Shown piece by piece: positions 1-64,000 of a stretch of DNA of 64,000 nucleotides. Under the pieces are notes generated by a model. The model was not told the origin of the DNA. It did not search any database and saw only the letters and a list, made by a program, of their open reading frames with translations. Positions within the stretch are counted from its first letter, which is position 1. Each line of letters begins with the position of its first letter. The translations under genes were made by a program, and so were the position numbers. The stretch spans positions 310,001 through 374,000 of the forward strand of contig NZ_AP024469.1 in NCBI RefSeq assembly GCF_016865365.1. Direction: 5' to 3'. The DNA comes from Geobacter sp. SVR. Its GTDB lineage: Bacteria > Desulfobacterota > Desulfuromonadia > Geobacterales > Pseudopelobacteraceae.

Positions 1-99
1 CAGGGTCGCATCAACGCTATCCTGAGGCCTGACCAGCGCGAAAAATTCCAGAAAATCATCGCCGAACGAAAGGCGCAGCGCCCACCTGACGGGCCGTGA
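1..99 (+). CDS. C-terminal fragment of a Spy/CpxP-like periplasmic protein (partial)
   Basis: The window opens inside an open frame that ends at TGA 97-99. The 32 visible residues are basic and contain LRPDQREKFQ followed by IIAERKAQR. This is the pattern of the last helix of Spy/CpxP and heavy-metal sensor proteins, which often accompany efflux operons. The N-terminus lies outside the window, so a signal peptide cannot be checked. It is upstream of, and on the same strand as, the RND efflux genes, so a role in envelope stress or metal sensing is possible. This is an inference from a very short fragment. Confidence 0.5.
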   Translation, partial: QGRINAILRPDQREKFQKIIAERKAQRPPDGP

Positions 100-112
100 T
101 TTCCTCGGCGGG

Positions 113-141
113 GATTTTCCCGTTTCGAAACATGCTATAAT
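113..141 (+). promoter_or_regulatory. Possible promoter of the efflux operon
   Basis: A perfect -10 hexamer TATAAT lies at 136-141. The sequence 17 bases upstream (GATTTT, 113-118) is a poor -35. The site sits between the upstream stop and the adaptor gene at 247, giving a leader of about 100 bases. Only the -10 is convincing. Confidence 0.35.
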
Positions 142-246
142 TCAATTTTCATGAGCGCAGCCCGAATTCCTTTTTGCGGAGGCAGGAGTGTTTCCCTATT
201 TACACCGTAGCCATTTTTCCCCCTTCACCCGGTCACCAGCCGTAGT

Positions 247-1539
247 ATGCGGGGTGGTGCCGTCATGATGCCGACTGAAGAGCAGAACCCGCCCGAAAAG
301 CAATTGCCCGCCGTTGAGCGGCGCCGCCCGAAAAAAGGTACCTGGATCGTCATCGCGGCCATCGTGGCACTCGGCATTGGCGGTTACATCTACTACAGCC
401 GCCAGCCGGCAGCAAAGCCGGGTGCAGCCGGCAGTGCGCCGGGCGGGGCCAAAGGGGCACCGCAGATCACGCCGGTGGTGGCGGTCGCTGCCCGCACCAG
501 TGACGTGGGAGTCTATATCAACGGTCTCGGTTCGGTCACCCCCAACAACAGCGTTACCGTCAGGACCCGTGTGGATGGACAGTTGATGGAGGTCCGCTTC
601 CGGGAGGGGCAAAATGTCAGCAAGGGAGAGCTGCTGGCCCTGATAGATCCCCGACCTTTCCAAGTGCAGTTGACCCAGGCCGAGGGGCAGATGGCCCGCG
701 ACCGGGAGCAATTGAACAATGCCCGTCTCGATTTGCAGCGCTACAAACTGCTCTGGCAGCAGGATTCGATACCCAAGCAGCAGTACGATACCCAGGAGGC
801 CCTGGTGCGCCAGTTGGAAGGGGCGGTCAAGTCCGATCAGGGACTGATCGATAATGCGCGGTTGCAGCTGGTTTACAGCCGCATCACGGCGCCGGTCGGC
901 GGACGGGTCGGCCTGCGTCTGGTGGATGCCGGCAACATCGTGCATGCTGCCGATGCCAATGGCTTGGTGGTCATCAACCAGCTCCAGCCAAGCACCGTGG
1001 TCTTTCCGATCCCCGAAGACAATCTGCCCAAAGTCCAGGCCAAGCTTAAAACCGGTACCCGCCTGGCAGTGGATGCCTACGACCGCGAGCAGAAGCAGCG
1101 GCTGGCCAGCGGGACGCTCCTGACGCTGGACAACCAGATCGATCCCACCACCGGTACGGTCAAGCTCAAGGCGCTCTTTCCCAACCTCAACAACGAACTC
1201 TTTCCCAATCAGTTCGTCAATGCGCGATTGCTGGTAGAGACCCTCAAGGATGCGATTGTGGTCCCGGCTGCCGCCATCCAGCGCGGCTCCCAAGGCACCT
1301 TCGTTTATCTGCTGAAGCCCGATCGGACCGTCACCATCCGTCCGGTCACGGTGGGGGTTGTCCATGGCGAAGATATCGTCGTTACCGGCGGCTTGCAGCC
1401 GGGAGAGCGGGTGGTGGTGGAAGGGGCCGAACGCCTGCGGGAGGGGAGCAAGGTGGAGGTTAGGGAGCCGGGCCAGCGCGGGCGGACGCAACCATCGGGG
1501 CAGAACCAGACTGACGGCCAGCACCGGCCAAAACCCTGA
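247..1539 (+). CDS. mdtA: RND efflux periplasmic adaptor (MdtA-like membrane fusion protein)
   Basis: This 430-residue protein belongs to the HlyD/MdtA membrane-fusion family. It links the inner-membrane RND pumps to the outer-membrane channel. A single membrane anchor covers residues 32-50. It is followed by a Pro/Ala/Gly linker, the split lipoyl/beta-barrel region (RVDGQLMEVRFREGQ) and a helical hairpin at about residues 140-200. The C-terminal tail is polar and Gln-rich. ATG codons at 265 and 268 are alternative starts, with a weak GGGGTGG upstream. The gene leads a four-gene cluster with two pumps and an outer-membrane factor, the order found in mdtABC. Substrates cannot be read from sequence. 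Confidence 0.9.
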   Translation: MRGGAVMMPTEEQNPPEKQLPAVERRRPKKGTWIVIAAIVALGIGGYIYYSRQPAAKPGAAGSAPGGAKGAPQITPVVAVAARTSDVGVYINGLGSVTPNNSVTVRTRVDGQLMEVRFREGQNVSKGELLALIDPRPFQVQLTQAEGQMARDREQLNNARLDLQRYKLLWQQDSIPKQQYDTQEALVRQLEGAVKSDQGLIDNARLQLVYSRITAPVGGRVGLRLVDAGNIVHAADANGLVVINQLQPSTVVFPIPEDNLPKVQAKLKTGTRLAVDAYDREQKQRLASGTLLTLDNQIDPTTGTVKLKALFPNLNNELFPNQFVNARLLVETLKDAIVVPAAAIQRGSQGTFVYLLKPDRTVTIRPVTVGVVHGEDIVVTGGLQPGERVVVEGAERLREGSKVEVREPGQRGRTQPSGQNQTDGQHRPKP

Positions 1540-1789
1540 CGCCACGAGCTGTCCCCACGGGGGACACAGAGGACACGGAGGGAAGGCACGATCGAAAACT
1601 GAGAATGAGCTCAGACCTGAATCCGTGATGCTCTGTGCCTCCAGTGACCGGATGAATCCCCGCAGGGAGATGTAAGGCCGAAAGCTGTTCCCACTGTTTG
1701 TGCCGCTTCGCTTCTCCTCCGTGTCCTCTGTGTCCTCCGTGGTACATACACCGTTTTCTGTATTCCGAATGTAATCTTCAGGACACTTC
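1540..1789. repeat. Intergenic repeat pair (CTCTGTGTCC family) between mdtA and mdtB
   Basis: The 250-base gap contains ACAGAGGACACGGAGG at 1565-1580. The opposite orientation, CTCCGTGTCCTCTGTG followed by TCCTCCGTGG, lies at 1717-1742. Together they form an inverted pair with an arm separation of about 135 bases. A CCTGAATCCGTGATG string (about 1615-1629) also recurs near 10910. No gene is supported here. The same repeat type occurs in at least four other gaps of this window. Confidence 0.75.
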
Positions 1790-4700
1790 ATGAACATCTC
1801 CCGCATTTTCATCCTGCGCCCGGTGGCCACCACCCTGCTGATGATCGCCATCCTGCTGGCCGGGGCCGTGGCTTACAAGCAGCTGCCGGTGTCGGCCCTG
1901 CCCCAGGTGGACTATCCCACCATCCAGGTGCGCACCTTCTACCCCGGTGCCAGCCCGGATGTTGTGGCTACCTCGATCACTGCCCCCCTGGAGCGGCAGT
2001 TCGGCCAGATGCCGGGGCTGACCCAGATGACTTCCACCAGTTCCAACGGCTGTTCGGTGATCACGCTGCAGTTCAGCCTGGAACTCAGCCTGGATGTTGC
2101 CGAGCAGCAGGTGCAGGCTGCCATCAATGCGGGATTTACCTTCCTGCCCCGCGACTTGCCCACCCCTCCGGTGTACAGCAAGGTCAATCCGGCCGATACG
2201 CCGATCATGACCCTGGCCCTGACCTCGGAATCCATGCCGCTGCCCAAGGTGGAGGACCTGGCCGATACCCGCCTGGCCCAGAAGATCTCCCAGCTGCCGG
2301 GTGTCGGCCTGGTCAGCATCAGCGGCGGACAACGCCCTGCGGTCCGTATCCACGCCAATCCGACCGCCCTGGCCTCCTACGGCCTGGCCATGGAGGATCT
2401 GCGCAGCGCCATTGCCGCCGCCAACGTCAACCAAGCCAAGGGGGGCTTTGACGGCCCGCGCCAGGCCTACATCATCGGCGCCAACGACCAGCTTTACTCC
2501 AGCAAGGATTTCCGGCCGCTGGTGATCGCTTACAAAAACGGGGCAGCCATACACCTGTCCGATGTGGCCGAGGTACTGGACGATGCCGAGAACCAGTACC
2601 AGGCCGCCTGGATGAACGCCTCCCCGGCGGTGGTGCTCAACATCCAGCGACAGCCGGGCGCCAACGTGATCGAGGTGGTGGATCGCATCAAGCAGTTGAT
2701 GCCGCAGTTGCAGGCGTCGTTGCCGGCTGCGGTCAAGGTCACGGTGCTGACCGACCGTACCACCACCATCCGCGCCTCGGTTACCGACGTGCAGCATGAA
2801 CTGCTGCTTGCAATCGGCCTGGTGGTGCTGGTGATCTTCCTGTTCCTGCGCAATGTCCCTGCCACGACCATCCCGAGCGTGGCAGTGCCCCTGTCGCTGG
2901 TAGGCACCTTCGGCGTCATGTACCTGCTCGGTTTCAGCCTGAACAACCTGACCCTGATGGCCCTGACCATTTCCACCGGTTTTGTGGTGGATGACGCCAT
3001 CGTCATGATCGAGAACATTGCCCGCTACGTGGAGGAGGGGGAAAATCCGCTCCAGGCGGCCCTCAAAGGGGCCCAGCAGATTGGCTTCACCATCCTGTCG
3101 CTGACCGTTTCGCTGATCGCTGTCCTGATCCCGCTGCTGTTCATGGGGGACGTGGTCGGCCGTCTATTCCGCGAATTCGCCGTCACGCTGGGGGTCACGA
3201 TTCTGATTTCGGCAGTGGTTTCCCTGACCCTGACCCCGATGATGTGCGCCCGGCTGCTCAAGCATGTGCCTGAAGAGCGCCAGGGCTGGTTTTACCATGC
3301 CTCGGGCCGCTTCTTCGACCGGATCATCGCGGCCTACGGCCGCACCCTGCAGTGGGTGCTGAAACACCAGACCGCCACGTTGGTGGTGGCGGGCGCCACC
3401 CTGGTGCTGACCGTCGTATTGTACGTGATCGTGCCCAAAGGCTTCTTCCCCACCCAGGACACCGGCGCCATCCAGGGCATTTCCGAGGCCCCCCAGTCGA
3501 TCTCCTTTCCGGCCATGGCCGAGCGGCAGCAGGAACTGGCACGGGTGATCCTGAAAGACCCGGCCGTGGAGAGCCTTTCCTCCTTCATCGGCGTGGACGG
3601 GGTCAATACGACGCTCAATAGCGGCCGGATCCTGATCAATCTGAAACCTCTGGCGCAGCGCGATGCCTCTGCCAGCCAGATCATCCTGCGGCTGCAGCCG
3701 GAACTGGCCAAAGTGGGGGGGATAAGCCTGTTCATGCAGCCGGTGCAGGACCTGACCGTGGATGCACGTGTCGCCCGGACCCAGTACCAATACACCCTGG
3801 AAGATCCCAACACCGAGGAACTGAAGCTTCTGGCCCCCAAGGTGGTGGAGGCGATGAAGGCCAGGCCGGAACTGCGGGATGTCAGCAGCGATCAGCAGGA
3901 TCAGGGTTTGCGGCTCGCTCTCGATATCGACCGGGCCACGGCAGCCCGCTTCGGCATCTCTCCCCAGAACATCGACGATGCCCTCTACAATGCCTTTGGC
4001 CAGCGCCAGATATCGACCATTTTTACCGAATTGAACCAATACCGGGTGGTGTTGTCCGTCCAGCCCCCCTTCCGGGACGGGCCTGACGGGCTGCGGTCGG
4101 TGTATCTGCGCAGCTCCACCGGCAGCACCATCCCGCTGGGAACCATCGTGCGGGCCAGCGAATCCACCGGGCCGCTGGTGATCAACCGCCAAGGGCAGTT
4201 CCCGGCCGTGACCACCTCATTCAACCTGGCACCCGGCGTCTCACTGGGAGGGGCTGTGGCGGCCATCGAGGAGGCCGCTCACAGCCTCGGACTGCCCCCC
4301 AGCATCCGGGGCAGTTTCCAGGGCACGGCCCAGGCCTTCAAGGCCTCGCTCTCCAATCAGCCGCTGCTGATTCTGGCGGCCCTGATCACGGTCTATATCG
4401 TGCTGGGGGTGCTGTACGAGAGCTACATCCACCCGGTCACTATCCTCTCCACCCTGCCGTCGGCCGGGGTCGGTGCGGTACTCTCGCTGATGATCTGCGG
4501 CACCGACCTGAGTGTGATCGCCATCATCGGCATCATCCTGCTGATCGGCATCGTCAAGAAGAACGGCATCATGATGGTGGACTTTGCGCTGGATGCCGAG
4601 CGCAACGAAGGCAAAAGCCCGGAGGAGGCCATCTACCAGGCCTGCCTGCTCCGTTTCCGGCCGATCATGATGACCACCATGGCCGCCCTGCTGGGTGCCC

Positions 4701-4897
4701 TGCCCATGGCCCTGGGACAGGGTGTCGGTTCCGAGCTGCGGCGGCCCTTGGGGATCTCGATCGTGGGGGGACTGATCATCAGCCAGATCCTGACCCTCTA
4801 CACCACGCCGGTAATCTACCTGGCCTTCGACCGCGTCACCCGGCGCAGGAAGAAGAGGCCACTTGAAGCTGCGGAAGCCAGTACCCCTATCCCATGA
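1790..4897 (+). CDS. mdtB: RND multidrug efflux transporter, first of a tandem pair (MdtB-like)
   Basis: At 1035 residues this is the usual length of an HAE1-type RND pump. It would export lipophilic or toxic compounds using the proton gradient. The N-terminus starts with one membrane helix (about residues 10-30). The TM4 motif [10 protein letters not shown] carries the two adjacent Asp residues of the proton relay. The two-fold repeat of periplasmic and membrane domains is intact, ending near a second helix bundle with [12 protein letters not shown]. The ATG follows AGGA. Its stop overlaps the next gene by ATGA, so the two pumps are probably translationally coupled. Two different RND subunits in tandem are typical of MdtBC heterotrimers. 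Confidence 0.93.
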
Positions 4898-7800
4898 ACA
4901 TCTCCGCACCCTTCATAAAGCGCCCGGTGGCCACGACCCTGCTGACCCTGGGGGTTGTGCTGGCCGGCTTGATCGCCTTCCGGCTGCTGCCGGTGTCGCC
5001 GTTGCCGCAGGTCGATTTCCCGACCATCTCGGTCTCGGCCTCGCTGCCCGGCGCCGATCCGGCCACCATGTCCACCTCGGTGGCGGCGCCCCTGGAGCGT
5101 CAGTTCGGGCGCATCGCCGGGGTGACCGAGATGACCTCCACCAGCACTCGCGGCTCCACCAGCATCACCATGCAGTTCGACCTCTCCCGCGATATCAACG
5201 GCGCGGCGCGGGATGTCCAGGCCGCCATCAACGCGGCCCGCGGCGATCTGCCCTCCAATCTGCCCAGCAATCCGACCTACCGCAAGGTCAACCCGGCGGA
5301 CGCCCCGATCCTGATCCTGGCGCTGACCTCCGATACCATGAGCAAGCCCCGCATGTACGATGCCGCCTCGTCGATCCTGCAGCAGAAGCTGTCCCAGGTG
5401 AAGGGGGTCGGCCAGGTCTTCGTGGGGGGCAGCTCACTGCCGGCGGTGCGGGTGGAACTGAACCCGCTGGCGCTCAGCAAGTACGGCGTCAGCCTGGAAA
5501 GCGTGCGCAGCGTGCTGTCCAACACCAATGTCAACCGTCCCAAGGGAGAGCTCACTCGGGGTGATTCCAACTGGGAGCTGCGTACCAACGACCAGTTGCG
5601 CAAGGCCGAGGACTACCTGCCGCTGGTAATTTCCTATAAAAACGGCGCTGCTTTGCAGCTCAAGGATGTGGCCACGGTGCAGGATTCGGTGGAGGACCTG
5701 CGCTCCACCGGTCTGGTCAACGGCAAGCCGGCCGTGATGGTGATCATCTTCCGCCAGCCGGGGGCCAACATCATCGAGACGGTGGACAATGTGCGCAGCC
5801 TGCTGCCGCAACTGGAGGGGGCCCTGCCGGGGGCCATCAAGCTATCGGTGGTGCTGGACCGCACCCCCTCCATCAGGGGATCGCTGCATGATGTGGAAGT
5901 ATCCCTGATCCTATCGGGTCTGCTGGTGGTCCTGGTGGTATTCTGGTTTCTGCGCAATGCGCGCGCTACGCTGATACCGGCCGTGGCCGTGACGGTTTCG
6001 ATCATCGGCACTTTTGCGGTGATGTACCTGTGCGGCTATTCTTTGGATAACCTGTCGCTGATGGCGCTGACCATTGCCACCGGTTTTGTGGTGGACGATG
6101 CCATTGTCGTGCTGGAGAACATCACCCGCTACCGCGAGATGGGACAGTCCCCCTTTCGGGCGGCCCTGTCCGGCTCGAAGGAGATCGCCTTCACGGTACT
6201 GTCCATGAGCGTTTCTCTGGTGGCGGTATTCATTCCGATCCTGCTGATGGGGGGCATCGTGGGCCGCCTGTTCAGGGAATTCGCCGTCGTGCTTTCGGCC
6301 GCCATCATGGTTTCGTTGCTGGTTTCCCTGACCGTGACACCCATGATGTGTGCCACCATCCTCAAGCCGGAAGGTCCACGCAGGCACGGTCCGTTTTACC
6401 GGGCCAGCGAGGCGATGTTCGACTGGCTGCACCGGGGCTACGAGGTCAGTCTGGCCTGGGCTCTGGCCCATGCGCGCCTGATGCTGATCGTGCTGCTGGT
6501 GACGCTGGGCTTCAACCTGTACCTGTTCCGCGTGGTGCCCAAGGGCTTCTTTCCCGAGCAGGATACCGGCCGGATCTCCGGCAATATCCAGGCGGCCCAG
6601 GATACCTCCTTTCAGGCCATGGAGCAGAAACTTGCGCGGATTGTGGCCATCATCAAGGAAGACCCTGATGTGGAGTACGTGACCGGTTTCACCGGTGGCG
6701 GCGGCGGTGGCGGTTCCACCACCAATACCGGACGGATGTTCATCTCATTGAAGTCGTTCGATCAACGCACCGCCAGCGCCAACGACGTGATCCGCCGGCT
6801 GCGGCGGAAACTGATGGGTGTGCCGGGCGCCCCGACCTTTCTTCAGCCGGTGCAGGACCTGCGGGTGGGGGGCAGGAGCAGCAACGCGTTGTATCAGTAC
6901 ACCCTGCAGGGTAACGATCTGAACGAACTCAACAGCTGGTCGCAGCGGCTGCTCCAGAAATTGCGCACCATCCCCCAACTGGCCGACCTGAACAGCGATC
7001 TGCAGGACAGGGGCAGGCAGGCGGATCTGGTGATCGACCGCCAAACTGCCAGCCGGCTGGGGATCACCACCCAGGCGATCGACAACGCCCTCTACGATGC
7101 TTTCGGCCAGCGCCAGGTTTCAGTCTCCTACACGCTGCTGAACCAGTATCATGTGGTGATGGAGGTCGATCAGGCCTTCTGGCAGAACCCCGAGACATTG
7201 CGGGATATCTATGTCGCTTCCACCAGCGGCACATTGGTGCCGCTCTCCACGTTCACCCGTTTCGAGCCGACCGCCACCCCCCTGGCGGTCAACCACCAGG
7301 GGCAGTTCCCGGCGGTGACGCTCTCCTTCAATCTGGCATCCGGCGTGGCTCTGGGGGAAGCGGTCAGGTTCATCGAGGGGGCCGCCCGCGAGCTGGGGAT
7401 GCCCGGTACCATCCGGGGCAGTTTCCAGGGCACGGCCCAGGCTTTCCAGGCCTCGCTCAGGAATCAGCCGCTGCTGATCGTGGCGGCGCTGATCACGGTC
7501 TACATCGTGCTGGGGGTGTTGTATGAAAGCTACATCCACCCGATCACGATCCTTTCCACCCTTCCTTCGGCAGGGGTCGGCGCAGTGGCGGCCCTGATGC
7601 TGTTCAGGGCCGATCTGAGCCTGATCGCCATCATTGGCGTGATCCTGCTGATCGGCATCGTCAAGAAGAACGGCATCATGATGGTCGACTTCGCCATCGT
7701 GGCGGAACGCAACGAGGGAAAACCCCCCGAGGAGGCGATTTACCAGGCCTGTCTGCTCCGTTTCCGGCCGATCATGATGACCACCATGGCGGCGCTGTTG

Positions 7801-7998
7801 GGCGCGGTGCCGTTGGCGCTGGGAATCGGGGTGGGGGGGGAACTGCGCCGGCCGCTCGGTATTTCCATTGTGGGCGGCTTGATCTTCAGCCAGATGATGA
7901 CGCTCTATACCACACCGGTAGTGTATCTCTACATGGACCGTTTCAGGCTGTGGCTGGAGCGCAAGCGGGGAAAAAGGCCGAAAACAATTGCCGAATGA
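4894..7998 (+). CDS. mdtC: RND multidrug efflux transporter, second of a tandem pair (MdtC-like)
   Basis: This is a 1034-residue RND pump that overlaps the previous gene by four bases (ATGA). It closely resembles its neighbour along the whole length, including [13 protein letters not shown] in TM4 and an almost identical C-terminal helix bundle ([16 protein letters not shown]). The pair therefore looks like an old tandem duplication. A glycine run (GGGGGGG) in a periplasmic loop near residue 605 is specific to this copy. By analogy with MdtBC the two proteins would form a mixed trimer working with the adaptor and the outer-membrane lipoprotein of this operon. Confidence 0.93.
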
Positions 7999-8197
7999 AG
8001 TTTAAAATCATTTGCCAAGAACACAGGGGAAAAGCAGAAACAAATTTACAGGGATGAAATGATAAACAGGATGCAAACCTGCAAGGTTCAACTGAGCAGT
8101 TTGATTTTCTATTCATCCCCGTGACCTGCTTTTGACGTTCTCTGTGCTCTCTGTGTCCTCTGTGGCAGAGGTTTTGTTTTGGTTTGGGAGAAAAGCT
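7999..8197. repeat. Intergenic repeats between mdtC and the outer-membrane factor
   Basis: The gap holds two nested inverted pairs. The outer arms are TTTGCCAAGAACACAGGG at 8011-8028 and TCTGTG..CTCTGTGTCC at about 8140-8167, the CTCTGTGTCC family. The inner arms are ACAGGGATGAA (about 8051) and TTCATCCCCGT (about 8112). A related ACAGGGATG..ACAGG string recurs near 12180. The right arm is open in the frame of the next gene and would add a false N-terminal extension (SVLSVSSVAE) if the first ATG at 8132 were used. Confidence 0.7.
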
Positions 8198-9688
8198 ATG
8201 AATTATCTGAATGCTGGAAAATCATGTGGCCTGCTGGCTTTCGGCCTGATGCTGCTGGGGGGCTGCGCGGTGGGGCCGGACTATGTCAGGCCCACCGTGG
8301 ATGAGCCGCCCGCCTACAAGGAACTGCAGGGGTGGAAGGTGGCCGAACCGGGCGGTGTGTTGAACGAGAAGTGGTGGGAGTTGTTCAACGATCCGGTCCT
8401 GAACGGGCTGGAGGAACAGGTGGCCGGCGCCAACCTCGATATTGCCGTGGCTGAGGCCCAGTTCAGGCAGGCCCGCGCCCTGGTGCAGTCGGCCCGGTCG
8501 GGTCTCTTCCCGACCCTCAGCGTCGGTGCATCCGTTAACTACGGCCAGCGCCAGGGGACTGTCGGCGGCATACAACCCTCCCCCACCACCGAATACCTCC
8601 TGCCGGCGGACCTCTCCTGGGAGGCGGATATCTGGGGGCGCATCCGGCGCGGCGTGGAGGCGAGCCGTGCCAATGCCCAGGCCAGTGGAGCCGACCTGGC
8701 CGCGATCAGACTGAGCGCGCAGGCCGAACTGGCGCTGGATTATTGGCAGGTGCGAACGCTGGATGCCCAGAAGCAGTTCCTGGAGGAGACCGTCTCCAAT
8801 TATCAAAAGACGCTTGAGTTGACACGCAACCGTTATGCCGCCGGTATCGTGGCCAAGTTGGACGTGCTCCAGGCAGAGACCCAACTCAAGAGCACCCAGG
8901 CCCAGCTGATCGACCTGGGAGTGCAGCGGGCCCAGTTGGAGCATGCCATAGCGCTCCTGATCGGCAAACCTGCCGCACGATTTTCCCTGGCCTTTGCGCC
9001 GCTGGGCGGACTGCCGCCGCAGATTCCGATCGGCCTGCCCTCGGAACTGCTCGAACGGCGGCCCGATGTCGCCGGGGCCGAACGCCGCATGGCAGCGGCC
9101 AATGCACAGATCGGGGTGGTCAAGGCAGCCTGGTTTCCAACCGTCAAATTGAGCGCTACTGCCGGTTTGGAGGCCACCAGCCTGGCCAGATGGCTGGCGT
9201 GGCCCAGCCGGTTCTGGTCGGTGGGACCTGCCATTTCGCAGACCATTTACGACGGAGGGCTGAGGGGAGCTCAGAACGAGCAGGCCCGGGCCGCCTATGA
9301 CGCTACCGTGGCCTCCTACCGCCAGACCGTGCTGACCGGTTTCAAGGAAGTGGAGGATAATCTGTCGGCGGCAAGGATTCTGGAGGAAGAGCACCGTACT
9401 CAGGATGAGGCGGTGGATGCGGCCAGTAAGACGGTAGCGGTAACCCTGAATCAATATAAGGCGGGGGTGGTGGCTTATCTGAACGTGATCAGCGCGCAGA
9501 CGGCCGAGTTGACCAATCGTACGACGGCGATCCAGATCCAGGGACGGCGTATGGCAGCTGCCGTGTCGCTGATCAAGGCTCTGGGAGGGGGATGGACGGC
9601 AGACTCGCTGGAGGAAGGAAAAGCGGAGGAGAAAAAGGGTGGGACGGCCGCAGCCGAGCATGATGCAACGCCCGCCGGCACCCGTTGA
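8198..9688 (+). CDS. Outer-membrane efflux lipoprotein, NodT/OprM type
   Basis: This is a TolC-family channel of 496 residues that would complete the tripartite pump. I chose ATG 8198 because it has GGGAG eight bases upstream and gives a lipoprotein signal peptide ending in LLGGC (lipidated Cys at residue 23), followed by AVGPDYVRP, a typical NodT start. An earlier in-frame ATG (8132) lies inside an intergenic repeat and is unlikely. The two TolC repeats are visible as long Ala/Gln-rich helical stretches with LDVLQAET and a second copy near residue 440 (AYLNVISAQ). It is the last gene of the operon. Confidence 0.92.
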   Translation: MNYLNAGKSCGLLAFGLMLLGGCAVGPDYVRPTVDEPPAYKELQGWKVAEPGGVLNEKWWELFNDPVLNGLEEQVAGANLDIAVAEAQFRQARALVQSARSGLFPTLSVGASVNYGQRQGTVGGIQPSPTTEYLLPADLSWEADIWGRIRRGVEASRANAQASGADLAAIRLSAQAELALDYWQVRTLDAQKQFLEETVSNYQKTLELTRNRYAAGIVAKLDVLQAETQLKSTQAQLIDLGVQRAQLEHAIALLIGKPAARFSLAFAPLGGLPPQIPIGLPSELLERRPDVAGAERRMAAANAQIGVVKAAWFPTVKLSATAGLEATSLARWLAWPSRFWSVGPAISQTIYDGGLRGAQNEQARAAYDATVASYRQTVLTGFKEVEDNLSAARILEEEHRTQDEAVDAASKTVAVTLNQYKAGVVAYLNVISAQTAELTNRTTAIQIQGRRMAAAVSLIKALGGGWTADSLEEGKAEEKKGGTAAAEHDATPAGTR

Positions 9689-9710
9689 CGGCTTATCAGC
9701 AGCCGGCGGG
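9671..9710. terminator. Hairpin spanning the convergent gene ends
   Basis: CCCGCCGGC (9671-9679) and GCCGGCGGG (9702-9710) form a perfect 9-bp stem with a 22-base loop. It covers the stop of the outer-membrane factor and lies just before the end of the convergent gene. There is no T-tract, so termination is only a suggestion. Confidence 0.4.
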
Positions 9711-9713
9711 ATG

Positions 9714-10556
9714 CTATCGCTTGCCGGAGCCTTTGCTTTCCCCGTGGCCGACGAATCCCAGGGTGCCTCCCACGGCTACGTAGGCTTCCATGATCCGTTC
9801 CAGCCCCTTTTTCTCGGCCTCGCCGATGTCACGGCGGTATGCAATCGACTGGGACACGTAGCCGAGCAGGCTGGCCTTGCGGGCCTTGATCAGCGCGAGA
9901 ATGGCATTATAGGTGTGGCTGTCGAGCGGCGCGTCATACCACTGGGCCCATGTGTCCCGGATTTTTTCGGAATGCAGCTCTGCAGCCGGAATATCGAACG
10001 TTTTGCCGTCGGCAAGGATTCTGAAGGCAGTGATCGCCAGCCGCTTGTCCGGTGCCACCTGAATGCAGAACCGGGGCCAGAAGGCACCTGCCTGCTCACT
10101 GAAATAGGCGAAGACCCACGCCGTTGACCGGTCGCGGGGTGTGGTTTCATCGTAGTATCGCAGGGGACCCTGCGCCACGGCGGCCTCTTTTCTCAGGCCG
10201 GGACGCTGCTTTTTCCGTTCCGCAACCAGTTGTTCGCGCAGTTCCCGGTATTCCGGGGAATCCTTAGGGATCCGGCCGAGTTCGAGGTAGGCGGTGGAGT
10301 AATTGCCTTGACTGATCGCTTCCCGGACGGAGGCGGCAACCTGTGGCGACATCTTCGGCGGCGGCGCTGCCGGTTCCTCGCTCTTGGTCACGATGATCCG
10401 TTTTTCCGGCGCAGGGTTCTGTTCCTCGGTCTGCATGCGTTTTCCCAGCACCAGATCGAGAACAAAGATTACCGCAGGGATTATCAGCATGATAAGCAGA
10501 ATGCGGAGGGCGTACCGGGTTTCATCCTGCAGGTTGAGGTTTCTGAATATCTTCAT
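9714..10556 (-). CDS. Membrane-anchored protein of unknown function
   Basis: I do not recognise this 280-residue protein. A short cytoplasmic N-terminus is followed by one strongly hydrophobic helix (about residues 17-38) and a Pro/Glu-rich linker. The rest is a probably periplasmic globular domain with many aromatic residues (YYDETTPRDRSTAWVFAYF). ATG 10556 is preferred over the in-frame ATG 10601 because GGGGAC precedes it and the earlier codon lacks a binding site. It follows a 74-residue unknown gene by about 90 bases and may share its transcript. Nothing in the sequence gives a reaction. Confidence 0.6.
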   Translation of the reverse strand: MKIFRNLNLQDETRYALRILLIMLIIPAVIFVLDLVLGKRMQTEEQNPAPEKRIIVTKSEEPAAPPPKMSPQVAASVREAISQGNYSTAYLELGRIPKDSPEYRELREQLVAERKKQRPGLRKEAAVAQGPLRYYDETTPRDRSTAWVFAYFSEQAGAFWPRFCIQVAPDKRLAITAFRILADGKTFDIPAAELHSEKIRDTWAQWYDAPLDSHTYNAILALIKARKASLLGYVSQSIAYRRDIGEAEKKGLERIMEAYVAVGGTLGFVGHGESKGSGKR

Positions 10557-10649
10557 GGCTGTCCCCGCGACAGGTCGGCTGCACTGCTCTGGTATTCTCA
10601 TCGGTCAGGTTCTGCAGAAATCAAGTGCAGGATGTCGCGAAGCGGGTCG

Positions 10650-10874
10650 CTAGCGCTTTGCCACCAGACCGTCCATCAGGGTTAACTCCCATTGATCCAG
10701 TTCCAGGTCGTGCCGCAGGATGTAGATCGTGCCATCTTCCGTGATCACCTTAAAGTAGGCGTGGTCCTCGCCAAACCAGCGGTCAACCACCGTACGTACC
10801 CGTATGATCCGCTCGCCCAGCATGAAGTCTGCCGGCGTCTGTTCGGCCGTGCTTGTGATCCGTATTTGGGCCAT
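10650..10874 (-). CDS. Small conserved-looking protein of unknown function
   Basis: This 74-residue protein has no signal peptide or membrane segment. It is rich in beta-type residues and contains DRWFGEDHAYFKV and ILRHDLELDQWEL, suggesting a small beta-barrel or sheet fold. The start at 10874 has GGAGAAGG at good spacing. A longer reading from 10961 would run into an inverted repeat and was not used. The gene lies upstream of the membrane-anchored unknown protein on the same strand. Function unknown. Confidence 0.6.
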   Translation of the reverse strand: MAQIRITSTAEQTPADFMLGERIIRVRTVVDRWFGEDHAYFKVITEDGTIYILRHDLELDQWELTLMDGLVAKR

Positions 10875-10905
10875 GCCGCCTTCTCCGATCCGCTTCCTTA
10901 CCGAT

Positions 10906-11089
10906 AATTCCTGAATCCGTGATGAATGGAAGCCGGAATGAGCGTCGTGCCGGGGCTCCATCGTCGCCGGCTCCGTTTCATGCCGTCAATGCCGCCCCAC
11001 CTACGAGGAAATGCTTCTCATGCCGGAAACGTAAGAGCAGAGGCACGGGTAGCGAGTGCAGGCTGGAAGGCGTCACGGATTCAGGAATT
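10906..11089. repeat. Long-spaced inverted repeat upstream of murB's end
   Basis: AATTCCTGAATCCGTGA (10906-10922) reappears as its exact reverse complement at 11073-11089, giving 17 perfect bases separated by 150 bases. A third partial copy (GGATTCAGGAAT) follows at 11090-11101. It fills most of the gap between murB's stop and the small unknown gene. No gene is supported inside. Confidence 0.75.
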
Positions 11090-11105
11090 GGATTCAGGAA
11101 TCATG

Positions 11106-12119
11106 TTATATGATCTGGGCCTCCCGCTCCAGGACCAGTCCGAATGTGTCTCTGACGCTGGCGATGATCCGTTCCGACAGGTCATAGATCTGTTCGCCGT
11201 CGGCGGCTCCGTAATTGACCAGGATCAGGGCGTGCTGGGGATAGACCGCCGCATCGCCGCTGCGCCAGCCCTTCCAGCCGCACTGCTCGATCAGCCAGGC
11301 CGAGGGTATCTTGATCTGCCCCGTGTGCTCCCTGAAGAAGGGCAGAGCCGGGTAGCTGGTGCGCAGGCGTTCGAAATCGTCTGGGGTCACAATGCAGTTT
11401 TTGAAAAAGCTGCCGCAGTTTCCGAGCTCCCGAGGATCCGGCAGCTTGACGGCCCTGATCTCGGAAATGGCGCGCTCCAGCAGCCGGGGCGACAGCGGCT
11501 GATCTCCATACTCTTCCAGTTTTTTGCGGATGTCGCCGTATTCGATATGATACTCCGGCTGCCTGGCCAGTCTGATCACGATGCCGGTTACAAAAAAGAG
11601 TCCTTTCAGCTCGTGCTTGAAAATACTGTCGCGATAACCGAAACGGCACTCGCTGTTGCTGAAGGTCCGCACCTGGCCGGAGCGGATATCGACCGCCTCC
11701 ACCGATTCCAGAAGATCCTTGATTTCCACGCCGTAGGCACCGATGTTCTGGACCGGGGCTGCCCCCACCGAGCCGGGTATCCGTGTCAGATTCTCCAGCC
11801 CCCCCAGGTCATGCTCCAGGCTGAAATCGACCAGGTCCTGCCATTCCTCTCCGCCCCGACTCTCGATCCAGACATGCGCATCGTCGCTGCGCACGATCCT
11901 GATCCCGCGGATCTCGTTCTTCAGCACCAGCCCTGAGAAATCCGATCTGAACACGACGTTGCTGCCCCCGCCCAGCACTAGTATCCGTTCGGCCTCCGGG
12001 GCCGCGGCCAGGGCTTGGCCGATCTGGTCGACGTGCCGGATACGGGCGAAATAGCGGGCCGTCGCATCGACGTTGAGGGTGTTGTACGGCCTGAGTGAAT
12101 GGTTCCTGAGCAGTTCCAT
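11106..12119 (-). CDS. murB: UDP-N-acetylenolpyruvoylglucosamine reductase, type I
   Basis: MurB reduces UDP-GlcNAc-enolpyruvate to UDP-MurNAc with NADPH and FAD, the second committed step of peptidoglycan synthesis, in the cytoplasm. The 337-residue length and C-terminal extension match the E. coli (type I) class. The FAD site is visible as VLGGGSNVV and as PGSVGAAPVQNIGAYG. The catalytic Ser segment is GSFFKNCIV, and the C-terminal PSAWLIEQCGWKG is typical. murB usually sits in the division/cell-wall cluster, but here it is flanked by unknown genes on the same strand and appears to be detached from mur/fts. Confidence 0.96.
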   Translation of the reverse strand: MELLRNHSLRPYNTLNVDATARYFARIRHVDQIGQALAAAPEAERILVLGGGSNVVFRSDFSGLVLKNEIRGIRIVRSDDAHVWIESRGGEEWQDLVDFSLEHDLGGLENLTRIPGSVGAAPVQNIGAYGVEIKDLLESVEAVDIRSGQVRTFSNSECRFGYRDSIFKHELKGLFFVTGIVIRLARQPEYHIEYGDIRKKLEEYGDQPLSPRLLERAISEIRAVKLPDPRELGNCGSFFKNCIVTPDDFERLRTSYPALPFFREHTGQIKIPSAWLIEQCGWKGWRSGDAAVYPQHALILVNYGAADGEQIYDLSERIIASVRDTFGLVLEREAQII

Positions 12120-12263
12120 GGATGTGAAATACCTCGGTAGAAAGTGGCGGAAACAGTGTACTGCAAAAAGAGCTTACCAGGGATGTACAGGGCGAACAGG
12201 ATCAAAAATTTTGGATACCTCTGCCCGGCGAACTCCCTGATCCTCTGCCGCTGAAGCGGGATG

Positions 12264-12860
12264 CTAGCGCTTGCGTCCCGCCCGGTGCAGGTCGATAATC
12301 ACCCCCGGCAGCAGCGGAGTGCCGCTGAACAGGTCCACCGGCGGTGTCGGTGTGACCGAGGCGGTCCCGAAGGCATATTCGAGCACGGCGTGGCGGCCGT
12401 TGTCCTCCAGCCAGACCAGCCGGGTGGTTTCAGTGCCGGTGATCTCCCCCGCCAGATAGTTCTTGACCGCCCGGTCCCGGCATTCCAGCGGATCGTTGAC
12501 GGTTGTGATGGAATCCAGGCAACGTTCCAGTCGGGCGGCACGGGCTGCGATGTCGCTGCTGGCGGCATTCAGCTCCTTTTTCGAGGAAAGTTCGGCCAGT
12601 CCCATGGCACCGGAAAAGGCGGTTCTGGTCCAGCCTCCATCGATCGGCTCGATGGACCAGGCAGTAATGAACAGCCCCTCGGGTCGCTGCTCGACGCTGA
12701 CTCGCGGGCAGCCCGCCGGCGTTTTGCCGGTCCATTTTCCGCTCTTGCCGATCTCCCGGAAAAGGCGGGTGGTGCAGTCAGCCAGATTCCTGATTTCGCC
12801 GGCAGCGGCCGGCCGGCACGCCATCAGGCACAGCAGCAGTATCAGTATGCGGTGCGGCAT
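12264..12860 (-). CDS. Exported protein of unknown function
   Basis: This 198-residue protein has a clear signal sequence. The start at 12860 has GGGGGGGAA upstream, and the hydrophobic stretch ends LLLCLMACRPAAAG. LMAC could be a lipobox, in which case Cys 15 would be lipidated, but AAAG would also fit signal peptidase I. Mature residues include four further cysteines (DCTTRL, AGCPRV, ERCLDS, LECRDR) that could form two disulfides in the periplasm. I do not recognise a family. Confidence 0.65.
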   Translation of the reverse strand: MPHRILILLLCLMACRPAAAGEIRNLADCTTRLFREIGKSGKWTGKTPAGCPRVSVEQRPEGLFITAWSIEPIDGGWTRTAFSGAMGLAELSSKKELNAASSDIAARAARLERCLDSITTVNDPLECRDRAVKNYLAGEITGTETTRLVWLEDNGRHAVLEYAFGTASVTPTPPVDLFSGTPLLPGVIIDLHRAGRKR

Positions 12861-12972
12861 GATTCCCCCCCTTGTCGACCTGTCCAGGATTTTCTCTGCC
12901 AAAGTATAGCACTACCGGCAGGAGTGGTGCGAGGCCAATTATCACCGGATTCCGGATGGTGACGCCACTTCG

Positions 12973-13001
12973 TTGACAACGGCATTAGGGACGTTTAAAC
13001 T
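12973..13001 (+). promoter_or_regulatory. Sigma-70-type promoter of the pdh operon
   Basis: A perfect -35 TTGACA (12973-12978), a 17-base spacer and TAAACT (12996-13001) lie about 45 bases before the pdhA start. The site overlaps the first possible start codon of the pdhA frame (TTG 12973), which argues that the upstream start is not used. Confidence 0.65.
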
Positions 13002-13044
13002 CTCCACGCGGGTTATATCAATAGAGCGGAAGCGAGCTGAAACC

Positions 13045-14100
13045 ATGCCGGAGACGATTCTGGAAACATTCAGTATCAAGCGCCTGGAGATCCTCGACGA
13101 GAACGGCCAGGCCGACCAGGCTCTCATGCCCCCCCTGTCGGATGCCGAGCTGCGGCGCGGCTACGAGGCGATGGTGCTGGCGCGTATCTTCGACGAGCGG
13201 GCGGTCGCGCTGCAGCGCGAAGGACGATTGGGCACCTATCCCTCGATTTTCGGGCAGGAGGCGGCCCAGGTCGGCAGCGCGCTGGCCCTGACGCCCGATG
13301 ACCGGGTCTTCCCCTCCTTCCGCGAAATGGGGGTTCACCTGACCCTCGGCTATCCGCTCGCATCGTTGTTCCAGTACTGGGGCGGAGACGAACGCGGCCA
13401 GCTCGTGCCGGAACACCTCAATTTCTTCCCCTTCTGCGTTTCGGTCGGCACCCATATCCCCCACGCGGTGGGCGCCGCCATGGCGGCCCGCTACCGGCGG
13501 GAGCCGGCGGTGTCGGTGGCCTATTTCGGCGACGGCGCCACCTCCAAGGGGGATTTTCACGAAGGCTTCAACCTGGCCGGTGTGCTGAAGCTGCCGGTGG
13601 TTTTCATCTGCCAGAACAATCAGTGGGCCATCTCGATCCCGCTCAAGGGACAGACCGCCTCCGCCACTCTGGCGCAGAAGGCGGTTGCCTATGGTTTCGA
13701 CGGCATCCAGGTGGACGGCAACGACCTGTTCGCGGTTTACCGCGCCACGTGGGAGGCGCTCGACAAGGCCCGCAGCGGCGGCGGCCCTACCTTCATCGAA
13801 TGCCTGACCTACCGCATGTCCGACCATACCACGGCCGACGACGCCTCCCGCTACCGCCCGCCGGAGGAGGTGACCGCCTGGCGCGGCCGCGATCCGCTGG
13901 CGCGGCTGGAACGCTACCTGGCGGCGCGCGGGTTATGGGATCAGGCATATGCCGACCGGACCCGGGCACTCATCATCGGGCTGATCGACGAGGCGGTGCG
14001 CATCATGGAGGCGGCCCCCCCACCGAAGGCCGGCGAACTGTTCGATCATGTCTGTGCCACGCTAAGTCCGCGTCAGGCTAGACAGAGAAAGGGGGCCTGA
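13045..14100 (+). CDS. pdhA: Pyruvate dehydrogenase E1 component, alpha subunit
   Basis: The 351-residue protein is the thiamine-diphosphate-binding alpha chain of a 2-oxoacid dehydrogenase, which decarboxylates pyruvate and passes acetyl to E2. The ThDP/Mg motif is visible as GDGATSKGDFHEG followed by QNNQWAIS. The N-terminal LQREGRLGTYPS and GQEA are typical of PdhA of Bacillus/Geobacter type. Start 13045 is chosen because an upstream start would overlap the promoter. The gene is one base from pdhB. The branched-chain or acetoin E1 alpha families are alternatives, but the similarity pattern favours pyruvate. Confidence 0.92.
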   Translation: MPETILETFSIKRLEILDENGQADQALMPPLSDAELRRGYEAMVLARIFDERAVALQREGRLGTYPSIFGQEAAQVGSALALTPDDRVFPSFREMGVHLTLGYPLASLFQYWGGDERGQLVPEHLNFFPFCVSVGTHIPHAVGAAMAARYRREPAVSVAYFGDGATSKGDFHEGFNLAGVLKLPVVFICQNNQWAISIPLKGQTASATLAQKAVAYGFDGIQVDGNDLFAVYRATWEALDKARSGGGPTFIECLTYRMSDHTTADDASRYRPPEEVTAWRGRDPLARLERYLAARGLWDQAYADRTRALIIGLIDEAVRIMEAAPPPKAGELFDHVCATLSPRQARQRKGA

Positions 14101-14101
14101 G

Positions 14102-15064
14102 ATGGCGCAGCTCAACATGGTGCAGGCCATCAACCAGGCCCTGGCCCAGGAGATGGCCCACGACGAGCGGGTGGTGCTGCTGGGTGAGGATGTGGGGCGG
14201 GACGGCGGCGTTTTCCGGGTGACCGAGGGGCTGCTGGAGCGCTTCGGCGTCGAGCGGGTGATCGATACGCCACTGTCCGAATCGGCCATTGCCGGCGCGG
14301 CCATCGGCATGGCGGCCTACGGCCTGCGCCCGGTGGCCGAGATCCAGTTCATGGGCTTCATCTATCCCGCCCTGGACCAGCTCTTTGCCCATGCCGCCCG
14401 GCTGCGTGCGCGTTCGCGCGGCCGCTACAGCTGCCCGCTGGTGGTGCGGACCCCCTACGGAGGCGGGATCAAGGCTCCCGAACTCCACGAGGAAAGCACC
14501 GAATCGCTCTTCTGCCACATGCCCGGCATCCGGGTGGTGGTCCCCTCGGGACCGTACACCGCCAAGGGGCTGCTGCTGGCGGCCCTGCGCGATCCCGACC
14601 CGGTGCTGTTCCTGGAACCGACTCGGCTCTACCGCCTGATCAAGGAGGAGGTGCCGGAGGGAGATTATACCGTCGAGATCGGCCGGGCGCGGCTGGTGCA
14701 GCAGGGCAGCGCTGTGACGGTGATCGCCTGGGGCAGCATGCTGGAGCGGGTGCGCAAGGCGGTGGAAGGCTACGATGTCGATCTGATCGACCTGCTGACC
14801 CTGAATCCGTTCGACAGCGAAACCGTGCTGGCCTCGGTCGCCAGGACCGGGCGGGTGGTGATCGTGCACGAGGCGGTCAAGACCTGCGGTCTGGGAGCGG
14901 AGATCGCAGCCACCATTGCCGAGGAGGCCATCCTGCACCTGCGGGGTCCGGTGCTGCGGGTGGCCGCCCCGGACGTGCCGGTGCCGCTGGCCAAGCTGGT
15001 GGACCGGTACCTGCCGGGTGTGGAACAGATCCGGGTAGCCCTGGACGAGGTGCTGAAATACTGA
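14102..15064 (+). CDS. pdhB: Pyruvate dehydrogenase E1 component, beta subunit
   Basis: The 320-residue transketolase-like beta chain would form the alpha2beta2 E1 with PdhA. It starts one base after pdhA, with AGAAAGGGGG upstream. Conserved parts include GEDVGRDGGVFRVTEGL, TPLSESAIAGAAIGMAAYG and the pyrimidine-binding QFMGFIYPALDQL, followed by VRTPYGGGIKAPELHEES. The C-terminal half (VIAWGSMLERV, HEAVKTCGLGAEIAA) is complete. The E2 gene should follow directly but is separated by 1.5 kb of mobile and repeat DNA. Confidence 0.94.
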   Translation: MAQLNMVQAINQALAQEMAHDERVVLLGEDVGRDGGVFRVTEGLLERFGVERVIDTPLSESAIAGAAIGMAAYGLRPVAEIQFMGFIYPALDQLFAHAARLRARSRGRYSCPLVVRTPYGGGIKAPELHEESTESLFCHMPGIRVVVPSGPYTAKGLLLAALRDPDPVLFLEPTRLYRLIKEEVPEGDYTVEIGRARLVQQGSAVTVIAWGSMLERVRKAVEGYDVDLIDLLTLNPFDSETVLASVARTGRVVIVHEAVKTCGLGAEIAATIAEEAILHLRGPVLRVAAPDVPVPLAKLVDRYLPGVEQIRVALDEVLKY

Positions 15065-15070
15065 AAAACT

Positions 15071-15085
15071 TTTTTTGCCACAGAG
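15071..15085. repeat. Left arm of a CTCTGTGTCC-family repeat, cut off by the IS element
   Basis: TTTTTTGCCACAGAG directly follows pdhB. It is the reverse complement of the repeat arm found at 16491-16520 (ending CCTCTGTGGC). In other gaps the two arms are only 100-150 bases apart, so the IS element probably landed between them. Confidence 0.55.
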
Positions 15086-15144
15086 TGAGCTATCTTCACA
15101 TTTGAGGACACACCTTATATCCTAACGGACCAGGAGGGTGTGTC

Positions 15145-15444
15145 ATGAGAATGAACCGAAAATACGATGCCGAGTTTAAAGCTGAAGCGGTGAAGCTGGT
15201 TTTGGAAGACAACCGCACCATTCGCGAAGTTGAAAGCAGTCTCGGGATCACGCATGGAGTCTTAAAAGGATGGATCCGGAAACACCGTGACCAGCAGGAT
15301 CCGGCTATAGCCAGTCAAATATCTGCCGAAGCAGAGCTTAAGCAACTCCGCAAAGAGAACGAGCAACTCCGTCGGGAGCGTGAAATCCTAAAAAAAGCTG
15401 TGGCCATCTTCTCAACGGATCCGCATCGTTATTCGGGTTCATAA
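15145..15444 (+). CDS. IS3-family transposase OrfA (helix-turn-helix)
   Basis: This 99-residue protein has the usual IS3 OrfA layout. It starts with a basic opening (RMNRKYDAEFKAEAVKLV) and an HTH (TIREVESSLGITHGVLKGWIRKH) that binds the ends. A Leu/Glu/Lys coiled coil for multimerisation (ELKQLRKENEQLRREREILKK) follows. An AGGAGG lies before the ATG. The run of seven A (15390-15396) at the ILKK codons is a plausible -1 slippery site for making OrfAB, the active transposase. Confidence 0.9.
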   Translation: MRMNRKYDAEFKAEAVKLVLEDNRTIREVESSLGITHGVLKGWIRKHRDQQDPAIASQISAEAELKQLRKENEQLRREREILKKAVAIFSTDPHRYSGS

Positions 15445-15466
15445 CCGAGCACCGCTCCGAATTCGG

Positions 15467-16294
15467 GTGAAGGAGATGTGCCGAGTTCTGGGAGTGACTC
15501 GGAGTTGGTACTACGCCCATGCGGCCGGCCGAGTAACGAATCGGCAGCGCGAAGACCAGGCGTTGTTGCCAACGATCAAATCAGCCTTCGAAGAGAGCGA
15601 CAAAACATATGGCGCGAAACGGATTACCCATAACCTACGGCAGTTAGGGCGGCGCGTCGGTAAAAACCGCATCTGGCGCCTGATGCGAGAAAACGGCCTT
15701 AAAGTCAAGACGACGCGGAAGTTCAAGGTTACAACGAATTCAGATCACAAGCGTCCTGTAGCGGACAATCTGGTGAAGCGTCAATTCTCCGCTGACGCTC
15801 CCAATCGGCTCTGGACCGGCGACATAACGTACATTGAAACGGTCCAGGGCTGGCTGTACTTGGCAGTGGTCCTCGATGTATTCTCCCGCCGGATCGTGGG
15901 CTGGAGCATGAACAAACGCATGACGGATGATCTTGTTATAGCTGCCCTTACCAATGCGATAGTCAGGCGTCGGCCGTCACCAGGATTCATCTTTCACACG
16001 GATCGTGGTTCGCAATATTGCAGCAAACGGTTTCGTGCCGTGGTCGGGAAAGCAGCTGGCATCCAAAGCATGAGCGGAACCGGATGCTGCTATGACAATG
16101 CAATTACGGAGACCTTTTTCTCCACATTGAAGAGAGAACTGATTTACCACTGCTCCTTCACGACCCGGCAAGAAGCACAGAGCCGGATATTTCGTTACAT
16201 CGAAGGTTTCTACAACCGCAAGAGGATTCACTCTGCGATTGGCTATCTCACTCCTGAACAGTTTGAGCAGCAGGAGCTAAAGATGGCAGCATAG
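15467..16294 (+). CDS. IS3-family transposase OrfB (DDE integrase), N-terminus possibly frameshifted
   Basis: The catalytic core is intact, with Asp in WTGDITYIE, Asp in FHTDRGSQY and Glu in NAITETFFSTLK. It is preceded by an HTH_21-like region and followed by a conserved C-terminus (YNRKRIHSAIGYLTPEQFE). The open frame begins at GTG 15467 with VKEMCRVLGVTRSWYY. The residues that normally precede this (FITEHRSEFG) are in a different frame at 15438-15467, ending at TGA 15468. Adding one G to the GGG at 15465-15467 would join them. This copy may therefore carry a single-base deletion and be weak or inactive. Confidence 0.85.
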   Translation: MKEMCRVLGVTRSWYYAHAAGRVTNRQREDQALLPTIKSAFEESDKTYGAKRITHNLRQLGRRVGKNRIWRLMRENGLKVKTTRKFKVTTNSDHKRPVADNLVKRQFSADAPNRLWTGDITYIETVQGWLYLAVVLDVFSRRIVGWSMNKRMTDDLVIAALTNAIVRRRPSPGFIFHTDRGSQYCSKRFRAVVGKAAGIQSMSGTGCCYDNAITETFFSTLKRELIYHCSFTTRQEAQSRIFRYIEGFYNRKRIHSAIGYLTPEQFEQQELKMAA

Positions 16295-16313
16295 AATTTT
16301 GAGTGTGTCCTCT

Positions 16314-16553
16314 ATTGCGAAGACAGGTCAGAGGACACAAAAGTCCCCCTTTGCAAAAGGGGGATTTAGGGGGATTTGCCTTTAATAGCGTAACACCAAA
16401 TCCCCCTGTCCCCCTTTAGGCCCTTGGGTCCTTTTTCAAAGGGGGGAACCCTTAGGGAAGATTGGTGCCAATCAGGTTTCTTTGAAGCCCTCTGTGACCT
16501 CTGTGTCCTCTGTGGCTACCAATCTTCAGGTTTTTTCGCGACAAGGAGCGAAC
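16314..16553. repeat. Repeat-rich gap between the IS element and pdhC
   Basis: Two kinds of repeat fill this gap. From 16343 to about 16450, CCCCCTTTGCAAAAGGGGGA and TTTAGGGGGATTT face AAATCCCCCTGTCCCCCTTT and TTTTCAAAGGGGGG in inverted order, capable of forming long hairpins. At 16491-16520 lies the right arm of the CTCTGTGTCC family. The latter is open in the pdhC frame and yields a false extension (SVTSVSSVAT). Confidence 0.7.
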
Positions 16554-17744
16554 ATGTCCTTCGATTTCAAGCTGCCCGATCTGGGTGAGGGGATTGCCGA
16601 GGTGGAACTGCGGCGCTGGCTGGTCAAGGAGGGGGACCGGGTGGCGGAGCACCAAGTGCTGGCCGAGGTGGAAAGCGACAAGGCGGTGGTAGAGGTGCCC
16701 TCCCCCCACGGCGGCATCGTGGCCCGCATCCATCGCAACGAGGGGGAAACCGTGGCTGTGGGCCAGACGCTGGTGACGATTGCCGATGCCGGGGAGAATG
16801 TGCAGCAGCGCTCCCCCTCGTTCGGGATCGTCGGCAGCCTGCCCGAGGCCGAGGAGGTCCCCCGGGCTGCCTCTCCGGCAGCCGGCGCAGTGCAGGCCAC
16901 CCCGCTGGTGCGCAAACTGGCCCGCGAGCGGGGTATCGATCTGCAGTCGATCCGGGGCAGCGGTCCGCGCGGCAGCATCACCCCCGAAGACCTGGAGCAG
17001 CTGGCCACTCCGCAGCGCCCTGTTGCCGACCAGCCGGCCGGAGAGGTTGAGCGGCTGCCGCTACGCGGCCTGCGGCGCACCATTGCCCGCAACGTGCTGG
17101 CAGCCCAGCGGGCCACCGCCTTTGTGACCAGCATGGAGGAGGTGGACATCACCACCCTGTGGGAGTTGCGCCTGCGCGAACAGCACGAAGTGGAGTCACG
17201 CGGCACCCACCTGACCTTTCTGCCCTTCTTCATCAAGGCTGCCCAGCACGCCCTCAGGGAACACCCCCGCCTGAACGCCGCCATTGACGATGCGGCCGAG
17301 GAGATCGTGCTCAAGCGGCACTACCACTTCGGCATTGCCGTGGATACCGAGGAGGGGCTGATGGTACCGGTGATCCGCGACGTGGACAAGAAGAGCATTC
17401 TCCACCTGGCGGCCGAGATCCAGGAACTGGGGCGCAGGGCGCGTGAACGGACAATCGCGGTGGACGACCTGCGCGGCAGCAGCTTTACCATCACCAACTA
17501 CGGCCATTTCGGCGGCACCTTTGCCACGCCGATCATCAACTGGCCCGATGTGGCCATCCTCGGCTGCGGCCGAATCGTGGAGCGTCCCTGGGTCCATCAG
17601 GGGGCGATTGCGATCCGCAAGATCCTGCACCTCTCCCTGACTTTCGATCACCGCGTCACCGACGGCGTCGACGCGGCCCGCTTCATCGGCCGGGTGGCCC
17701 GGTATCTGGAGGACCCGGACCTGCTGTTCATCGAGAGCATTTGA
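16554..17744 (+). CDS. pdhC: Pyruvate dehydrogenase E2, dihydrolipoamide acetyltransferase
   Basis: The protein has 396 residues in three domains. A single lipoyl domain (about 1-80) carries the modified Lys in VESDKAVVEVPS. A peripheral-subunit-binding domain (about 115-155) contains TPLVRKLARERGIDL followed by GSGPRGSITPEDL. The catalytic acyltransferase domain ends with DHRVTDGVDAARF, containing the active His and Asp. It transfers acetyl from E1 to CoA and forms the complex core. ATG 16554 has AAGGAG seven bases upstream; the earlier in-frame start lies in a repeat. No E3 gene is in the window, so E3 must come from elsewhere. Confidence 0.93.
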   Translation: MSFDFKLPDLGEGIAEVELRRWLVKEGDRVAEHQVLAEVESDKAVVEVPSPHGGIVARIHRNEGETVAVGQTLVTIADAGENVQQRSPSFGIVGSLPEAEEVPRAASPAAGAVQATPLVRKLARERGIDLQSIRGSGPRGSITPEDLEQLATPQRPVADQPAGEVERLPLRGLRRTIARNVLAAQRATAFVTSMEEVDITTLWELRLREQHEVESRGTHLTFLPFFIKAAQHALREHPRLNAAIDDAAEEIVLKRHYHFGIAVDTEEGLMVPVIRDVDKKSILHLAAEIQELGRRARERTIAVDDLRGSSFTITNYGHFGGTFATPIINWPDVAILGCGRIVERPWVHQGAIAIRKILHLSLTFDHRVTDGVDAARFIGRVARYLEDPDLLFIESI

Positions 17745-17879
17745 AGGTTGTTGAAAAACGGGCATCTCGCCGCCGTCCTCGTCAGCCCTCTTGTGCGGCG
17801 TAGCGCTGCTACGCCTCCGCGGGGCTTCCTGCGGGTGCGACGATCTGCCCATTTTTGAACAACCTGAGAATTTCAACAG
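17745..17879. repeat. MITE-like 135-bp element, copy 1
   Basis: The element starts AGGTTGTTGAAAAACG immediately after the pdhC stop and ends TTTTTGAACAACC followed by TGAGAATTTCAACAG. The ends are inverted repeats (AGGTTGTTSAAAAAYGGGC in both). The interior is GC-rich (CTCGCCGCCGTCCTCGTCAG, GCGGCGTAGCGCTGC). Copies 2 (30597) and 3 (50839) are nearly identical. There is no coding capacity beyond spurious ORFs (CSATPHKADEDGGEMPVFQQ-type). Confidence 0.85.
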
Positions 17880-17940
17880 GCTGTTTTAGGCTGCAGAAAA
17901 CTGCTGCGGGACCGGTCTGTGGTCATCCGCTTGTAACAAA

Positions 17941-17979
17941 AAAGCAGGGTTTGCACATGGCGTGCAAACCCCTGCTTTT
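17941..17979 (-). terminator. Terminator hairpin downstream of the hybrid kinase
   Basis: AAAGCAGG-GTTTGCAC (17941-17956) pairs with GTGCAAAC-CCCTGCTTT (17962-17978) around a 5-base loop, with one bulged C and A/T flanks on both sides. It lies just beyond the end of the hybrid histidine kinase gene (minus strand). It can also stop transcripts coming from pdhC. Confidence 0.8.
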
Positions 17980-17998
17980 GTTTCACAGTTGTTTACTC

Positions 17999-20900
17999 CT
18001 AGATCCGGGGGCTTTCCAGCGTTTTCATCATCGTGTGCAGCGTTGTCAGTGCCTGGTCGAAATCGTACTGCGAGATGTTTTTTTCGAGGGAGGCCACAAT
18101 CTCCGCCGCGCCGGCCGCACACAGATGTCGGCGGCACTCCGCCAGATGATCGACGGCGGTGACATCGCTGTCGCGAATATACAGCTCAAGTTTTTCCAGC
18201 ATCGCTCCCAGGTCAGCCGGGACGGCCGGGTCAGTGGCGCAGGGGGGAAGAGGCGCGTCTTCCTTTTCCAAGGCCGACTCCAGGGTTGCCATGATCGACG
18301 TCAGCGCTGTTGCCAGCCTGTCCAGGCTGTCCCCCGGCTGCGATCCGCGGCGCAGTTCCTGCTCGACCGCCAGGGCCGCCTCCTGCAGTTCCGTTGCTCC
18401 GATGGTGCCGGCCAGACCCTTCAAGGAGTGGGCAATGCGCTCTGCGCCCGGGCGATCGCCCGATTGCAGTGCCGCAGCGATCCGCTCGTCAGCATGCTGT
18501 TGCCCCTCCCTGAATTTCCGGAGCACATCGAGGTAAAGCTGCAGTTTGCCCCCCACCCGCCGTACACCGCCGGCTGTGTCGAGGCCGGGAATCTCCAGTC
18601 GGGCTACAGATTCCGCGATCTCACGCTCCTGTTTCCGGGCTTGCTCCCTCAGGCCCGGCAGGTGGGGCAACTGGCGGCAGATGGACTCCATCAGTTCCCG
18701 TGGCTCGATCGGCTTGGTCACGTGATCGTTCATGCCTGCTTCCTGGGAACGTTGCCGCTCTTCGGCAAAGGCATGGGCGGTCAGGGCAATGATCGGGAGT
18801 TCGTTGAAGCGGCTGTCCTGCCGGATGAGCCGGGTGGCCTGGAACCCGTCCATTTCAGGCATCTGGATATCCATCAGCACCACATCGAAGTGTTGTTCAT
18901 TGTTCATCACCATCTCCAGCGCCTGCCGGCCATTGGCTGCCAGCGCCACTGAGGCGCCCGACAGTTCCAGCAGCTCGCAGGCGATCTGCCGGTTGAGCTC
19001 GTTGTCTTCGGCCAGCAGTATCTGCAGGCCCCTGAAGTCGTAGCCCTCTCCCGGGGCGCCCTTCAGGCCTGTGGCGGCCTGCCGGCCCGGGGCGAAGAGC
19101 CTGATGATGATATCGTACAGGTCCGACTGGGTCATGGGTTTGTAAAGAAAATCGTCGGCGCCGGCTGCCAGGGCCTCGCTTCGCTCTCGCTCACTGCCGA
19201 AGGCGGTCAGCATGACGATACGCGGGGAGTTCTGCAGCGAGTTGTCCTGCTTGAGCGCGCGGATGGTTTGAATGCCGTCCATGTCCGGCATCTGCCAGTC
19301 CATGAACAGCAGATGGTAGGGCGAAACAGCGTCCCGCCCCCGCACCGCCTGGATGGCTTCATCCCCGGAATGCACGGTCTCGACCGAGACCGGCAGAAAC
19401 CCCAGCAGTTTTTTCAGGGCCAGGCTGCTGACACGGCTGTCGTCGACGATCAGGACCCGCAGGCTGTGCACGATGTCGGGGATAAGCCAGGGCTCGGCGT
19501 GCTTTGCCGGCCGGTCGAAGACGGCGGTGAAGATGAAGCTGCTGCCCTGCCCCTCCGCGCTCTCTACCCGAATCTCTCCCCCCATCATTTCTGCCAGACG
19601 CTTGCTGATGGAGAGCCCCAGGCCGGTACCGCCGAACCGGCGCGTGGTGGTGCCGTCGGCCTGGGTAAACGGCTGGAAGAGCAACTGCACCTGTGCGGCA
19701 CTCATGCCGATGCCGGTGTCCCGGACCGTGAAGCAGATCCGCAGCTCATCCGGGGAGTCTCCCTCCAGGTCGATGCCCAGTTCCACCTCCCCTGTTTCGG
19801 TAAACTTGACGGCGTTGATCAGCAGGTTCATCAGCACCTGGCCCAGCCGCAGGGGATCGCCGATCAAGGTGGGGGGGACATCGGCCGAGTGCGAGAGCAG
19901 CAACTCGATGCTTTTCTCCAGGGCCTTGTGCTGGATGATGGGGATCACCTGGGTCAGGACCGCCTCCAGCGCGAACTCGGTCCGCTCCAGTTCTATGCGG
20001 TCGGCCTCGATCTTGGAGAAGTCCAGGACGTCATTGATGACGCCCAGCAGGGACTTCCCGGAGCTGCTGATCTTCTTGATGTAGTCGAACTGCTTGGGGG
20101 CCAGGTCGGTCTTGAGGGCCAGCTCCGAGAAGCCGATGATGGCATTGAGAGGGGTGCGGATTTCGTGCGACATATTGGCCAGAAAGGCGCTCTTGGCACG
20201 GTTGGCCACCTCGGCCCGGTCCCTGGTAATCCTGAGCTCCTCTTCCGCCTGTCGGCGTTCTCTGATCTCCTGGCTGAGCTGCTCGTTCAGGGCCTGCAGT
20301 TCAATGGTCCGTTGCTCCGCTTCTTCGGCGTGGGCCTGCAACTCCTCGTTCGCCAGCAGCAGCTCCTTTTCGGAGGCCTTGCGCCGCATTTCCCGGCTCC
20401 AGAGACCCAGCACGGCAACAATCACAATCAGGGTCCATACCGAGACGATTCCCAGGAAGAGACGGCGGGCATTTTTCTGGTTGTGGGACCTCTCCGCCTC
20501 GATCAAACCCTCCAGGGCCGAAGCTCGGGAGAGCACCGTGCCGAACAGCGCGTCGAAGCGGTGATTCAGATCGGAAGCGATGCCCGACTTTTCGGGGGCT
20601 TTCATGCGCTCCAGTGCCACCTGTTTCATTTCCCGCAGTGCGATCTTTATGCCTTCGGCCTGTGCGCGGCTGTCGGGATGTTTCAGGGGATCGGTGAGCA
20701 GGCCGTGTTCGGATCCACCCCCATTCAGGACCGTGTCGGTCAGCCGTATGGCGCTTTCAAACTCGTTCCAGAGCTTCGGGATGCTTACCTCCTGGTTGCC
20801 TCCCAGATACTCTTCCAGCCAGAGATGGAAGGCTGAGGTATGGATCTGCACATCCATCAGCGCGGCATTGGCCACATAATCCATGCGTTGCTTTTCGTTG

Positions 20901-21040
20901 ATCCGGCCGGTCAGGACCATCAGGCCAATGGAGAGCGAGCCCAGCAGGAAAACGGCAGCCGGCATCCACAGTCCCTGGGTGAAGGTCTTGTCGAACAGGG
21001 GCTTGATTCTCTTGTGCTCCGCACTTCCCCGGTCTTTCAT
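17999..21040 (-). CDS. Hybrid sensor histidine kinase (2TM-HisKA-HATPase-REC-REC-HPT)
   Basis: This 1013-residue membrane protein begins with TM1 (about residues 24-44), a periplasmic sensor of about 145 residues without a recognised fold, and TM2 (about 196-214). A coiled coil leads to the HisKA domain with His292 (NMSHEIRTPLNAI), then an ATPase domain (DTGIGM, FGGTGLGLSI). Two receivers follow (phospho-Asp near 581 in MDWQMPDMDG and 724 in MDIQMPEMDG), then an HPT domain with His871 (AHSLKGLAG). It is a full phosphorelay in one chain. ATG 21040 overlaps the HD-GYP gene's TGA (ATGA), so the two are coupled. An in-frame extension to 21433 has no coding character. Confidence 0.93.
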   Translation of the reverse strand: MKDRGSAEHKRIKPLFDKTFTQGLWMPAAVFLLGSLSIGLMVLTGRINEKQRMDYVANAALMDVQIHTSAFHLWLEEYLGGNQEVSIPKLWNEFESAIRLTDTVLNGGGSEHGLLTDPLKHPDSRAQAEGIKIALREMKQVALERMKAPEKSGIASDLNHRFDALFGTVLSRASALEGLIEAERSHNQKNARRLFLGIVSVWTLIVIVAVLGLWSREMRRKASEKELLLANEELQAHAEEAEQRTIELQALNEQLSQEIRERRQAEEELRITRDRAEVANRAKSAFLANMSHEIRTPLNAIIGFSELALKTDLAPKQFDYIKKISSSGKSLLGVINDVLDFSKIEADRIELERTEFALEAVLTQVIPIIQHKALEKSIELLLSHSADVPPTLIGDPLRLGQVLMNLLINAVKFTETGEVELGIDLEGDSPDELRICFTVRDTGIGMSAAQVQLLFQPFTQADGTTTRRFGGTGLGLSISKRLAEMMGGEIRVESAEGQGSSFIFTAVFDRPAKHAEPWLIPDIVHSLRVLIVDDSRVSSLALKKLLGFLPVSVETVHSGDEAIQAVRGRDAVSPYHLLFMDWQMPDMDGIQTIRALKQDNSLQNSPRIVMLTAFGSERERSEALAAGADDFLYKPMTQSDLYDIIIRLFAPGRQAATGLKGAPGEGYDFRGLQILLAEDNELNRQIACELLELSGASVALAANGRQALEMVMNNEQHFDVVLMDIQMPEMDGFQATRLIRQDSRFNELPIIALTAHAFAEERQRSQEAGMNDHVTKPIEPRELMESICRQLPHLPGLREQARKQEREIAESVARLEIPGLDTAGGVRRVGGKLQLYLDVLRKFREGQQHADERIAAALQSGDRPGAERIAHSLKGLAGTIGATELQEAALAVEQELRRGSQPGDSLDRLATALTSIMATLESALEKEDAPLPPCATDPAVPADLGAMLEKLELYIRDSDVTAVDHLAECRRHLCAAGAAEIVASLEKNISQYDFDQALTTLHTMMKTLESPRI

Positions 21041-22101
21041 AGGGCGTCGTCCGGCGCGAAAGGTGCCTCCGCAGTTACATCGGCGAACTGCTGCTTGACC
21101 TCCAGGATCTCGGGCATCCGTCTGGTGAAGGCTTCGACCAGGGCCGGATCGAAATGGCTGCCGCTGCACCTGCGGATCTCGGTCACCGCCTCTTCCACCG
21201 GCCAGGCCGCTTTGTACGGCCTGACACTGGTCAAAGCGTCGAAGACATCGGCCACGGCGATGATGCGGCCGATCAGGGGGATGTCCTCGTGCTTCAGGCG
21301 CCGGGGATAGCCGCTGCCGTCCCACTTCTCGTGGTGGGTGTAGGCGGCGATGGCGGCGGCTTTCAGCAGCTCGCCGGGGTGGTCGCCGATGATCCGGTAG
21401 CCGATGTAGGAGTGGGCGCGCATGATGCTCCATTCCTTGTCGTCCAGCTTGGCTGGTTTGAGCAGTATCCGGTCGGGAATGCCGATTTTGCCGACGTCAT
21501 GCATCGGTGCCGCGTGCAGGACCAGTTCCGCCTCACCATGCGAAAGGCCGTATTCCTGGGAGATCAGCTGGGAGTAGCGGCTCATCCTGATGACATGCAT
21601 GCCGGTCTCGTTATCCTTGTATTCGGCTGCCCGCCCCAGGCGCCTGATGATTTGCAGGCGGGTATCGTTCAACTCGGCCATGCGCTCCCGTACCTTGTCC
21701 TCCAGCGCCCGGTTCTGATCGTAGAGCGCCAGATGGGTCCTGACCCGGGCCTGAACGATGGAGGGGCTGACCGGTTTGCCGATATAGTCCACGGCACCGC
21801 AGGCAAAGCCGGCGGCTTCATCCTCGATCTCGTCCCGGGCAGTCACGAATATGACCGGTATCCGCCGCGTCAGCGGATTTTCCTTGAGCCGGCGGCAGAC
21901 CTCGAAGCCGTCCATCTCCGGCATCAACACGTCCAGCAGGATCAGGTCCGGCGGAGCGGCCGAGGCGGCGATCTCCAGCGCCTTGCGGCCGTTGCTGGCG
22001 GCCTTGAGGGCATATTCCTGCCTGAGAATCGATGAAAGGATATCGATATTGGCGGGTATATCGTCGACAATCAGGATTGTTTGTTTGTGCTGTTTTCCCA
22101 T
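21037..22101 (-). CDS. Response regulator with HD-GYP cyclic-di-GMP phosphodiesterase domain
   Basis: The protein has 354 residues. An N-terminal receiver (DD at 13-14, phospho-Asp 57 in LLDVLMPEMDG, Lys in GKPVSPS) is followed by a short helix and an HD-GYP domain with the metal ligands of PMHDVGKIGIPD and the HHEKWDGSGYP signature. HD-GYP enzymes hydrolyse c-di-GMP to pGpG/GMP. The motif residues are intact, so activity is expected. It precedes the hybrid kinase by a four-base overlap, which makes the kinase its likely phosphodonor. The pair would couple a periplasmic signal to c-di-GMP level. Confidence 0.93.
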   Translation of the reverse strand: MGKQHKQTILIVDDIPANIDILSSILRQEYALKAASNGRKALEIAASAAPPDLILLDVLMPEMDGFEVCRRLKENPLTRRIPVIFVTARDEIEDEAAGFACGAVDYIGKPVSPSIVQARVRTHLALYDQNRALEDKVRERMAELNDTRLQIIRRLGRAAEYKDNETGMHVIRMSRYSQLISQEYGLSHGEAELVLHAAPMHDVGKIGIPDRILLKPAKLDDKEWSIMRAHSYIGYRIIGDHPGELLKAAAIAAYTHHEKWDGSGYPRRLKHEDIPLIGRIIAVADVFDALTSVRPYKAAWPVEEAVTEIRRCSGSHFDPALVEAFTRRMPEILEVKQQFADVTAEAPFAPDDAL

Positions 22102-22253
22102 GGACGCACTCCACGAGCGGAAAGAAATGTGTATAGCCCCATCCGGGCCAATCGAATTTAACAGATTCCAAATTTTTTATCCTGACATTTTAGATCCGGC
22201 GGATTTGGTAGAGGATGGCAGGCGGGCAGGCAAGGGGCATCATAAAAACAACA

Positions 22254-22286
22254 AAAGCACTTGCGGCAACTTGTCGCAAGTGCTTT
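22254..22286 (-). terminator. Terminator downstream of the NIT chemoreceptor gene
   Basis: AAAGCACTTGCG (22254-22265) and CGCAAGTGCTTT (22275-22286) form a perfect 12-bp stem with a 9-base loop. On the minus strand the hairpin is followed by TGTTGTTTTTATG, a good U-tract for the receptor gene ending at 22391. Confidence 0.85.
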
Positions 22287-22292
22287 GTTATC

Positions 22293-22391
22293 TGGTATCT
22301 GGATGACTAAACTCGAATTAGCGCCTCCTGCTTCGAGCATCAAGCGTGCCCGGTCCTCAGGACCTCGCCCACCTCCTGCGTGACATACCAT
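22293..22391 (-). other. tRNA-like structured segment in the receptor 3' region
   Basis: Read on the minus strand, the segment ends GCTAATTCGAGTTTAGT-CATCC..ATACCA. It resembles the T-arm and 3' end of the tRNA-Pro at 24697-24773 (GCTAGTTCGAATCTAGT-CATCC..ACCA). The five T-stem pairs are kept despite base changes. A terminator follows, as it does after the true tRNA. There is no acceptable full cloverleaf. TGGTAT just after the receptor stop can pair with ATACCA at the far end, and an internal GGTCC-TGA-GGACC hairpin exists. It may be a decayed tRNA duplicate or a structured 3' UTR. Confidence 0.4.
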
Positions 22392-24379
22392 CAGGCCAAT
22401 TTGAATCTTCCCACCAGCGACTGAAGGTCCTTTGCCAGTGAAGAGAGCTGTGACGCTGCCGTGGCGGTCTCGTGGGCACCGCGGGCGGTTTCGTGGACCA
22501 CGTCGGTGATCTGGTGGATATTGGTGGATATCTCGCCGGTGACAGCGGTCTGCTCTTCCGCGGCCGTTGCGATTTGATGAACCTGCATGGTCACCTTGTT
22601 GATGGCGTCCAATATCTCTTCCAGCGCACTCCCGGATTTGCGCGAATTCTCCATTCCCTTTTCAACCTCGCTCACCCCATTTTCCATGCTGCCGACCGCA
22701 TCGGCCGTTTCCTGCTGGATGGCCTTGATCATCCCGCCGATTTCCTTTGTCGCCTTGGTGGTGCGCTCGGCCAGGGCTCGTACCTCGTCGGCCACAACGG
22801 CGAAGCCGCGTCCCTGTTCTCCGGCCCGGGCCGCTTCGATGGCCGCGTTCAGGGCAAGCAGGTTGGTCTGGTCGGCGATGTCTTCGATGGTGCCGACAAT
22901 GGCTCCGATCTGGTCGGACCGTGCCCCCAGACTCTCCACGGTGCCGGCTGCCTCCCGCACCCGCTCGGCGATCTTCTCCATGCCGCTTAGGGCTTCCTGA
23001 ACCACGTCGGCTCCTTCCCTGGCGGTCGTGGTGGCCTGGTTGGCCACTTCGGAGGCGAGCATGCAGTTGCGGGAGATATCGCCAGAGGTGGCGGACATCT
23101 CCTCGCTGGCCGTGGCCACGGTCACTGACTGGCAGGCGACCTCCTCGGCGGCGGTGGCGATCTGTTCGGCGGTGCTGTTCAACTGATGGGCGGCAGCGGA
23201 GACCTGAAGGGTGTTACCGGAAACCTGGGAGACGATGCCATGGATGTTGTCAACGAAGCGGTTGAACCAGCGGGCCAACTCGCCCAATTCGTCCTTCTGC
23301 CCCTCTTCCAGTCGTCGGGTCAGGTCCCCTTCTCCTTCGGCAATATCCTTGAGCATGTGCAACAGGCGGGAGAGCGGAGTGGTGATGCCGAGCATGACCA
23401 TGAAGCCCAGGATCACGGCCGCCCCTCCTAGAATGGTCGAGAGGGCGACACTGAAGATCAGGGATTTTCTGGCCCCCGAGTGGAGCGCATCGGCGGTGGC
23501 GAGGATGTTTTTGGCAATGGAATCCTCCACCCCCTTCATGGCGTCGATCTTCTTGGTGTTGGAGTCGAACCACGTCTCGGGGGCAATGCCGAAGTCACCC
23601 GTCGTGTGCTTGGCCAGTACTGCATTCCGGAGATCCTCCACCTGCTGAAAGACCGGCCCTTTTGCCGCATCGTCGAAAGTGGCCAGTTCCGTGGCTGAGG
23701 CGAATTTGCGGAACAGGGAGAGATAGTTCTTCTGGGCGGCCAGAATCATGAACGTCCTCTGGAGGGTTTCGTCGTTGAAGCTGCCGGCCGCGATGACGGC
23801 ATTCAAGGTTGCGCGCTCCTTGCCGGTCTCCTCCTTGGCAATGACAAGGGCATAATAGGCCGCGGCTTCCCGCATGAGCTCCGTTTTCTTGCTGGTGGTC
23901 GCCACGGCGGCAACTACGTCGGTATAGGAGCCAATCAGATCGGTGTAGTAGGCAAAGGAGTTTTTCCCCTCGACCTTGAGAGAATCGATGCCGCTCCTGG
24001 TTTCCTGGAGCTTCCCTATTGCGACGGACGCCAGATCCAGCGATGGTTTCACCACATCCAGCGCTTGGCTGTTGGTGGAGATATACTGCTGTACACTTTT
24101 GAATTCGCGGTCGACCCTCTCGCGCTGTCGGGCCAGGTCATCACGAAACTTCCCTCCTTGGGAGTTGATATAGCCGGAGGAGAGTCCGCGTTCCTTCTGG
24201 AGTTCATGGACCAGCGCACCGGCCTGGACCGCCAGCTCCGTCAAGGTACGCGTGGCAGCAGTATTCTGCATGGTGCCGTATTTATCCGCCACCTCGCGCA
24301 CCGAGAAAACAGCAAGACCAAGCAAGGGAACAAGCAGAAGCAGTAACAGTTTATAGCGGATCTTCATGTTGCCGAGCAT
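22391..24379 (-). CDS. Methyl-accepting chemotaxis protein with NIT (nitrate/nitrite-sensing) domain
   Basis: This is a 662-residue transmembrane receptor. TM1 (about 8-28) is followed by a roughly 275-residue periplasmic domain with [15 protein letters not shown], the hallmark of the NIT helical bundle, which includes nitrate/nitrite sensors. TM2 (about 308-330) leads to a HAMP domain and the MCP signalling hairpin with the invariant tip [19 protein letters not shown]. No C-terminal CheR-tethering pentapeptide is present (ends VGRFKLA). ATG 24379 has GGAGGAG upstream. The ligand is inferred from family only. The signalling region is nearly identical to the receptor at 25071. Confidence 0.93.
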
Positions 24380-24656
24380 GCGGCTCCTCCTCTGTATTTA
24401 TATTTGAGTCTATTCTTATCATTAAAATAACTCGTTAGGGAAGATTACTTTACTTTGGACTCACGGTGGGCTCCGGTATGACAAACCGCCGAAGAGCCGA
24501 CGTGAAGGGTACGCGTTGCTATAACCGCTCTTTTTATGCCGGCTGAGTTCTGCAAAATGCCGATAGACAGCGAATGCGGCGCCTATAGGGCTTCCATCAG
24601 GAGGCAGGCTAATAAAGGCCTTTTTCGAAACATTCAACATTGCACTTAGAAAAGAA
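24380..24656. other. Gap upstream of the NIT receptor gene
   Basis: About 280 bases without a supported gene. It must contain the receptor promoter (minus strand), but I see no convincing sigma-70, sigma-28 or sigma-54 sites. A GGAGGAG binding site belongs to the receptor start. Otherwise nothing is recognisable. Confidence 0.5.
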
Positions 24657-24686
24657 AAAGGGGTTACAGCGTTTGCCGTAACCCCT
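24657..24686 (-). terminator. Terminator of the tRNA-Pro gene
   Basis: GGGGTTAC (24660-24667) and GTAACCCC (24678-24685) form an 8-bp stem, extended by GC/GC around a GTTT loop. On the minus strand it is followed by CTTTTTCTTTTC. It lies 11 bases downstream of the tRNA CCA end. Confidence 0.9.
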
Positions 24687-24696
24687 TAATTCTTTA

Positions 24697-24773
24697 TGGT
24701 CGGGATGACTAGATTCGAACTAGCGACCCCCTGCTCCCGAAGCAGGTGCGCTACCAGGCTGCGCTACATCCCG
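24697..24773 (-). tRNA. tRNA-Pro, anticodon CGG
   Basis: On the minus strand this 77-base segment folds as a canonical tRNA. The acceptor is CGGGATG/CATCCCG with encoded CCA. The D-arm contains AGCCTGGTAGC, the anticodon stem is CCTGC/GCAGG with loop TTCGGGA (anticodon CGG, reading CCG), and the T-arm is GCTAG-TTCGAAT-CTAGT. A terminator follows directly. It is a single tRNA gene, not part of a cluster. Confidence 0.97.
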
Positions 24774-25070
24774 AAGAATTATTTTTGTAGCATTTTCGAG
24801 GAATTTTTGTCAACAAAAACTCTCTCCTGGTCTGTGCCCAGACCGAGCGGGCACAGCGCCGGGTGTACATGGGGTGATCACAGACGATCATTGCCGGCGG
24901 TCTCGGACGGTGTCTCTGCAAACTATAAACAACAATGAAGAAGTGTCGTTGACATTAATTAATTGTCTAGGCTAAAATTTCCGGTTGAGTAAATTTCCCG
25001 AAAGCCCGGCCCGCCGATCCCTTTTACTTGCTGATCGCCGTTCGGCCGAACGTCACGAGGAGTCGTCCGA

Positions 25071-26633
25071 ATGAAAACCATCAAATCGAAGCTTGTCATG
25101 TTTTCCGCTGTATCGTTTCTGGCCGTGGCCGTTTCCGTGGCCTTTTCCTATCTCATCGCGGTCTCCGAAGTGAAACAGCTCATGGAGAAGGATGTCACGT
25201 CGGTGGCCGAGGCTCTGGCCAACAGCATTTCATATACAGTGTCGGTGAAGCCCGATGCGATGAAGGATCCTGCCTTTCACCGCTCGATCTATTCCGTCAA
25301 GATCGGCAAAAGCGGTTATCCTTTCCTCCTGGATGCGTCAGGGACATTGATCGTCCATCCCAAAGAGGAGGGGAAAAAGCTTGCCGGCCAGAAGCATATC
25401 GACCATATCCGCAGCCACAAGGAAGGAGGGGTGTACGAGTACACCGCCACCACCACCGGCCAGGAGAAGCTGGTTGCCTTCCGATACATAAAGGAGCTGG
25501 ATGCCTGGGTCGTTCCGGGGGTGAACAAGGCCGATTACTTCAGCGAACTTAAAACGGACTTCCTCAAGTGGAACCTGATTCTGGGAGTGACGATCTTTGC
25601 GCTGCTTACGGTGACCGGCATCTGGATTACGCGCAGCATCACGACGCCCCTGTCGGCAATGCTTACCATGCTGAAGGATATCGCCCAGGGAGAGGGAGAC
25701 CTCACCAAGCGGCTGGACGAAGGGATGGCGGGTGAGCTGGGGGAAGTGTCCCACTGGTTCAACCTGTTTATCGAGAAGTTGAAAGGGGTAATCACACAGG
25801 TGGCCCAGGATGCCAGAAAGCTTGCCGACTCCGCGTCCCAACTGCGCACTTCCGCTGGACAGATGGCAGACGGCACCGGTCAGGCGGCCGCTCAAGCGGG
25901 AAATGTTGCCACCGCCAGCGAGGAGATGGCTGCTACCAGCGCCGATATCGCCCGCAGTTGCCACAACGCTGCGGTAGGCTCCCAGGAGGCGGGAGATGCC
26001 GCCAAGAGCGGATCGGCCGTGGTAGAGGAGACCGTGGAGGTGATGAGCGGCATTGCCCGGCAGGTGACACAATCTGCGCGCACGGTGGAGGCGCTGGGAG
26101 CCCGTTCTGATCAGATCGGCGATATTGTCGGAACAATCGAGGATATCGCAGACCAGACCAATCTGCTGGCGCTGAATGCCGCAATCGAAGCGGCCCGTGC
26201 CGGGGAACAGGGCCGGGGATTCGCGGTGGTAGCGGATGAGGTCAGGGCTCTGGCGGAGCGTACCACCAAGGCAACCAAGGAAATCAGCGAGATGATCCGG
26301 GCCATTCAGTCCGAGACGCGGCTGGCTGTCACTGCCATGGAGGACGGCGTCAAAGGGGTGGAAGCGGGGACCGAAAAAGCGACCAGATCGGGAGATTCGC
26401 TGCGCATGATCCAGGAGCGTATCGACGCCGTTACACTTCAGGTGAGCCAGATCGCGGCTGCAGCCGAGGAGCAGACCGCAACCACCGGGGAGATCACCCG
26501 CAGTATTTTCGATATTTCCGAGGCGATCCGGCATTCGGCCGGAGGATCGGGCAAAGCGGCAGCGGCGGCTACGGAACTCTCATCGCTGGCGGACGAGCTG
26601 ACTCAGCTGGTAGGGCAGTTCCGGCTGGCCTGA
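25071..26633 (+). CDS. Methyl-accepting chemotaxis protein with single Cache sensor
   Basis: This 520-residue receptor has TM1 (about 8-28) and an extracytoplasmic Cache domain of about 130 residues containing [21 protein letters not shown], as in sCache_2 sensors of small carboxylates. TM2 (about 168-188), HAMP and the MCP hairpin with [21 protein letters not shown] follow. The start has GAGGAG nine bases upstream. The C-terminus (LVGQFRLA) lacks a CheR-tethering motif. It is separated from the NIT receptor by tRNA-Pro and points the other way. The shared signalling module suggests both receptors feed the same Che pathway, whose genes are not in this window. Confidence 0.93.
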
Positions 26634-26656
26634 CGTGGTGGGCAGAAAGGCATGTG

Positions 26657-26686
26657 CGGCCGCAGGGAAAACCTGCGGCCGTTTTT
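26657..26686 (+). terminator. Terminator of the Cache receptor gene
   Basis: CGGCCGCAGG (26657-26666), loop GAAAA, CCTGCGGCCG (26672-26681) and TTTTT make a textbook intrinsic terminator 24 bases after the receptor stop. Confidence 0.95.
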
Positions 26687-26820
26687 AATGGAAATGACCA
26701 TTTGGATAAGAAATGGGCAGCAACGCGATGAGATGGACTGATTGAGTTTTGCAACGCAGCACCTGGCATGTTGAGTGTGAGGCTATTGTGGTGCGGATCA
26801 ACTGAAAGCGAGTATACCCG

Positions 26821-27390
26821 ATGTCTTTAAAACCGGAATGGGACATCTTCCCGCAACTGGAAACGGACCGTCTTGTCCTGCGGGAAATTGTTCCCGCGGA
26901 TGCCGAAGAGCTGTTCCGTATCTTTTCCGATGAGGAGACCATGCAATTCTGGAGCTGCCGACCGTACCGGTCGGTGCAGCAAGCCTGTGAACTCATCGCA
27001 AGCATGGCCGAGGCCAAAGGCCGCCGGTCCGCCATCCACTGGGGAATCGCCCGGCGCGGGGACAACCGGCTGATTGGCAAGTGCGGTTACAACGAATGGC
27101 GCACAATGCATCGGCGCGGCGACGTAAGCTACATCACCGCCCGCGAATGCTGGGGCAGGGGGATCGCGAGCGAGGCGCTCTCAGCAGTTCTGGATTACGG
27201 GTTCCATCAGATGGATCTGCACAGTGTCGAGGCAGGCGTCACCCCGGGGAACGACGGTTCGACACGGATGCTGGCCAGGCTCGGCTTCAGGCTCGAAGGA
27301 CACCTGCGCGAGAGCTATTGGGCGGAAGACAGGTTCGTGGATTCCCTGATCTATTCGCTGCTCCGCGAGGATTGGAGACAACGGGCGTAG
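26821..27390 (+). CDS. GNAT-family N-acetyltransferase, RimJ/RimL type
   Basis: The 189-residue protein matches Acetyltransf_3 (RimL-like) enzymes. The N-terminal LETDRLVLREIVPADAEELF is typical. The acetyl-CoA pyrophosphate loop is RECWGRGIASEAL, and the late motif ASN-like region is GNDGSTRMLARLGFRLEG. It would acetylate an amino group of a protein N-terminus or a small molecule, and the substrate cannot be named. It stands alone after a strong terminator, so it has its own promoter, which I could not locate with confidence. Confidence 0.88.
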   Translation: MSLKPEWDIFPQLETDRLVLREIVPADAEELFRIFSDEETMQFWSCRPYRSVQQACELIASMAEAKGRRSAIHWGIARRGDNRLIGKCGYNEWRTMHRRGDVSYITARECWGRGIASEALSAVLDYGFHQMDLHSVEAGVTPGNDGSTRMLARLGFRLEGHLRESYWAEDRFVDSLIYSLLREDWRQRA

Positions 27391-27725
27391 CGTGTAGAGC
27401 CGGTCTCGACCGGAAAGGGGGAGTCCGAAACCCTCGACACACGCTTCAATCCTGCCAAGTTCCCGGTGTCCGGAAGCAGCCCCGGTCCGGCTTGCACTTC
27501 TCCCGCCTCTCTCCTACCTATTTTTTTCCGAAGTTCTCTTTTCACTCCCACTATCTGACCACGTGCCGCCATGGTTCCGTTCCATCCGTTCTTTGCGGCC
27601 GCTGAACGACCGGGAGAACCGGTTTCCTCCTGGGTATGTACAACCCATGCATCCTCGACATCATCCCCTAAAAAGTATAAGCTTTCACAGTGACTGCTGT
27701 TTTTAAAAATGACCAGAGAGTGGCC
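27391..27725. other. Gap with a structured 3' region downstream of the acetyltransferase
   Basis: No gene is supported in these 335 bases. Right after the acetyltransferase stop, AGCGTGTAGAG is matched by CTCGACACACGCT about 40 bases on. CCGGTC-TC-GACCGG forms an inner hairpin (27400-27413), so the 3' UTR can fold into a forked structure. A T-run (TATTTTTTTCC) lies near 27520. The remainder is low in recognisable signals. Confidence 0.4.
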
Positions 27726-28418
27726 ATGCCCGAAGATCACGCCAAATCTGACCCTGCCGTCGAACTTTTCGACCGGGATGGAGCATCCGCAGGAGCGCAG
27801 GCCAGAACGAAAGACCTGCTCGGCCTGCTGGCGGCCCGCACCTGCTGGATCTTCGATCTGGACGGCACCCTGACCATGCCGGTGCACGATTTCTCCCTGA
27901 TCCGCCTGGAGCTGGAGATCCCGGAGGGGGCTGACATCCTTGGCCACCTGGAGACGCTTTCGCCCCACCAGGCGGCCCTGCGCCGCGGGCGGCTGGACGC
28001 AATCGAACGGGATCTTGCCGAACGGGCCTTGGCAGCGCCCGGTATGACAGAATTGCTGGCCTTGCTGGATGGCCTGGACCTACCCCTGGGCATTTTGACC
28101 CGCAACAGCCGGGAGGTGGCATTGACGACCCTTGAGGCGATCGGCGCCCGGCGCTATTTTGAGGAGGGGCATGTGCTGGGACGCGACCAGGCGCCCCCCA
28201 AGCCGGACCCGGCCGGTATCCTGCACTTGCTCCAAGGGTGGGGGCTGGGAGCAGGCGGTGCCGCAATGGTGGGCGATTACTTGTTCGACCTGCAGGCGGG
28301 CCGGGCTGCAGGGGCGGTAACGGTCCATGTGGGGCGCCCGGATGGCCAGCGCTGGCCGGAGATGAGCGACGTGATCGTAGATGACCTGACCCAGCTGGTC
28401 GCGTTGTTGGGGTTCTGA
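27726..28418 (+). CDS. HAD-superfamily hydrolase (phosphoglycolate-phosphatase-like)
   Basis: The 230-residue protein has the four HAD motifs: DLDGTLTMP (nucleophile and general acid Asp), the Thr/Ser segment ILTRNSREV, Lys in PPKPDPAGI, and MVGDYLFDLQAG. A helical cap lies between motifs 1 and 2, as in subfamily I enzymes such as Gph. It would hydrolyse a phosphomonoester of unknown identity. ATG 27726 is preferred; a GTG at 27690 would add 12 residues. It is followed 44 bases later by the MoxR-type ATPase, so co-transcription is possible. Confidence 0.87.
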   Translation: MPEDHAKSDPAVELFDRDGASAGAQARTKDLLGLLAARTCWIFDLDGTLTMPVHDFSLIRLELEIPEGADILGHLETLSPHQAALRRGRLDAIERDLAERALAAPGMTELLALLDGLDLPLGILTRNSREVALTTLEAIGARRYFEEGHVLGRDQAPPKPDPAGILHLLQGWGLGAGGAAMVGDYLFDLQAGRAAGAVTVHVGRPDGQRWPEMSDVIVDDLTQLVALLGF

Positions 28419-28462
28419 ATAGCAAAAGACTGCCACGGTTCCGAACCGTGTGGGAGATATAT

Positions 28463-29524
28463 ATGAATGTCGAGCAGATGAAGCTGGTCATCAAGGAAAT
28501 TATCGCCAAGACCGATCTTACTCCCTGTGTGGTCGGTCACCGCGGGGTCGGCAAGACCGCCGGTATCATCCAGGCCTGCCGGGAGATTGACCGGCGTTAC
28601 GTGTCCCTGCGCCTGGGGCAGATGGAAGTGGGGGACCTGGTCGGTATTCCTTTCCGAGAGGGGGATGTGATGCACTGGTCGCGTCCTTCCTGGCTGCCGG
28701 GAGACGATGATCCGCCGACGCTGATCCATTGCGATGAGCTGAACCGAGCCCAGCAGGAGGACACGCTCCAGGCCATCTTTCAGTTCGTGGAGCCGCCGGC
28801 GGAAGGCATGTTGCGCAGCCTGCACACGCACCGCCTGTCGCGGCGCCATAAGGTGGTGGTCAGCATCAACCCGCCTGACGGCACCTACCAAGTGGCCACG
28901 CTGGACCGGGCGCTGGTCGACCGGATGGTGATGCTGTATGTCGAAAGCGACTACCACTGCTGGGCTCGTTATGCCGCCCAGCGGGAACTGGCCGCGGATG
29001 TGCGCCAGTTTCTGGCCGGCAACTCCGGCATGCTGGCCCGCCAAGGACTGCCGATGGATCTGCAGGTGGAGCCGACCGAACGGGGCTGGGAGATGGTCAG
29101 CACCTTGCGCAAGAGCTGCCGTTTTCCCGGCGATCTGGAGATGGAGGTCTATGCCGGCATCATCGGCAAGGAGGCGGCCATCATGTTCATGCGCTGGCTG
29201 GCCGACCGCGCCGGGCGCCCCCTGACTGCGGCGGAGGTGCTCAATGCCTGGCCCGAAGTGGCTGCCAGGGCCGAGAACCAGCGTGACGACGTCCAGGCCG
29301 CCACAATCAACGATCTGGTCGCTACCCTGCAGGTTTCCCCTGTGCTGACGCCGGAGCAGGAATCCCATCTGGTGGCCTACATCTCCGTCCTGCCGCGCGA
29401 CCTGCGCTTCAGCCTGGTCAAGTCGCTGCTCAAGATTCCCTCCGTTGCGCTGGCCCTGGCCCAGGACAAGTACGACAATGTCGTCTTCAATGCAATCCAG
29501 GCCATTTCTGCCGGGGCAGTCTAG
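28463..29524 (+). CDS. MoxR-type AAA+ ATPase
   Basis: The 353-residue protein has a P-loop GHRGVGKT (about residues 25-32) and Walker B LIHCDELNRA, followed by a sensor segment VSINPPDG and LDRALVDRM. These are signatures of MoxR/AAA_5 ATPases. Such ATPases work with VWA-domain partners to insert metals into, assemble or remodel protein complexes. The next gene encodes the expected VWA partner and begins three bases after this stop. GGGAG precedes the ATG at 28463. The client complex is unknown. The helical C-terminal third (from about residue 200) is not characteristic. Confidence 0.87.
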   Translation: MNVEQMKLVIKEIIAKTDLTPCVVGHRGVGKTAGIIQACREIDRRYVSLRLGQMEVGDLVGIPFREGDVMHWSRPSWLPGDDDPPTLIHCDELNRAQQEDTLQAIFQFVEPPAEGMLRSLHTHRLSRRHKVVVSINPPDGTYQVATLDRALVDRMVMLYVESDYHCWARYAAQRELAADVRQFLAGNSGMLARQGLPMDLQVEPTERGWEMVSTLRKSCRFPGDLEMEVYAGIIGKEAAIMFMRWLADRAGRPLTAAEVLNAWPEVAARAENQRDDVQAATINDLVATLQVSPVLTPEQESHLVAYISVLPRDLRFSLVKSLLKIPSVALALAQDKYDNVVFNAIQAISAGAV

Positions 29525-29527
29525 CCG

Positions 29528-30596
29528 GTGTCCGCGACGGATTACCTGGAAAAGGCTGTGGTGGGGCTCTTGCGGGAGCGCCCCTTCTACGGCCACTTCA
29601 TCCTCAACCTGCGCCGCGAAGTACGCAGCCTGGGAGGCCCGCCGGCCGGGGTCACCATTCGCGACGGCATCCCCTTCCTGGCCGTCGATCCGGCTCTCTT
29701 CAGTCTCTTGATGGCAATCGAGCAACGCGCGTTGCTGGAACACCTGGTCAAACATCTGCTGCATCTGCACATGGCGCGCCGCAAGGATCGCAACCGGCAT
29801 GACTGGGATGTCTGCTGCGATCTGGCCATCAATCCCGGCATAGCGGGAAGGCAGCGGCTACGGTAATGCCGACCGTTCCGAGCAGGGGAGCGCCGGCCGG
29901 GGAGAGCAGGCCCTGGCAGGAAAAAACCTGGATGACCATGCCCTGTGGAGCGAATGCGACAGCACCCCCTTCGCGCTTGCCGAAGAGATGGTCCGAAGCA
30001 TTACCCGCGAGAGTCTGCGCGGCAGCGACGGCGAAGCCCCGGCTGAGATCCGCGCGGTGGTCGATGGCCTGCTGCGGCCGAGCCCCATCCCCTGGCGTCA
30101 GGTTCTGCGCCAGTTCGTCGCTACCGCAGGCCGTACCGGTCGCACTGCCACCTGGATGCGCGAACACCGCCGTTTCGGCCACGATACCCCCGGCATCCGC
30201 AAACGGAAACGGCTCAATCTGCTGGTGGGGGTCGATGTCAGCGATTCCACCAATATCGTGGCGGTGCGCGAGGCCTTTGCCGCGGAACTGATGCAGGTTG
30301 CCCGGGGGCGCGACGCGGCCATTACCGTGCTGTACGCCAACAGCCGCATTCAGCATATCGAGAGCTTCAAGGGATCGGCCGGCGTCGTCCAGCGCTATGA
30401 CGGCGGCGGTTTCACCGATTTGCGGCCGGTTTTCGACTACGCCCGCACCATGCATCCTCTGCCGGCCGCGGTGATCTACCTGACCGACGGCATCGGACCG
30501 GCGCCGGAGCAGATGGAGTTTCCCACCTTGTGGGTGCTGACCGTGGAGGGGGGAAAACCGGTGCCATGGGGTCTGGAGCTGCGGCTCGACGTTTAA
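29528..30596 (+). pseudogene. VWA-like metallopeptidase-type partner of MoxR ATPase, single-base frameshift
   Basis: The N-terminal frame (GTG 29528) runs to TAA 29866 and ends ..HDWDVCCDLAINPGIAGRQRLR. It contains an HxxxH-rich helix (LLEHLVKHLLHLHMARR) like that of DUF2201 proteins. From 29844 the next frame is open without a stop (GYGNADRSEQGSAG .. LDDHALWSE) through a VWA domain with the DVSDST metal site to 30596. Removing one G from the GGG at 29845-29847 restores one 355-residue protein. It may be a true inactivation, a sequencing error or a phase-variable run. Start and stop otherwise fit the operon with the upstream ATPase. Confidence 0.8.
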
Positions 30597-30731
30597 AGGT
30601 TGTTGAAAAACGGGCATCTCGCCGCCGTCCTCGTCAGCCCCCTTGTGCGGCGTAGCGCTGCAACGCCTACGCGGGGCTTCCTGCGGTTGCGACGATCTGC
30701 CCATTTTTGAACAACCTGAGAATTTCAACAG
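30597..30731. repeat. MITE-like 135-bp element, copy 2
   Basis: The element begins AGGTTGTTGAAAAACG directly after the TAA of the VWA gene and ends GAATTTCAACAG, the same length as copy 1. Only a handful of bases differ from copy 1. On the minus strand it yields the same spurious N-terminus as copy 1 (MKFSGCSKMGRSS..). It lies between the VWA gene and the 138-residue unknown gene and could end or process the upstream transcript. Confidence 0.85.
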
Positions 30732-30754
30732 TTTATTAAAGGAATGAGAGCTTT

Positions 30755-31171
30755 ATGGATCAGACGTATAAACCGATGACGGCCGACTCGGTCGGCGATA
30801 TTCTGAAAGAAGCCGGGGCCGAGGTGCAGGTGCGTTCCGGTAGGAGCGAAAACTACAGCGCCCCGCGCGAATTTTCCTTCGAGGTCAAAGCGATCTTCCC
30901 CAACGGCATGGGGCTGCATGTCGTGGCGCGCCAGTTCAACTACCGCGATCCTTGGGAGGCGGTCGGCCGGGTCAATGACATGGTCGATGCGATGCTGCTG
31001 CGGGACGGGGCATTGTCGTCGCTCCCTAAGGGCTTTTCCTGGTTTCAGGGTATCGAGGAAGAGTGCGGGCTGGATGAGGAACGGCTGCGGGAGGTGGTGG
31101 CCTGCATAGCCGGCGTCAATCCCAAGCTGTATCTGCTGCAGGAAATGACCGGCGACCTGGCGGGCAGCTGA
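30755..31171 (+). CDS. Small cytoplasmic protein of unknown function
   Basis: The 138-residue soluble protein starts at an ATG with AAGGAATGAGAG upstream. It contains a beta-rich middle (EFSFEVKAIFPNGMGLHVVARQF) and an acidic helical C-terminus. No known motif is visible. It is on the same strand as the HAD-MoxR-VWA genes but is separated by the repeat element, so membership of that operon is uncertain. Confidence 0.65.
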   Translation: MDQTYKPMTADSVGDILKEAGAEVQVRSGRSENYSAPREFSFEVKAIFPNGMGLHVVARQFNYRDPWEAVGRVNDMVDAMLLRDGALSSLPKGFSWFQGIEEECGLDEERLREVVACIAGVNPKLYLLQEMTGDLAGS

Positions 31172-31299
31172 ATGGACGATTGTAGAGCTGCCGCTTCTCA
31201 AAGGGCCCTGGCCGGGGAAAGGAGAGCAACCTGCTCTCGACATCGTATACGGATTAGGGTATGTTTCTCCCGCCCAATCCATTTTCAAGGGATGATTCC

Positions 31300-32211
31300 A
31301 TGAACGATACCGTCAAAGAGATCAAAAACCTTCTCAAACAGCACAAGGCCGTGCTGCTGGCCCACAACTACATGCGCGACGAAGTGCAGGAGATCGCCGA
31401 CATCACTGGCGATTCGCTGGCTCTTTCCATGGAAGCGGCCAAGACCGACGCGGAGGTGATCGTCTTCTGCGGCGTGCATTTTATGGCCGAGTCGGCCGCC
31501 ATCCTTTCTCCCGACAAGAAGGTGCTGCTGCCGCGGCCGGATGCGGGCTGCCCGATGGCGGACATGGTTACGCCCGAGGGGCTGGAGGAGCTCAAACGCC
31601 GGCATCCCGGCGTGCCGGTAGTGACCTACGTCAACTCCTCGGCCGAGGTCAAGGCCCACTCCGACATCTGCTGTACCTCGGCCAATGCGCTGAAAGTGGT
31701 CAAGTCGTTGCCCGAGGAGGAGCTGATCTTCGTGCCCGACCGTAACCTCGGGCGGTATGTGGCCCGCTTCGTGCCGGAGAAGCGCTTCATCTTCTGGGAG
31801 GGCTATTGCCCGACTCACGAGCGCATGACCGTGGAGGCGGTGCTGCGGAAGAAGGCCGAACATCCCGACGCCCTGTTCATCTGCCACCCCGAATGCGCGC
31901 CGGAGGTGACCGCCCTGGCCGATCATGCCTGCTCCACCAGCGGCATGTACAACTATTGCCGCACCAGCCCGGCCAAAAAGTTCATCATCGGCACCGAGGC
32001 GGGTATCCTCTACAAGCTGCGCCTGGAAAATCCGGACAAGGAGTTCATCCTGGCCTCCCCGGCCCTGCTCTGTCCCAACATGAAACTGACCTCCCTGGAA
32101 GACGTGCTGCATGCGCTGCAGACCCTGTCGCCGGTGGTCAGCGTGCCGGAGGATATCCGCCTGAGGGCCAGGCAGGCTCTGGATCGAATGCTGGCGGTGC
32201 CGCGGGATTGA
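31300..32211 (+). CDS. nadA: Quinolinate synthase A
   Basis: NadA condenses iminoaspartate with dihydroxyacetone phosphate to quinolinate using a [4Fe-4S] cluster, in de novo NAD synthesis. The 303-residue length is that of the short NadA type. The three expected cluster Cys occur in [19 protein letters not shown] and [36 protein letters not shown] and [11 protein letters not shown] are also characteristic. ATG 31300 has AAGGGATG upstream; an earlier in-frame ATG (31261) lacks one. nadB and nadC are not adjacent. Confidence 0.96.
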
Positions 32212-32235
32212 TCCGCAGCTGTCCCGGCTGGCTTT

Positions 32236-32276
32236 CCCCTGCTCCGGTTCGCTCGCCGGGCAGGGGAATTTTATTT
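32236..32276 (+). terminator. Terminator of nadA
   Basis: CCCCTGC (32236-32242) and GCAGGGG (32260-32266) with an inner CCGG/CCGG pair form a stem, followed by AATTTTATTTC. It is 25 bases after the nadA stop. Confidence 0.8.
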
Positions 32277-32341
32277 CGCTCTGTCCGCGTCGGTTCCGGC
32301 CGGCGCATTACCCACCTTTTCGGAAAGAAGGAGGAGTTTCT

Positions 32342-32884
32342 ATGGCCCCGACATTGATCATCATCGACATCCAGAACGACTACTTCAGCGGTGGCAGCAT
32401 GGAACTGAGCGGCAGCGCCCCGGCCGCCGCCAACGCCGCCAGAATCCTGGGGCGCTTCCGCGAGCAGGGATGGCCGCTGGTGCACATCCAGCACTTGGCA
32501 GCGCGTCCGGGAGCGACCTTCTTCCTAAAGGGCACGCCGGGGGCGGAGATCCATCCCACGGTTGCGCCGCTGGCCGGGGAAACGGTGCTGCAGAAGCATT
32601 TTCCCAACAGCTTCCGCGACACGGGATTGCTTGAGTTCCTCAAGGGCGCCGGGGTAACGGACCTGGTGATCTGCGGCATGATGACCAACATGTGCGTGGA
32701 TGCCACGGTCAGGGCCGCTTTTGATCTGGGGTTCACCTGCACCGTGATCCATGACGCCTGTGCCGCCCGCGATCTGGCCTTCGGCGGAGAGACGGTCCCG
32801 GCCCGCCAGGTGCACGGCGCCTTTCTGGCCGCCTTGGGGGCGGTCTACGCAAACGTCATTTCAACCGAGGAGTATCTGGCCTGA
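32342..32884 (+). CDS. Isochorismatase-family cysteine hydrolase
   Basis: The 180-residue protein has the catalytic triad of this family: Asp9 in IIDIQNDYF, Lys in LQKHFPNSF and Cys in MMTNMCVDATVRAA. Family members include nicotinamidase, isochorismatase, N-carbamoylsarcosine amidase and many unassigned enzymes. The metal-binding DxH set of nicotinamidase is not evident, so the substrate is open. The nadA neighbour makes an NAD-related amide possible but a terminator separates them. AAGGAGGAG lies before the ATG. Confidence 0.87.
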   Translation: MAPTLIIIDIQNDYFSGGSMELSGSAPAAANAARILGRFREQGWPLVHIQHLAARPGATFFLKGTPGAEIHPTVAPLAGETVLQKHFPNSFRDTGLLEFLKGAGVTDLVICGMMTNMCVDATVRAAFDLGFTCTVIHDACAARDLAFGGETVPARQVHGAFLAALGAVYANVISTEEYLA

Positions 32885-32912
32885 GGCGGGCATTCCTCCT
32901 CGGTGCCCGGGC

Positions 32913-32971
32913 TACTTTTACAAAAGTATTACAAAGAGCCTCCTGAACTGCTGCTATATTTGCAGCAGTTC
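32913..32971 (+). promoter_or_regulatory. Two palindromes upstream of the nitronate-monooxygenase-like gene
   Basis: TACTTTT-AC-AAAAGTA (32913-32928) and GAACTGCTGC-TATATTT-GCAGCAGTTC (32945-32971) are perfect inverted repeats in the 112-base gap. The loop of the second holds a TATATT that could be a -10. They may be an operator pair, or the second may be a weak terminator for the upstream gene (only ATTTC follows). Confidence 0.45.
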
Positions 32972-32996
32972 ATTTCATGTACGGCACGAGGAAGCG

Positions 32997-34055
32997 ATGA
33001 CGCAGCCTTTACGGATTGGAAAGTATACTGCCCGCTTCCCCCTGATTCAGGGGGGTATGGGCGTGCGGGTCTCTGCCGGGCGCCTGGCGGGCCATGTTGC
33101 CAAATGCGGGGGAATCGGACTGGTTGCCGCCGCCGGCATCGCTCTGAACAGCCGCTTCTATAACGGCAGGAACTATTTCCAGGCCGATAGCGAAGCCTTC
33201 AAGGAAGAGCTGCGCAAAGCCTATGAAATCGCCCCGGAAGGCATCATCGGCGTCAATGTGATGGTGGCGCTGTCCGATTTCGAGGAATTGGTCAAGGCGG
33301 CCGTCGAGGGGGGAGCCAAGGTGATCGTCTGCGGTGCCGGCCTGCCGATGAGCCTGCCGGAATTGACCCTGGACCATCCCGAAGTGGCCCTGGTGCCGAT
33401 CGTTTCCTCCCTGCGGGCGGCCCAGTTGATTGCCCGCAAGTGGCTTAAATCGTATGACCGCTTGCCCGACGCGGTGGTGGTGGAAGACCCGGATACGGCC
33501 GGCGGCCACCTGGGCGAGAAAATAGAAAACATCGGCACCGGTGAGTACGACCAGTACGGCACTGTCCGCCAGGTCAAGGAGTTCTTCCGCAGCGAGTACG
33601 GTACCGATGTACCGGTCATTGCCGCCGGCGGCATATGGGACCGCGCCGATGTGGAGCATGCCCTGGCCGAAGGGGCCGACGGCGTGCAGATGGCCAGCCG
33701 TTTCGTCTGTACCGAGGAGTGCGACGCCGAGGAGGCCTTCAAGCAAAAGTACCTGGAGTGCCGCCAGGAGGACATCGGCCTGATCATGAGCCCGGCCGGA
33801 CTGCCGGGGCGGGCGATCCTCAGCAACAAGGACAACATCCGCCAGCACGACCTGGATTACGATATCGCCTGCAGCATGGGTTGCCTTAAAAAGTGCACCT
33901 ACAAGGAGACCGGCGAACGTTTCTGTATCGTGACCGCCCTGGACCGCGCCCAGCGAGGAGACGTAGAAACCGGTCTGGTCTTTTGCGGCACCAACGCCTG
34001 GAAGGCGGACCGGATTACCACGGTGCAGGCCATCTTCGACGAACTGTTCGGATAA
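32997..34055 (+). CDS. Nitronate monooxygenase / 2-nitropropane dioxygenase-family flavoprotein
   Basis: The 352-residue TIM-barrel protein binds FMN. It shows FPLIQGGMGVRVSAGRLA at the N-terminus, VVVEDPDTAGGHLG (catalytic His region), PVIAAGGIWDRADVEHAL and GADGVQMASRFVCTEEC. These are shared by nitronate monooxygenases and the FabK enoyl-ACP reductases. A Cys-rich C-terminus (MGCLKKCTYKETGERFC) is distinctive. ATG 32997 has GAGGAAG upstream; the longer in-frame reading to 32751 overlaps the upstream gene and was rejected. Whether it detoxifies nitronates or acts in fatty-acid metabolism cannot be told. Confidence 0.87.
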   Translation: MTQPLRIGKYTARFPLIQGGMGVRVSAGRLAGHVAKCGGIGLVAAAGIALNSRFYNGRNYFQADSEAFKEELRKAYEIAPEGIIGVNVMVALSDFEELVKAAVEGGAKVIVCGAGLPMSLPELTLDHPEVALVPIVSSLRAAQLIARKWLKSYDRLPDAVVVEDPDTAGGHLGEKIENIGTGEYDQYGTVRQVKEFFRSEYGTDVPVIAAGGIWDRADVEHALAEGADGVQMASRFVCTEECDAEEAFKQKYLECRQEDIGLIMSPAGLPGRAILSNKDNIRQHDLDYDIACSMGCLKKCTYKETGERFCIVTALDRAQRGDVETGLVFCGTNAWKADRITTVQAIFDELFG

Positions 34056-34097
34056 GGCGTTCATCGACAGCAGAGAGATTCCTTCCAAATTTTACAG

Positions 34098-34127
34098 GGC
34101 CAGGCGCTTATCCCGCCCGGCCTTTTT
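34098..34127 (+). terminator. Terminator of the nitronate-monooxygenase-like gene
   Basis: GGCCAGGCG (34098-34106) and CGCCCGGCC (34114-34122), with one mismatch, are followed by TTTTT. A second perfect hairpin, CATTCCGGCA-TTCATT-TGCCGGAATG (34128-34153), follows directly. Confidence 0.85.
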
Positions 34128-34167
34128 CATTCCGGCATTCATTTGCCGGAATGCTCCATTAAGATTG

Positions 34168-34196
34168 TTTTCAATACCGCTCTCCGGTGCTATAAG
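34168..34196 (+). promoter_or_regulatory. Probable promoter of the second RND operon
   Basis: TTTTCA (34168-34173), a 17-base spacer and TATAAG (34191-34196) lie about 50 bases before the adaptor start. The -10 is strong and the -35 moderate. Confidence 0.5.
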
Positions 34197-34244
34197 ATAG
34201 CGGTACATCACCTCGGTTCGTCAACCAGCGGAGTCCTCACGATC

Positions 34245-35369
34245 ATGAAGAAGAAGCGCATCCTGTTCATCGTCCTCGGCCTGCTCGTCCTGATCGGCCT
34301 GCTTGCCGGGGTCAAGGCCCTGCAGATATTTGCCATGATCGATCATGGCAAAAAATACGTTCCCCCTCCCGAAGCGGTTACCACCATGCAGGTCAAGAGC
34401 GATTCGTGGGAGAATAATCTGAATGCGGTCGGGTCGCTCACAGCCGTTCAGGGGGTTTCAGTGTCGGCAGAACTGGCGGGCAAGGTGTCCAGGATCGCCT
34501 TTGAACCGGGCACCTCCATCAAAAAGGGAGACCTGCTGCTGCAGCAGGATACCAGCTTCGAGGAGGCCCAACTTCCCGGCGCAGTAGCCCAGGCCGGGCT
34601 TGGCCGCAGCAACCTGAAACGTGCTGAACAGCTCCTCTCCGACGGAATCATCTCACAGGCCGACTACGATACCGCGGCTGCCGCGTACCGCCAGAATCAG
34701 GCCCAGGTCGATGCGATCCGGGCCACCATCGCCAAAAAGACCATCCGCGCCCCCTTTTCCGGGCAGCTCGGTATTCGCCTGGTCAACCTGGGACAGTCCC
34801 TGCGCGAGGGGGATCCCATCGTTACCCTGCAGACGCTCGATCCGATCTTCGTCGACTTCACGCTTCCCCAGCAGCAGACTGGCCAATTGCGTACCGGCTT
34901 GCCGGTACGGGTGACCGGCGATCCCGTTCCGGGGGAGTCGATCCGGGGACGCATCACCACCGTGAATCCCCTGGTGGAGTCGGATACCCGTTCGCTCAAG
35001 CTGCAGGCCACCCTGGCCAATCCTTCCGGCAGACTGCGCCCCGGCATGTTCGTCAACGTGGGGGTGGAATTGCCCGGCCGGCAGCAGGTGCTGGTCATTC
35101 CGGCAACGGCGGTGCTGTACGCTCCCTACAGCGATTCGGTCTTTGTGGTCGAGCAGCCGCAGGACCCCAAAAAAGGGACGACGGTACGCCAGCAATTCGT
35201 GCGCCTGGGCGAGAAACGGGGTGATTTCGTTGCGGTCACCACCGGACTCAAGGGTGGAGAAACAGTGGTCAGCTCCGGGGTCTTCAAGCTGCGCAACGGC
35301 CAGACCGTGGCGGTTGACAACAAGCTGGCGCCCCAGTTCCAGTACGCGCCAAAACCGGAGAACAACTGA
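34245..35369 (+). CDS. RND efflux periplasmic adaptor subunit (second system)
   Basis: The 374-residue HlyD-family adaptor has a short cytoplasmic MKKKR, a membrane anchor (about residues 5-26), and the paired lipoyl half-motifs GKVSRIAFEPGTSIKKGDLLLQQD and IRAPFSGQLGIRLVNLGQ around a short helical hairpin. The beta-barrel region (FVDFTLPQQQ) and a C-terminal membrane-proximal domain follow. ATG 34245 is chosen because GGAG precedes it and the membrane anchor starts at once. The pump gene begins five bases after its stop. Confidence 0.92.
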   Translation: MKKKRILFIVLGLLVLIGLLAGVKALQIFAMIDHGKKYVPPPEAVTTMQVKSDSWENNLNAVGSLTAVQGVSVSAELAGKVSRIAFEPGTSIKKGDLLLQQDTSFEEAQLPGAVAQAGLGRSNLKRAEQLLSDGIISQADYDTAAAAYRQNQAQVDAIRATIAKKTIRAPFSGQLGIRLVNLGQSLREGDPIVTLQTLDPIFVDFTLPQQQTGQLRTGLPVRVTGDPVPGESIRGRITTVNPLVESDTRSLKLQATLANPSGRLRPGMFVNVGVELPGRQQVLVIPATAVLYAPYSDSVFVVEQPQDPKKGTTVRQQFVRLGEKRGDFVAVTTGLKGGETVVSSGVFKLRNGQTVAVDNKLAPQFQYAPKPENN

Positions 35370-35374
35370 GCGGC

Positions 35375-38300
35375 ATGACCTTTACCGATCTTTTCATACG
35401 CCGTCCGGTGCTGGCCCTGGTGGTCAGCCTGGTGATCCTGATTGCCGGCCTGCAGGCCATCCGCACCCTGAACGTACGCCAGTACCCCCGCAGCGAAAAT
35501 GCTTCGGTGACGGTCAGCACCGTCTATGTTGGCGCCAGCGCCGACCTGGTGCGCGGTTTTATCACCACTCCGTTGGAACGGGCCATTGCCGCTGCCGACG
35601 GCATCGAGTACATCGAATCCCAGAGTACCCTGGGTCTCTCCACCATTACCGTACGCCTCAAGCTCAATTACGACTCCACCAAAGCGCTGGCCGAGATCGG
35701 TTCCAAGGTGGACCAGGTGCGCCGCGATCTGCCTCCTGAAGCGGAAGTGCCGGTAATCAACATCGAATCCGCCGACAGCCAGTTCGCCTCGGCCTATCTC
35801 AGCTTTACGTCGGATATCCTCAAGCAGAACGAAATCACCGACTACCTGGTACGCGTGGTGCAACCGCGCCTGTCGGCCATTGCCGGGGTGCAGCGGGCCG
35901 ATGTTCTGGGAGCCCGCACCTTTGCCATGCGCATCTGGCTTCGGCCCGAACGGATGGCGGCCCTCAACGTCAGTCCGGCCCAGGTGCGCCGGGCACTGGC
36001 AGCCAACAACTTCCTGTCGGCACCCGGGCGCAGCAAAGGGGCCCTGATCCAGGTCAACCTGACTGCCGATACCAACCTCCATACCCAGGATGAATTCAAG
36101 CGCCTGGCGATCCGCGAACAGAACGGCGCCATCGTCCGGCTGGGTGATATTGCCGATGTGGTGCTGGGAGCAGAGGATTACGAGTCCGAGGTGCGCTTTT
36201 CCGGCCAGACCGCCGTTTTCATGGGCATCTGGCCCCTGCCAAACGCCAACTCCATCGACGTGATCAAAAAAGTGCGCGCCGAGATGGAGTCCATCCAGCG
36301 CGACATGCCCAGCGGCATGCAGGCCAGGGTTGCCTACGACGCCACCGACTACATCAACAGCGCCATCCGCGAGGTGCTCAAGACCCTGGGAGACACGCTG
36401 CTGATCGTGATGGTGGTGATCTTCCTGTTCATGGGGTCCTTCCGTTCGGTGCTGGTGCCGGTGGTGGCCATTCCCATTTCGCTGATCGGGGCCGTCTTTC
36501 TGATGCAGGCCTTCGGCTTCACCGTCAACCTGCTGACGCTGCTGGCAGTGGTGCTTTCGGTCGGTCTGGTGGTGGATGATGCCATCGTGGTGGTGGAGAA
36601 CGTGGAGCGCCACATGGGCGAAGGGCGTTCGCCGCTGGAGGCGGCGCTCCTGGGAGCCCGTGAGCTGGTGGGACCGATCATTGCCATGACGATCACTCTG
36701 GCGGCGGTGTACCTGCCGATCGGCCTGCAGGGGGGGCTGACCGGCGCATTGTTCCGCGAGTTCGCCCTGACCCTGGCCGGCGCGGTGACCATTTCCGGGG
36801 TCGTGGCACTGACTCTCTCGCCGCTCATGTCGGCCCGGCTGCTCAAGCCGGGCATGGAGGAGCATGGCCTGGCAGGGCGCATTGCCCGCGGCTTCAACCG
36901 GCTCAAGGAGGCCTATGGTCGCCGGCTGGATGCAACCCTGGCCGCCCGCCCGGCGGTGTATGCGGTCTGGATCGTGGTCAGCCTGCTGACCATCCCGCTG
37001 TTCACCATGTCGGCCCGCGAACTGGCCCCCACCGAGGATCAGGGGGTCATATTCGGCATCCTGGATGCCGCCGCCAACTCGACCATCGACCAGAACAGCC
37101 GTTATGCCGCTGCCGCCAATCAGGCTTTTCTGAGCGTGCCCGAAACCGATTTCACCTTCCAGCTCACCTTTCCCAGCTCCGGGTTCAGCGGTATGGTTAC
37201 CAAACCCTGGGAGAAGCGCAGCCGCACGATTTTCCAGATCATGCCCGAGGTCCAGCAGAAATTGCAGGCCATCCCCGGCATCCAGATGTTCCCGGTTACG
37301 CCGCCGGCATTGCCAGGGGGCGGTCAGTTTCCGGTGGAATTCGTGCTGGCCTCCACCGCCGACACGGACAAGATCCTGGAGTTCGCCCGGCAACTGCAGC
37401 AGAAGGCCATGCAGAGCCAGATGTTCGCCTTTCCGCCGCTGATCGACGTCAAGCTCGATCAGCCCCAGTCCGAATTCGTGATCGACCGTGACAAGGTGGC
37501 TGCCCTGGGTCTCAGTCTGGAGCAGATCGGTGCCGACCTGGGGGGTATGGTGGGGGGCGGCTTCGTCAACCGCTTCGATATCGCCGGCCGCAGCTACAAG
37601 GTGATCCCGCAGATCGAGCGGGTCGGCCGTCTCAATCCCTCCCAGTTGAATGATATCCATGTGACCGGGCCCAACGGCAAACTGATCCCGCTCTCCACCG
37701 TGGCCAGCCTGAAGGACTCGGTGGTGCCGCGCTCTCTGAACCGCTTTCAGCAACTGAACGCCGTCAAACTCAGCGGGGTGGCGATCCGACCGCTGGATGA
37801 GGCGCTGCGTTTTCTGGAGACCGAAGCGGGCAAAATCCTGCCCAAAGGCTATGTGCTTGATTACACCGGGGAGTCGCGCCAGTTGCGTACCGAGGGGAAC
37901 AAATTCCTGCCGGCCTTCAGTCTGGCGATCGTGCTGATATTCCTGGTGCTGGCGGCCCAGTTCAACAGTTTCCGCGACCCGTTCGTGATCCTGGCCGGCT
38001 CGGTGCCGCTGGCGATCTTCGGGGCCCTGTTATTCACCTTCCTGAAGATGCCCGACCCCAACACCCCCTTCTGGACCCGCGGCTGGACCACCAGTCTGAA
38101 TATCTATTCCCAGATCGGACTGGTGACCCTGGTCGGGCTGGTCGCCAAAAACGGCATCCTGATCGTGGAGTTCGCCAACAAGCTCCAGCTGCAGGGGCAT
38201 TCCAAGCTCGAAGCGGTGCGGGAGGCGGCCATGACCCGTCTCAGGCCGATCCTGATGACCACCGCCGCCACCATTGCCGGCCATTTCCCCCTGACGCTGG

Positions 38301-38485
38301 TCAGCGGTGCCGGCGCCGCGGCCCGGAACTCGATCGGTCTCGTGCTGGTGGGAGGTATGTTCATCGGTACCCTGTTCACCCTGTTCGTGGTGCCTTCGAT
38401 CTACATGCTGATTGCCAGGGACCACGGCAAGGTGCGTGAACAAGAGCCGGTGCTGGAGACAGTGGCTGGAGAAGCCACATCCTGA
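35375..38485 (+). CDS. RND efflux transporter (AcrB/MexF-like, second system)
   Basis: This 1036-residue HAE1-family pump has VDDAIVVVENVERHM in TM4 (proton-relay Asp pair), two large periplasmic loops, and the second helix set ending in GLVAKNGILIVEFANKLQ. It groups with MexF/AcrB-type pumps rather than with the MdtBC pair at 1790-7998, judged by motif details such as RRPVLALVVSLVILIAG and the VAKNGIL region. The operon lacks an outer-membrane factor. It may use the NodT-type channel at 8198 or one encoded elsewhere. Confidence 0.93.
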   Translation: MTFTDLFIRRPVLALVVSLVILIAGLQAIRTLNVRQYPRSENASVTVSTVYVGASADLVRGFITTPLERAIAAADGIEYIESQSTLGLSTITVRLKLNYDSTKALAEIGSKVDQVRRDLPPEAEVPVINIESADSQFASAYLSFTSDILKQNEITDYLVRVVQPRLSAIAGVQRADVLGARTFAMRIWLRPERMAALNVSPAQVRRALAANNFLSAPGRSKGALIQVNLTADTNLHTQDEFKRLAIREQNGAIVRLGDIADVVLGAEDYESEVRFSGQTAVFMGIWPLPNANSIDVIKKVRAEMESIQRDMPSGMQARVAYDATDYINSAIREVLKTLGDTLLIVMVVIFLFMGSFRSVLVPVVAIPISLIGAVFLMQAFGFTVNLLTLLAVVLSVGLVVDDAIVVVENVERHMGEGRSPLEAALLGARELVGPIIAMTITLAAVYLPIGLQGGLTGALFREFALTLAGAVTISGVVALTLSPLMSARLLKPGMEEHGLAGRIARGFNRLKEAYGRRLDATLAARPAVYAVWIVVSLLTIPLFTMSARELAPTEDQGVIFGILDAAANSTIDQNSRYAAAANQAFLSVPETDFTFQLTFPSSGFSGMVTKPWEKRSRTIFQIMPEVQQKLQAIPGIQMFPVTPPALPGGGQFPVEFVLASTADTDKILEFARQLQQKAMQSQMFAFPPLIDVKLDQPQSEFVIDRDKVAALGLSLEQIGADLGGMVGGGFVNRFDIAGRSYKVIPQIERVGRLNPSQLNDIHVTGPNGKLIPLSTVASLKDSVVPRSLNRFQQLNAVKLSGVAIRPLDEALRFLETEAGKILPKGYVLDYTGESRQLRTEGNKFLPAFSLAIVLIFLVLAAQFNSFRDPFVILAGSVPLAIFGALLFTFLKMPDPNTPFWTRGWTTSLNIYSQIGLVTLVGLVAKNGILIVEFANKLQLQGHSKLEAVREAAMTRLRPILMTTAATIAGHFPLTLVSGAGAAARNSIGLVLVGGMFIGTLFTLFVVPSIYMLIARDHGKVREQEPVLETVAGEATS

Positions 38486-38492
38486 GAAATAT

Positions 38493-38524
38493 GCGGCGGT
38501 TCCGGCTCGTGTGCCGGACCGCCT
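38493..38524 (+). terminator. Hairpin after the second RND operon
   Basis: GGCGGTTCCGGC and GCCGGACCGCC pair with one bulge around TCGTGT. No T-tract follows immediately. TTTTTTATTAT lies 35 bases further on. Confidence 0.45.
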
Positions 38525-38615
38525 CCGCAACATCGTAGCCCACTCCCCCCATCCTCGCTTTTTTATTATCTGAATGTCCCCAGGCACTGAGCGTATCGAT
38601 TGTGAGAGCAGTGCG

Positions 38616-38933
38616 CTATTTCACAAAGCCGCCAGTGCGAACCTCGGACAGCATTCCGTTGCGAAAGACCAGGGTGTGCAGCAGCGTGGAGCCTTGGTCG
38701 TAGGTCCACTCCTGCACCTCGATGTAGACGATTCCGGCCCTGCCGCCCCTTCTATCCATTTCCACCGGTTCCTCGCGTCTGAACGTACCGGCCGGGGGAT
38801 CGCATTTGGCAGCAACAGTCGATATGGCATCGCCGGTGGAGACGATATTTCCATTGGGACAGCGAAAATTATCGGCTAGAGCCGGCAGAGCGGAAAATAT
38901 TACAGCAACGAAGACGATGGGCAGTGCTCTCAT
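38616..38933 (-). CDS. Small secreted DUF2845-like protein
   Basis: The 105-residue protein has a clean signal peptide (cleavage after ALPALA) and AAGGAGGAG before the ATG. The mature part contains FRCPNG..VSTGDAISTVAAKCDPPAGT and a YIEVQEWTYDQGSTLLHTLVFRNG stretch. This resembles DUF2845 proteins, in which two cysteines likely form a disulfide in the periplasm. The family has no assigned function. It is convergent with the RND pump gene. Confidence 0.75.
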   Translation of the reverse strand: MRALPIVFVAVIFSALPALADNFRCPNGNIVSTGDAISTVAAKCDPPAGTFRREEPVEMDRRGGRAGIVYIEVQEWTYDQGSTLLHTLVFRNGMLSEVRTGGFVK

Positions 38934-39050
38934 GATCTCCTCCTTTGTAATATCCTACTGCAAAATAGACCACCCTCCCGACCAGACGGTTACAATTTTT
39001 CACGCGCCTACCATTGTCTCTTGTATGATCCAACCATCCACTAGTTTCCG

Positions 39051-39092
39051 TTGGCAAAATTCCTGCTTTATGCTATATCAAGAAAACTTGAT
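39051..39092 (+). promoter_or_regulatory. Promoter with overlapping palindromic operator of the ArsR-methyltransferase gene
   Basis: TTGGCA (39051-39056), 17 bases, then TATATC (39074-39079) form a sigma-70-type promoter. ATCAAG-AAAA-CTTGAT (39077-39092) is a perfect palindrome overlapping the -10 and the expected start point, the classic place for a repressor. ArsR-family regulators bind such 12-2-12-like palindromes, so autorepression by the downstream gene product is likely. Confidence 0.65.
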
Positions 39093-39120
39093 TTATATCT
39101 TCCGGTAAATGTGATGTAAC

Positions 39121-40035
39121 ATGCTCGATATCTTCAAAGCCCTGGCCGATCCCTGCCGCCTGCGCCTGACCGCGGTGCTGTTGGCCGGTGAATTCACCGT
39201 GCAGGAGCTGACCCGTATCATGGGCATGGGGCAGTCGCGCATTTCGCGGCACCTCAAGATCCTGACCGAGGCGGGCGTGCTGAGCGTCAAGCGCCAGGGG
39301 ACCTGGAGCTACTACCGCCTTGGCACGGAAAACCGCTTTTTCAGCGCCATCCGCCACGCCTTCGAACAGGAGGTGCAGGCCCTGCCCGAACGCCCCAGGG
39401 ATCTGGCCGCTGTGGCTCAGGTATTGGAGGAACGGTGCAGCCGCAGTCAGCAGTTCTTCGACCGTCATGCGCGCCAGTGGGACGAGTTGGCCCGGGCGCT
39501 GCTGCCGGTGCCGGAGTATCAAAACCGTCTCCTGGAGCAGGTGCCTCGGGGTGGGACAGTCCTGGAGATCGGTATCGGCACCGGTGCTCTGCTGGTGGAG
39601 CTGGCGCAGCGGGCGGACTCGGTGGTCGGCGTGGATCACGCTCCGGCCATGCTGGAGGAGGCGCGCCGCCGGCTGGCCGAGCGTGACGTGAGCGGAGTCG
39701 AGCTGCGGCTGGGGGAGATGACCCATCTACCGCTGCCGGATGCCGCAGTGGGATGCGTGGTGGCCAACATGGTGCTGCACCATGCCGCGGATCCGCAGGC
39801 CGTACTGGCCGAGATCCGGCGGGTGCTGTCTCCCGGCGGAACCCTGCTGCTGGCCGACCTGGCCCGCCACGAACGCGAGGCGGCCCGCGAGCAACTGGCC
39901 GATCAGTGGCTGGGGTTTGAGGAGGGGGAACTGGAGTCGTGGCTGTCGGCAGCGGGATTTTCCGCGATGCACTGTGAGCGAATCGAAGGGGCGAACGGGC
40001 AGGAAGCGGTGCTGCTGGTAGATGGGACGAAGTGA
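39121..40035 (+). CDS. ArsR-family regulator fused to a SAM-dependent methyltransferase domain (SahR-like)
   Basis: In this 304-residue protein residues 1-90 form an ArsR winged helix (LTRIMGMGQSRISRHLKILTEAGVLSVKRQG). Residues about 130-300 form a class I methyltransferase fold with motif I VLEIGIGTGALLVEL and GVDHAPAML. It lies upstream of ahcY on the same strand. ArsR-type regulators of the SAM cycle next to ahcY (SahR) are known in Proteobacteria and respond to S-adenosylhomocysteine; the methyltransferase fold would be a natural ligand pocket. The regulatory role here is inferred from fusion, position and the palindrome in its promoter. No strong ribosome binding site precedes ATG 39121. 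Confidence 0.82.
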   Translation: MLDIFKALADPCRLRLTAVLLAGEFTVQELTRIMGMGQSRISRHLKILTEAGVLSVKRQGTWSYYRLGTENRFFSAIRHAFEQEVQALPERPRDLAAVAQVLEERCSRSQQFFDRHARQWDELARALLPVPEYQNRLLEQVPRGGTVLEIGIGTGALLVELAQRADSVVGVDHAPAMLEEARRRLAERDVSGVELRLGEMTHLPLPDAAVGCVVANMVLHHAADPQAVLAEIRRVLSPGGTLLLADLARHEREAAREQLADQWLGFEEGELESWLSAAGFSAMHCERIEGANGQEAVLLVDGTK

Positions 40036-40060
40036 TTAACTATCAAGTCAAATTCTTTAA

Positions 40061-40114
40061 TGGAACGCGGAAAATCCGTGTGAATCCGCTGCATCTGCGA
40101 AGATCCGTGTTCCA
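40061..40114. repeat. Palindromic repeat between the regulator and ahcY
   Basis: TGGAACGCGGA (40061-40071) faces TCCGTGTTCCA (40104-40114), its reverse complement with one mismatch. The interior repeats AATCCG units. A partial copy (ATGGAACGCGGAAAA) lies at about 52256-52270. It may form a hairpin between two co-transcribed genes. Confidence 0.6.
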
Positions 40115-40158
40115 TTGCGGGTAACGTTGAGATAACCATCACACAAGGAGAAACACAC

Positions 40159-41553
<1,395 letters not shown>

Positions 41554-41578
41554 TCCGGGCGAATATGCCGTTGAATAA

Positions 41579-41613
41579 AAAAGGGACCGAATCGTGGGAT
41601 TCGGTCCCTTTTT
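41579..41613 (+). terminator. Bidirectional terminator after ahcY
   Basis: AAAAGGGACCGAATC, loop GTGG, GATTCGGTCCCTTTTT make a 13-bp perfect stem with A and T tracts on both sides. It serves ahcY and the convergent receiver gene. Confidence 0.95.
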
Positions 41614-41635
41614 GCATGGCAGGCTCCGGCATACT

Positions 41636-42028
41636 TCAGCTGCCGGCGTTCCGGGCGATTATGCCGAAGAGTTCATCGACATCCAGCGGCTTGGTAAGGA
41701 CTGCCGTGATCCCGAGTTTTTCGGCCGCCTGATGGAGGTGGGTTGCACAGCCCCCGGTTATCATCACAATGACCAGCCCCGGCGATGTTTTCAGCGCTTC
41801 TTCGGAAAGCTTCAGTCCGTTCATGCCGGGCATGTTGTAGTCGGTCAGCATAAGGCAGAAACTGGTTGATTTCAGCAGTACAAGCGCTTCGGAAGCGTTG
41901 GCGGCGCAGGTCGCCCGGTATCCTTCCATGGCAAGAGAAACTGCCAGCAGGCGTCGATGGTCCCAGTTGTCATCCACGATCAGGATGCCGGCCTTGTCGG
42001 AAGCGGTGAAACTACCACTACAGAGCAT
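41636..42028 (-). CDS. Single-domain response regulator (CheY-like receiver)
   Basis: The 130-residue protein is a lone receiver. It has the acidic pair in LIVDDNWDH, phospho-acceptor Asp in MLTDYNMPGMNGL, Thr in MITGG and Lys in LTKPLDV. There is no output domain. GGGGGAAAAT precedes the ATG. Single receivers act in phosphorelays or on motors. No cognate kinase is adjacent; the dCache-PAS kinase at 43157 is the nearest candidate. Confidence 0.9.
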   Translation of the reverse strand: MLCSGSFTASDKAGILIVDDNWDHRRLLAVSLAMEGYRATCAANASEALVLLKSTSFCLMLTDYNMPGMNGLKLSEEALKTSPGLVIVMITGGCATHLHQAAEKLGITAVLTKPLDVDELFGIIARNAGS

Positions 42029-42099
42029 ATATTTTCCCCCGTGCTGATTGGTCAGAAGGCGTGTCCGGCGGAGTGCAAACCGTCGCCTGCTTCGGAAGG

Positions 42100-42399
42100 T
42101 CAGGGTGGGGCAAGAAGGAGGCGGTAGCCCAGACCGGGATTATTTCCACATGCATTTTGGCTGGAGAGCGCCGTAATGACAACCAGCCCCTTTTGCTCCA
42201 GTCCGGCGCAGATCTTCGCAAGTTTTTCGTGGGAGAAATCCTCACCAAACGTCCAACGCAGCCGGTCCGCGAAAATCTCTCCCTCTCCGTTTTTTCGACT
42301 TCCGGCGAGCATTATGAAATAGATGCGCAACTCTGCGCTGGTCAGGCACTCGAGTGTTCCCTCGTCATTCAGCTTTTTCAGCAAGCGGAGTTTGTCCAC
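42100..42399 (-). CDS. Small winged-helix-like protein, divergent from an HTH regulator
   Basis: This is 99 residues from GTG 42399, which has AGGGAC upstream. A longer frame to 42453 overlaps the promoter and is rejected. The sequence (LTSAELRIYFIML .. FSHEKLAKICAGLEQKGLVVIT) looks like a winged-helix DNA-binding fold, but I do not recognise a family. A strong promoter reads into it (TTGACA 42453-42448, 17-base spacer, TATTTT 42430-42425). Divergent from the XRE regulator at 42570, suggesting a regulator pair. Confidence 0.6.
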   Translation of the reverse strand: MDKLRLLKKLNDEGTLECLTSAELRIYFIMLAGSRKNGEGEIFADRLRWTFGEDFSHEKLAKICAGLEQKGLVVITALSSQNACGNNPGLGYRLLLAPP

Positions 42400-42424
42400 G
42401 GCAGTCCCTGCTATTTTTGGGCAA

Positions 42425-42514
42425 AAAATACGATAAATAAGACTTAATGTCAAATAAAATGACTGTCAGTCATATTTGATCATAATTGACATACGCTCCA
42501 GTTAAAGGTATACA
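42425..42514. promoter_or_regulatory. Back-to-back promoters with a central palindromic operator
   Basis: On the plus strand TTGACA (42486-42491), 17 bases, TATACA (42509-42514) faces the XRE gene. On the minus strand TTGACA (42453-42448), 17 bases, TATTTT (42430-42425) faces the 99-residue gene. Between the two -35 boxes, ATGACTG-T-CAGTCAT (42459-42473) is a perfect palindrome flanked by TCAAAT and ATTTGA. The region is far more AT-rich than its surroundings. Confidence 0.75.
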
Positions 42515-42569
42515 ATCGAAAACCGTGGCAAGGGAAATGCGCGGCTGATGCGGCATCGGGAGGTTTTCT

Positions 42570-43019
42570 TTGACGGCAGGGATCGGAAGTGCGCTCAAGC
42601 GGCTGAGAATGGAGAGAAAGCTCACCCAGAAGCAATTGGCCGCCAAGGTGAGCGGAGGGCTGGATTATACCTATATTGGCAAGATCGAGCGCGAGGAGCA
42701 GCTTCCCTCCCTGAACATGCTCGTGAAGCTTTCCAGCGCCTTGGCCGTCCCTCTGGCCTCTTTTTTTCGCGAAGAAGACCAGAACATTGCAGCCCTTCTC
42801 CGGCCGGGCAAGGTGCTTGATCTCGGTGCCTCCCGGGAGATGTCCGTACTCCTCAAGGAACTGAAACAACTGGACCGCCGCGATATCCCGTTGCTCGTCG
42901 AGATAGTCCGGGCACTCAACAAGCACGGGAAGAGCCGGAAAAAGGACGATTACTCCCCAGCCGTACAGGAATATGCCTTGGTCGCAGAGGAAGGTTCCGG
43001 CTACCCGAACAACGAATGA
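42570..43019 (+). CDS. XRE-family helix-turn-helix regulator
   Basis: The 149-residue protein has an N-terminal HTH_3 domain (residues about 5-65: LKRLRMERKLTQKQLAAKVSGGLDYTYIGKIEREEQLPSL) and a C-terminal region with an LLKELKQLDRRDIPLLVEIV helix, possibly for dimerisation. It starts at TTG 42570 with GGGAGG seven bases upstream. The strong promoter and palindrome just upstream are the obvious targets for autoregulation. The C-terminal 35 residues are low-complexity and might be non-essential. Confidence 0.85.
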   Translation: MTAGIGSALKRLRMERKLTQKQLAAKVSGGLDYTYIGKIEREEQLPSLNMLVKLSSALAVPLASFFREEDQNIAALLRPGKVLDLGASREMSVLLKELKQLDRRDIPLLVEIVRALNKHGKSRKKDDYSPAVQEYALVAEEGSGYPNNE

Positions 43020-43156
43020 CCCATCGTGCCGTGGTTCGCGCAACGCTACCGCCTGCCAGCAGCCCCTGGATGATCCCCCGCGACCGCACTCCCTGAAAGC
43101 GCAAAAGCCCCGCCGTTTCCAGCGAAGCTCCCAAAAGTAACCTATCCGAAACCACA

Positions 43157-45475
43157 TCAGGCGGAGGGAAGTTCTATCCTGAACTCGGCGCCCCCTTTGT
43201 TGTTGCGCACGGTCAGGGTGCCACCCATGTTCTGCTCGATGATCACCTTGGACATGTAAAGCCCTATCCCGGTGCCTTTCAGGGACTTGGTGCTGAAGTA
43301 GGGATCGAAAACCTTGGGAAGGACATCGTCACTGATGCCTCCCCCATTGTCCCGGATCGTGACGATATTCAGCCCTTTTTCCCGGAATATCCGGATATTG
43401 ATGGAGGGCTCTGCCACGTCGCGTTCCGTAAGGACATCCCGGGCATTGTTGACGATATTCAGCAGCACCTGTGAATACTCATTGGGATAGCCGAAGGCAA
43501 CCACGTTACCGCGGATCTCAAGCTCTACGGAGATATGGTTGTGCTTGAGGTTGGCGGACACGAAGTCCAGGGTCCTGTACACCATGTCCTTGATGGAAAA
43601 ACTCAGCTTCAGCTTGTCCTTGCGGAAGAAATGGCGGAAGTCGTCGATGGTGCGCGACATGTACTTGATGGTGTCCATGGCCATCTCGACTCCATGATTC
43701 ATTTCATCCTGGGTGAGCTGGTCCATCTCGTACATGACCCGCAGATTCTGAACGATCAGGCCCACGTTGTTGAGAGGCTGGCGCCATTGGTGGGCGATAT
43801 TGTTGACCATCTCACCCATGGCGGCCGAACGTCCCTGCTGGATGAGCAGCTGATCTTTCTGCCGCAGCTCGCTGATAGCGCGATCGATGCGCTCCTCCAG
43901 CGAGCTGTTGAGTTCCTCGAGCTGTTGCTGCTTGATCGCCAGGGCCTCCTGCACCTTTTGCCGCTCAGCCACCTCCGACTCCAGCAACAGGGCCTTCTCC
44001 TGCAGTTTTTCCTCCACGTGTCTGCGTTCGGTTATGTCCCGGTTGGATGTGCGACGGCCCAGGTATGTGCCGTCTTGGCCAAAAATCGGCCGGCTGACGT
44101 GGCTCAGCCACCGCACCTCTCCGTCCCGGGTGATGATCCTGAATTCGAGTTCCAGCACGCCGAGGTTCGGCTGTCTGACGAACTGCAGGTGGTACTCGAA
44201 CAGCCTTCTATGGTCGGGGTGGACGATGTCGCACAATAAACCAGGACTGGTCAGGAATTCTTCGGCATGATACCCGGAAAACGCCCAGCAGGAGGGGGAA
44301 GTGTAAATCATGCTCTGCCCGGGATCGATCCAGTATTCCCAGTCCACCGTAAAATCGGCCAACAGGCGGAATTTTTCCTCGCTTTCCCTCAGGCTCGTCT
44401 GTTGTTTGTTCAACGCCGCGATCATATTGTTGAAGGCCGTGGCCAGCACTCCGATTTCATCGTTGGTCCCGACCGTGACGGATCGTTCTTCGGCAGGCAG
44501 GTCAGGCAGATGCTTCAACTGGCGTGTCACCGCCACCAGCGGAGACATCAGGCGCCGCATGATGCACCAGGTGAGCAGCAACAGAACCAGAGTGGCCACA
44601 GAGGCTGCCACACTGAAATAATACCGTGCCTTGACCAGGGGGGCGTGCGCTTCGGAGATGGGATAATTGGCAATAAGTATCCAGGAGGTGCTCTCCAGGC
44701 GCTTGACCGACGAAATCATCGGAACACCATAGGAGGTAATCGTTTCTCCAGTGCCTTCGAAGCCTTGGGTGGCCCGGTCGTAGATCTTGTTGACGCCGGG
44801 AGCTGCTACCGGCTTCATGATTCTGTTCTTGTCGGGATGCACGAGCATGATGCGATGGTTGTCGGTGATGTACAGATACCCGGTCTTGCCTATCCTTATC
44901 CCGGAGAGTTCAGCCAATCCGTTTTTGCCGGTGAGGGCCAGGCTGCCGGTCATCATGCCGATTATTTCACCCTGCTTGTCGAAAAGCGGTGCTGTCATGG
45001 CGATTGCGGGAAGTCCGGGAGTATAGGTGGAGATATAAGGATCGGATATGAAGGGCTTGCCGGTGGCAAGAGTCTTTTGCACCCATTCCCGAAAGGAAAA
45101 GTCCTTGCCGCGCCGGCCCGCCTTGTAGGGGCTTTCGGCGATCAGGATGCCACGTTTGTCGAACAGGAAGATGCCATTGTCGAAATGGGCCTTCAACCCG
45201 ATCCGTTCGTCAAGAAAACGCTGGGCCGCAGCCGTATCGGTCACGACATCGGATGAAGCAGAGGAGGCGACGGTCGTCAAGGAGCGCAGTGCCGTCAGGA
45301 GCTTGTCGTCGATGGTTTTCGCCAGGGTAGATACGTGGGCGAACTGCTGGCGGGAGATGGACTCCTTGAACATGTTCTCGAAATACGAAAGGGTGAAATA
45401 GGATGCAGTAACGACGAACAGAACGAACAGGACACTGGCCGCCACAGCCATCTTGGTCTTGAGGCTGATATACAT
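43157..45475 (-). CDS. dCache-HAMP-PAS sensor histidine kinase
   Basis: This is a 772-residue membrane kinase: TM1 (about 10-30), a double Cache domain of about 250 residues (FDNGIFLFDKRGILIAESPY, GYLYITDNHRIMLVHPDK), TM2 (about 285-305), HAMP, a PAS domain with a PAC segment, and a long coiled coil. The kinase core has phospho-His in NNIAHQWRQPLNN, with DNGGGI and GTGIGLYMSK. Kinases of this core type are common in Geobacter and Desulfovibrio. The start is four bases after the stop of the sigma-54 activator gene and has no binding site of its own, so it is likely translationally coupled. The activator has no receiver, so the partner is uncertain. Confidence 0.92.
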   Translation of the reverse strand: MYISLKTKMAVAASVLFVLFVVTASYFTLSYFENMFKESISRQQFAHVSTLAKTIDDKLLTALRSLTTVASSASSDVVTDTAAAQRFLDERIGLKAHFDNGIFLFDKRGILIAESPYKAGRRGKDFSFREWVQKTLATGKPFISDPYISTYTPGLPAIAMTAPLFDKQGEIIGMMTGSLALTGKNGLAELSGIRIGKTGYLYITDNHRIMLVHPDKNRIMKPVAAPGVNKIYDRATQGFEGTGETITSYGVPMISSVKRLESTSWILIANYPISEAHAPLVKARYYFSVAASVATLVLLLLTWCIMRRLMSPLVAVTRQLKHLPDLPAEERSVTVGTNDEIGVLATAFNNMIAALNKQQTSLRESEEKFRLLADFTVDWEYWIDPGQSMIYTSPSCWAFSGYHAEEFLTSPGLLCDIVHPDHRRLFEYHLQFVRQPNLGVLELEFRIITRDGEVRWLSHVSRPIFGQDGTYLGRRTSNRDITERRHVEEKLQEKALLLESEVAERQKVQEALAIKQQQLEELNSSLEERIDRAISELRQKDQLLIQQGRSAAMGEMVNNIAHQWRQPLNNVGLIVQNLRVMYEMDQLTQDEMNHGVEMAMDTIKYMSRTIDDFRHFFRKDKLKLSFSIKDMVYRTLDFVSANLKHNHISVELEIRGNVVAFGYPNEYSQVLLNIVNNARDVLTERDVAEPSINIRIFREKGLNIVTIRDNGGGISDDVLPKVFDPYFSTKSLKGTGIGLYMSKVIIEQNMGGTLTVRNNKGGAEFRIELPSA

Positions 45476-45479
45476 GTCG

Positions 45480-48293
45480 TTATATCCGGACCGTCTTGTA
45501 GAGGAAGTTCTTGAACTTGAACAGCCTGCGCTGCAATTCCCCCGGATCCCCCTCGCCGTCGACGGCCTTCAGATAGCGCGCCACGGCCGGCAGCGTTTTG
45601 CCTGCCAGCACACGGGTCCTGTCTATTACCAACCGTACCGTTTCCCGGGAAATATCATTGCGTGAAAATGGCTCGTAGATCTCGGTCCAGAAATCGCTGC
45701 CCTGCTCTATCCGTTCCAGGATCGCGGCAGCCAGCCGGTCATCCAGTTCCCGCACGTCGGAGCGGCGCGCGGCTGCTAGATTGCCGGCTGCCGTACCGGC
45801 GATGGCCATGCGGATGGCATCTCCGCTGATGACGTCGCGGGTACGGAAAAACAGCGCCCGCAGCAGGATGCTGCGCAACTCGCGGATATTGCCCTGATAG
45901 TTGTGGCGGATGAGTTCCTGCTTCGCCTCTTCCGAGAGGATCGGGGCCGCGTCGGACAGCTCGTGTTCGCCGCGGTAGGTGCGATAGAGCTTGCCCAGGA
46001 AGTGTACCGACAGGTCCGAGATATCCTCGCGCCGTTCGTTGAGCGAAGGCAGGCGGATCGAGAGTTCGGAGAGCCGGTGGAAAAGGTCTTCCCGAAAGCG
46101 TCCGGCAGCGATCTCCTCGGGCAGATTGCGGTTGGTAGCGGCCACCAGCAGCACGCGGCTGTACCGTTCGACGTTCTCCCCCAGGCGCACGAAGCCGCCG
46201 TTGTCCAGGAAGCGCAGCAGCTGAACCTGGGTCTTGGGATCGGCATCGCCGATTTCGTCCAGAAAGACGATACCGCCGATGGTTTCTTCCAGAATGCCGC
46301 GCCGATCGCTGTACGCACCGGTGAAGGCCCCCTTTTTGTGGCCGAAGAGTTCCGAGTAGGTCAGGTCGCCGGAGTAAGAGGCGATGTTGGTCTTCTTGAC
46401 CGGTAACTCGCCATTCGGGTTGAGCTGGGCGCGGTACAGGCCGTTGAGCTTGTTGTAGAGGTTGTTGAAGAAGAACTCCTTGCCCGAGCCGGTCGGGCCG
46501 GTGACCAGGATCGACGGGAGGCCGATGGTGGCCTCCTGCAGGCTGTTGCGGTTCCAGAAGGTGATCCGGTTGAAGAGCGGCGGCGAGACGGTATTGATAA
46601 AATCGACCACTGCCTGGGAGGTGGGGCTGTTGCCGATGATGTTGCCCAGACGGTAGGAGGAGACATGGGGATCCTTGTAGGCCACGTCGGTGGTCAGCCG
46701 GTTGACCTCGCTCTGCAGACCCTCGATGCGCTGCAGATCCGAGATGTGACGTGCGGTCAGACTGCCGATGATCTGCAGGATGCGGCGGTGCTCCTCGCTG
46801 AAGTAGTCGTAGTGCAGGGAGTTGAGGCAGATTACGGCGATGACCTCATCATCGCAGATCACCGGAACCGCGATCTCGCTCTTGAGCAATTCGCTCATCG
46901 AACGGTGGAATCCCCCGGCCTGCAGTTCCTGCTCTACCCGTGCAATCGTCTTTGGCAGCTTGGTGTGGGCCACGTAGCCGGTCAGACTGCGCTCCTCGGG
47001 GCGCAGTTCCTCCCCCCCTATCAGGAACGGCGGAATGTACTTTTTGAGCCATTCCTTGTTCTTGGCCCCGATGATGGTACCGTTTTCATCCTCCACCACC
47101 AGCCATCTGACACCGTCCCGCTCCGTTACCAGCGCGATGCTGCCGGTATCGGCCCCGATCAGCTCGGTGGCCTTGGAAAGCACCTTGCTCAAAAAGGGCT
47201 GAAGGCTTTCGGTCCGCTCGTTCAGGAGATCGGTGATCTCAGACAGGGCGCGGATTTCGAGATGCTCGACCCCCACCTCGCTGATTACCCGCTCGACCAT
47301 TTCGGCATGGGTCTGCAACAGCCCCATTTCGAAATCGGAGAAACGGTACAGCTCATGGGAATAGTAGTTCAACAGACAGATGATCTGCCGGCTGTCCGGC
47401 GCAAAACGAGGCACGACATACATCGAACGCAGGGCCATGGATTCGGTCAGCGCCCGCTTCTGCAGATTGTGCTGGGTCAGGTCGGCCACGAAGAGCGGTT
47501 TCAGCAGGCGCTCGTCGGTAATCACCCCCTGGTCGTTGACGTACTGGGAGATCAGTGATTTGCCCTTGCCGAGATCGATGGCGCCCTGCTGGTCGTACAG
47601 GGCCTTGAGCCGCTCGTCTTCCGAGTAGCTGGCCAGGACGTTCATGGCCAGGATGCCTTCCTTCTGTTCCGGCACCAGCACTGAAGCCAGTGAAACCTTT
47701 TCGATCAGCCCCACTGCTGATTTGACCATCATGCCGGCCGCCTCGCGCGCTTTGAACTCCTCCAGGCGGCGAGCCAGCTTGACCTGCTGATGATAGATGC
47801 GGGCCTGGTCGAGCCGATCCGCCATCAATCCGGCCAGCTCGGCCAGATCGGACTTGGCGCGGGGTTCCAGCGTCTCGGCCGGCTGATTCTGATCGATGCA
47901 CAGGATGCCGATGGATTTGCCCAGGCTGACCACCGGCATCACATAACTGGAACAGAAACCGAACTGTTCGGCAAACGAGTTGTCCGCCGCATTGCCCGTT
48001 CCGGACGCTATCCGGAAATCGACCGGATACTGGCTGACAAAAACGCTGGAGACGATCGCTTCGGAGGAAATGATCGGGAAGTCGGTTTCGCCGATCCGGG
48101 AGGCTTGCGGGCCGGTGGCATGCACGCAGGAGAGCGTGCCGCGCGTCAGGTCTTCGAGGTAGATGCGCACCTGGTCATTGCCGGAGATGAGTTGCGCTCC
48201 CTCCGCCAGGGCATAGAGCAGTTCGCCCAGGTTTTCCTTGCCGTAGGTGGCGATCTTGATGCGCAGAGAGGCCAGGTAGTTGTCGGTGGTCAT
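45480..48293 (-). CDS. GAF-domain sigma-54-dependent activator without receiver domain
   Basis: The 937-residue protein has two or three GAF domains over residues 1-540 and a sigma-54 activator AAA+ domain (about 570-800). Walker A is the unusual GPTGSGKE, the GAFTGA loop is in [12 protein letters not shown], Walker B is IVFLDEIGD and the arginine finger is in [10 protein letters not shown] canonical Fis helix-turn-helix is not evident at the C-terminus; the end instead holds [18 protein letters not shown]. It would stimulate sigma-54 promoters in response to a small ligand bound by GAF. It is co-transcribed with the dCache kinase. Confidence 0.88.
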
Positions 48294-48412
48294 GGATCAA
48301 TCCTGTGTAAATAGATTACTCAGGTGAGTGTAGCGTCAAAGGGCGCAACGAGTCAAGCGCATCTCCTCAGGGTGCCAGGTGCGCCCTGGATGCCATTTTC
48401 GGCAGCCGGCTA

Positions 48413-48441
48413 TTGTATTTGGCCGGTCTTCCCGCTATGCT
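48413..48441 (+). promoter_or_regulatory. Probable promoter of moeA
   Basis: TTGTAT (48413-48418), a 17-base spacer and TATGCT (48436-48441) lie 30 bases before the moeA start. They overlap the upstream in-frame ATG (48413), supporting the downstream start. Confidence 0.5.
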
Positions 48442-48469
48442 GATAGCCAAACATTTACCTGGAGGGAAC

Positions 48470-49696
48470 ATGGTTTCCTTTGAACAAGCCCGCAGCACGA
48501 TACTCGCCAGCGTCCAGCCGCTGGGGAGCGAGCGCGTGAGCCTGCCGGAAGCGGCGGGACGCGTGCTGGCCGAAGACCTGGCCGCCCCCTGGAACATGCC
48601 GGCCTGGGACAATTCGGCCATGGACGGGTACGCTGTCCGCGCCGCCGATTGCGGTACCATTCCGGTCCGTCTCACGGTGACCGGTTTTTTGCCGGCCGGA
48701 GCCAGGGGGGATGACCTGCGGGTGGAGCCGGGCTGCGCCGTCAGGATCATGACCGGAGCACCGCTGCCAGCCGGTTGCGATGCGGTCGTGCCGGTGGAGG
48801 ATACCGAGGGGGGGCAGCAGGAGACAACGCTGAGGGAGCCGGTACAAAAAGGGCAGCATATCCGTTTACGCGGCGAAGATGTTACTGTCGGGACGATTTT
48901 TCTCCGCTCCGGCGCGATCATCCGTCCGCCGGAGATCAACATGCTGGCCAGCTTCGGGATGGCACTGGTGCCCGTATTCCGCCGCCCTACCGTGGCGATC
49001 CTTTCCACGGGCGACGAACTGGTCGAACTGGGCCGGACGCCGGGAACGGGGGAAGTGCTCAACAGCAATACGCTTTCGCTGGCCGCGTCGGTGCGGGAGG
49101 CGGGAGGCATACCGCTGATCCTCGGCATTGCCCGGGACAATCGCGACAACCATATCGAAAAATTGAAGCAGGGGCTCAAGGCTGACGTGCTGATCACTTC
49201 TGCCGGGGTTTCAGCCGGCGACTGCGACCTGGTGCGCGACGTGCTGGCCGAACTGGGAGCTGATCAGCTGTTCTGGAAAATCGGCATCAAACCGGGCGGT
49301 CCGACCGCCTTTGCGCTGCATGGTGCTACGCCGGTCTTTTCGTTGCCCGGCAATCCGGTCTCCACCATGATCACCTTCGAGGAATTCGTCCGCCCGGCGC
49401 TGCTCCGGATGCAGGGGCACCGCCGGGTAGTGCGGCCACGCTTCAAGGCGGTGCTGCGCGAGGACCAGACCAAGAAGCCGGGAAAAGTACAGATCGTGCG
49501 GGTGCGCCTGGAGCGGGACGGGGAACGCTGGTATGCCAGTTCGGCCGGCAAACAGCAGACCGCTATTCTGAAGACGATGGTGGATGCCGAAGGGCTTGCG
49601 GTCCTGCCGGCCGAAGGCACCCGTTTTGCCGCAGGCGAGGAGGTGGAGGTTCATTTCTACGGCAGCCACATCGAATTGGTGGAGGAACAGCCATGA
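48470..49696 (+). CDS. moeA: Molybdopterin molybdenumtransferase
   Basis: MoeA inserts molybdate into adenylated molybdopterin to give molybdenum cofactor. The 408-residue protein has the N-terminal AWDNSAMDGYAVR, the GAPLPAGCDAVVPVEDTE region, STGDELVELG, SAGVSAGDCDLVRDVL, and FSLPGNPVSTMITFEEFV, in order. ATG 48470 has GGAGGG upstream. It overlaps nfo by four bases (ATGA), an unusual partner for a cofactor gene. Other mo genes are not in view. Confidence 0.95.
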   Translation: MVSFEQARSTILASVQPLGSERVSLPEAAGRVLAEDLAAPWNMPAWDNSAMDGYAVRAADCGTIPVRLTVTGFLPAGARGDDLRVEPGCAVRIMTGAPLPAGCDAVVPVEDTEGGQQETTLREPVQKGQHIRLRGEDVTVGTIFLRSGAIIRPPEINMLASFGMALVPVFRRPTVAILSTGDELVELGRTPGTGEVLNSNTLSLAASVREAGGIPLILGIARDNRDNHIEKLKQGLKADVLITSAGVSAGDCDLVRDVLAELGADQLFWKIGIKPGGPTAFALHGATPVFSLPGNPVSTMITFEEFVRPALLRMQGHRRVVRPRFKAVLREDQTKKPGKVQIVRVRLERDGERWYASSAGKQQTAILKTMVDAEGLAVLPAEGTRFAAGEEVEVHFYGSHIELVEEQP

Positions 49697-50547
49697 GCGA
49701 CTATATCGGTGCCCACATGTCGATTGCGGGTGGTATCCATCTGGCTGTGGACCGGGCCCTGGAAGCCGGTTGTGGAGCGCTGCAGGTTTTCACCCGCAAC
49801 ACCAACCAGTGGAAAGGCAAACCGGTCAGCGAAGCCGATGCGGCCCTGTTCCGGCAGAAATACGCGGCATCCGGGCTGAACGACGTTGTTTCACACGATA
49901 TCTACTTGATCAACCTAGCAGCTCCGCCGGGGGAACTGCGTGACAAGAGCCTGGCAGCCTTCCGCGACGAGCTGGAAACCTGCGCCCGGCTCGGTATAGC
50001 CAAAGTGGTGATGCATCCCGGTTCGCACCTGAGCGATACGCGCGAAGCGGGCCTGGAGCGGGTCGTCGCCGCTTTTGACCAGTTGTTCGGTGAGGTGCCC
50101 CGATTCGAGGGGCAGGTTCTGCTGGAAAATACCGCCGGCCAGGGTTCCAACCTGGGCAACTGCTTTGAGGAGCTGCAGGCCATCATCAGCGGTTCGCGTT
50201 TTTCCGACCGGTTCGCGGTCTGCCTCGATACCTGCCACACCTATGCGGCCGGGTACGATATCACCACCGAGCAGGGCTATGGCGATACCATGGCCCAGTT
50301 CGACCGGATCATCGGGCTGGAGCGGCTGGCCTGCTTTCATTTCAACGATTCAAAGAAAGGGCTGGGCTCGCGGGTCGACCGGCACGAGCATATCGGACGG
50401 GGGGAACTGGGGCTGGAACCGTTCCGTTTTATCCTGAACGATGCGCGCTTCGCCAGGATTCCCAAGATCCTGGAAACCCCCAAGGGTGACGATAATGAAA
50501 TGGACAGGATCAATCTGGAGGTGTTGCGGGGATTGATAAAAGGGTGA
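49693..50547 (+). CDS. nfo: Endonuclease IV (AP endonuclease)
   Basis: The 284-residue TIM-barrel enzyme cuts the DNA backbone 5' of abasic sites in base-excision repair using three Zn ions. Typical signatures are YIGAHMSIAGGIHLA, VVMHPGSHLSD, LLENTAGQGSNLG, CLDTCHTYAAGYD, FHFNDSKKGLGSRVDRHEHIGRG and LETPKGDD, which carry the metal-binding His, Asp and Glu. Start overlaps the moeA stop by four bases, so expression depends on moeA translation. Confidence 0.97.
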   Translation: MSDYIGAHMSIAGGIHLAVDRALEAGCGALQVFTRNTNQWKGKPVSEADAALFRQKYAASGLNDVVSHDIYLINLAAPPGELRDKSLAAFRDELETCARLGIAKVVMHPGSHLSDTREAGLERVVAAFDQLFGEVPRFEGQVLLENTAGQGSNLGNCFEELQAIISGSRFSDRFAVCLDTCHTYAAGYDITTEQGYGDTMAQFDRIIGLERLACFHFNDSKKGLGSRVDRHEHIGRGELGLEPFRFILNDARFARIPKILETPKGDDNEMDRINLEVLRGLIKG

Positions 50548-50580
50548 GGATGAGGGGCCGTCCGCCCCGATCACGGCTAA

Positions 50581-50615
50581 AGGGTGCTGCGAAGGAGTCG
50601 CAGCACCCTTTTTTT
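50581..50615 (+). terminator. Terminator of the moeA-nfo operon
   Basis: AGGGTGCTGCG (50581-50591) and CGCAGCACCCT (50599-50609) form an 11-bp perfect stem, followed by TTTTTT. A-rich bases on the other side make it work for the convergent small gene too. Confidence 0.95.
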
Positions 50616-50627
50616 GTCAGTTGACGG

Positions 50628-50816
50628 CTACCGGTCTTCGCTTTTCCGGCTGTAGAAGCCGATCAAAAAGTCGGCATCCATGGGGGACAGGTCGAATTTG
50701 AAGATCGCCTCCTGGACGAGCGGCATGACCGGCTGGTCCTGGTTCTCCTGCAGATGGCTCGAAATCCATTTGACCGCCCGTCTCAGATCTTCCCCTTGCG
50801 GCAGTATGCTTGACAT
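50628..50816 (-). CDS. Small soluble protein of unknown function
   Basis: This 62-residue protein (MSSILPQGEDLRRAVKW .. FKFDLSPMDADFLIGFYSRK) appears complete and well formed, with GAGAGAG before the ATG and a strong terminator downstream. It is mostly helical and mildly acidic in the middle. I do not recognise the family. A gene this short can be missed by annotation, but the codon use and signals support it. Confidence 0.65.
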   Translation of the reverse strand: MSSILPQGEDLRRAVKWISSHLQENQDQPVMPLVQEAIFKFDLSPMDADFLIGFYSRKSEDR

Positions 50817-50838
50817 GACTGTTGCTCTCTCTCTTAGA

Positions 50839-51050
50839 AGGTTGTTGAAAAACGATCATCTCGCCGCCGTCCTCGTCAGCCACCTTGTGCGGCGTAGCGC
50901 TGCAACCCTCACCCAATCCCTCTCCCAGAGGGAGAGAGCAAGGCATGCTTCCCCCTCTGGGGAAGAGATAGAGAGAGGGTCGGCCTCCGCGAGGCTTCCT
51001 GCGGGTGCGACGATCTACCCATTTTTGAACAACCTGAGAATTTCAACAAC
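50839..51050. repeat. MITE-like element, copy 3, with a nested repeat
   Basis: The ends match copies 1 and 2 (AGGTTGTTGAAAAACG at 50839, TTTTTGAACAACC then GAATTTCAACA near 51048). At about 50905-50982 an extra 77 bases interrupt the element. The insert is itself palindromic (CCCTCTCCCAGAGGGAGAG, CCCCCTCTGGGGAAGAG) and of the CCCTCACCC-type found in many Proteobacteria. The right end abuts the stop codon of the minus-strand HD nuclease gene (51054-51056). Confidence 0.85.
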
Positions 51051-51053
51051 CTC

Positions 51054-52166
51054 TTAGAACAGATCCAGGTTTTCCAGCGCCTTGAAGGGCTGATTGCCGA
51101 ATGACTGGCGTTCCCGCTTCAGAGATGCCTGCTGTTCCGGCAGTACCTCCGAGACCGGCGCCAATACCGTTTCCGATTCCTCCTCGTAGATGCAGGCTAC
51201 TTCCTGATCCTCGTCCATGCCGTTGCCCTTGAAGAAATAACGGTCATACAAGCGGTGATGGGCGGTCCAGCGGGAGGTGCTGACGTTCTCCTTGGCGATG
51301 TGGGCGCGAATACCGTTGATCTTGGAATCCATGTCGTCCAGGTAGTTCAGGATGGTGGCCTCGACCGTTTTGGGGCGCTTGGGAGAACCATATTCGTACT
51401 GGCCGTGGTGGGAGAGCAGCATGTGCTTCAGCAGCAGCTCCAACTCGCGCGGAAATCCTTCCATCCGGCGGATGCGCTCGTTGAGTAGTTCGACTCCGAT
51501 GGTGATGTGTCCCAGCAGCTTGCCGGCATCGGTATAGTCGATGGAGCGGTCGAAGCTCATTTCGTGGATCTTGCCCACATCGTGCAGCAGCGCCCCCACC
51601 ACCAGCAGATCCTCGTTGAGCCCTTCGTAGAGCGGCACCATGGCCTTTACCAGTTTGACCAGGGCCAGGGAATGCTCCAGAAGCCCCCCCAGATAGACAT
51701 GGTGCATCCCCTTGGCGGCCGGCGCCGAGCAGTAGAGCCGCATGAAGGGCTGATCCGCCAGGAAGAGCTCCATGAGCCCCCGCAGGTACGGGTTGTCGAG
51801 GGCCGCAACCACCTCTGCCAGCTCGGCACGCATTTCGGCATTGTCGCGCGGCGATTCGGGCAGGAAATCGGCCAGATTGACCTCCTCTTCCGGAATCCTG
51901 CTGATCTCCGCCACCACCACCTGCATCTTGTTCATGTAAACGGAAGCCTTGCCCCGCACCTGTACGAAATCGTCCCGTTCGAACAGTTTGTCGAGCACGT
52001 CGGTGTTATCCCAGATCTTGGCATCAACCTCGCCGCTCTTATCCATGAAGCGCAGGTTCATGTAGGGTTTGCCGTTCTTGGCCATGGCCATGATCTTGTC
52101 CTTGACCAGGAAAACCGCATGGACCGTATCGCGGTCCTTGATATCGGCTATGAATTGTTTTGCCAC
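51054..52166 (-). CDS. HD-domain 3'-5' exoribonuclease, YhaM-like (OB-fold + HD)
   Basis: The 370-residue protein has an N-terminal OB-fold (LVKDKIMAMAKNGKPYMNLRFMDKSGEVDAKIW) and an HD hydrolase domain (ALLHDVGKIHEM with upstream H and later SHHGQYEYGSP), matching YhaM-family 3'-5' exonucleases of RNA and DNA. I chose GTG 52166 because AAGGAG lies six bases before it. The in-frame extension to 52256 (SVVLRVLRGK..) is coded by an intergenic repeat. The gene ends at the stop abutting MITE copy 3. Confidence 0.88.
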   Translation of the reverse strand: MAKQFIADIKDRDTVHAVFLVKDKIMAMAKNGKPYMNLRFMDKSGEVDAKIWDNTDVLDKLFERDDFVQVRGKASVYMNKMQVVVAEISRIPEEEVNLADFLPESPRDNAEMRAELAEVVAALDNPYLRGLMELFLADQPFMRLYCSAPAAKGMHHVYLGGLLEHSLALVKLVKAMVPLYEGLNEDLLVVGALLHDVGKIHEMSFDRSIDYTDAGKLLGHITIGVELLNERIRRMEGFPRELELLLKHMLLSHHGQYEYGSPKRPKTVEATILNYLDDMDSKINGIRAHIAKENVSTSRWTAHHRLYDRYFFKGNGMDEDQEVACIYEEESETVLAPVSEVLPEQQASLKRERQSFGNQPFKALENLDLF

Positions 52167-52385
52167 GTCATGCTCCTTTGAAAACCGTTCTTCAAATCGT
52201 TTCAAAAATCTTTTACCACGGAGGACACGGAGAACCACAGAGAAATTAAAAGGCATGGAACGCGGAAAAGGCGGTACAAGCGGATCACGACGGATAATTT
52301 TGATTGGATCCTGACGTTTCCGCTGTTTCCGTGTGCCGTGTCTCTTCCTGTTCTTTCGTGTCTCTATGTCTCTGTGGCAGATTCT
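52167..52385. repeat. CTCTGTGTCC-family inverted repeat pair between the HD nuclease and the FAD dehydrogenase
   Basis: ACCACGGAGGACACGG and AACCACAGAG (52215-52242) face GTGTCTCTATGTCTCTGTGG (about 52358-52377). A partial ATGGAACGCGGAAAA repeat lies at 52256-52270. The right arm supplies the last few codons and the stop of the FAD protein. Confidence 0.65.
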
Positions 52386-53971
52386 CTTCCAAGTTTAGCC
52401 GCGATAGTATCGGCGATCTTGATGCCGTCGATGGCCGAGCTCATGATACCGCCGGCGTATCCGGCGCCTTCGCCGGCCGGGTACAGTCCCGGCAAGCCGC
52501 GTGACTGGTAGTGCTCATCGCGCAGGATTCGCACTGGTGCCGAGGTGCGGGATTCGATGCCGATCAGGGTTGCCTCGGCCGTGACAAAGCCCCGCAGCTT
52601 GCGGCCGAAGTGGGGGATGCCTTCCTTCAGGGTGGCGGCAATGAAGGGTGGCAGGACCTCGTCCAGGTCGGTCTCGACGATACCGGGACGATAACTGGCA
52701 GCCGCTGGCTTGCCCCCCGGCAGTTTCAGGAAGGCCAGCAGGTTCTGAGCCGGTGCGCGATAGTCTCCGCCGCCCGCCGTGAATGCCCGCCGTTCCCAGG
52801 AGCGCTGGAACTCGACCCCGGCCAGGGGACCGCTGCCGCCAAAGTCATCGGGGGCTACATTGACCACCAGGGCGCTGTTGGCGTAGGAAGAGCTGCGTTT
52901 CTGTCCGCTCATGCCATTGGTCACCACGCCCCCCTCCTCCGATGCGCCGGCAATGACCACCCCGCCGGGGCACATGCAGAAGGAATAGGCGCTGCGGCCG
53001 GTGGCGCGGTTGTTCCAGGTGACGGCATAGTCGGCGGTTGGCAGGTTGGGGTGGCGCGTGGTGCCGTACTGGATGCGATCGATCAGTTCCTGGGGATGCT
53101 CCACCCGCAGCCCCATGGCGAACGGTTTGCGTTCCAGCGGCACCCCCCGCCGTTCCAGAAGTTCGTATGTATCCCGGGCACTGTGACCGGTGGCCAGGAT
53201 CAGCAGGTCGCAGGGCAGTTCCTCCTGGCCGGCGATGACCGCAGCGACCTGGCCGTTGCGGATCACGATATCATCCAGCCGGCAGCCGAAGCGGATCGAA
53301 AACCCCTTGTTCAGCAGGTGGGCCCGGATGGCGCTGACCACCCGCCGCAGGCAGTCGGTACCGATATGCGGCTTGGCCAGGTAGCACACCTCGGAGGGCG
53401 CTCCGAAATCGGCCAGACGCTCCAGGATCCATGGCACGAGCGGATCTTTTGAACGGCAGGTCAATTTGCCGTCGGAAAAAGTTCCGGCGCCCCCCTCGCC
53501 GAACTGTACGTTGCTTTCCGGATCGAGCCCGCCGTTTCTCCAGAAGCGCTGGACATCCTGTGCCCGCTGTTCGACCGGCTGGCCCCGTTCGATGACGGTG
53601 GCGGTCAAGCCGTATTCGGACAGGCGCAGGGCCGCGAACAGGCCGGCCGGACCGCTGCCGGCAATGACGATCCGTTGTTGCGACCGTAGCCGGGCAAAGG
53701 CCGGAGGTTGAGGAACAGGCTGCCACTCCAGGCCGGTCAGGGAGGGATCGTTGCTGATGCGGCTGCGCAGCAGAGATTCGTCGGCAAGCGCGAAGGAAAC
53801 GGTATAGACAAACTTGATACGCGGCTTCTGGCGGGCATCGATTCCTTTGCGGACGATCCGGAAGGCATTCAGCGCTTCGGGAGGCAGGCGCAATTGCGAC
53901 GCCACGACAGACGGCAGGAGCTGCTCGTTCTGATACTGCGGGAGCATGATGTTGCGATAGAGAAATGGCAT
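52364..53971 (-). CDS. FAD-dependent dehydrogenase (COG2509-type flavoprotein)
   Basis: The 535-residue flavoprotein has an N-terminal domain of about 95 residues, then a Rossmann FAD motif IAGSGPAGLFAALRL and ERG. The second nucleotide/FAD regions are FGEGGAGTFSDGKL and AGEGAGYAGGIMSSAIDGIKIA. The CMCPGGVVI segment is characteristic of the COG2509 dehydrogenases of unknown substrate. There is no membrane segment. Start 53971 or the in-frame ATG 53947 are both possible. The C-terminal tail (GRESATET) is coded by an intergenic repeat arm. Confidence 0.85.
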   Translation of the reverse strand: MPFLYRNIMLPQYQNEQLLPSVVASQLRLPPEALNAFRIVRKGIDARQKPRIKFVYTVSFALADESLLRSRISNDPSLTGLEWQPVPQPPAFARLRSQQRIVIAGSGPAGLFAALRLSEYGLTATVIERGQPVEQRAQDVQRFWRNGGLDPESNVQFGEGGAGTFSDGKLTCRSKDPLVPWILERLADFGAPSEVCYLAKPHIGTDCLRRVVSAIRAHLLNKGFSIRFGCRLDDIVIRNGQVAAVIAGQEELPCDLLILATGHSARDTYELLERRGVPLERKPFAMGLRVEHPQELIDRIQYGTTRHPNLPTADYAVTWNNRATGRSAYSFCMCPGGVVIAGASEEGGVVTNGMSGQKRSSSYANSALVVNVAPDDFGGSGPLAGVEFQRSWERRAFTAGGGDYRAPAQNLLAFLKLPGGKPAAASYRPGIVETDLDEVLPPFIAATLKEGIPHFGRKLRGFVTAEATLIGIESRTSAPVRILRDEHYQSRGLPGLYPAGEGAGYAGGIMSSAIDGIKIADTIAAKLGRESATET

Positions 53972-54396
53972 TGGTTAGTCCTGCAGAAAGCTTTTCCGCT
54001 CCAGGCGCTGGGGGACGATGATGGCGATGGCTGCTCGGGGTGTTGGCGGGGTATGTTCCCTGGTCATTTCCGGCGGGCTTTCGATCAAAACTTTTCCGCG
54101 TGCTCTTTGGCTCATGTCGATCTCAATTGCTGAAAATAAACCTGATACTACACCAGCTGCACGAAAAAAAGAAGGCGGAAACGGCCGGAGTGAAGCATCT
54201 CGCCCGTTCAGGCGGAAAAAGCTGGCTTGGGGGCACTGCGGGGGATCGCCGACCGGTGTCCGATCAGCGCAGAAGGGGAGGCATCCCGGAGGCAGAAGAC
54301 CGGAACCGTAGAGTCAGGAGATGCCGCAATTATGGCCGGCGGCGAGCCCGTTGACCCGGGGACGGTAATGATTGCAAGGGCAGGATAAAAGCGAAC
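53972..54396. other. 425-base gap between the FAD dehydrogenase and the UspA gene
   Basis: No gene is supported. On the plus strand, 54190-54330 is structured: GCATCTC near 54196 can pair with GAGATGC near 54323. The latter sits in AGTCAGGAGATGCC, which recalls the end of cobalamin riboswitches. There is no plus-strand gene downstream and other riboswitch elements are not convincing. The promoter of the FAD dehydrogenase should be here (minus strand), but I could not identify it. Confidence 0.4.
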
Positions 54397-54849
54397 TCAG
54401 CCTTCAGGCGAGAGACGGATCGTCAGAACCGGACAGGAAGCGGAGCGGACTACGCGCTCGGCGGTGCTGCCGAATATGAGGTGGTCGAGCCCGGTCCGGC
54501 CGTGGGTGCCCAGCACGATCAGCGAGGCCCCGATCTCTTCGGCTTTCCGGTTGATCTCTTCATAGGGTATTCCGGTTACGATGGCGGTGGTATAGTTGCC
54601 GAAGCCGGCCAAGCGTTCACTGCAGAATCGTTCCATCATGGTGACGGCGCCTGCCTCGATCTCCCTTTCCAGTTGTTCGAAAGAGATGTGCGGCACGTAG
54701 AAACCGCGCAGATCGACAGGTTCGTTGATGACGTGCATGATGGTCAGCTCGGAGTTGAACTGTTTTGCGAGGGTCAAGGCGTATTCGAAGGCGTAGGCTG
54801 AATTCTCGGAGAAATCGATGGCGGTCAGAATCTTATCGAATGTTTTCAT
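54397..54849 (-). CDS. Universal stress protein, UspA family
   Basis: The 150-residue alpha/beta protein begins KTFDKILTAIDFSENS and ends with the ATP-binding loop GTHGRTGLDHLIFGSTAERV, i.e. G-2x-G-9x-G(S/T), so it should be an ATP-binding Usp. GAGGAGCC precedes the ATG. It overlaps the upstream receiver gene by 17 bases, suggesting a two-gene unit. Usp proteins are induced in starvation or stress and often dimerise; the partner and effect are unknown here. Confidence 0.92.
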   Translation of the reverse strand: MKTFDKILTAIDFSENSAYAFEYALTLAKQFNSELTIMHVINEPVDLRGFYVPHISFEQLEREIEAGAVTMMERFCSERLAGFGNYTTAIVTGIPYEEINRKAEEIGASLIVLGTHGRTGLDHLIFGSTAERVVRSASCPVLTIRLSPEG

Positions 54850-55258
54850 TGCAGGGCTCCTCTTGAATGGGGGAATGGCTGAAATGGCTGTCCTTGAAAA
54901 TCTTGTCGATAACCTTGAGCAACTCCTCGACCTTGACCGGTTTGTTTATGTATTCGAACGCGCCCAGATTCATTGCCTCGATATACGACTCCACCTCACC
55001 GTAGGCGGTGATCATTATCACGTTGCTGGCGGGATGGAGACGGTTGAGCTCTCGCAGGAACATCATGCCGTCCATTTCAGGCATGTTGATATCGGTAATG
55101 ATCAGCTCGACCTGATGGCATCGCAGGTAGTTGAGGGCTTCGTACCCGTTGCCCGCCGATGTGACTTCGAAACCCTCGCGGCATAGAATCTTCGAGAGTG
55201 TGATACGGGCGTTTTCCTCATCGTCAACCACCAGTATCCGTCTCACGTCTTCTGCCAC
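54833..55258 (-). CDS. Response regulator receiver protein (single domain)
   Basis: The 141-residue receiver has LVVDDEENARITLSK, phospho-Asp in IITDINMPEMDGM, Thr in MITAYG and Lys in NKPVKVEELL. A short tail (FKDSHFSHSPIQ) of about 20 residues follows. Its 3' end overlaps the UspA start, a rare pairing. No kinase is adjacent. The upstream GAF protein gene is separated by a short gap. Confidence 0.92.
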   Translation of the reverse strand: MAEDVRRILVVDDEENARITLSKILCREGFEVTSAGNGYEALNYLRCHQVELIITDINMPEMDGMMFLRELNRLHPASNVIMITAYGEVESYIEAMNLGAFEYINKPVKVEELLKVIDKIFKDSHFSHSPIQEEPCNENIR

Positions 55259-55314
55259 GGCAAGCTCCCCGCCCCTCGATGTAGTTTTCTATTCTAACAT
55301 CGGGGTGGGGGCTG

Positions 55315-56061
55315 TCAAGAAGCAGGCGAGGCCCCCCGGGCCATTCTGTTGGATGCCACCTTCTGGCGCAGTTTGATGGCTGACAGAATCAGATTGGCGA
55401 TAATCGAAACGAAATAGATCTCGTCTTCGGGAAAGCTGCGCATGGACGTCGTCTGCAGATTGATGACGCCATAGACGCTTTTTCTGTCCGTAATCGGGAA
55501 CGACAGCATCGAATTGTACTTTTCCTCGTTCAGCTCGGGAAACACCTTGTAACGCGGGTCCTGCGAGGCGCGGCTGAGATTGAGCGGCTGCATCTCCTTG
55601 GCTACCGTCCCGGTTATGCCTTCGCCGATTTTGAGCCTGATCTGGCCGATTTTTTCCTGCTCAAAGCCATAGGTCGCCTTCAGGACCAGCTCCCCTTCCT
55701 CAAGCAGATAGATGTTACAGACGCTGGCATTCAACTGCCGGGCCAGTTTGTCGGCCACAGACTGGAGAACGTCCGCAAGCTCGAAGTCGGAGGACACCAG
55801 CATGCTGATCTCTTCCAGCGAAATGATCTCCATGTGCTCCCGGTTGGCCCGCTGCATGGTCAGCACCATCTTGCCCTTTTCGCTCTCCATGTAAGGGGTG
55901 AAGTTGGCTTTGTGGTAGAAGGGATTGACGGTCTTGACCTTTTCCGTAATGGTGCGGAAATCGGAGAAACCGCATGGGCAGGTCATTTTCACGCGATAGT
56001 TGTCGATGCGCTGACTGCTCATGGCTCTGCCGCATTTGCGGCAGCGTGCTGCGATCTGCAT
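55315..56061 (-). CDS. Zinc-ribbon plus GAF domain protein
   Basis: This 248-residue protein starts with a CxxC..CxC pair (residues 7, 10, 28, 30: RCRKCGR and MTCPCGF), a likely metal-binding ribbon. It continues with a GAF domain (about 85-235) of the kind that binds small ligands or haem (NIYLLEEGELVLKATYGFEQ, GEGITGTVAKE, YGVINLQTTSMRSF). There is no kinase or cyclase output, so it probably acts as a sensor or adaptor. It sits between RodZ and the receiver/UspA pair on the minus strand. Confidence 0.8.
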   Translation of the reverse strand: MQIAARCRKCGRAMSSQRIDNYRVKMTCPCGFSDFRTITEKVKTVNPFYHKANFTPYMESEKGKMVLTMQRANREHMEIISLEEISMLVSSDFELADVLQSVADKLARQLNASVCNIYLLEEGELVLKATYGFEQEKIGQIRLKIGEGITGTVAKEMQPLNLSRASQDPRYKVFPELNEEKYNSMLSFPITDRKSVYGVINLQTTSMRSFPEDEIYFVSIIANLILSAIKLRQKVASNRMARGASPAS

Positions 56062-56093
56062 GGCTGTGCTCCTTGCTGCGAATGGTTATGGAT

Positions 56094-56957
56094 TCAGGAC
56101 TTGACGCCATTTGCGTCAAGCGTCACATATGCCGGTTTGCCCTCGGGCCCCAAAGGCTTGATCTGCCTGCCGTTCAGCTCGATTTCGACCCCTCCGGCAT
56201 TGGAAAGTTCCAGGATGATGCTCTTGTCCGCCTTCCATTCGATGACGTCACCGACCGAAAGTTCATAATTCTGGGTAGCGGAACCGTCGATGGTCACGGC
56301 AAGCGTACCATTGCGGATCACTTTCATCCGCACGATGAAGTCCTTGGGGGCTTCGGCCGGCGGCGGTGCCACACCGGGACGCTCCGGCGGGGTGATGTGT
56401 TTTTCGGAAACGGCTGCCGGTGGTGCGGGGCTGGTAACGTGCGTTACGGACGGTACATTGCTGACACTCGAGCGGACTGGCTGGACAGGTGCGGCTATCG
56501 GGGTGCCCGGTCCGGGCGGCAGGGTCTGGCGCCGGGCCGGGGGAGTGGAAGAACGGTCCAGAATGTATGAGGTGACGATCAGCATCAGCAGCAGTACGGC
56601 CGGCAGTATCAGCTTCTTCCAGGGTACGCGGCGCCGTCTGGCGACTCCGCTGTCACCTGCGTTCAACGAGTGGTCGTGGCTGGTGGGAGAAGCATACAGC
56701 TTTTCGTACAGGCGCATCATGTCGTCGGCATTGAGGCCGAGATGGGTGGCGTAGATTCTCAGGAATCCCTTGAGATAGGCCTGGCTGGCGAAACCCTTGA
56801 TCTGGTCCTTTTCCAGCGCAGTGAGATGGTCGGTGCCGATTTTGGTGGCTTCGGCCGCCTCTTCCAGTGAAATGCCATGATATTCGCGGCAGCGTCTGAG
56901 AATTGCGCCCGGTGAGTTGGCGGAGTGATCCTGATGGTGGGTTTCATTAATGGACAA
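56094..56957 (-). CDS. rodZ: RodZ-like protein: HTH, single TM, DUF4115
   Basis: The 287-residue protein has an N-terminal XRE-type HTH (about 17-80: RCREYHGISLEEAAEATKIGTDHLTALEKDQIKGF) and one membrane helix (about 113-132). A Pro-rich linker leads to a periplasmic DUF4115 domain (about 215-285). This is the RodZ layout, which links MreB to the envelope and sets rod shape. The start is TTG 56957 with GAGGACC upstream. It follows the PilF-like gene by 11 bases, an arrangement seen in many Proteobacteria. Confidence 0.88.
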   Translation of the reverse strand: MSINETHHQDHSANSPGAILRRCREYHGISLEEAAEATKIGTDHLTALEKDQIKGFASQAYLKGFLRIYATHLGLNADDMMRLYEKLYASPTSHDHSLNAGDSGVARRRRVPWKKLILPAVLLLMLIVTSYILDRSSTPPARRQTLPPGPGTPIAAPVQPVRSSVSNVPSVTHVTSPAPPAAVSEKHITPPERPGVAPPPAEAPKDFIVRMKVIRNGTLAVTIDGSATQNYELSVGDVIEWKADKSIILELSNAGGVEIELNGRQIKPLGPEGKPAYVTLDANGVKS

Positions 56958-56968
56958 GCGGTCCTCGA

Positions 56969-57730
56969 TTACTTGAGCAGGTCCAGATATCCCAGGGTCA
57001 AATGGCCAAGTTCGGAATCCGGGATGATCCGAAGCACTTCCTTGAAGGCTGCTTTGGCGGCCTCTGTGTCATTCAGCTTGAGCTGGGCCAGACCGAGGTA
57101 ATAATAGGCGGCGCCGTAATCCTTGAAGATGTCGAGCGCCTTGCGGTATTCGGCTATGGCCAGTTCGGTCTTGTCCATTGCGAACCAGACCCGCCCGATC
57201 GAAAGACGGATGACAGGGTTGCGCGGATTGGCCACCGCGGCCGAACGCAGCTCTTCCAGAGCCTTGGCATATTCGCCCTTGCCCAGATAGGCCAGCCCCA
57301 GATTGATGACGGCATTCTCGCTGTTGTCGTAGAAGATGTCGTCTTTGACGATCTTGAACTGTTGGATCGCACTGTCCCAGCGTTTCAGCTCCAGGTAGGC
57401 CACACCCAGGTCATTGCGGGCCTTGGTAAAATTGGGCTTGAGGGTCAGGGCCCGCTGGAGTTTCTGCTCGGCCAGGTCGGGACGCTTCTTGCCGAGATAG
57501 GCGAGACCGAGATTGTACTGCAGCTCCGGGTTGTTGGGATCGAGCTTTTCGGCCTCGGTCAACTCCACCAACGCACGGGTGAAATTGCGCTCACCGAGGT
57601 AGGATAGCCCCATCTGGTAGTGGTAGACCTCCGGGTTCTTCCGGATCTCCTGCTGGCTGCGTCCGGTAGCGCACGCGTTGAGGAGCAGCAGAAAGAGCAT
57701 CGGAACGAACAATGGCAGACGCATCGTCAT
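56969..57730 (-). CDS. pilF: TPR lipoprotein, PilF/PilW type
   Basis: The 253-residue lipoprotein (lipobox LLNAC, Cys 20) has about six TPR units (SYLGERNFTRALVELTEAEKLDPNNP and similar). PilF/PilW lipoproteins help the PilQ secretin reach the outer membrane and so are needed for type IV pili. Position directly before rodZ supports the assignment. In many genomes rlmN sits just upstream, but here it is 4 kb away. The gene could also be a general TPR lipoprotein. Confidence 0.82.
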   Translation of the reverse strand: MTMRLPLFVPMLFLLLLNACATGRSQQEIRKNPEVYHYQMGLSYLGERNFTRALVELTEAEKLDPNNPELQYNLGLAYLGKKRPDLAEQKLQRALTLKPNFTKARNDLGVAYLELKRWDSAIQQFKIVKDDIFYDNSENAVINLGLAYLGKGEYAKALEELRSAAVANPRNPVIRLSIGRVWFAMDKTELAIAEYRKALDIFKDYGAAYYYLGLAQLKLNDTEAAKAAFKEVLRIIPDSELGHLTLGYLDLLK

Positions 57731-57842
57731 GAATCACCAGCGTGGAATCTACCCGTGCTGAAACAGGTGAAATACTGATAAAAACTAGCAAACTAACCCG
57801 GCAATGTCAATAAAATGGCTCTGCAGCCGGTGCGGGTAAAGA

Positions 57843-57859
57843 CGCCGCTCACAGCGGCG
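57843..57859 (-). terminator. Hairpin at the end of the PfkB kinase gene
   Basis: CGCCGCT-CAC-AGCGGCG spans the stop codon at 57849-57851, and TCTTT follows on the minus strand. Short stem (7 bp) but likely enough to terminate. Confidence 0.55.
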
Positions 57860-58766
57860 CGATGTCCCGGAAGCTGGTAAGCGACCTGAAGCTTCTGTAG
57901 CGGGCTTCGATTTCCCGGTATTCAAGACGCTTCATGCGCTCCAGACTGAAGTCCTCCACATTGAACGATGCCATAACACTGCCGAACACGATGGCCTGGC
58001 GGATGCCTTCCTCGGTCAGGTCTCCGGTGTTGGCCAGGTAGCCCATGAAGCCGCCGGCAAAGGTATCACCGGCTCCGGTCGGATCGAAAACATCCTCCAG
58101 CGGATAGGCGGGCGCCGCAAAAACCGAATCGGCCGTGAACATCAGTACGCCGTATTCCCCGCGCTTGACCACCAGGCGCTTGCACCCCAGGGCAATGATC
58201 TGGCGGGCAGCCTTGACCAGGTTGACCTCGCCGGTGAACTGGCGGGCCTCCCCCTCGTTGATGACGACGATATCCACCTTCTGCAGCACCTTCCTGAGTG
58301 CCTCAGGCTTCGAACTGATCCAGAAATTCATGGTATCGCAGGCGACCAGTTTCGGCGAGGATACCTGCTCCAGAACCTCAATCTGCAGGTCGGGGTCGAT
58401 GTTGGCAAGGAAGAGGTACTCCGCATTACGATAGCTGTCCGGCAGGTTCGGGCGGAAGGCGGTCAGCACGTTGAGCTGGGTATCCAGGGTCTGGGCCTCG
58501 TTCAGGTCATAGCCGTATCGGCCGGTCCAGTGAAAGGTCCTGCCGGGGATGCGCTGGAGGCCGTCAGTATTGATGTCACGCGACTGGAGGAACCGGACGT
58601 GTTCCTCGGGAAAATCATCTCCCACCACCGCCACCAGTGATACATCGGTAAAGAAGCTGGCCGAGGTGGAAAAGTAGGTGGCCGACCCGCCCAGAACGTT
58701 CTCTCCCCGTCCGAAGGGGGTTTCGACCGTGTCAAAGGCTACGGTGCCGACAACGACGATGCTCAT
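57849..58766 (-). CDS. PfkB-family sugar/nucleoside kinase
   Basis: The 305-residue protein has the PfkB signatures: GTVAFDTVETPFG and LGGSATYFSTSASFF near the N-terminus, and DPTGAGDTFAGGFMGYL with the catalytic Asp near residue 237. Family members phosphorylate ribose, adenosine or other alcohols with ATP. Adjacency to mtnP makes adenosine or methylthioribose plausible, but the sequence does not decide. GGAG precedes ATG 58766 at 8 bases. Confidence 0.85.
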   Translation of the reverse strand: MSIVVVGTVAFDTVETPFGRGENVLGGSATYFSTSASFFTDVSLVAVVGDDFPEEHVRFLQSRDINTDGLQRIPGRTFHWTGRYGYDLNEAQTLDTQLNVLTAFRPNLPDSYRNAEYLFLANIDPDLQIEVLEQVSSPKLVACDTMNFWISSKPEALRKVLQKVDIVVINEGEARQFTGEVNLVKAARQIIALGCKRLVVKRGEYGVLMFTADSVFAAPAYPLEDVFDPTGAGDTFAGGFMGYLANTGDLTEEGIRQAIVFGSVMASFNVEDFSLERMKRLEYREIEARYRSFRSLTSFRDIAPL

Positions 58767-58932
58767 TGAAAAACTCCTTTTTTTGCCACAGAGAACACAG
58801 AAAAAAAATTGCGAGAATTGTCGGCTAAGCCATAAAGGGGGATTGCGAGGACTTGTCCGTCAATCCGTTTCGTTAAATGATCCGGTTCTTCCGGTTTCCT
58901 CTGTGGCCTGTGTTCTCTCTGGCGGTGAGGTT
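58767..58932. repeat. CTCTGTGTCC-family inverted repeat pair between the PfkB gene and mtnP
   Basis: TTTTGCCACAGAGAACACAG (58781-58800) faces CCTCTGTGGCCTGTGTTCTC (58899-58918) in inverted orientation. About 100 bases lie between. The right arm abuts the mtnP stop. Confidence 0.7.
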
Positions 58933-59793
58933 TTATAAGTATTTCCCTATGATCGGCTTCAGCCGTTCCTTTGCCTCGGCCGGAATGGCGGCACGGTCGG
59001 TGATAATGGAGTGCTGCATGGCGCTGCTGCAGGTGCAGGTCCGCTCCCGCTGGATCTCGGCCACTGCCTGGCGGATGATGTTCTTCGCCATGGCCACATT
59101 CTGGCAGATCACGGCAATGACCGCCTCCACCGAGACGTCGGCATGGTGCTCATGCCAGCAGTCGTAGTCGGTCGACAGCGCGATGATGCCGTAGCAGATT
59201 TCAGCCTCGCGGGCCAGTTTGGCCTCGGTCAGATTGGTCATGCCTATGATCGAGGCGCCCAGACCCAGGTACATGAACGACTCTGCCCTGGTGGAAAAGG
59301 CGGGCCCCTCCATACAGATGTAGGTGCCCCCTTTGTGAACCGTTGCTCCCGCAGCGCGGGCGGCGTTGTAGAGCGTATCAGAAAGGGTGCCGCAGACCGG
59401 ATCGGCAAAGCCGGCATGGGCAACGATGCCGTCGCCGAAGAAGGTGTCCTTGCGGATACCCTTGGTGCGGTCGATGAACTGATCGGGGATCACGATATGT
59501 CCCGGGGCAATGGCCTCCTTGAGGCTTCCCACGGCGGAAACGGAGATGATCTGTTCGACACCGAGTTGCTTCATGCCGTAGATGTTGGCACGGTAATTCA
59601 CCTCCGAGGGCAGGAGCCGGTGCCCACGGCCATGGCGCGGCAGAAACACCATCCTCACGCCGTTCAGTACGCCGGTCACATATTCGTCCGAGGGTGCACC
59701 GAAGGGGGTTTCCACTGAAATCCGCTCGACACCCTCCAGCCCTTCGATGTCATACAGACCGCTGCCGCCGATAACGCCTATGGTTGTCGTCAT
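58933..59793 (-). CDS. mtnP: S-methyl-5'-thioadenosine phosphorylase
   Basis: The 286-residue protein matches MTAP/PNP-II enzymes, which split methylthioadenosine into adenine and methylthioribose-1-phosphate. It shows IGVIGGSGLYDIEG, LPRHGRGHRLLPSEVNYRANI, SVSAVGSLKEAI, YICMEGPAFSTRAES, IGMTNLTEAKLAREAEICYG and STDYDCWHEHH, covering phosphate- and base-binding sites. AAGGAAAG lies before the ATG. It may also accept inosine or adenosine; some members do. Confidence 0.96.
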   Translation of the reverse strand: MTTTIGVIGGSGLYDIEGLEGVERISVETPFGAPSDEYVTGVLNGVRMVFLPRHGRGHRLLPSEVNYRANIYGMKQLGVEQIISVSAVGSLKEAIAPGHIVIPDQFIDRTKGIRKDTFFGDGIVAHAGFADPVCGTLSDTLYNAARAAGATVHKGGTYICMEGPAFSTRAESFMYLGLGASIIGMTNLTEAKLAREAEICYGIIALSTDYDCWHEHHADVSVEAVIAVICQNVAMAKNIIRQAVAEIQRERTCTCSSAMQHSIITDRAAIPAEAKERLKPIIGKYL

Positions 59794-60394
59794 CTATTCT
59801 TTCCTTTCAGCGATTGCTGAGTTCACTTCATGGGGAAGTGGCGAAACGCATTGTACAAGGGATTAGACTCTACGGGTTTCAGGGGTAAAATTCAACGATT
59901 ATTTTCCTGAAAATGCCCGTGTGGATTGGAATTACATCGATTTTCCGACCGGATCATATTTTGATCTGCGGCACCTGTCGGCCGCAACGCCGGCTTGTTT
60001 CCGCCACCAAAAAACCGAAGTCAGGGGCCTTCCGGCACGGCGCAGGTCGCAAAGCCTTCATGAAAATAATGGCTTGCGTTTCTGCTGAAATAGCTCTATG
60101 CTACCTGTCAGACTGTCACCCGAACAACGGCATGGTGTCCGTTGTTTTCTTTTTGATCATCGCTTACCGACCCCCTGATTCACTCCACTTCTCGAAGTTG
60201 GCAGAATGCTTGGCAGGCGAAGATTTATGTGCCTTCACAATGCGGCTTGCGCCTTTGCGCCCCGGCTGCATCTGTTCGGCACTGTACAGCCTGCACACGC
60301 AGTACTGCCGTCCTGTCCCGAGGATCAACGGTTGATCCCGCGGCCTGCGTGCGCTCCGGTCCAGACACCGCCAACGCCCAAAAAGGAAAATAGT
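59794..60394. other. 600-base region upstream of the RhlE-like helicase, with a promoter-terminator leader
   Basis: No protein gene is supported. A promoter-like pair TTGCGT (60074-60079), 17 bases, TATGCT (60097-60102) is followed within about 20 bases by a hairpin AACAACGG (60123-60130)/CCGTTGTT (60139-60146) and TTCTTTTT. Transcripts starting here would end at about 60155 unless read through, then continue 240 bases to the helicase start. The rest shows no recognisable signal. Confidence 0.5.
60122..60155 (+). terminator. Leader terminator/attenuator upstream of the DEAD-box helicase
   Basis: AACAACGG, loop CATGGTGT, CCGTTGTT and TTCTTTTT form an 8-bp hairpin with a T-tract, 240 bases upstream of the helicase start and about 20 bases after a promoter-like pair. 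It would give a very short transcript unless read-through is allowed. Confidence 0.6.
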
Positions 60395-61777
60395 ATGACC
60401 TTCGCAGAACTCAACCTCAATCCGGCCATTCTCAAGGCGGTTACCGCCTGCGGCTACACCAATCCCACGCCGATCCAGCAGCAGGCCATCCCGATCGTGA
60501 TGACCGGGGCTGACCTGATCGCCACTGCCCAGACCGGCACCGGCAAAACCGCTGCCTTCGTCTTGCCCGGCCTGCAGCGCCTGACAACACCTTCCGCCAT
60601 TCCGGGCAAAGGACCGCGCATTCTGGTTTTGACTCCTACCCGCGAACTGGCCGGCCAAGTCATGGATGCCGCCCGCACCTACGGGCGAGGCATGAGGCTG
60701 CGCTGCGGTTCACTCCTGGGAGGAATGCCCTACCGCGAGCAGTTGCGGCTCCTTTCGGCACCGGTCGATATCATCGTGGCCACCCCCGGACGTCTGCTGG
60801 ACCACCTGGAACGGGGCAGCGTGCGGCTCGACCGCCTGGAGATGCTGATCCTGGACGAGGCCGACCGCATGCTCGACATGGGTTTCAGCGAAGACATGGA
60901 AAAGATCGTCGCCCGTGCGCCGGAGACCCGTCAGACCTTGATGTTTACTGCCACTATGGAGAATTCCGTGCTCAGGCTGGCCCAGAAGATGCTGCGCGAG
61001 CCGCAGCGCATCGAGCTGGCGGTACGCACTGCTTCGCATGAACTGATCGAGCAGCGCCTGCACGTGGCCGACAGTCTGCATCACAAGAAGGAATTGCTGC
61101 GTCACCTGGTCAGCGACCAGAAACTCACCCGTGCCATCATCTTCTCCGCCACCAAGCGGGATGCCGATGATCTGGCCCGTGAGCTGACCCGCGACGGCCA
61201 TCCGGCTGCGGCGCTGCACGGCGATATGAATCAGTTCGCCCGCAACAAGACCATCGAGCGTATGCGCCGGGGTGGCATCCGCCTGCTGGTGGCTACTGAC
61301 GTGGCTGCCCGGGGACTGGATGTGACCGGCATCAGCCACGTGATCAACTTCGACCTGCCGCGCTTTGCCGAGGATTACGTCCACCGCATCGGCCGCACCG
61401 GCCGGGCCGGAGCGAGCGGAGTCGCCATTTCGTTCGTCTCGTCCTCGGAGCTGAGCTACCTGGAGCGGATCGAGCGCTTCATCGGCAAGCGACTGCCGGA
61501 GCAGAACATCGACGGTCTGGCGCCGCTGACCGTGCTGAGGCGGGTGTCGTCGGGCAACAATGCCCGCCGTCCCGGCGGCCCGGGGAAGGGGCGTTATGCC
61601 AAGTCTTCCGGCGGCAACGGCGGCAGAAACCAGTCCCAGGGCAAGAGCTGGGGCGGTTCGGCCAAGCCTGGTCGAGCCGGGGCTCCGGGCGCAAGTCGGC
61701 CGCAGCGTAGCGCCACCCATCAGCCGGTAATCGAGTACCGTACCCGGCGGGCCGAGGCGATGAAGAATCAGCCGTAA
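60395..61777 (+). CDS. rhlE: DEAD-box RNA helicase, RhlE-like
   Basis: The 460-residue ATP-dependent RNA helicase carries the standard motifs in order: GYTNPTPIQQQAIP (Q motif), AQTGTGKT (I), PTRELAGQ (Ia), TPGRLLDH, DEAD in LILDEADRMLDMGF (II), TAT for SAT in FTATME (III), and VHRIGRTGRAG (VI). The C-terminal tail is Gly/Arg/Ser-rich, as in RhlE and cold-induced helicases. ATG 60395 has AAGGA upstream; an in-frame extension to 60206 is unsupported. A long leader with an attenuator-like hairpin precedes it. Confidence 0.93.
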   Translation: MTFAELNLNPAILKAVTACGYTNPTPIQQQAIPIVMTGADLIATAQTGTGKTAAFVLPGLQRLTTPSAIPGKGPRILVLTPTRELAGQVMDAARTYGRGMRLRCGSLLGGMPYREQLRLLSAPVDIIVATPGRLLDHLERGSVRLDRLEMLILDEADRMLDMGFSEDMEKIVARAPETRQTLMFTATMENSVLRLAQKMLREPQRIELAVRTASHELIEQRLHVADSLHHKKELLRHLVSDQKLTRAIIFSATKRDADDLARELTRDGHPAAALHGDMNQFARNKTIERMRRGGIRLLVATDVAARGLDVTGISHVINFDLPRFAEDYVHRIGRTGRAGASGVAISFVSSSELSYLERIERFIGKRLPEQNIDGLAPLTVLRRVSSGNNARRPGGPGKGRYAKSSGGNGGRNQSQGKSWGGSAKPGRAGAPGASRPQRSATHQPVIEYRTRRAEAMKNQP

Positions 61778-61811
61778 CCATTCCCCGATCATCATCGGGA
61801 CGACAACATGA

Positions 61812-61849
61812 AAAAAGACCTGCGTGCATTGGCTGCCGCAGGTCTTTTT
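61812..61849. terminator. Bidirectional terminator between rhlE and rlmN
   Basis: AAAAAGACCTGCG (61812-61824) and CGCAGGTCTTTTT (61837-61849) form a perfect 13-bp stem including A and T tracts, usable from both strands. Confidence 0.95.
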
Positions 61850-61887
61850 CGTTCTTCAGGCTGGAGTGCGAGCATGGGAAACAGGGG

Positions 61888-63033
61888 TTATGCCAAGGGC
61901 TCCCCCCCCTGTCCCAGACGTCCCTTCAATTGTCCGCAGGCGGCGGAAATGTCGCCGCCACGGCTGTCGCGGGTGATGACCGTTACATGGCGATCGATCA
62001 GGTATTTGTGGAAGGCATCGATGGCGGCCTGGGAAGGGGCCTTGAAATCGCAGCCTTCATGCTCGTTGAAGGGGATCAGGTTGACCTTGTTGGGTATGTC
62101 GCTGATCAGGCGCAGCAACCGCTTGGCATCCTCCAGCGTATCGTTCAGCCCCCCCAAAAGGACATATTCGAAAGTCACCTTGCGGCGGCCGGGCAGCGGA
62201 AATTCCCGGCAGGCCCGGAGCAATTCCTTGATCGGATAGCTGCGGTTGACCGGCATGATCCGGTTGCGCAATTCGTCGGTGGTGGCGTTCAGGGAAACCG
62301 CCAGGTTGACGTTCGGTATCTCGCGCCCCAGACGGGCCATCTGCGGTACCAGTCCGCAGGTCGAGACGGTCACGCGGCGGTTGGAGAACTGCAATCCGTT
62401 GCCGTCGATCATGATCTGAATGGCGGGGATGACATTGTCCAGGTTGTGCAGGGGTTCGCCCATGCCCATCAGCACGATGTTGCGGATCTCGGCCTGTGAC
62501 TGCGAACGGTCGCCATCCTCGTCGTCTCCCCAGATATCATCCGCCGATTGGGGGGTGGGGGGATTGCGGGCGATGTCCCGCCGGACTGCCATGATCTGGT
62601 TGACGATCTCAGCCGTGGTCAGGTTGCGGGTCAGCTTGAACGTGCCGGTCAGGCAGAATTCGCAGCCCATGGCACAGCCTGCCTGGGACGAGATGCAGAG
62701 CGTGTTGCGCCCCTCGATCGGGATCAGCACCGATTCGACCGCATTACCGTCTCCCAGGTTGAAGAGATACTTGCGGGTGCCGTCGCTGCCCTCCTCGACC
62801 GCCTCCGGCTCGAGGTTGCTGATAAAGGCCTTTTCGGTTAGTTCCCGGCGCAGCTCCTTGGAGATATTGGTCATCTCGTCGAAGGTGCGGGCATCCTGCT
62901 GGTAGATCCATTTGAAGACCTGGGTGGCGCGGAAGCGCTCCTTGCCATGGCCCAGCAGGAAATGTTCCAGGGCCGGGAGGTTCAGGTTCTTCAGGTCGGT
63001 TTTGCATGCGGCTGTTGTCATCGTGCTATCCAT
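61888..63033 (-). CDS. rlmN: 23S rRNA / tRNA (adenine-C2) methyltransferase RlmN
   Basis: The 381-residue radical-SAM enzyme methylates C2 of A2503 in 23S rRNA and A37 in some tRNAs. The cluster motif is CxxxCxxC in [12 protein letters not shown]. Catalytic Cys lie in [12 protein letters not shown] and near the C-terminus ([10 protein letters not shown]). SAM-binding MGMGEPLHN is complete. An acidic, Ser/Asp-rich insert of about 25 residues (around [13 protein letters not shown]) precedes VLMGMGEPL and is not usual. Start codons at 63033 and 63021 are both possible. No pilF or ndk neighbour as in many genomes. Confidence 0.95.
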
Positions 63034-63061
63034 TTGCGGTCTAAGTGAAGAAAAATGTTAT

Positions 63062-64000
63062 TTATTGCTTCTCCGGCGCCGCCTCGTGCGGGCCGGCTGC
63101 TGGTGCGGCTTCGTTCCCGGCGGGGGGCTCACCATTGCCGGGAATTTTTTCTGTTTCAGTGGCTGGCTGACGGTCAGGCGCGGGTGACGGCTCGAGCGGC
63201 TTTTGCGCCGAGGAGGTGGCCGTGAAGATCGCCTCCTTCTGGATGCTCTCATCCACCTTGCGCTGGAGCCGGCCTATATTGGGTGACTGGGCCAGGGCGG
63301 TCTGGTATTCGCTCTCGCTGAGCACGCCCTTCTGGCGCAGCAGCCTGAGGATCATGTCGGAACGTTTCAGCACGCGGTCCAGGTTTTTGTACGGGTTGTA
63401 GGCCAGCCGCGGGCCGGGCAGCATGGCTGCCAGAAAGGCACATTCCCGCGGGGTAAGAGCCGCGGCGGGCTTGCCGAAGTAGTATTGGGCTCCGTGGCCG
63501 ATGCCGTAGACCAGCGGTCCCAGTTCGGCCACGTTCAGGTACAGTTCGATGATGCGCCCTTTGGTCAGTTCCTGCTCCATCCGCCAGGCCAGATAGATCT
63601 CCTTGACCTTGCGGGTGATGGTCTTTTCGCGGGAGAGGAACAGGTTCTTGGCGGTCTGCTGGGTGATGGTGGAGGCTCCGCGCTTGAAGCTTTTCTTTTC
63701 CAGGTCGTACTTGATGGCCTCTTTGATAGCCTTCACGTCAAAGCCTTCGTGCTTGTAAAAATTGCTGTCCTCGGCCAGGATTACGGCCCATTTCATTTCG
63801 GCCGGAATACGGCCGGAAGAGGTCCAGTAGCGATTCGTCGGGCCGACGACAAAGGGAAGGTATTGGCCGTGCCAGTCCTTGACCTGTATGGTTGTCGTGT
63901 ATTTGCGGTTGGCCAGCCCGGACAGCGGCGGCATCAGCCATAAGGATACGCCGACGTAGGCGGCATATCCGACAATCAGGCAGATGAGGGCTATGATGAA
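63062..64000 (-). CDS. mtgA: Monofunctional biosynthetic peptidoglycan transglycosylase (partial, start outside the window)
   Basis: The visible part has at least 312 codons and continues past the window end. The missing start lies upstream. A membrane helix (FIIALICLIVGYAAYVG region) is followed by the GT51 domain, with catalytic Glu in ILAEDSNFYKHEGFD, KRGASTITQQTAKNLFLS, and RKVKEIYLAWRMEQELTKGRIIELYLNVAELG. It polymerises lipid II without transpeptidation. A Pro/Ala/Glu-rich C-terminal tail of about 60 residues is not part of the fold. rlmN starts 28 bases after its stop and may be co-transcribed. Confidence 0.93.
   Translation of the reverse strand, partial: FIIALICLIVGYAAYVGVSLWLMPPLSGLANRKYTTTIQVKDWHGQYLPFVVGPTNRYWTSSGRIPAEMKWAVILAEDSNFYKHEGFDVKAIKEAIKYDLEKKSFKRGASTITQQTAKNLFLSREKTITRKVKEIYLAWRMEQELTKGRIIELYLNVAELGPLVYGIGHGAQYYFGKPAAALTPRECAFLAAMLPGPRLAYNPYKNLDRVLKRSDMILRLLRQKGVLSESEYQTALAQSPNIGRLQRKVDESIQKEAIFTATSSAQKPLEPSPAPDRQPATETEKIPGNGEPPAGNEAAPAAGPHEAAPEKQ

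Follow-up and report, generated by a model that had tools for sequence, protein, structure and literature searches.

Paired operator-like sites at a divergent XRE locus of Geobacter sp. SVR point to a local switch with a winged-helix-like partner

Introduction

What reads a palindrome that lies between two back-to-back promoters of a bacterial chromosome, and does such a region belong to a phage or to the cell? The question is raised by the window analysed here, a stretch of 64,000 nucleotides from Geobacter sp. SVR (assembly GCF_016865365.1, contig NZ_AP024469.1, positions 310,001 to 374,000; all coordinates below refer to the window), in which a short intergenic region separates the gene of an XRE regulator from that of a protein of 99 residues. 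An earlier note, made from the letters alone, had described an AT-rich region with one palindrome between two near-consensus promoters and likened it to the compact switches of phages and plasmids.

The control region

Two back-to-back promoter-like sites can be read directly from the intergenic DNA (42400-42569). The leftward promoter P_L (42425..42453, minus strand) consists of TTGACA at 42453-42448, a spacer of 17 bp and TATTTT at 42430-42425, the rightward promoter P_R (42486..42514, plus strand) of TTGACA at 42486-42491, likewise 17 bp, and TATACA at 42509-42514. Both agree with the consensus in 10 of 12 bases, counted manually for P_R; each of the -10 hexamers matches in only 4 of 6 positions. 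P_R is omitted from the program-made promoter list, the rule of which requires the -10 hexamer to end in T; TACAAT, 19 bp off, is an alternative -10 element. The AT-richness was also confirmed, the 90 bp from 42425 to 42514 having a GC content of 28% compared to 53.5-64.4% per kb in the surroundings. An RBS-like GGGAGG (42558..42563, plus strand) precedes the XRE gene.

The palindrome ATGACTG-T-CAGTCAT (42459-42473) lies between the two -35 boxes, as had been claimed. Of 2000 dinucleotide shuffles of these 90 bp, 43 produced a perfect 7-bp arm around a loop of no more than one base, and 110 did so when loops of up to 7 were allowed. For this reason the palindrome alone is weak evidence and only mildly unusual. 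With up to one mismatch the 15-mer has no other occurrence in the window genome or in G002, a genome of the same genus. Among 141 genomes of the order an exact match was found in G027, inside an open frame with a GGDEF-like motif; G001 has a match with one mismatch, in a stretch that by eye appears coding and unrelated.

The XRE regulator and its relatives

The rightward gene (42570..43019, plus strand, TTG start) encodes an XRE regulator of 149 aa that belongs to Pfam HTH_3 (3e-12; 46.8 bits against a cut-off of 23). Its structure model has a mean pLDDT of 70, with residues 69-84 and 124-149 below 50. With a profile of two XRE proteins, 11 strong matches were obtained in the 141 genomes of the order, the protein of the window genome (4.72 Mb, single contig) included; these have E values of 2.3e-35 or better, the next one 5.3e-10. 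An improved profile, applied to 277 class genomes with the window's among them, returned these 11 again. When 395 genomes were drawn evenly from the phylum, it gave eight more matches outside the class at 1e-40 or better; the next was at 3.7e-17. Within the order the distribution is patchy, with the 11 loci falling into 7 of 29 genera, and in a wider scan of genome contigs Pelotalea chapellei was the only close relative among the matches listed. Identity to the window protein is 43-65%, and the stretch YTYIGKIER is invariant among the 11 proteins aligned. Flanking genes are common within g28 and between G104 and G107, which belong to two genera, and mostly different elsewhere.

The relatives allow the control region to be compared across 18 loci, G435 being left out of these counts, where the contig ends 218 bp upstream of the XRE gene and no winged-helix match is found. 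With the spacer fixed at 17, the P_L -35 box TTGAC[AT] is kept in 17 of them (exception G002), and TATTT follows 17 bp away in 14 (not in G002, G103, G349 and G397). When spacers of 16-18 were allowed, TTGAC[AT] with 17 bp was still the best leftward site at 10 of the 11 order loci; in G125 the 17-bp spacer tied with one of 18. On the rightward side, TTGACA-17/18-TATA occurs at 11/11 loci of the order, as obtained with a script that sought that pattern. In G002 the 15-bp palindrome is part of a run of 21 identical alignment columns, and TTGACA and TTAAAGGTATAC as well as the GGAGG before the XRE gene are kept too. At the level of sequence comparison, this conservation of the palindrome region is strong evidence of the kind that the palindrome by itself does not give.

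Two operator-like sites at a near-fixed distance

Alignment of the intergenic regions revealed a recurring element of 23 bp, AAATANGA-N7-TCNTATTT, of which the palindrome is the inner part. The palindrome core CTGTCAG is common to the window and G002 only; what recurs are the half-sites AAATANGA and TCNTATTT. In the window the element forms the putative operator O_C, TAAAATGA-CTGTCAG-TCATATTT (42455..42477), which lies between the -35 boxes, contains the palindrome, overlaps the run identical with G002 and has 2 mismatches to the consensus. A further putative operator O_L, AAATACGA-TAAATAA-GACTTAAT (42426..42448), extends from the -10 element of P_L to the edge of its -35 box, about 31 bp or some three helical turns from O_C. 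It is asymmetric, with a right half-site that is degenerate in the window. Since the -10 element of P_L is the complement of the left half of O_L, this predicted operator is placed on the leftward core promoter, with O_C just behind its -35 box. The palindrome of the earlier note thus exists, without being the whole operator or the only one: a second operator overlaps the leftward promoter.

Because the first consensus had been derived by eye from the full set of 11 loci and had then served to choose the O_C positions, the sites were evaluated by leave-clade-out and out-of-class tests. O_C is the best match in 13 kb of a leave-clade-out matrix, for which only central sites from other clades were used, and 2 of 500 shuffles reach its score. 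O_L comes second in the same 13 kb, its score being reached by 1 of 500. With a symmetrised O_C matrix of the other clades, O_C and O_L are the top two sites of 12-13 kb at 9 of 11 loci; in G140 O_L ranks fourth, and in G103 no clear O_L is seen at the expected place. Against the local AT-rich background, O_C is reached by 0-9 of 500 shuffles. The best site to the left of O_C is 29-32 bp away at 9 of the 11 loci, and in those nine it is reached by 0-14 of 500 shuffles.

Outside the class, a matrix built only from the central sites of the 11 loci was applied to the eight unseen loci. At four of them (G349, G452, G409 and G314) the top two matches are exactly 31 bp apart. In G397, G444 and G364 the top match lies upstream of the XRE gene with a weak partner, so that one site scores well, and in G435 no good operator site is present in the 218 bp upstream of XRE, where the contig ends. 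As controls, 81 XRE loci were used, namely 76 weak, mostly HTH-only loci of the genome-contig scan and the five weak loci of the 141-genome search; a spacing of 29-33 bp between the top two matches was found in 0/81. The control XRE starts had been set by a fixed offset and only the pair distance was used; by the same offset, the top match is within 400 bp upstream in 12 of the 81. In a shuffle test of the 130 bp beside the winged-helix start, the score was reached in 0/300 in G452 and G364 and in 80-269 of 300 at four of the six loci, where the stretch stops short of the operators.

A third operator-like match, AAATAAGA-CTTAATG-TCAAATAA (42435-42457, 11/14), overlaps O_L and is placed about two helical turns from O_C.

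When the 23-bp consensus was searched with up to two mismatches in the 11 genomes, at least 97 matches were obtained, compared to 103 for the reversed pattern. Since the consensus matches do not exceed this control, the XRE protein looks like a local regulator with no large regulon; weaker sites could be missed by this search, because the window's own O_C is 2 mismatches off the consensus.

The divergent winged-helix-like partner

The XRE gene and the gene of the 99-residue protein (42100..42399, minus strand, GTG start) are read away from the control region. Searches of Pfam, PHROGs, NCBIfam and PADLOC gave no match for the 99-aa protein; Pfam HTH_36 matches two of ten homologues weakly (best E 0.037) and the window protein not at all. 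Its AlphaFold model (pLDDT 84.3) is a winged helix, and the structural matches (Foldseek, VIA) are mostly winged-helix proteins by name, from many families, with a best Z of 8.7 and none at a Foldseek E below 0.001. The model suggests a winged helix at the level of the fold class, and the label winged-helix-like is retained in this sense. In a search of viral structures no match was below E 0.001 (best 1.9e-3, unnamed), and many names among the matches are those of phage helix-turn-helix proteins. Seen as a type II TA pair, the locus would give the XRE regulator a partner that has no library match and models as a winged helix.

A homology search for this protein had been proposed, and the comparison of loci yielded a family. 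An initial view of the gene as an orphan, from a single-sequence search of 57 genomes that found only the protein itself, was abandoned, the homologues being only 21-35% identical to the window's, far below the 43-65% of the XRE proteins; they surfaced only via the DNA upstream of the XRE orthologues. A small divergent gene starting with [MV]-D-[KR] is present at 10 of the 11 order loci, the motif occurring in 10/10 aligned homologues, for which the start codons were chosen by us. Searched against 44 frames, a profile of these ten matches a divergent one at 7 of the 8 out-of-class loci (E 5e-32 to 8e-12). A divergent winged-helix homologue is thus present at 17 of the 18 loci where the DNA extends far enough, the exception being G002, in which no such gene is found at the locus or genome-wide at E 0.01. 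The idea that the gene had been inserted in the window lineage was also dropped, as G002 is the one that lacks it. In the 141 order genomes the profile finds the ten XRE-linked copies and one marginal match (E 0.006); the ten match by construction, and the weight of this result lies in the near-absence of the family elsewhere at E 0.01.

The receiver gene and the neighbourhood

Downstream of the 99-aa gene lies that of a stand-alone response-regulator receiver of 130 aa (41636..42028, minus strand; Pfam Response_reg 1.4e-20). A receiver is found at 10 of 11 order loci (missing in G139) and, confirmed with Pfam, at 3 of 7 loci outside the class (G397, G444 and G364). The divergences of the three proteins are correlated, with Spearman coefficients of 0.57 for XRE and winged helix (reached in 4 of 5000 permutations), 0.65 for XRE and receiver (0/5000) and 0.51 for winged helix and receiver (21/5000). 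Shared species ancestry alone could cause this correlation. The receivers of G140 (L105) and G103 (L107) carry two C-terminal CxxC pairs that by eye resemble a zinc ribbon, and both loci have a further common gene (C14) downstream of XRE.

To one side or the other, the window contains genes of an AdoHcy hydrolase (sahH), an ArsR-methyltransferase, a DUF2845 protein and a Cache/PAS histidine kinase, furthermore those of a sigma-54 activator, MoeA and an RND transporter. The ArsR-methyltransferase protein has a methyltransferase domain of the small-molecule type. In a Pfam test of the seven flanking proteins and the receiver only housekeeping and signalling functions and no phage gene were found, which bears out the earlier statement that no phage genes lie around. 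Among the flanking proteins of the window tested there is likewise no R-M gene, the other loci having been inspected by eye only, and no CBASS gene.

Between 43157 and 48293 two genes run towards the XRE gene, one for a Cache/PAS/HAMP histidine kinase and one for a GAF/sigma-54 activator. Both could supply a signal to the orphan receiver; no homologous kinase/sigma-54 activator cluster was seen in the stretches around the other ten loci. In G104 (L102) and G107 (L104) the cassette adjoins a tRNA-Leu gene near 5.0 kb, on the far side of which, by eye, tyrosine integrase-like and primase-like proteins (G104) or a methyltransferase-like gene (G107) are encoded. It seems that the tRNA gene beside the cassette has served a mobile element. 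Directly 3' of XRE in G002 (L003, 2079-2712) a VapBC-type TA-like pair was recognised by eye, consisting of a small DNA-binding-like protein and a PIN-like protein.

Proposed regulation and its alternatives

From the operator-like sites, their spacing, the promoter-like sites and the partner genes, all of which can be read from the sequences, we infer that the XRE protein acts locally, via O_L and O_C, as a repressor dedicated to the leftward unit, and that a signal relieves the repression; to this reading we assign a probability of roughly 0.6. An XRE dimer would bind each of the two 23-bp inverted repeats, which lie about three turns of the helix from each other. As O_L extends across the core of P_L and O_C directly precedes its -35 box, occupation of both would keep RNA polymerase off P_L; exclusion of the polymerase by a protein bound at O_L is the simplest presumed effect. 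The winged-helix gene would thereby be repressed, together with the receiver gene that follows it in most lineages. O_C, which in the window's order is also just upstream of the XRE promoter, may in addition tune XRE expression. Relief by a signal might proceed via the C-terminal helices of XRE, the receiver or the winged-helix protein.

The XRE gene is present at every locus by selection of the loci, and the YTYIGKIER stretch of its protein does not vary among the 11 sequences aligned. In G002, by contrast, the winged-helix gene is missing although O_C has been preserved almost exactly and O_L can still be recognised. This points to XRE as the reader, so that the winged-helix protein would not be a needed one. 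As to the regulated promoter, the best promoter-like site for XRE lies 100 (G452), 103 (G409) and 117 bp (G314) beyond O_C, so that at these three loci both operators remain on the side of the winged-helix gene. Among the putative targets the leftward unit is the most constant. The promoter of XRE itself may also be a target, since only 7-13 bp separate it from the end of O_C at all 11 order loci as well as in G397 and G364; G349 has a gap of 39 bp, and G444 one of 86 bp that rests on weak sites.

The same evidence bears on a switch with two repressors after the manner of cI and Cro, in which XRE and the winged-helix protein would both bind the operators, repress each other and give two stable states. 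The divergent layout, the HTH domain of XRE and the winged-helix model of its partner would suit it, as would the finding that no certain winged-helix copy occurs away from XRE in the 141 genomes and the correlated divergence of the two proteins (0.57, 4 of 5000, uncorrected for common species ancestry). We nevertheless consider it unlikely: G002 retains both operators without the winged-helix gene, the probable XRE promoter is 100-117 bp beyond O_C in G452, G409 and G314, and the winged-helix proteins have diverged to 21-35% identity to the window's whereas the XRE proteins are at 43-65%.

Less probable still is the logic of controller proteins, by which XRE bound at O_C would activate its own promoter at low dose and shut P_L at high dose. 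Tandem palindromic operators at a fixed spacing, a mark of R-M controllers, are found in O_L and O_C as far as the sequence goes. C.BclI is the second-best solved relative of XRE by sequence (2.2e-12), PADLOC control-protein models match its HTH (best 1.4e-8), and in the window the predicted rightward start follows the centre of O_C at a distance of about 55 bp, O_C ending 7-13 bp before the XRE promoter at 11/11 order loci. In the case of C.Csp231I, two 15-bp palindromic operators are 18 bp apart, about 33 bp from centre to centre, and are reported to accommodate two dimers only as long as the spacer retains its length (PMC4321490). The 23-bp sites described here resemble this two-dimer arrangement with about 31 bp between centres, and by analogy the near-fixed spacing of three turns suggests two touching dimers. 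In contrast to C.Csp231I, no R-M genes stand beside the window copy, and one operator is located in the promoter of the divergent gene, whereas C-protein operators both precede the C gene. Since no such gene was found among the neighbours tested, a role as R-M controller at the window locus is not supported.

That the region is a plain divergent promoter, its conserved bases being just -35 and -10 elements in AT-rich DNA and the palindrome a product of chance, as the 43 of 2000 shuffles and the coincidence of the left half of O_L with the -10 element would allow, is very improbable, as O_C is conserved outside both promoter cores and a matrix of O_C sites only finds O_L as well as the out-of-class pairs at fixed spacing. 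Part of the conservation of O_L could still be promoter constraint, because its left half is the -10 element.

Relation to known switches

Solved relatives of the XRE protein are single-domain XRE/HTH_3 regulators with a helical tail, namely 9sf2, which aligns to positions 3-117 of the XRE profile (4.8e-16), SinR (1b0n) and C.BclI (2b5a). The HTH domain is the same, whereas the regulator described here seems to serve a single divergent unit, in which a winged-helix-like gene is its partner and a receiver often follows. CapH is the repressor of CBASS defence operons. PADLOC capH matches residues 2-118 of XRE (1.1e-8) and HTH_VI residues 5-69 (7.1e-13); the capH match is weak and common to many HTH models, and no CBASS gene occurs among the neighbours tested.

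In the lambdoid cI/cro switch, divergent promoters and repeated operators lie between two genes of DNA-binding proteins. The present locus shares the two divergent promoters and the repeated operators between two DNA-binding-like protein genes; unlike cI/cro, it has no phage genes among the neighbours tested and carries a receiver in the leftward unit. The HTH of XRE resembles phage repressors in PHROGs (best 3.9e-11), a likeness that HTH domains commonly have. A search of IMG/VR viral contigs with short peptide patterns, which covers close relatives, gave no confirmed relative, and neither XRE nor the 99-aa protein was matched in phage records. In plasmids XRE has HTH-level matches in 6 records, none covering 80%, and the 99-aa protein has no match. 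Kinship with the phages and plasmids to whose switches the earlier note likened the region is therefore not supported; nor is a phage element, and "phage switch" is valid only as an analogy. The other part of its proposal, a compact switch, stands in the form of a divergent control region that is probably read by XRE.

Conclusion

Because the layout and the partner gene recur in distantly related bacteria, the region appears to be a switch that has long been retained on the chromosome rather than the relic of a phage. Repressors of the XRE type at divergent promoters are well known. What would be new is the combination of paired operators in such a local switch with a winged-helix partner that had no name before, and no description of this cassette was found among the listed titles and abstract openings of open-licence papers. 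More speculative, and in our view doubtful, is the wider idea of an undescribed cassette of the phylum in which a switch of the phage style, operator and repressor, serves the cell. If it were true, XRE would hold off an unannotated family of winged-helix regulators together with a phosphorylatable receiver, and the receiver would feed a two-component signal back onto the switch.

The 99-residue protein now has a family, tied to the XRE regulator and often to an orphan receiver. What began as a palindrome noticed by eye has become a testable prediction that specifies two operators, their spacing, a probable reader and a regulated promoter, and the predicted switch recurs across this phylum, to which relatives of Geobacter belong.
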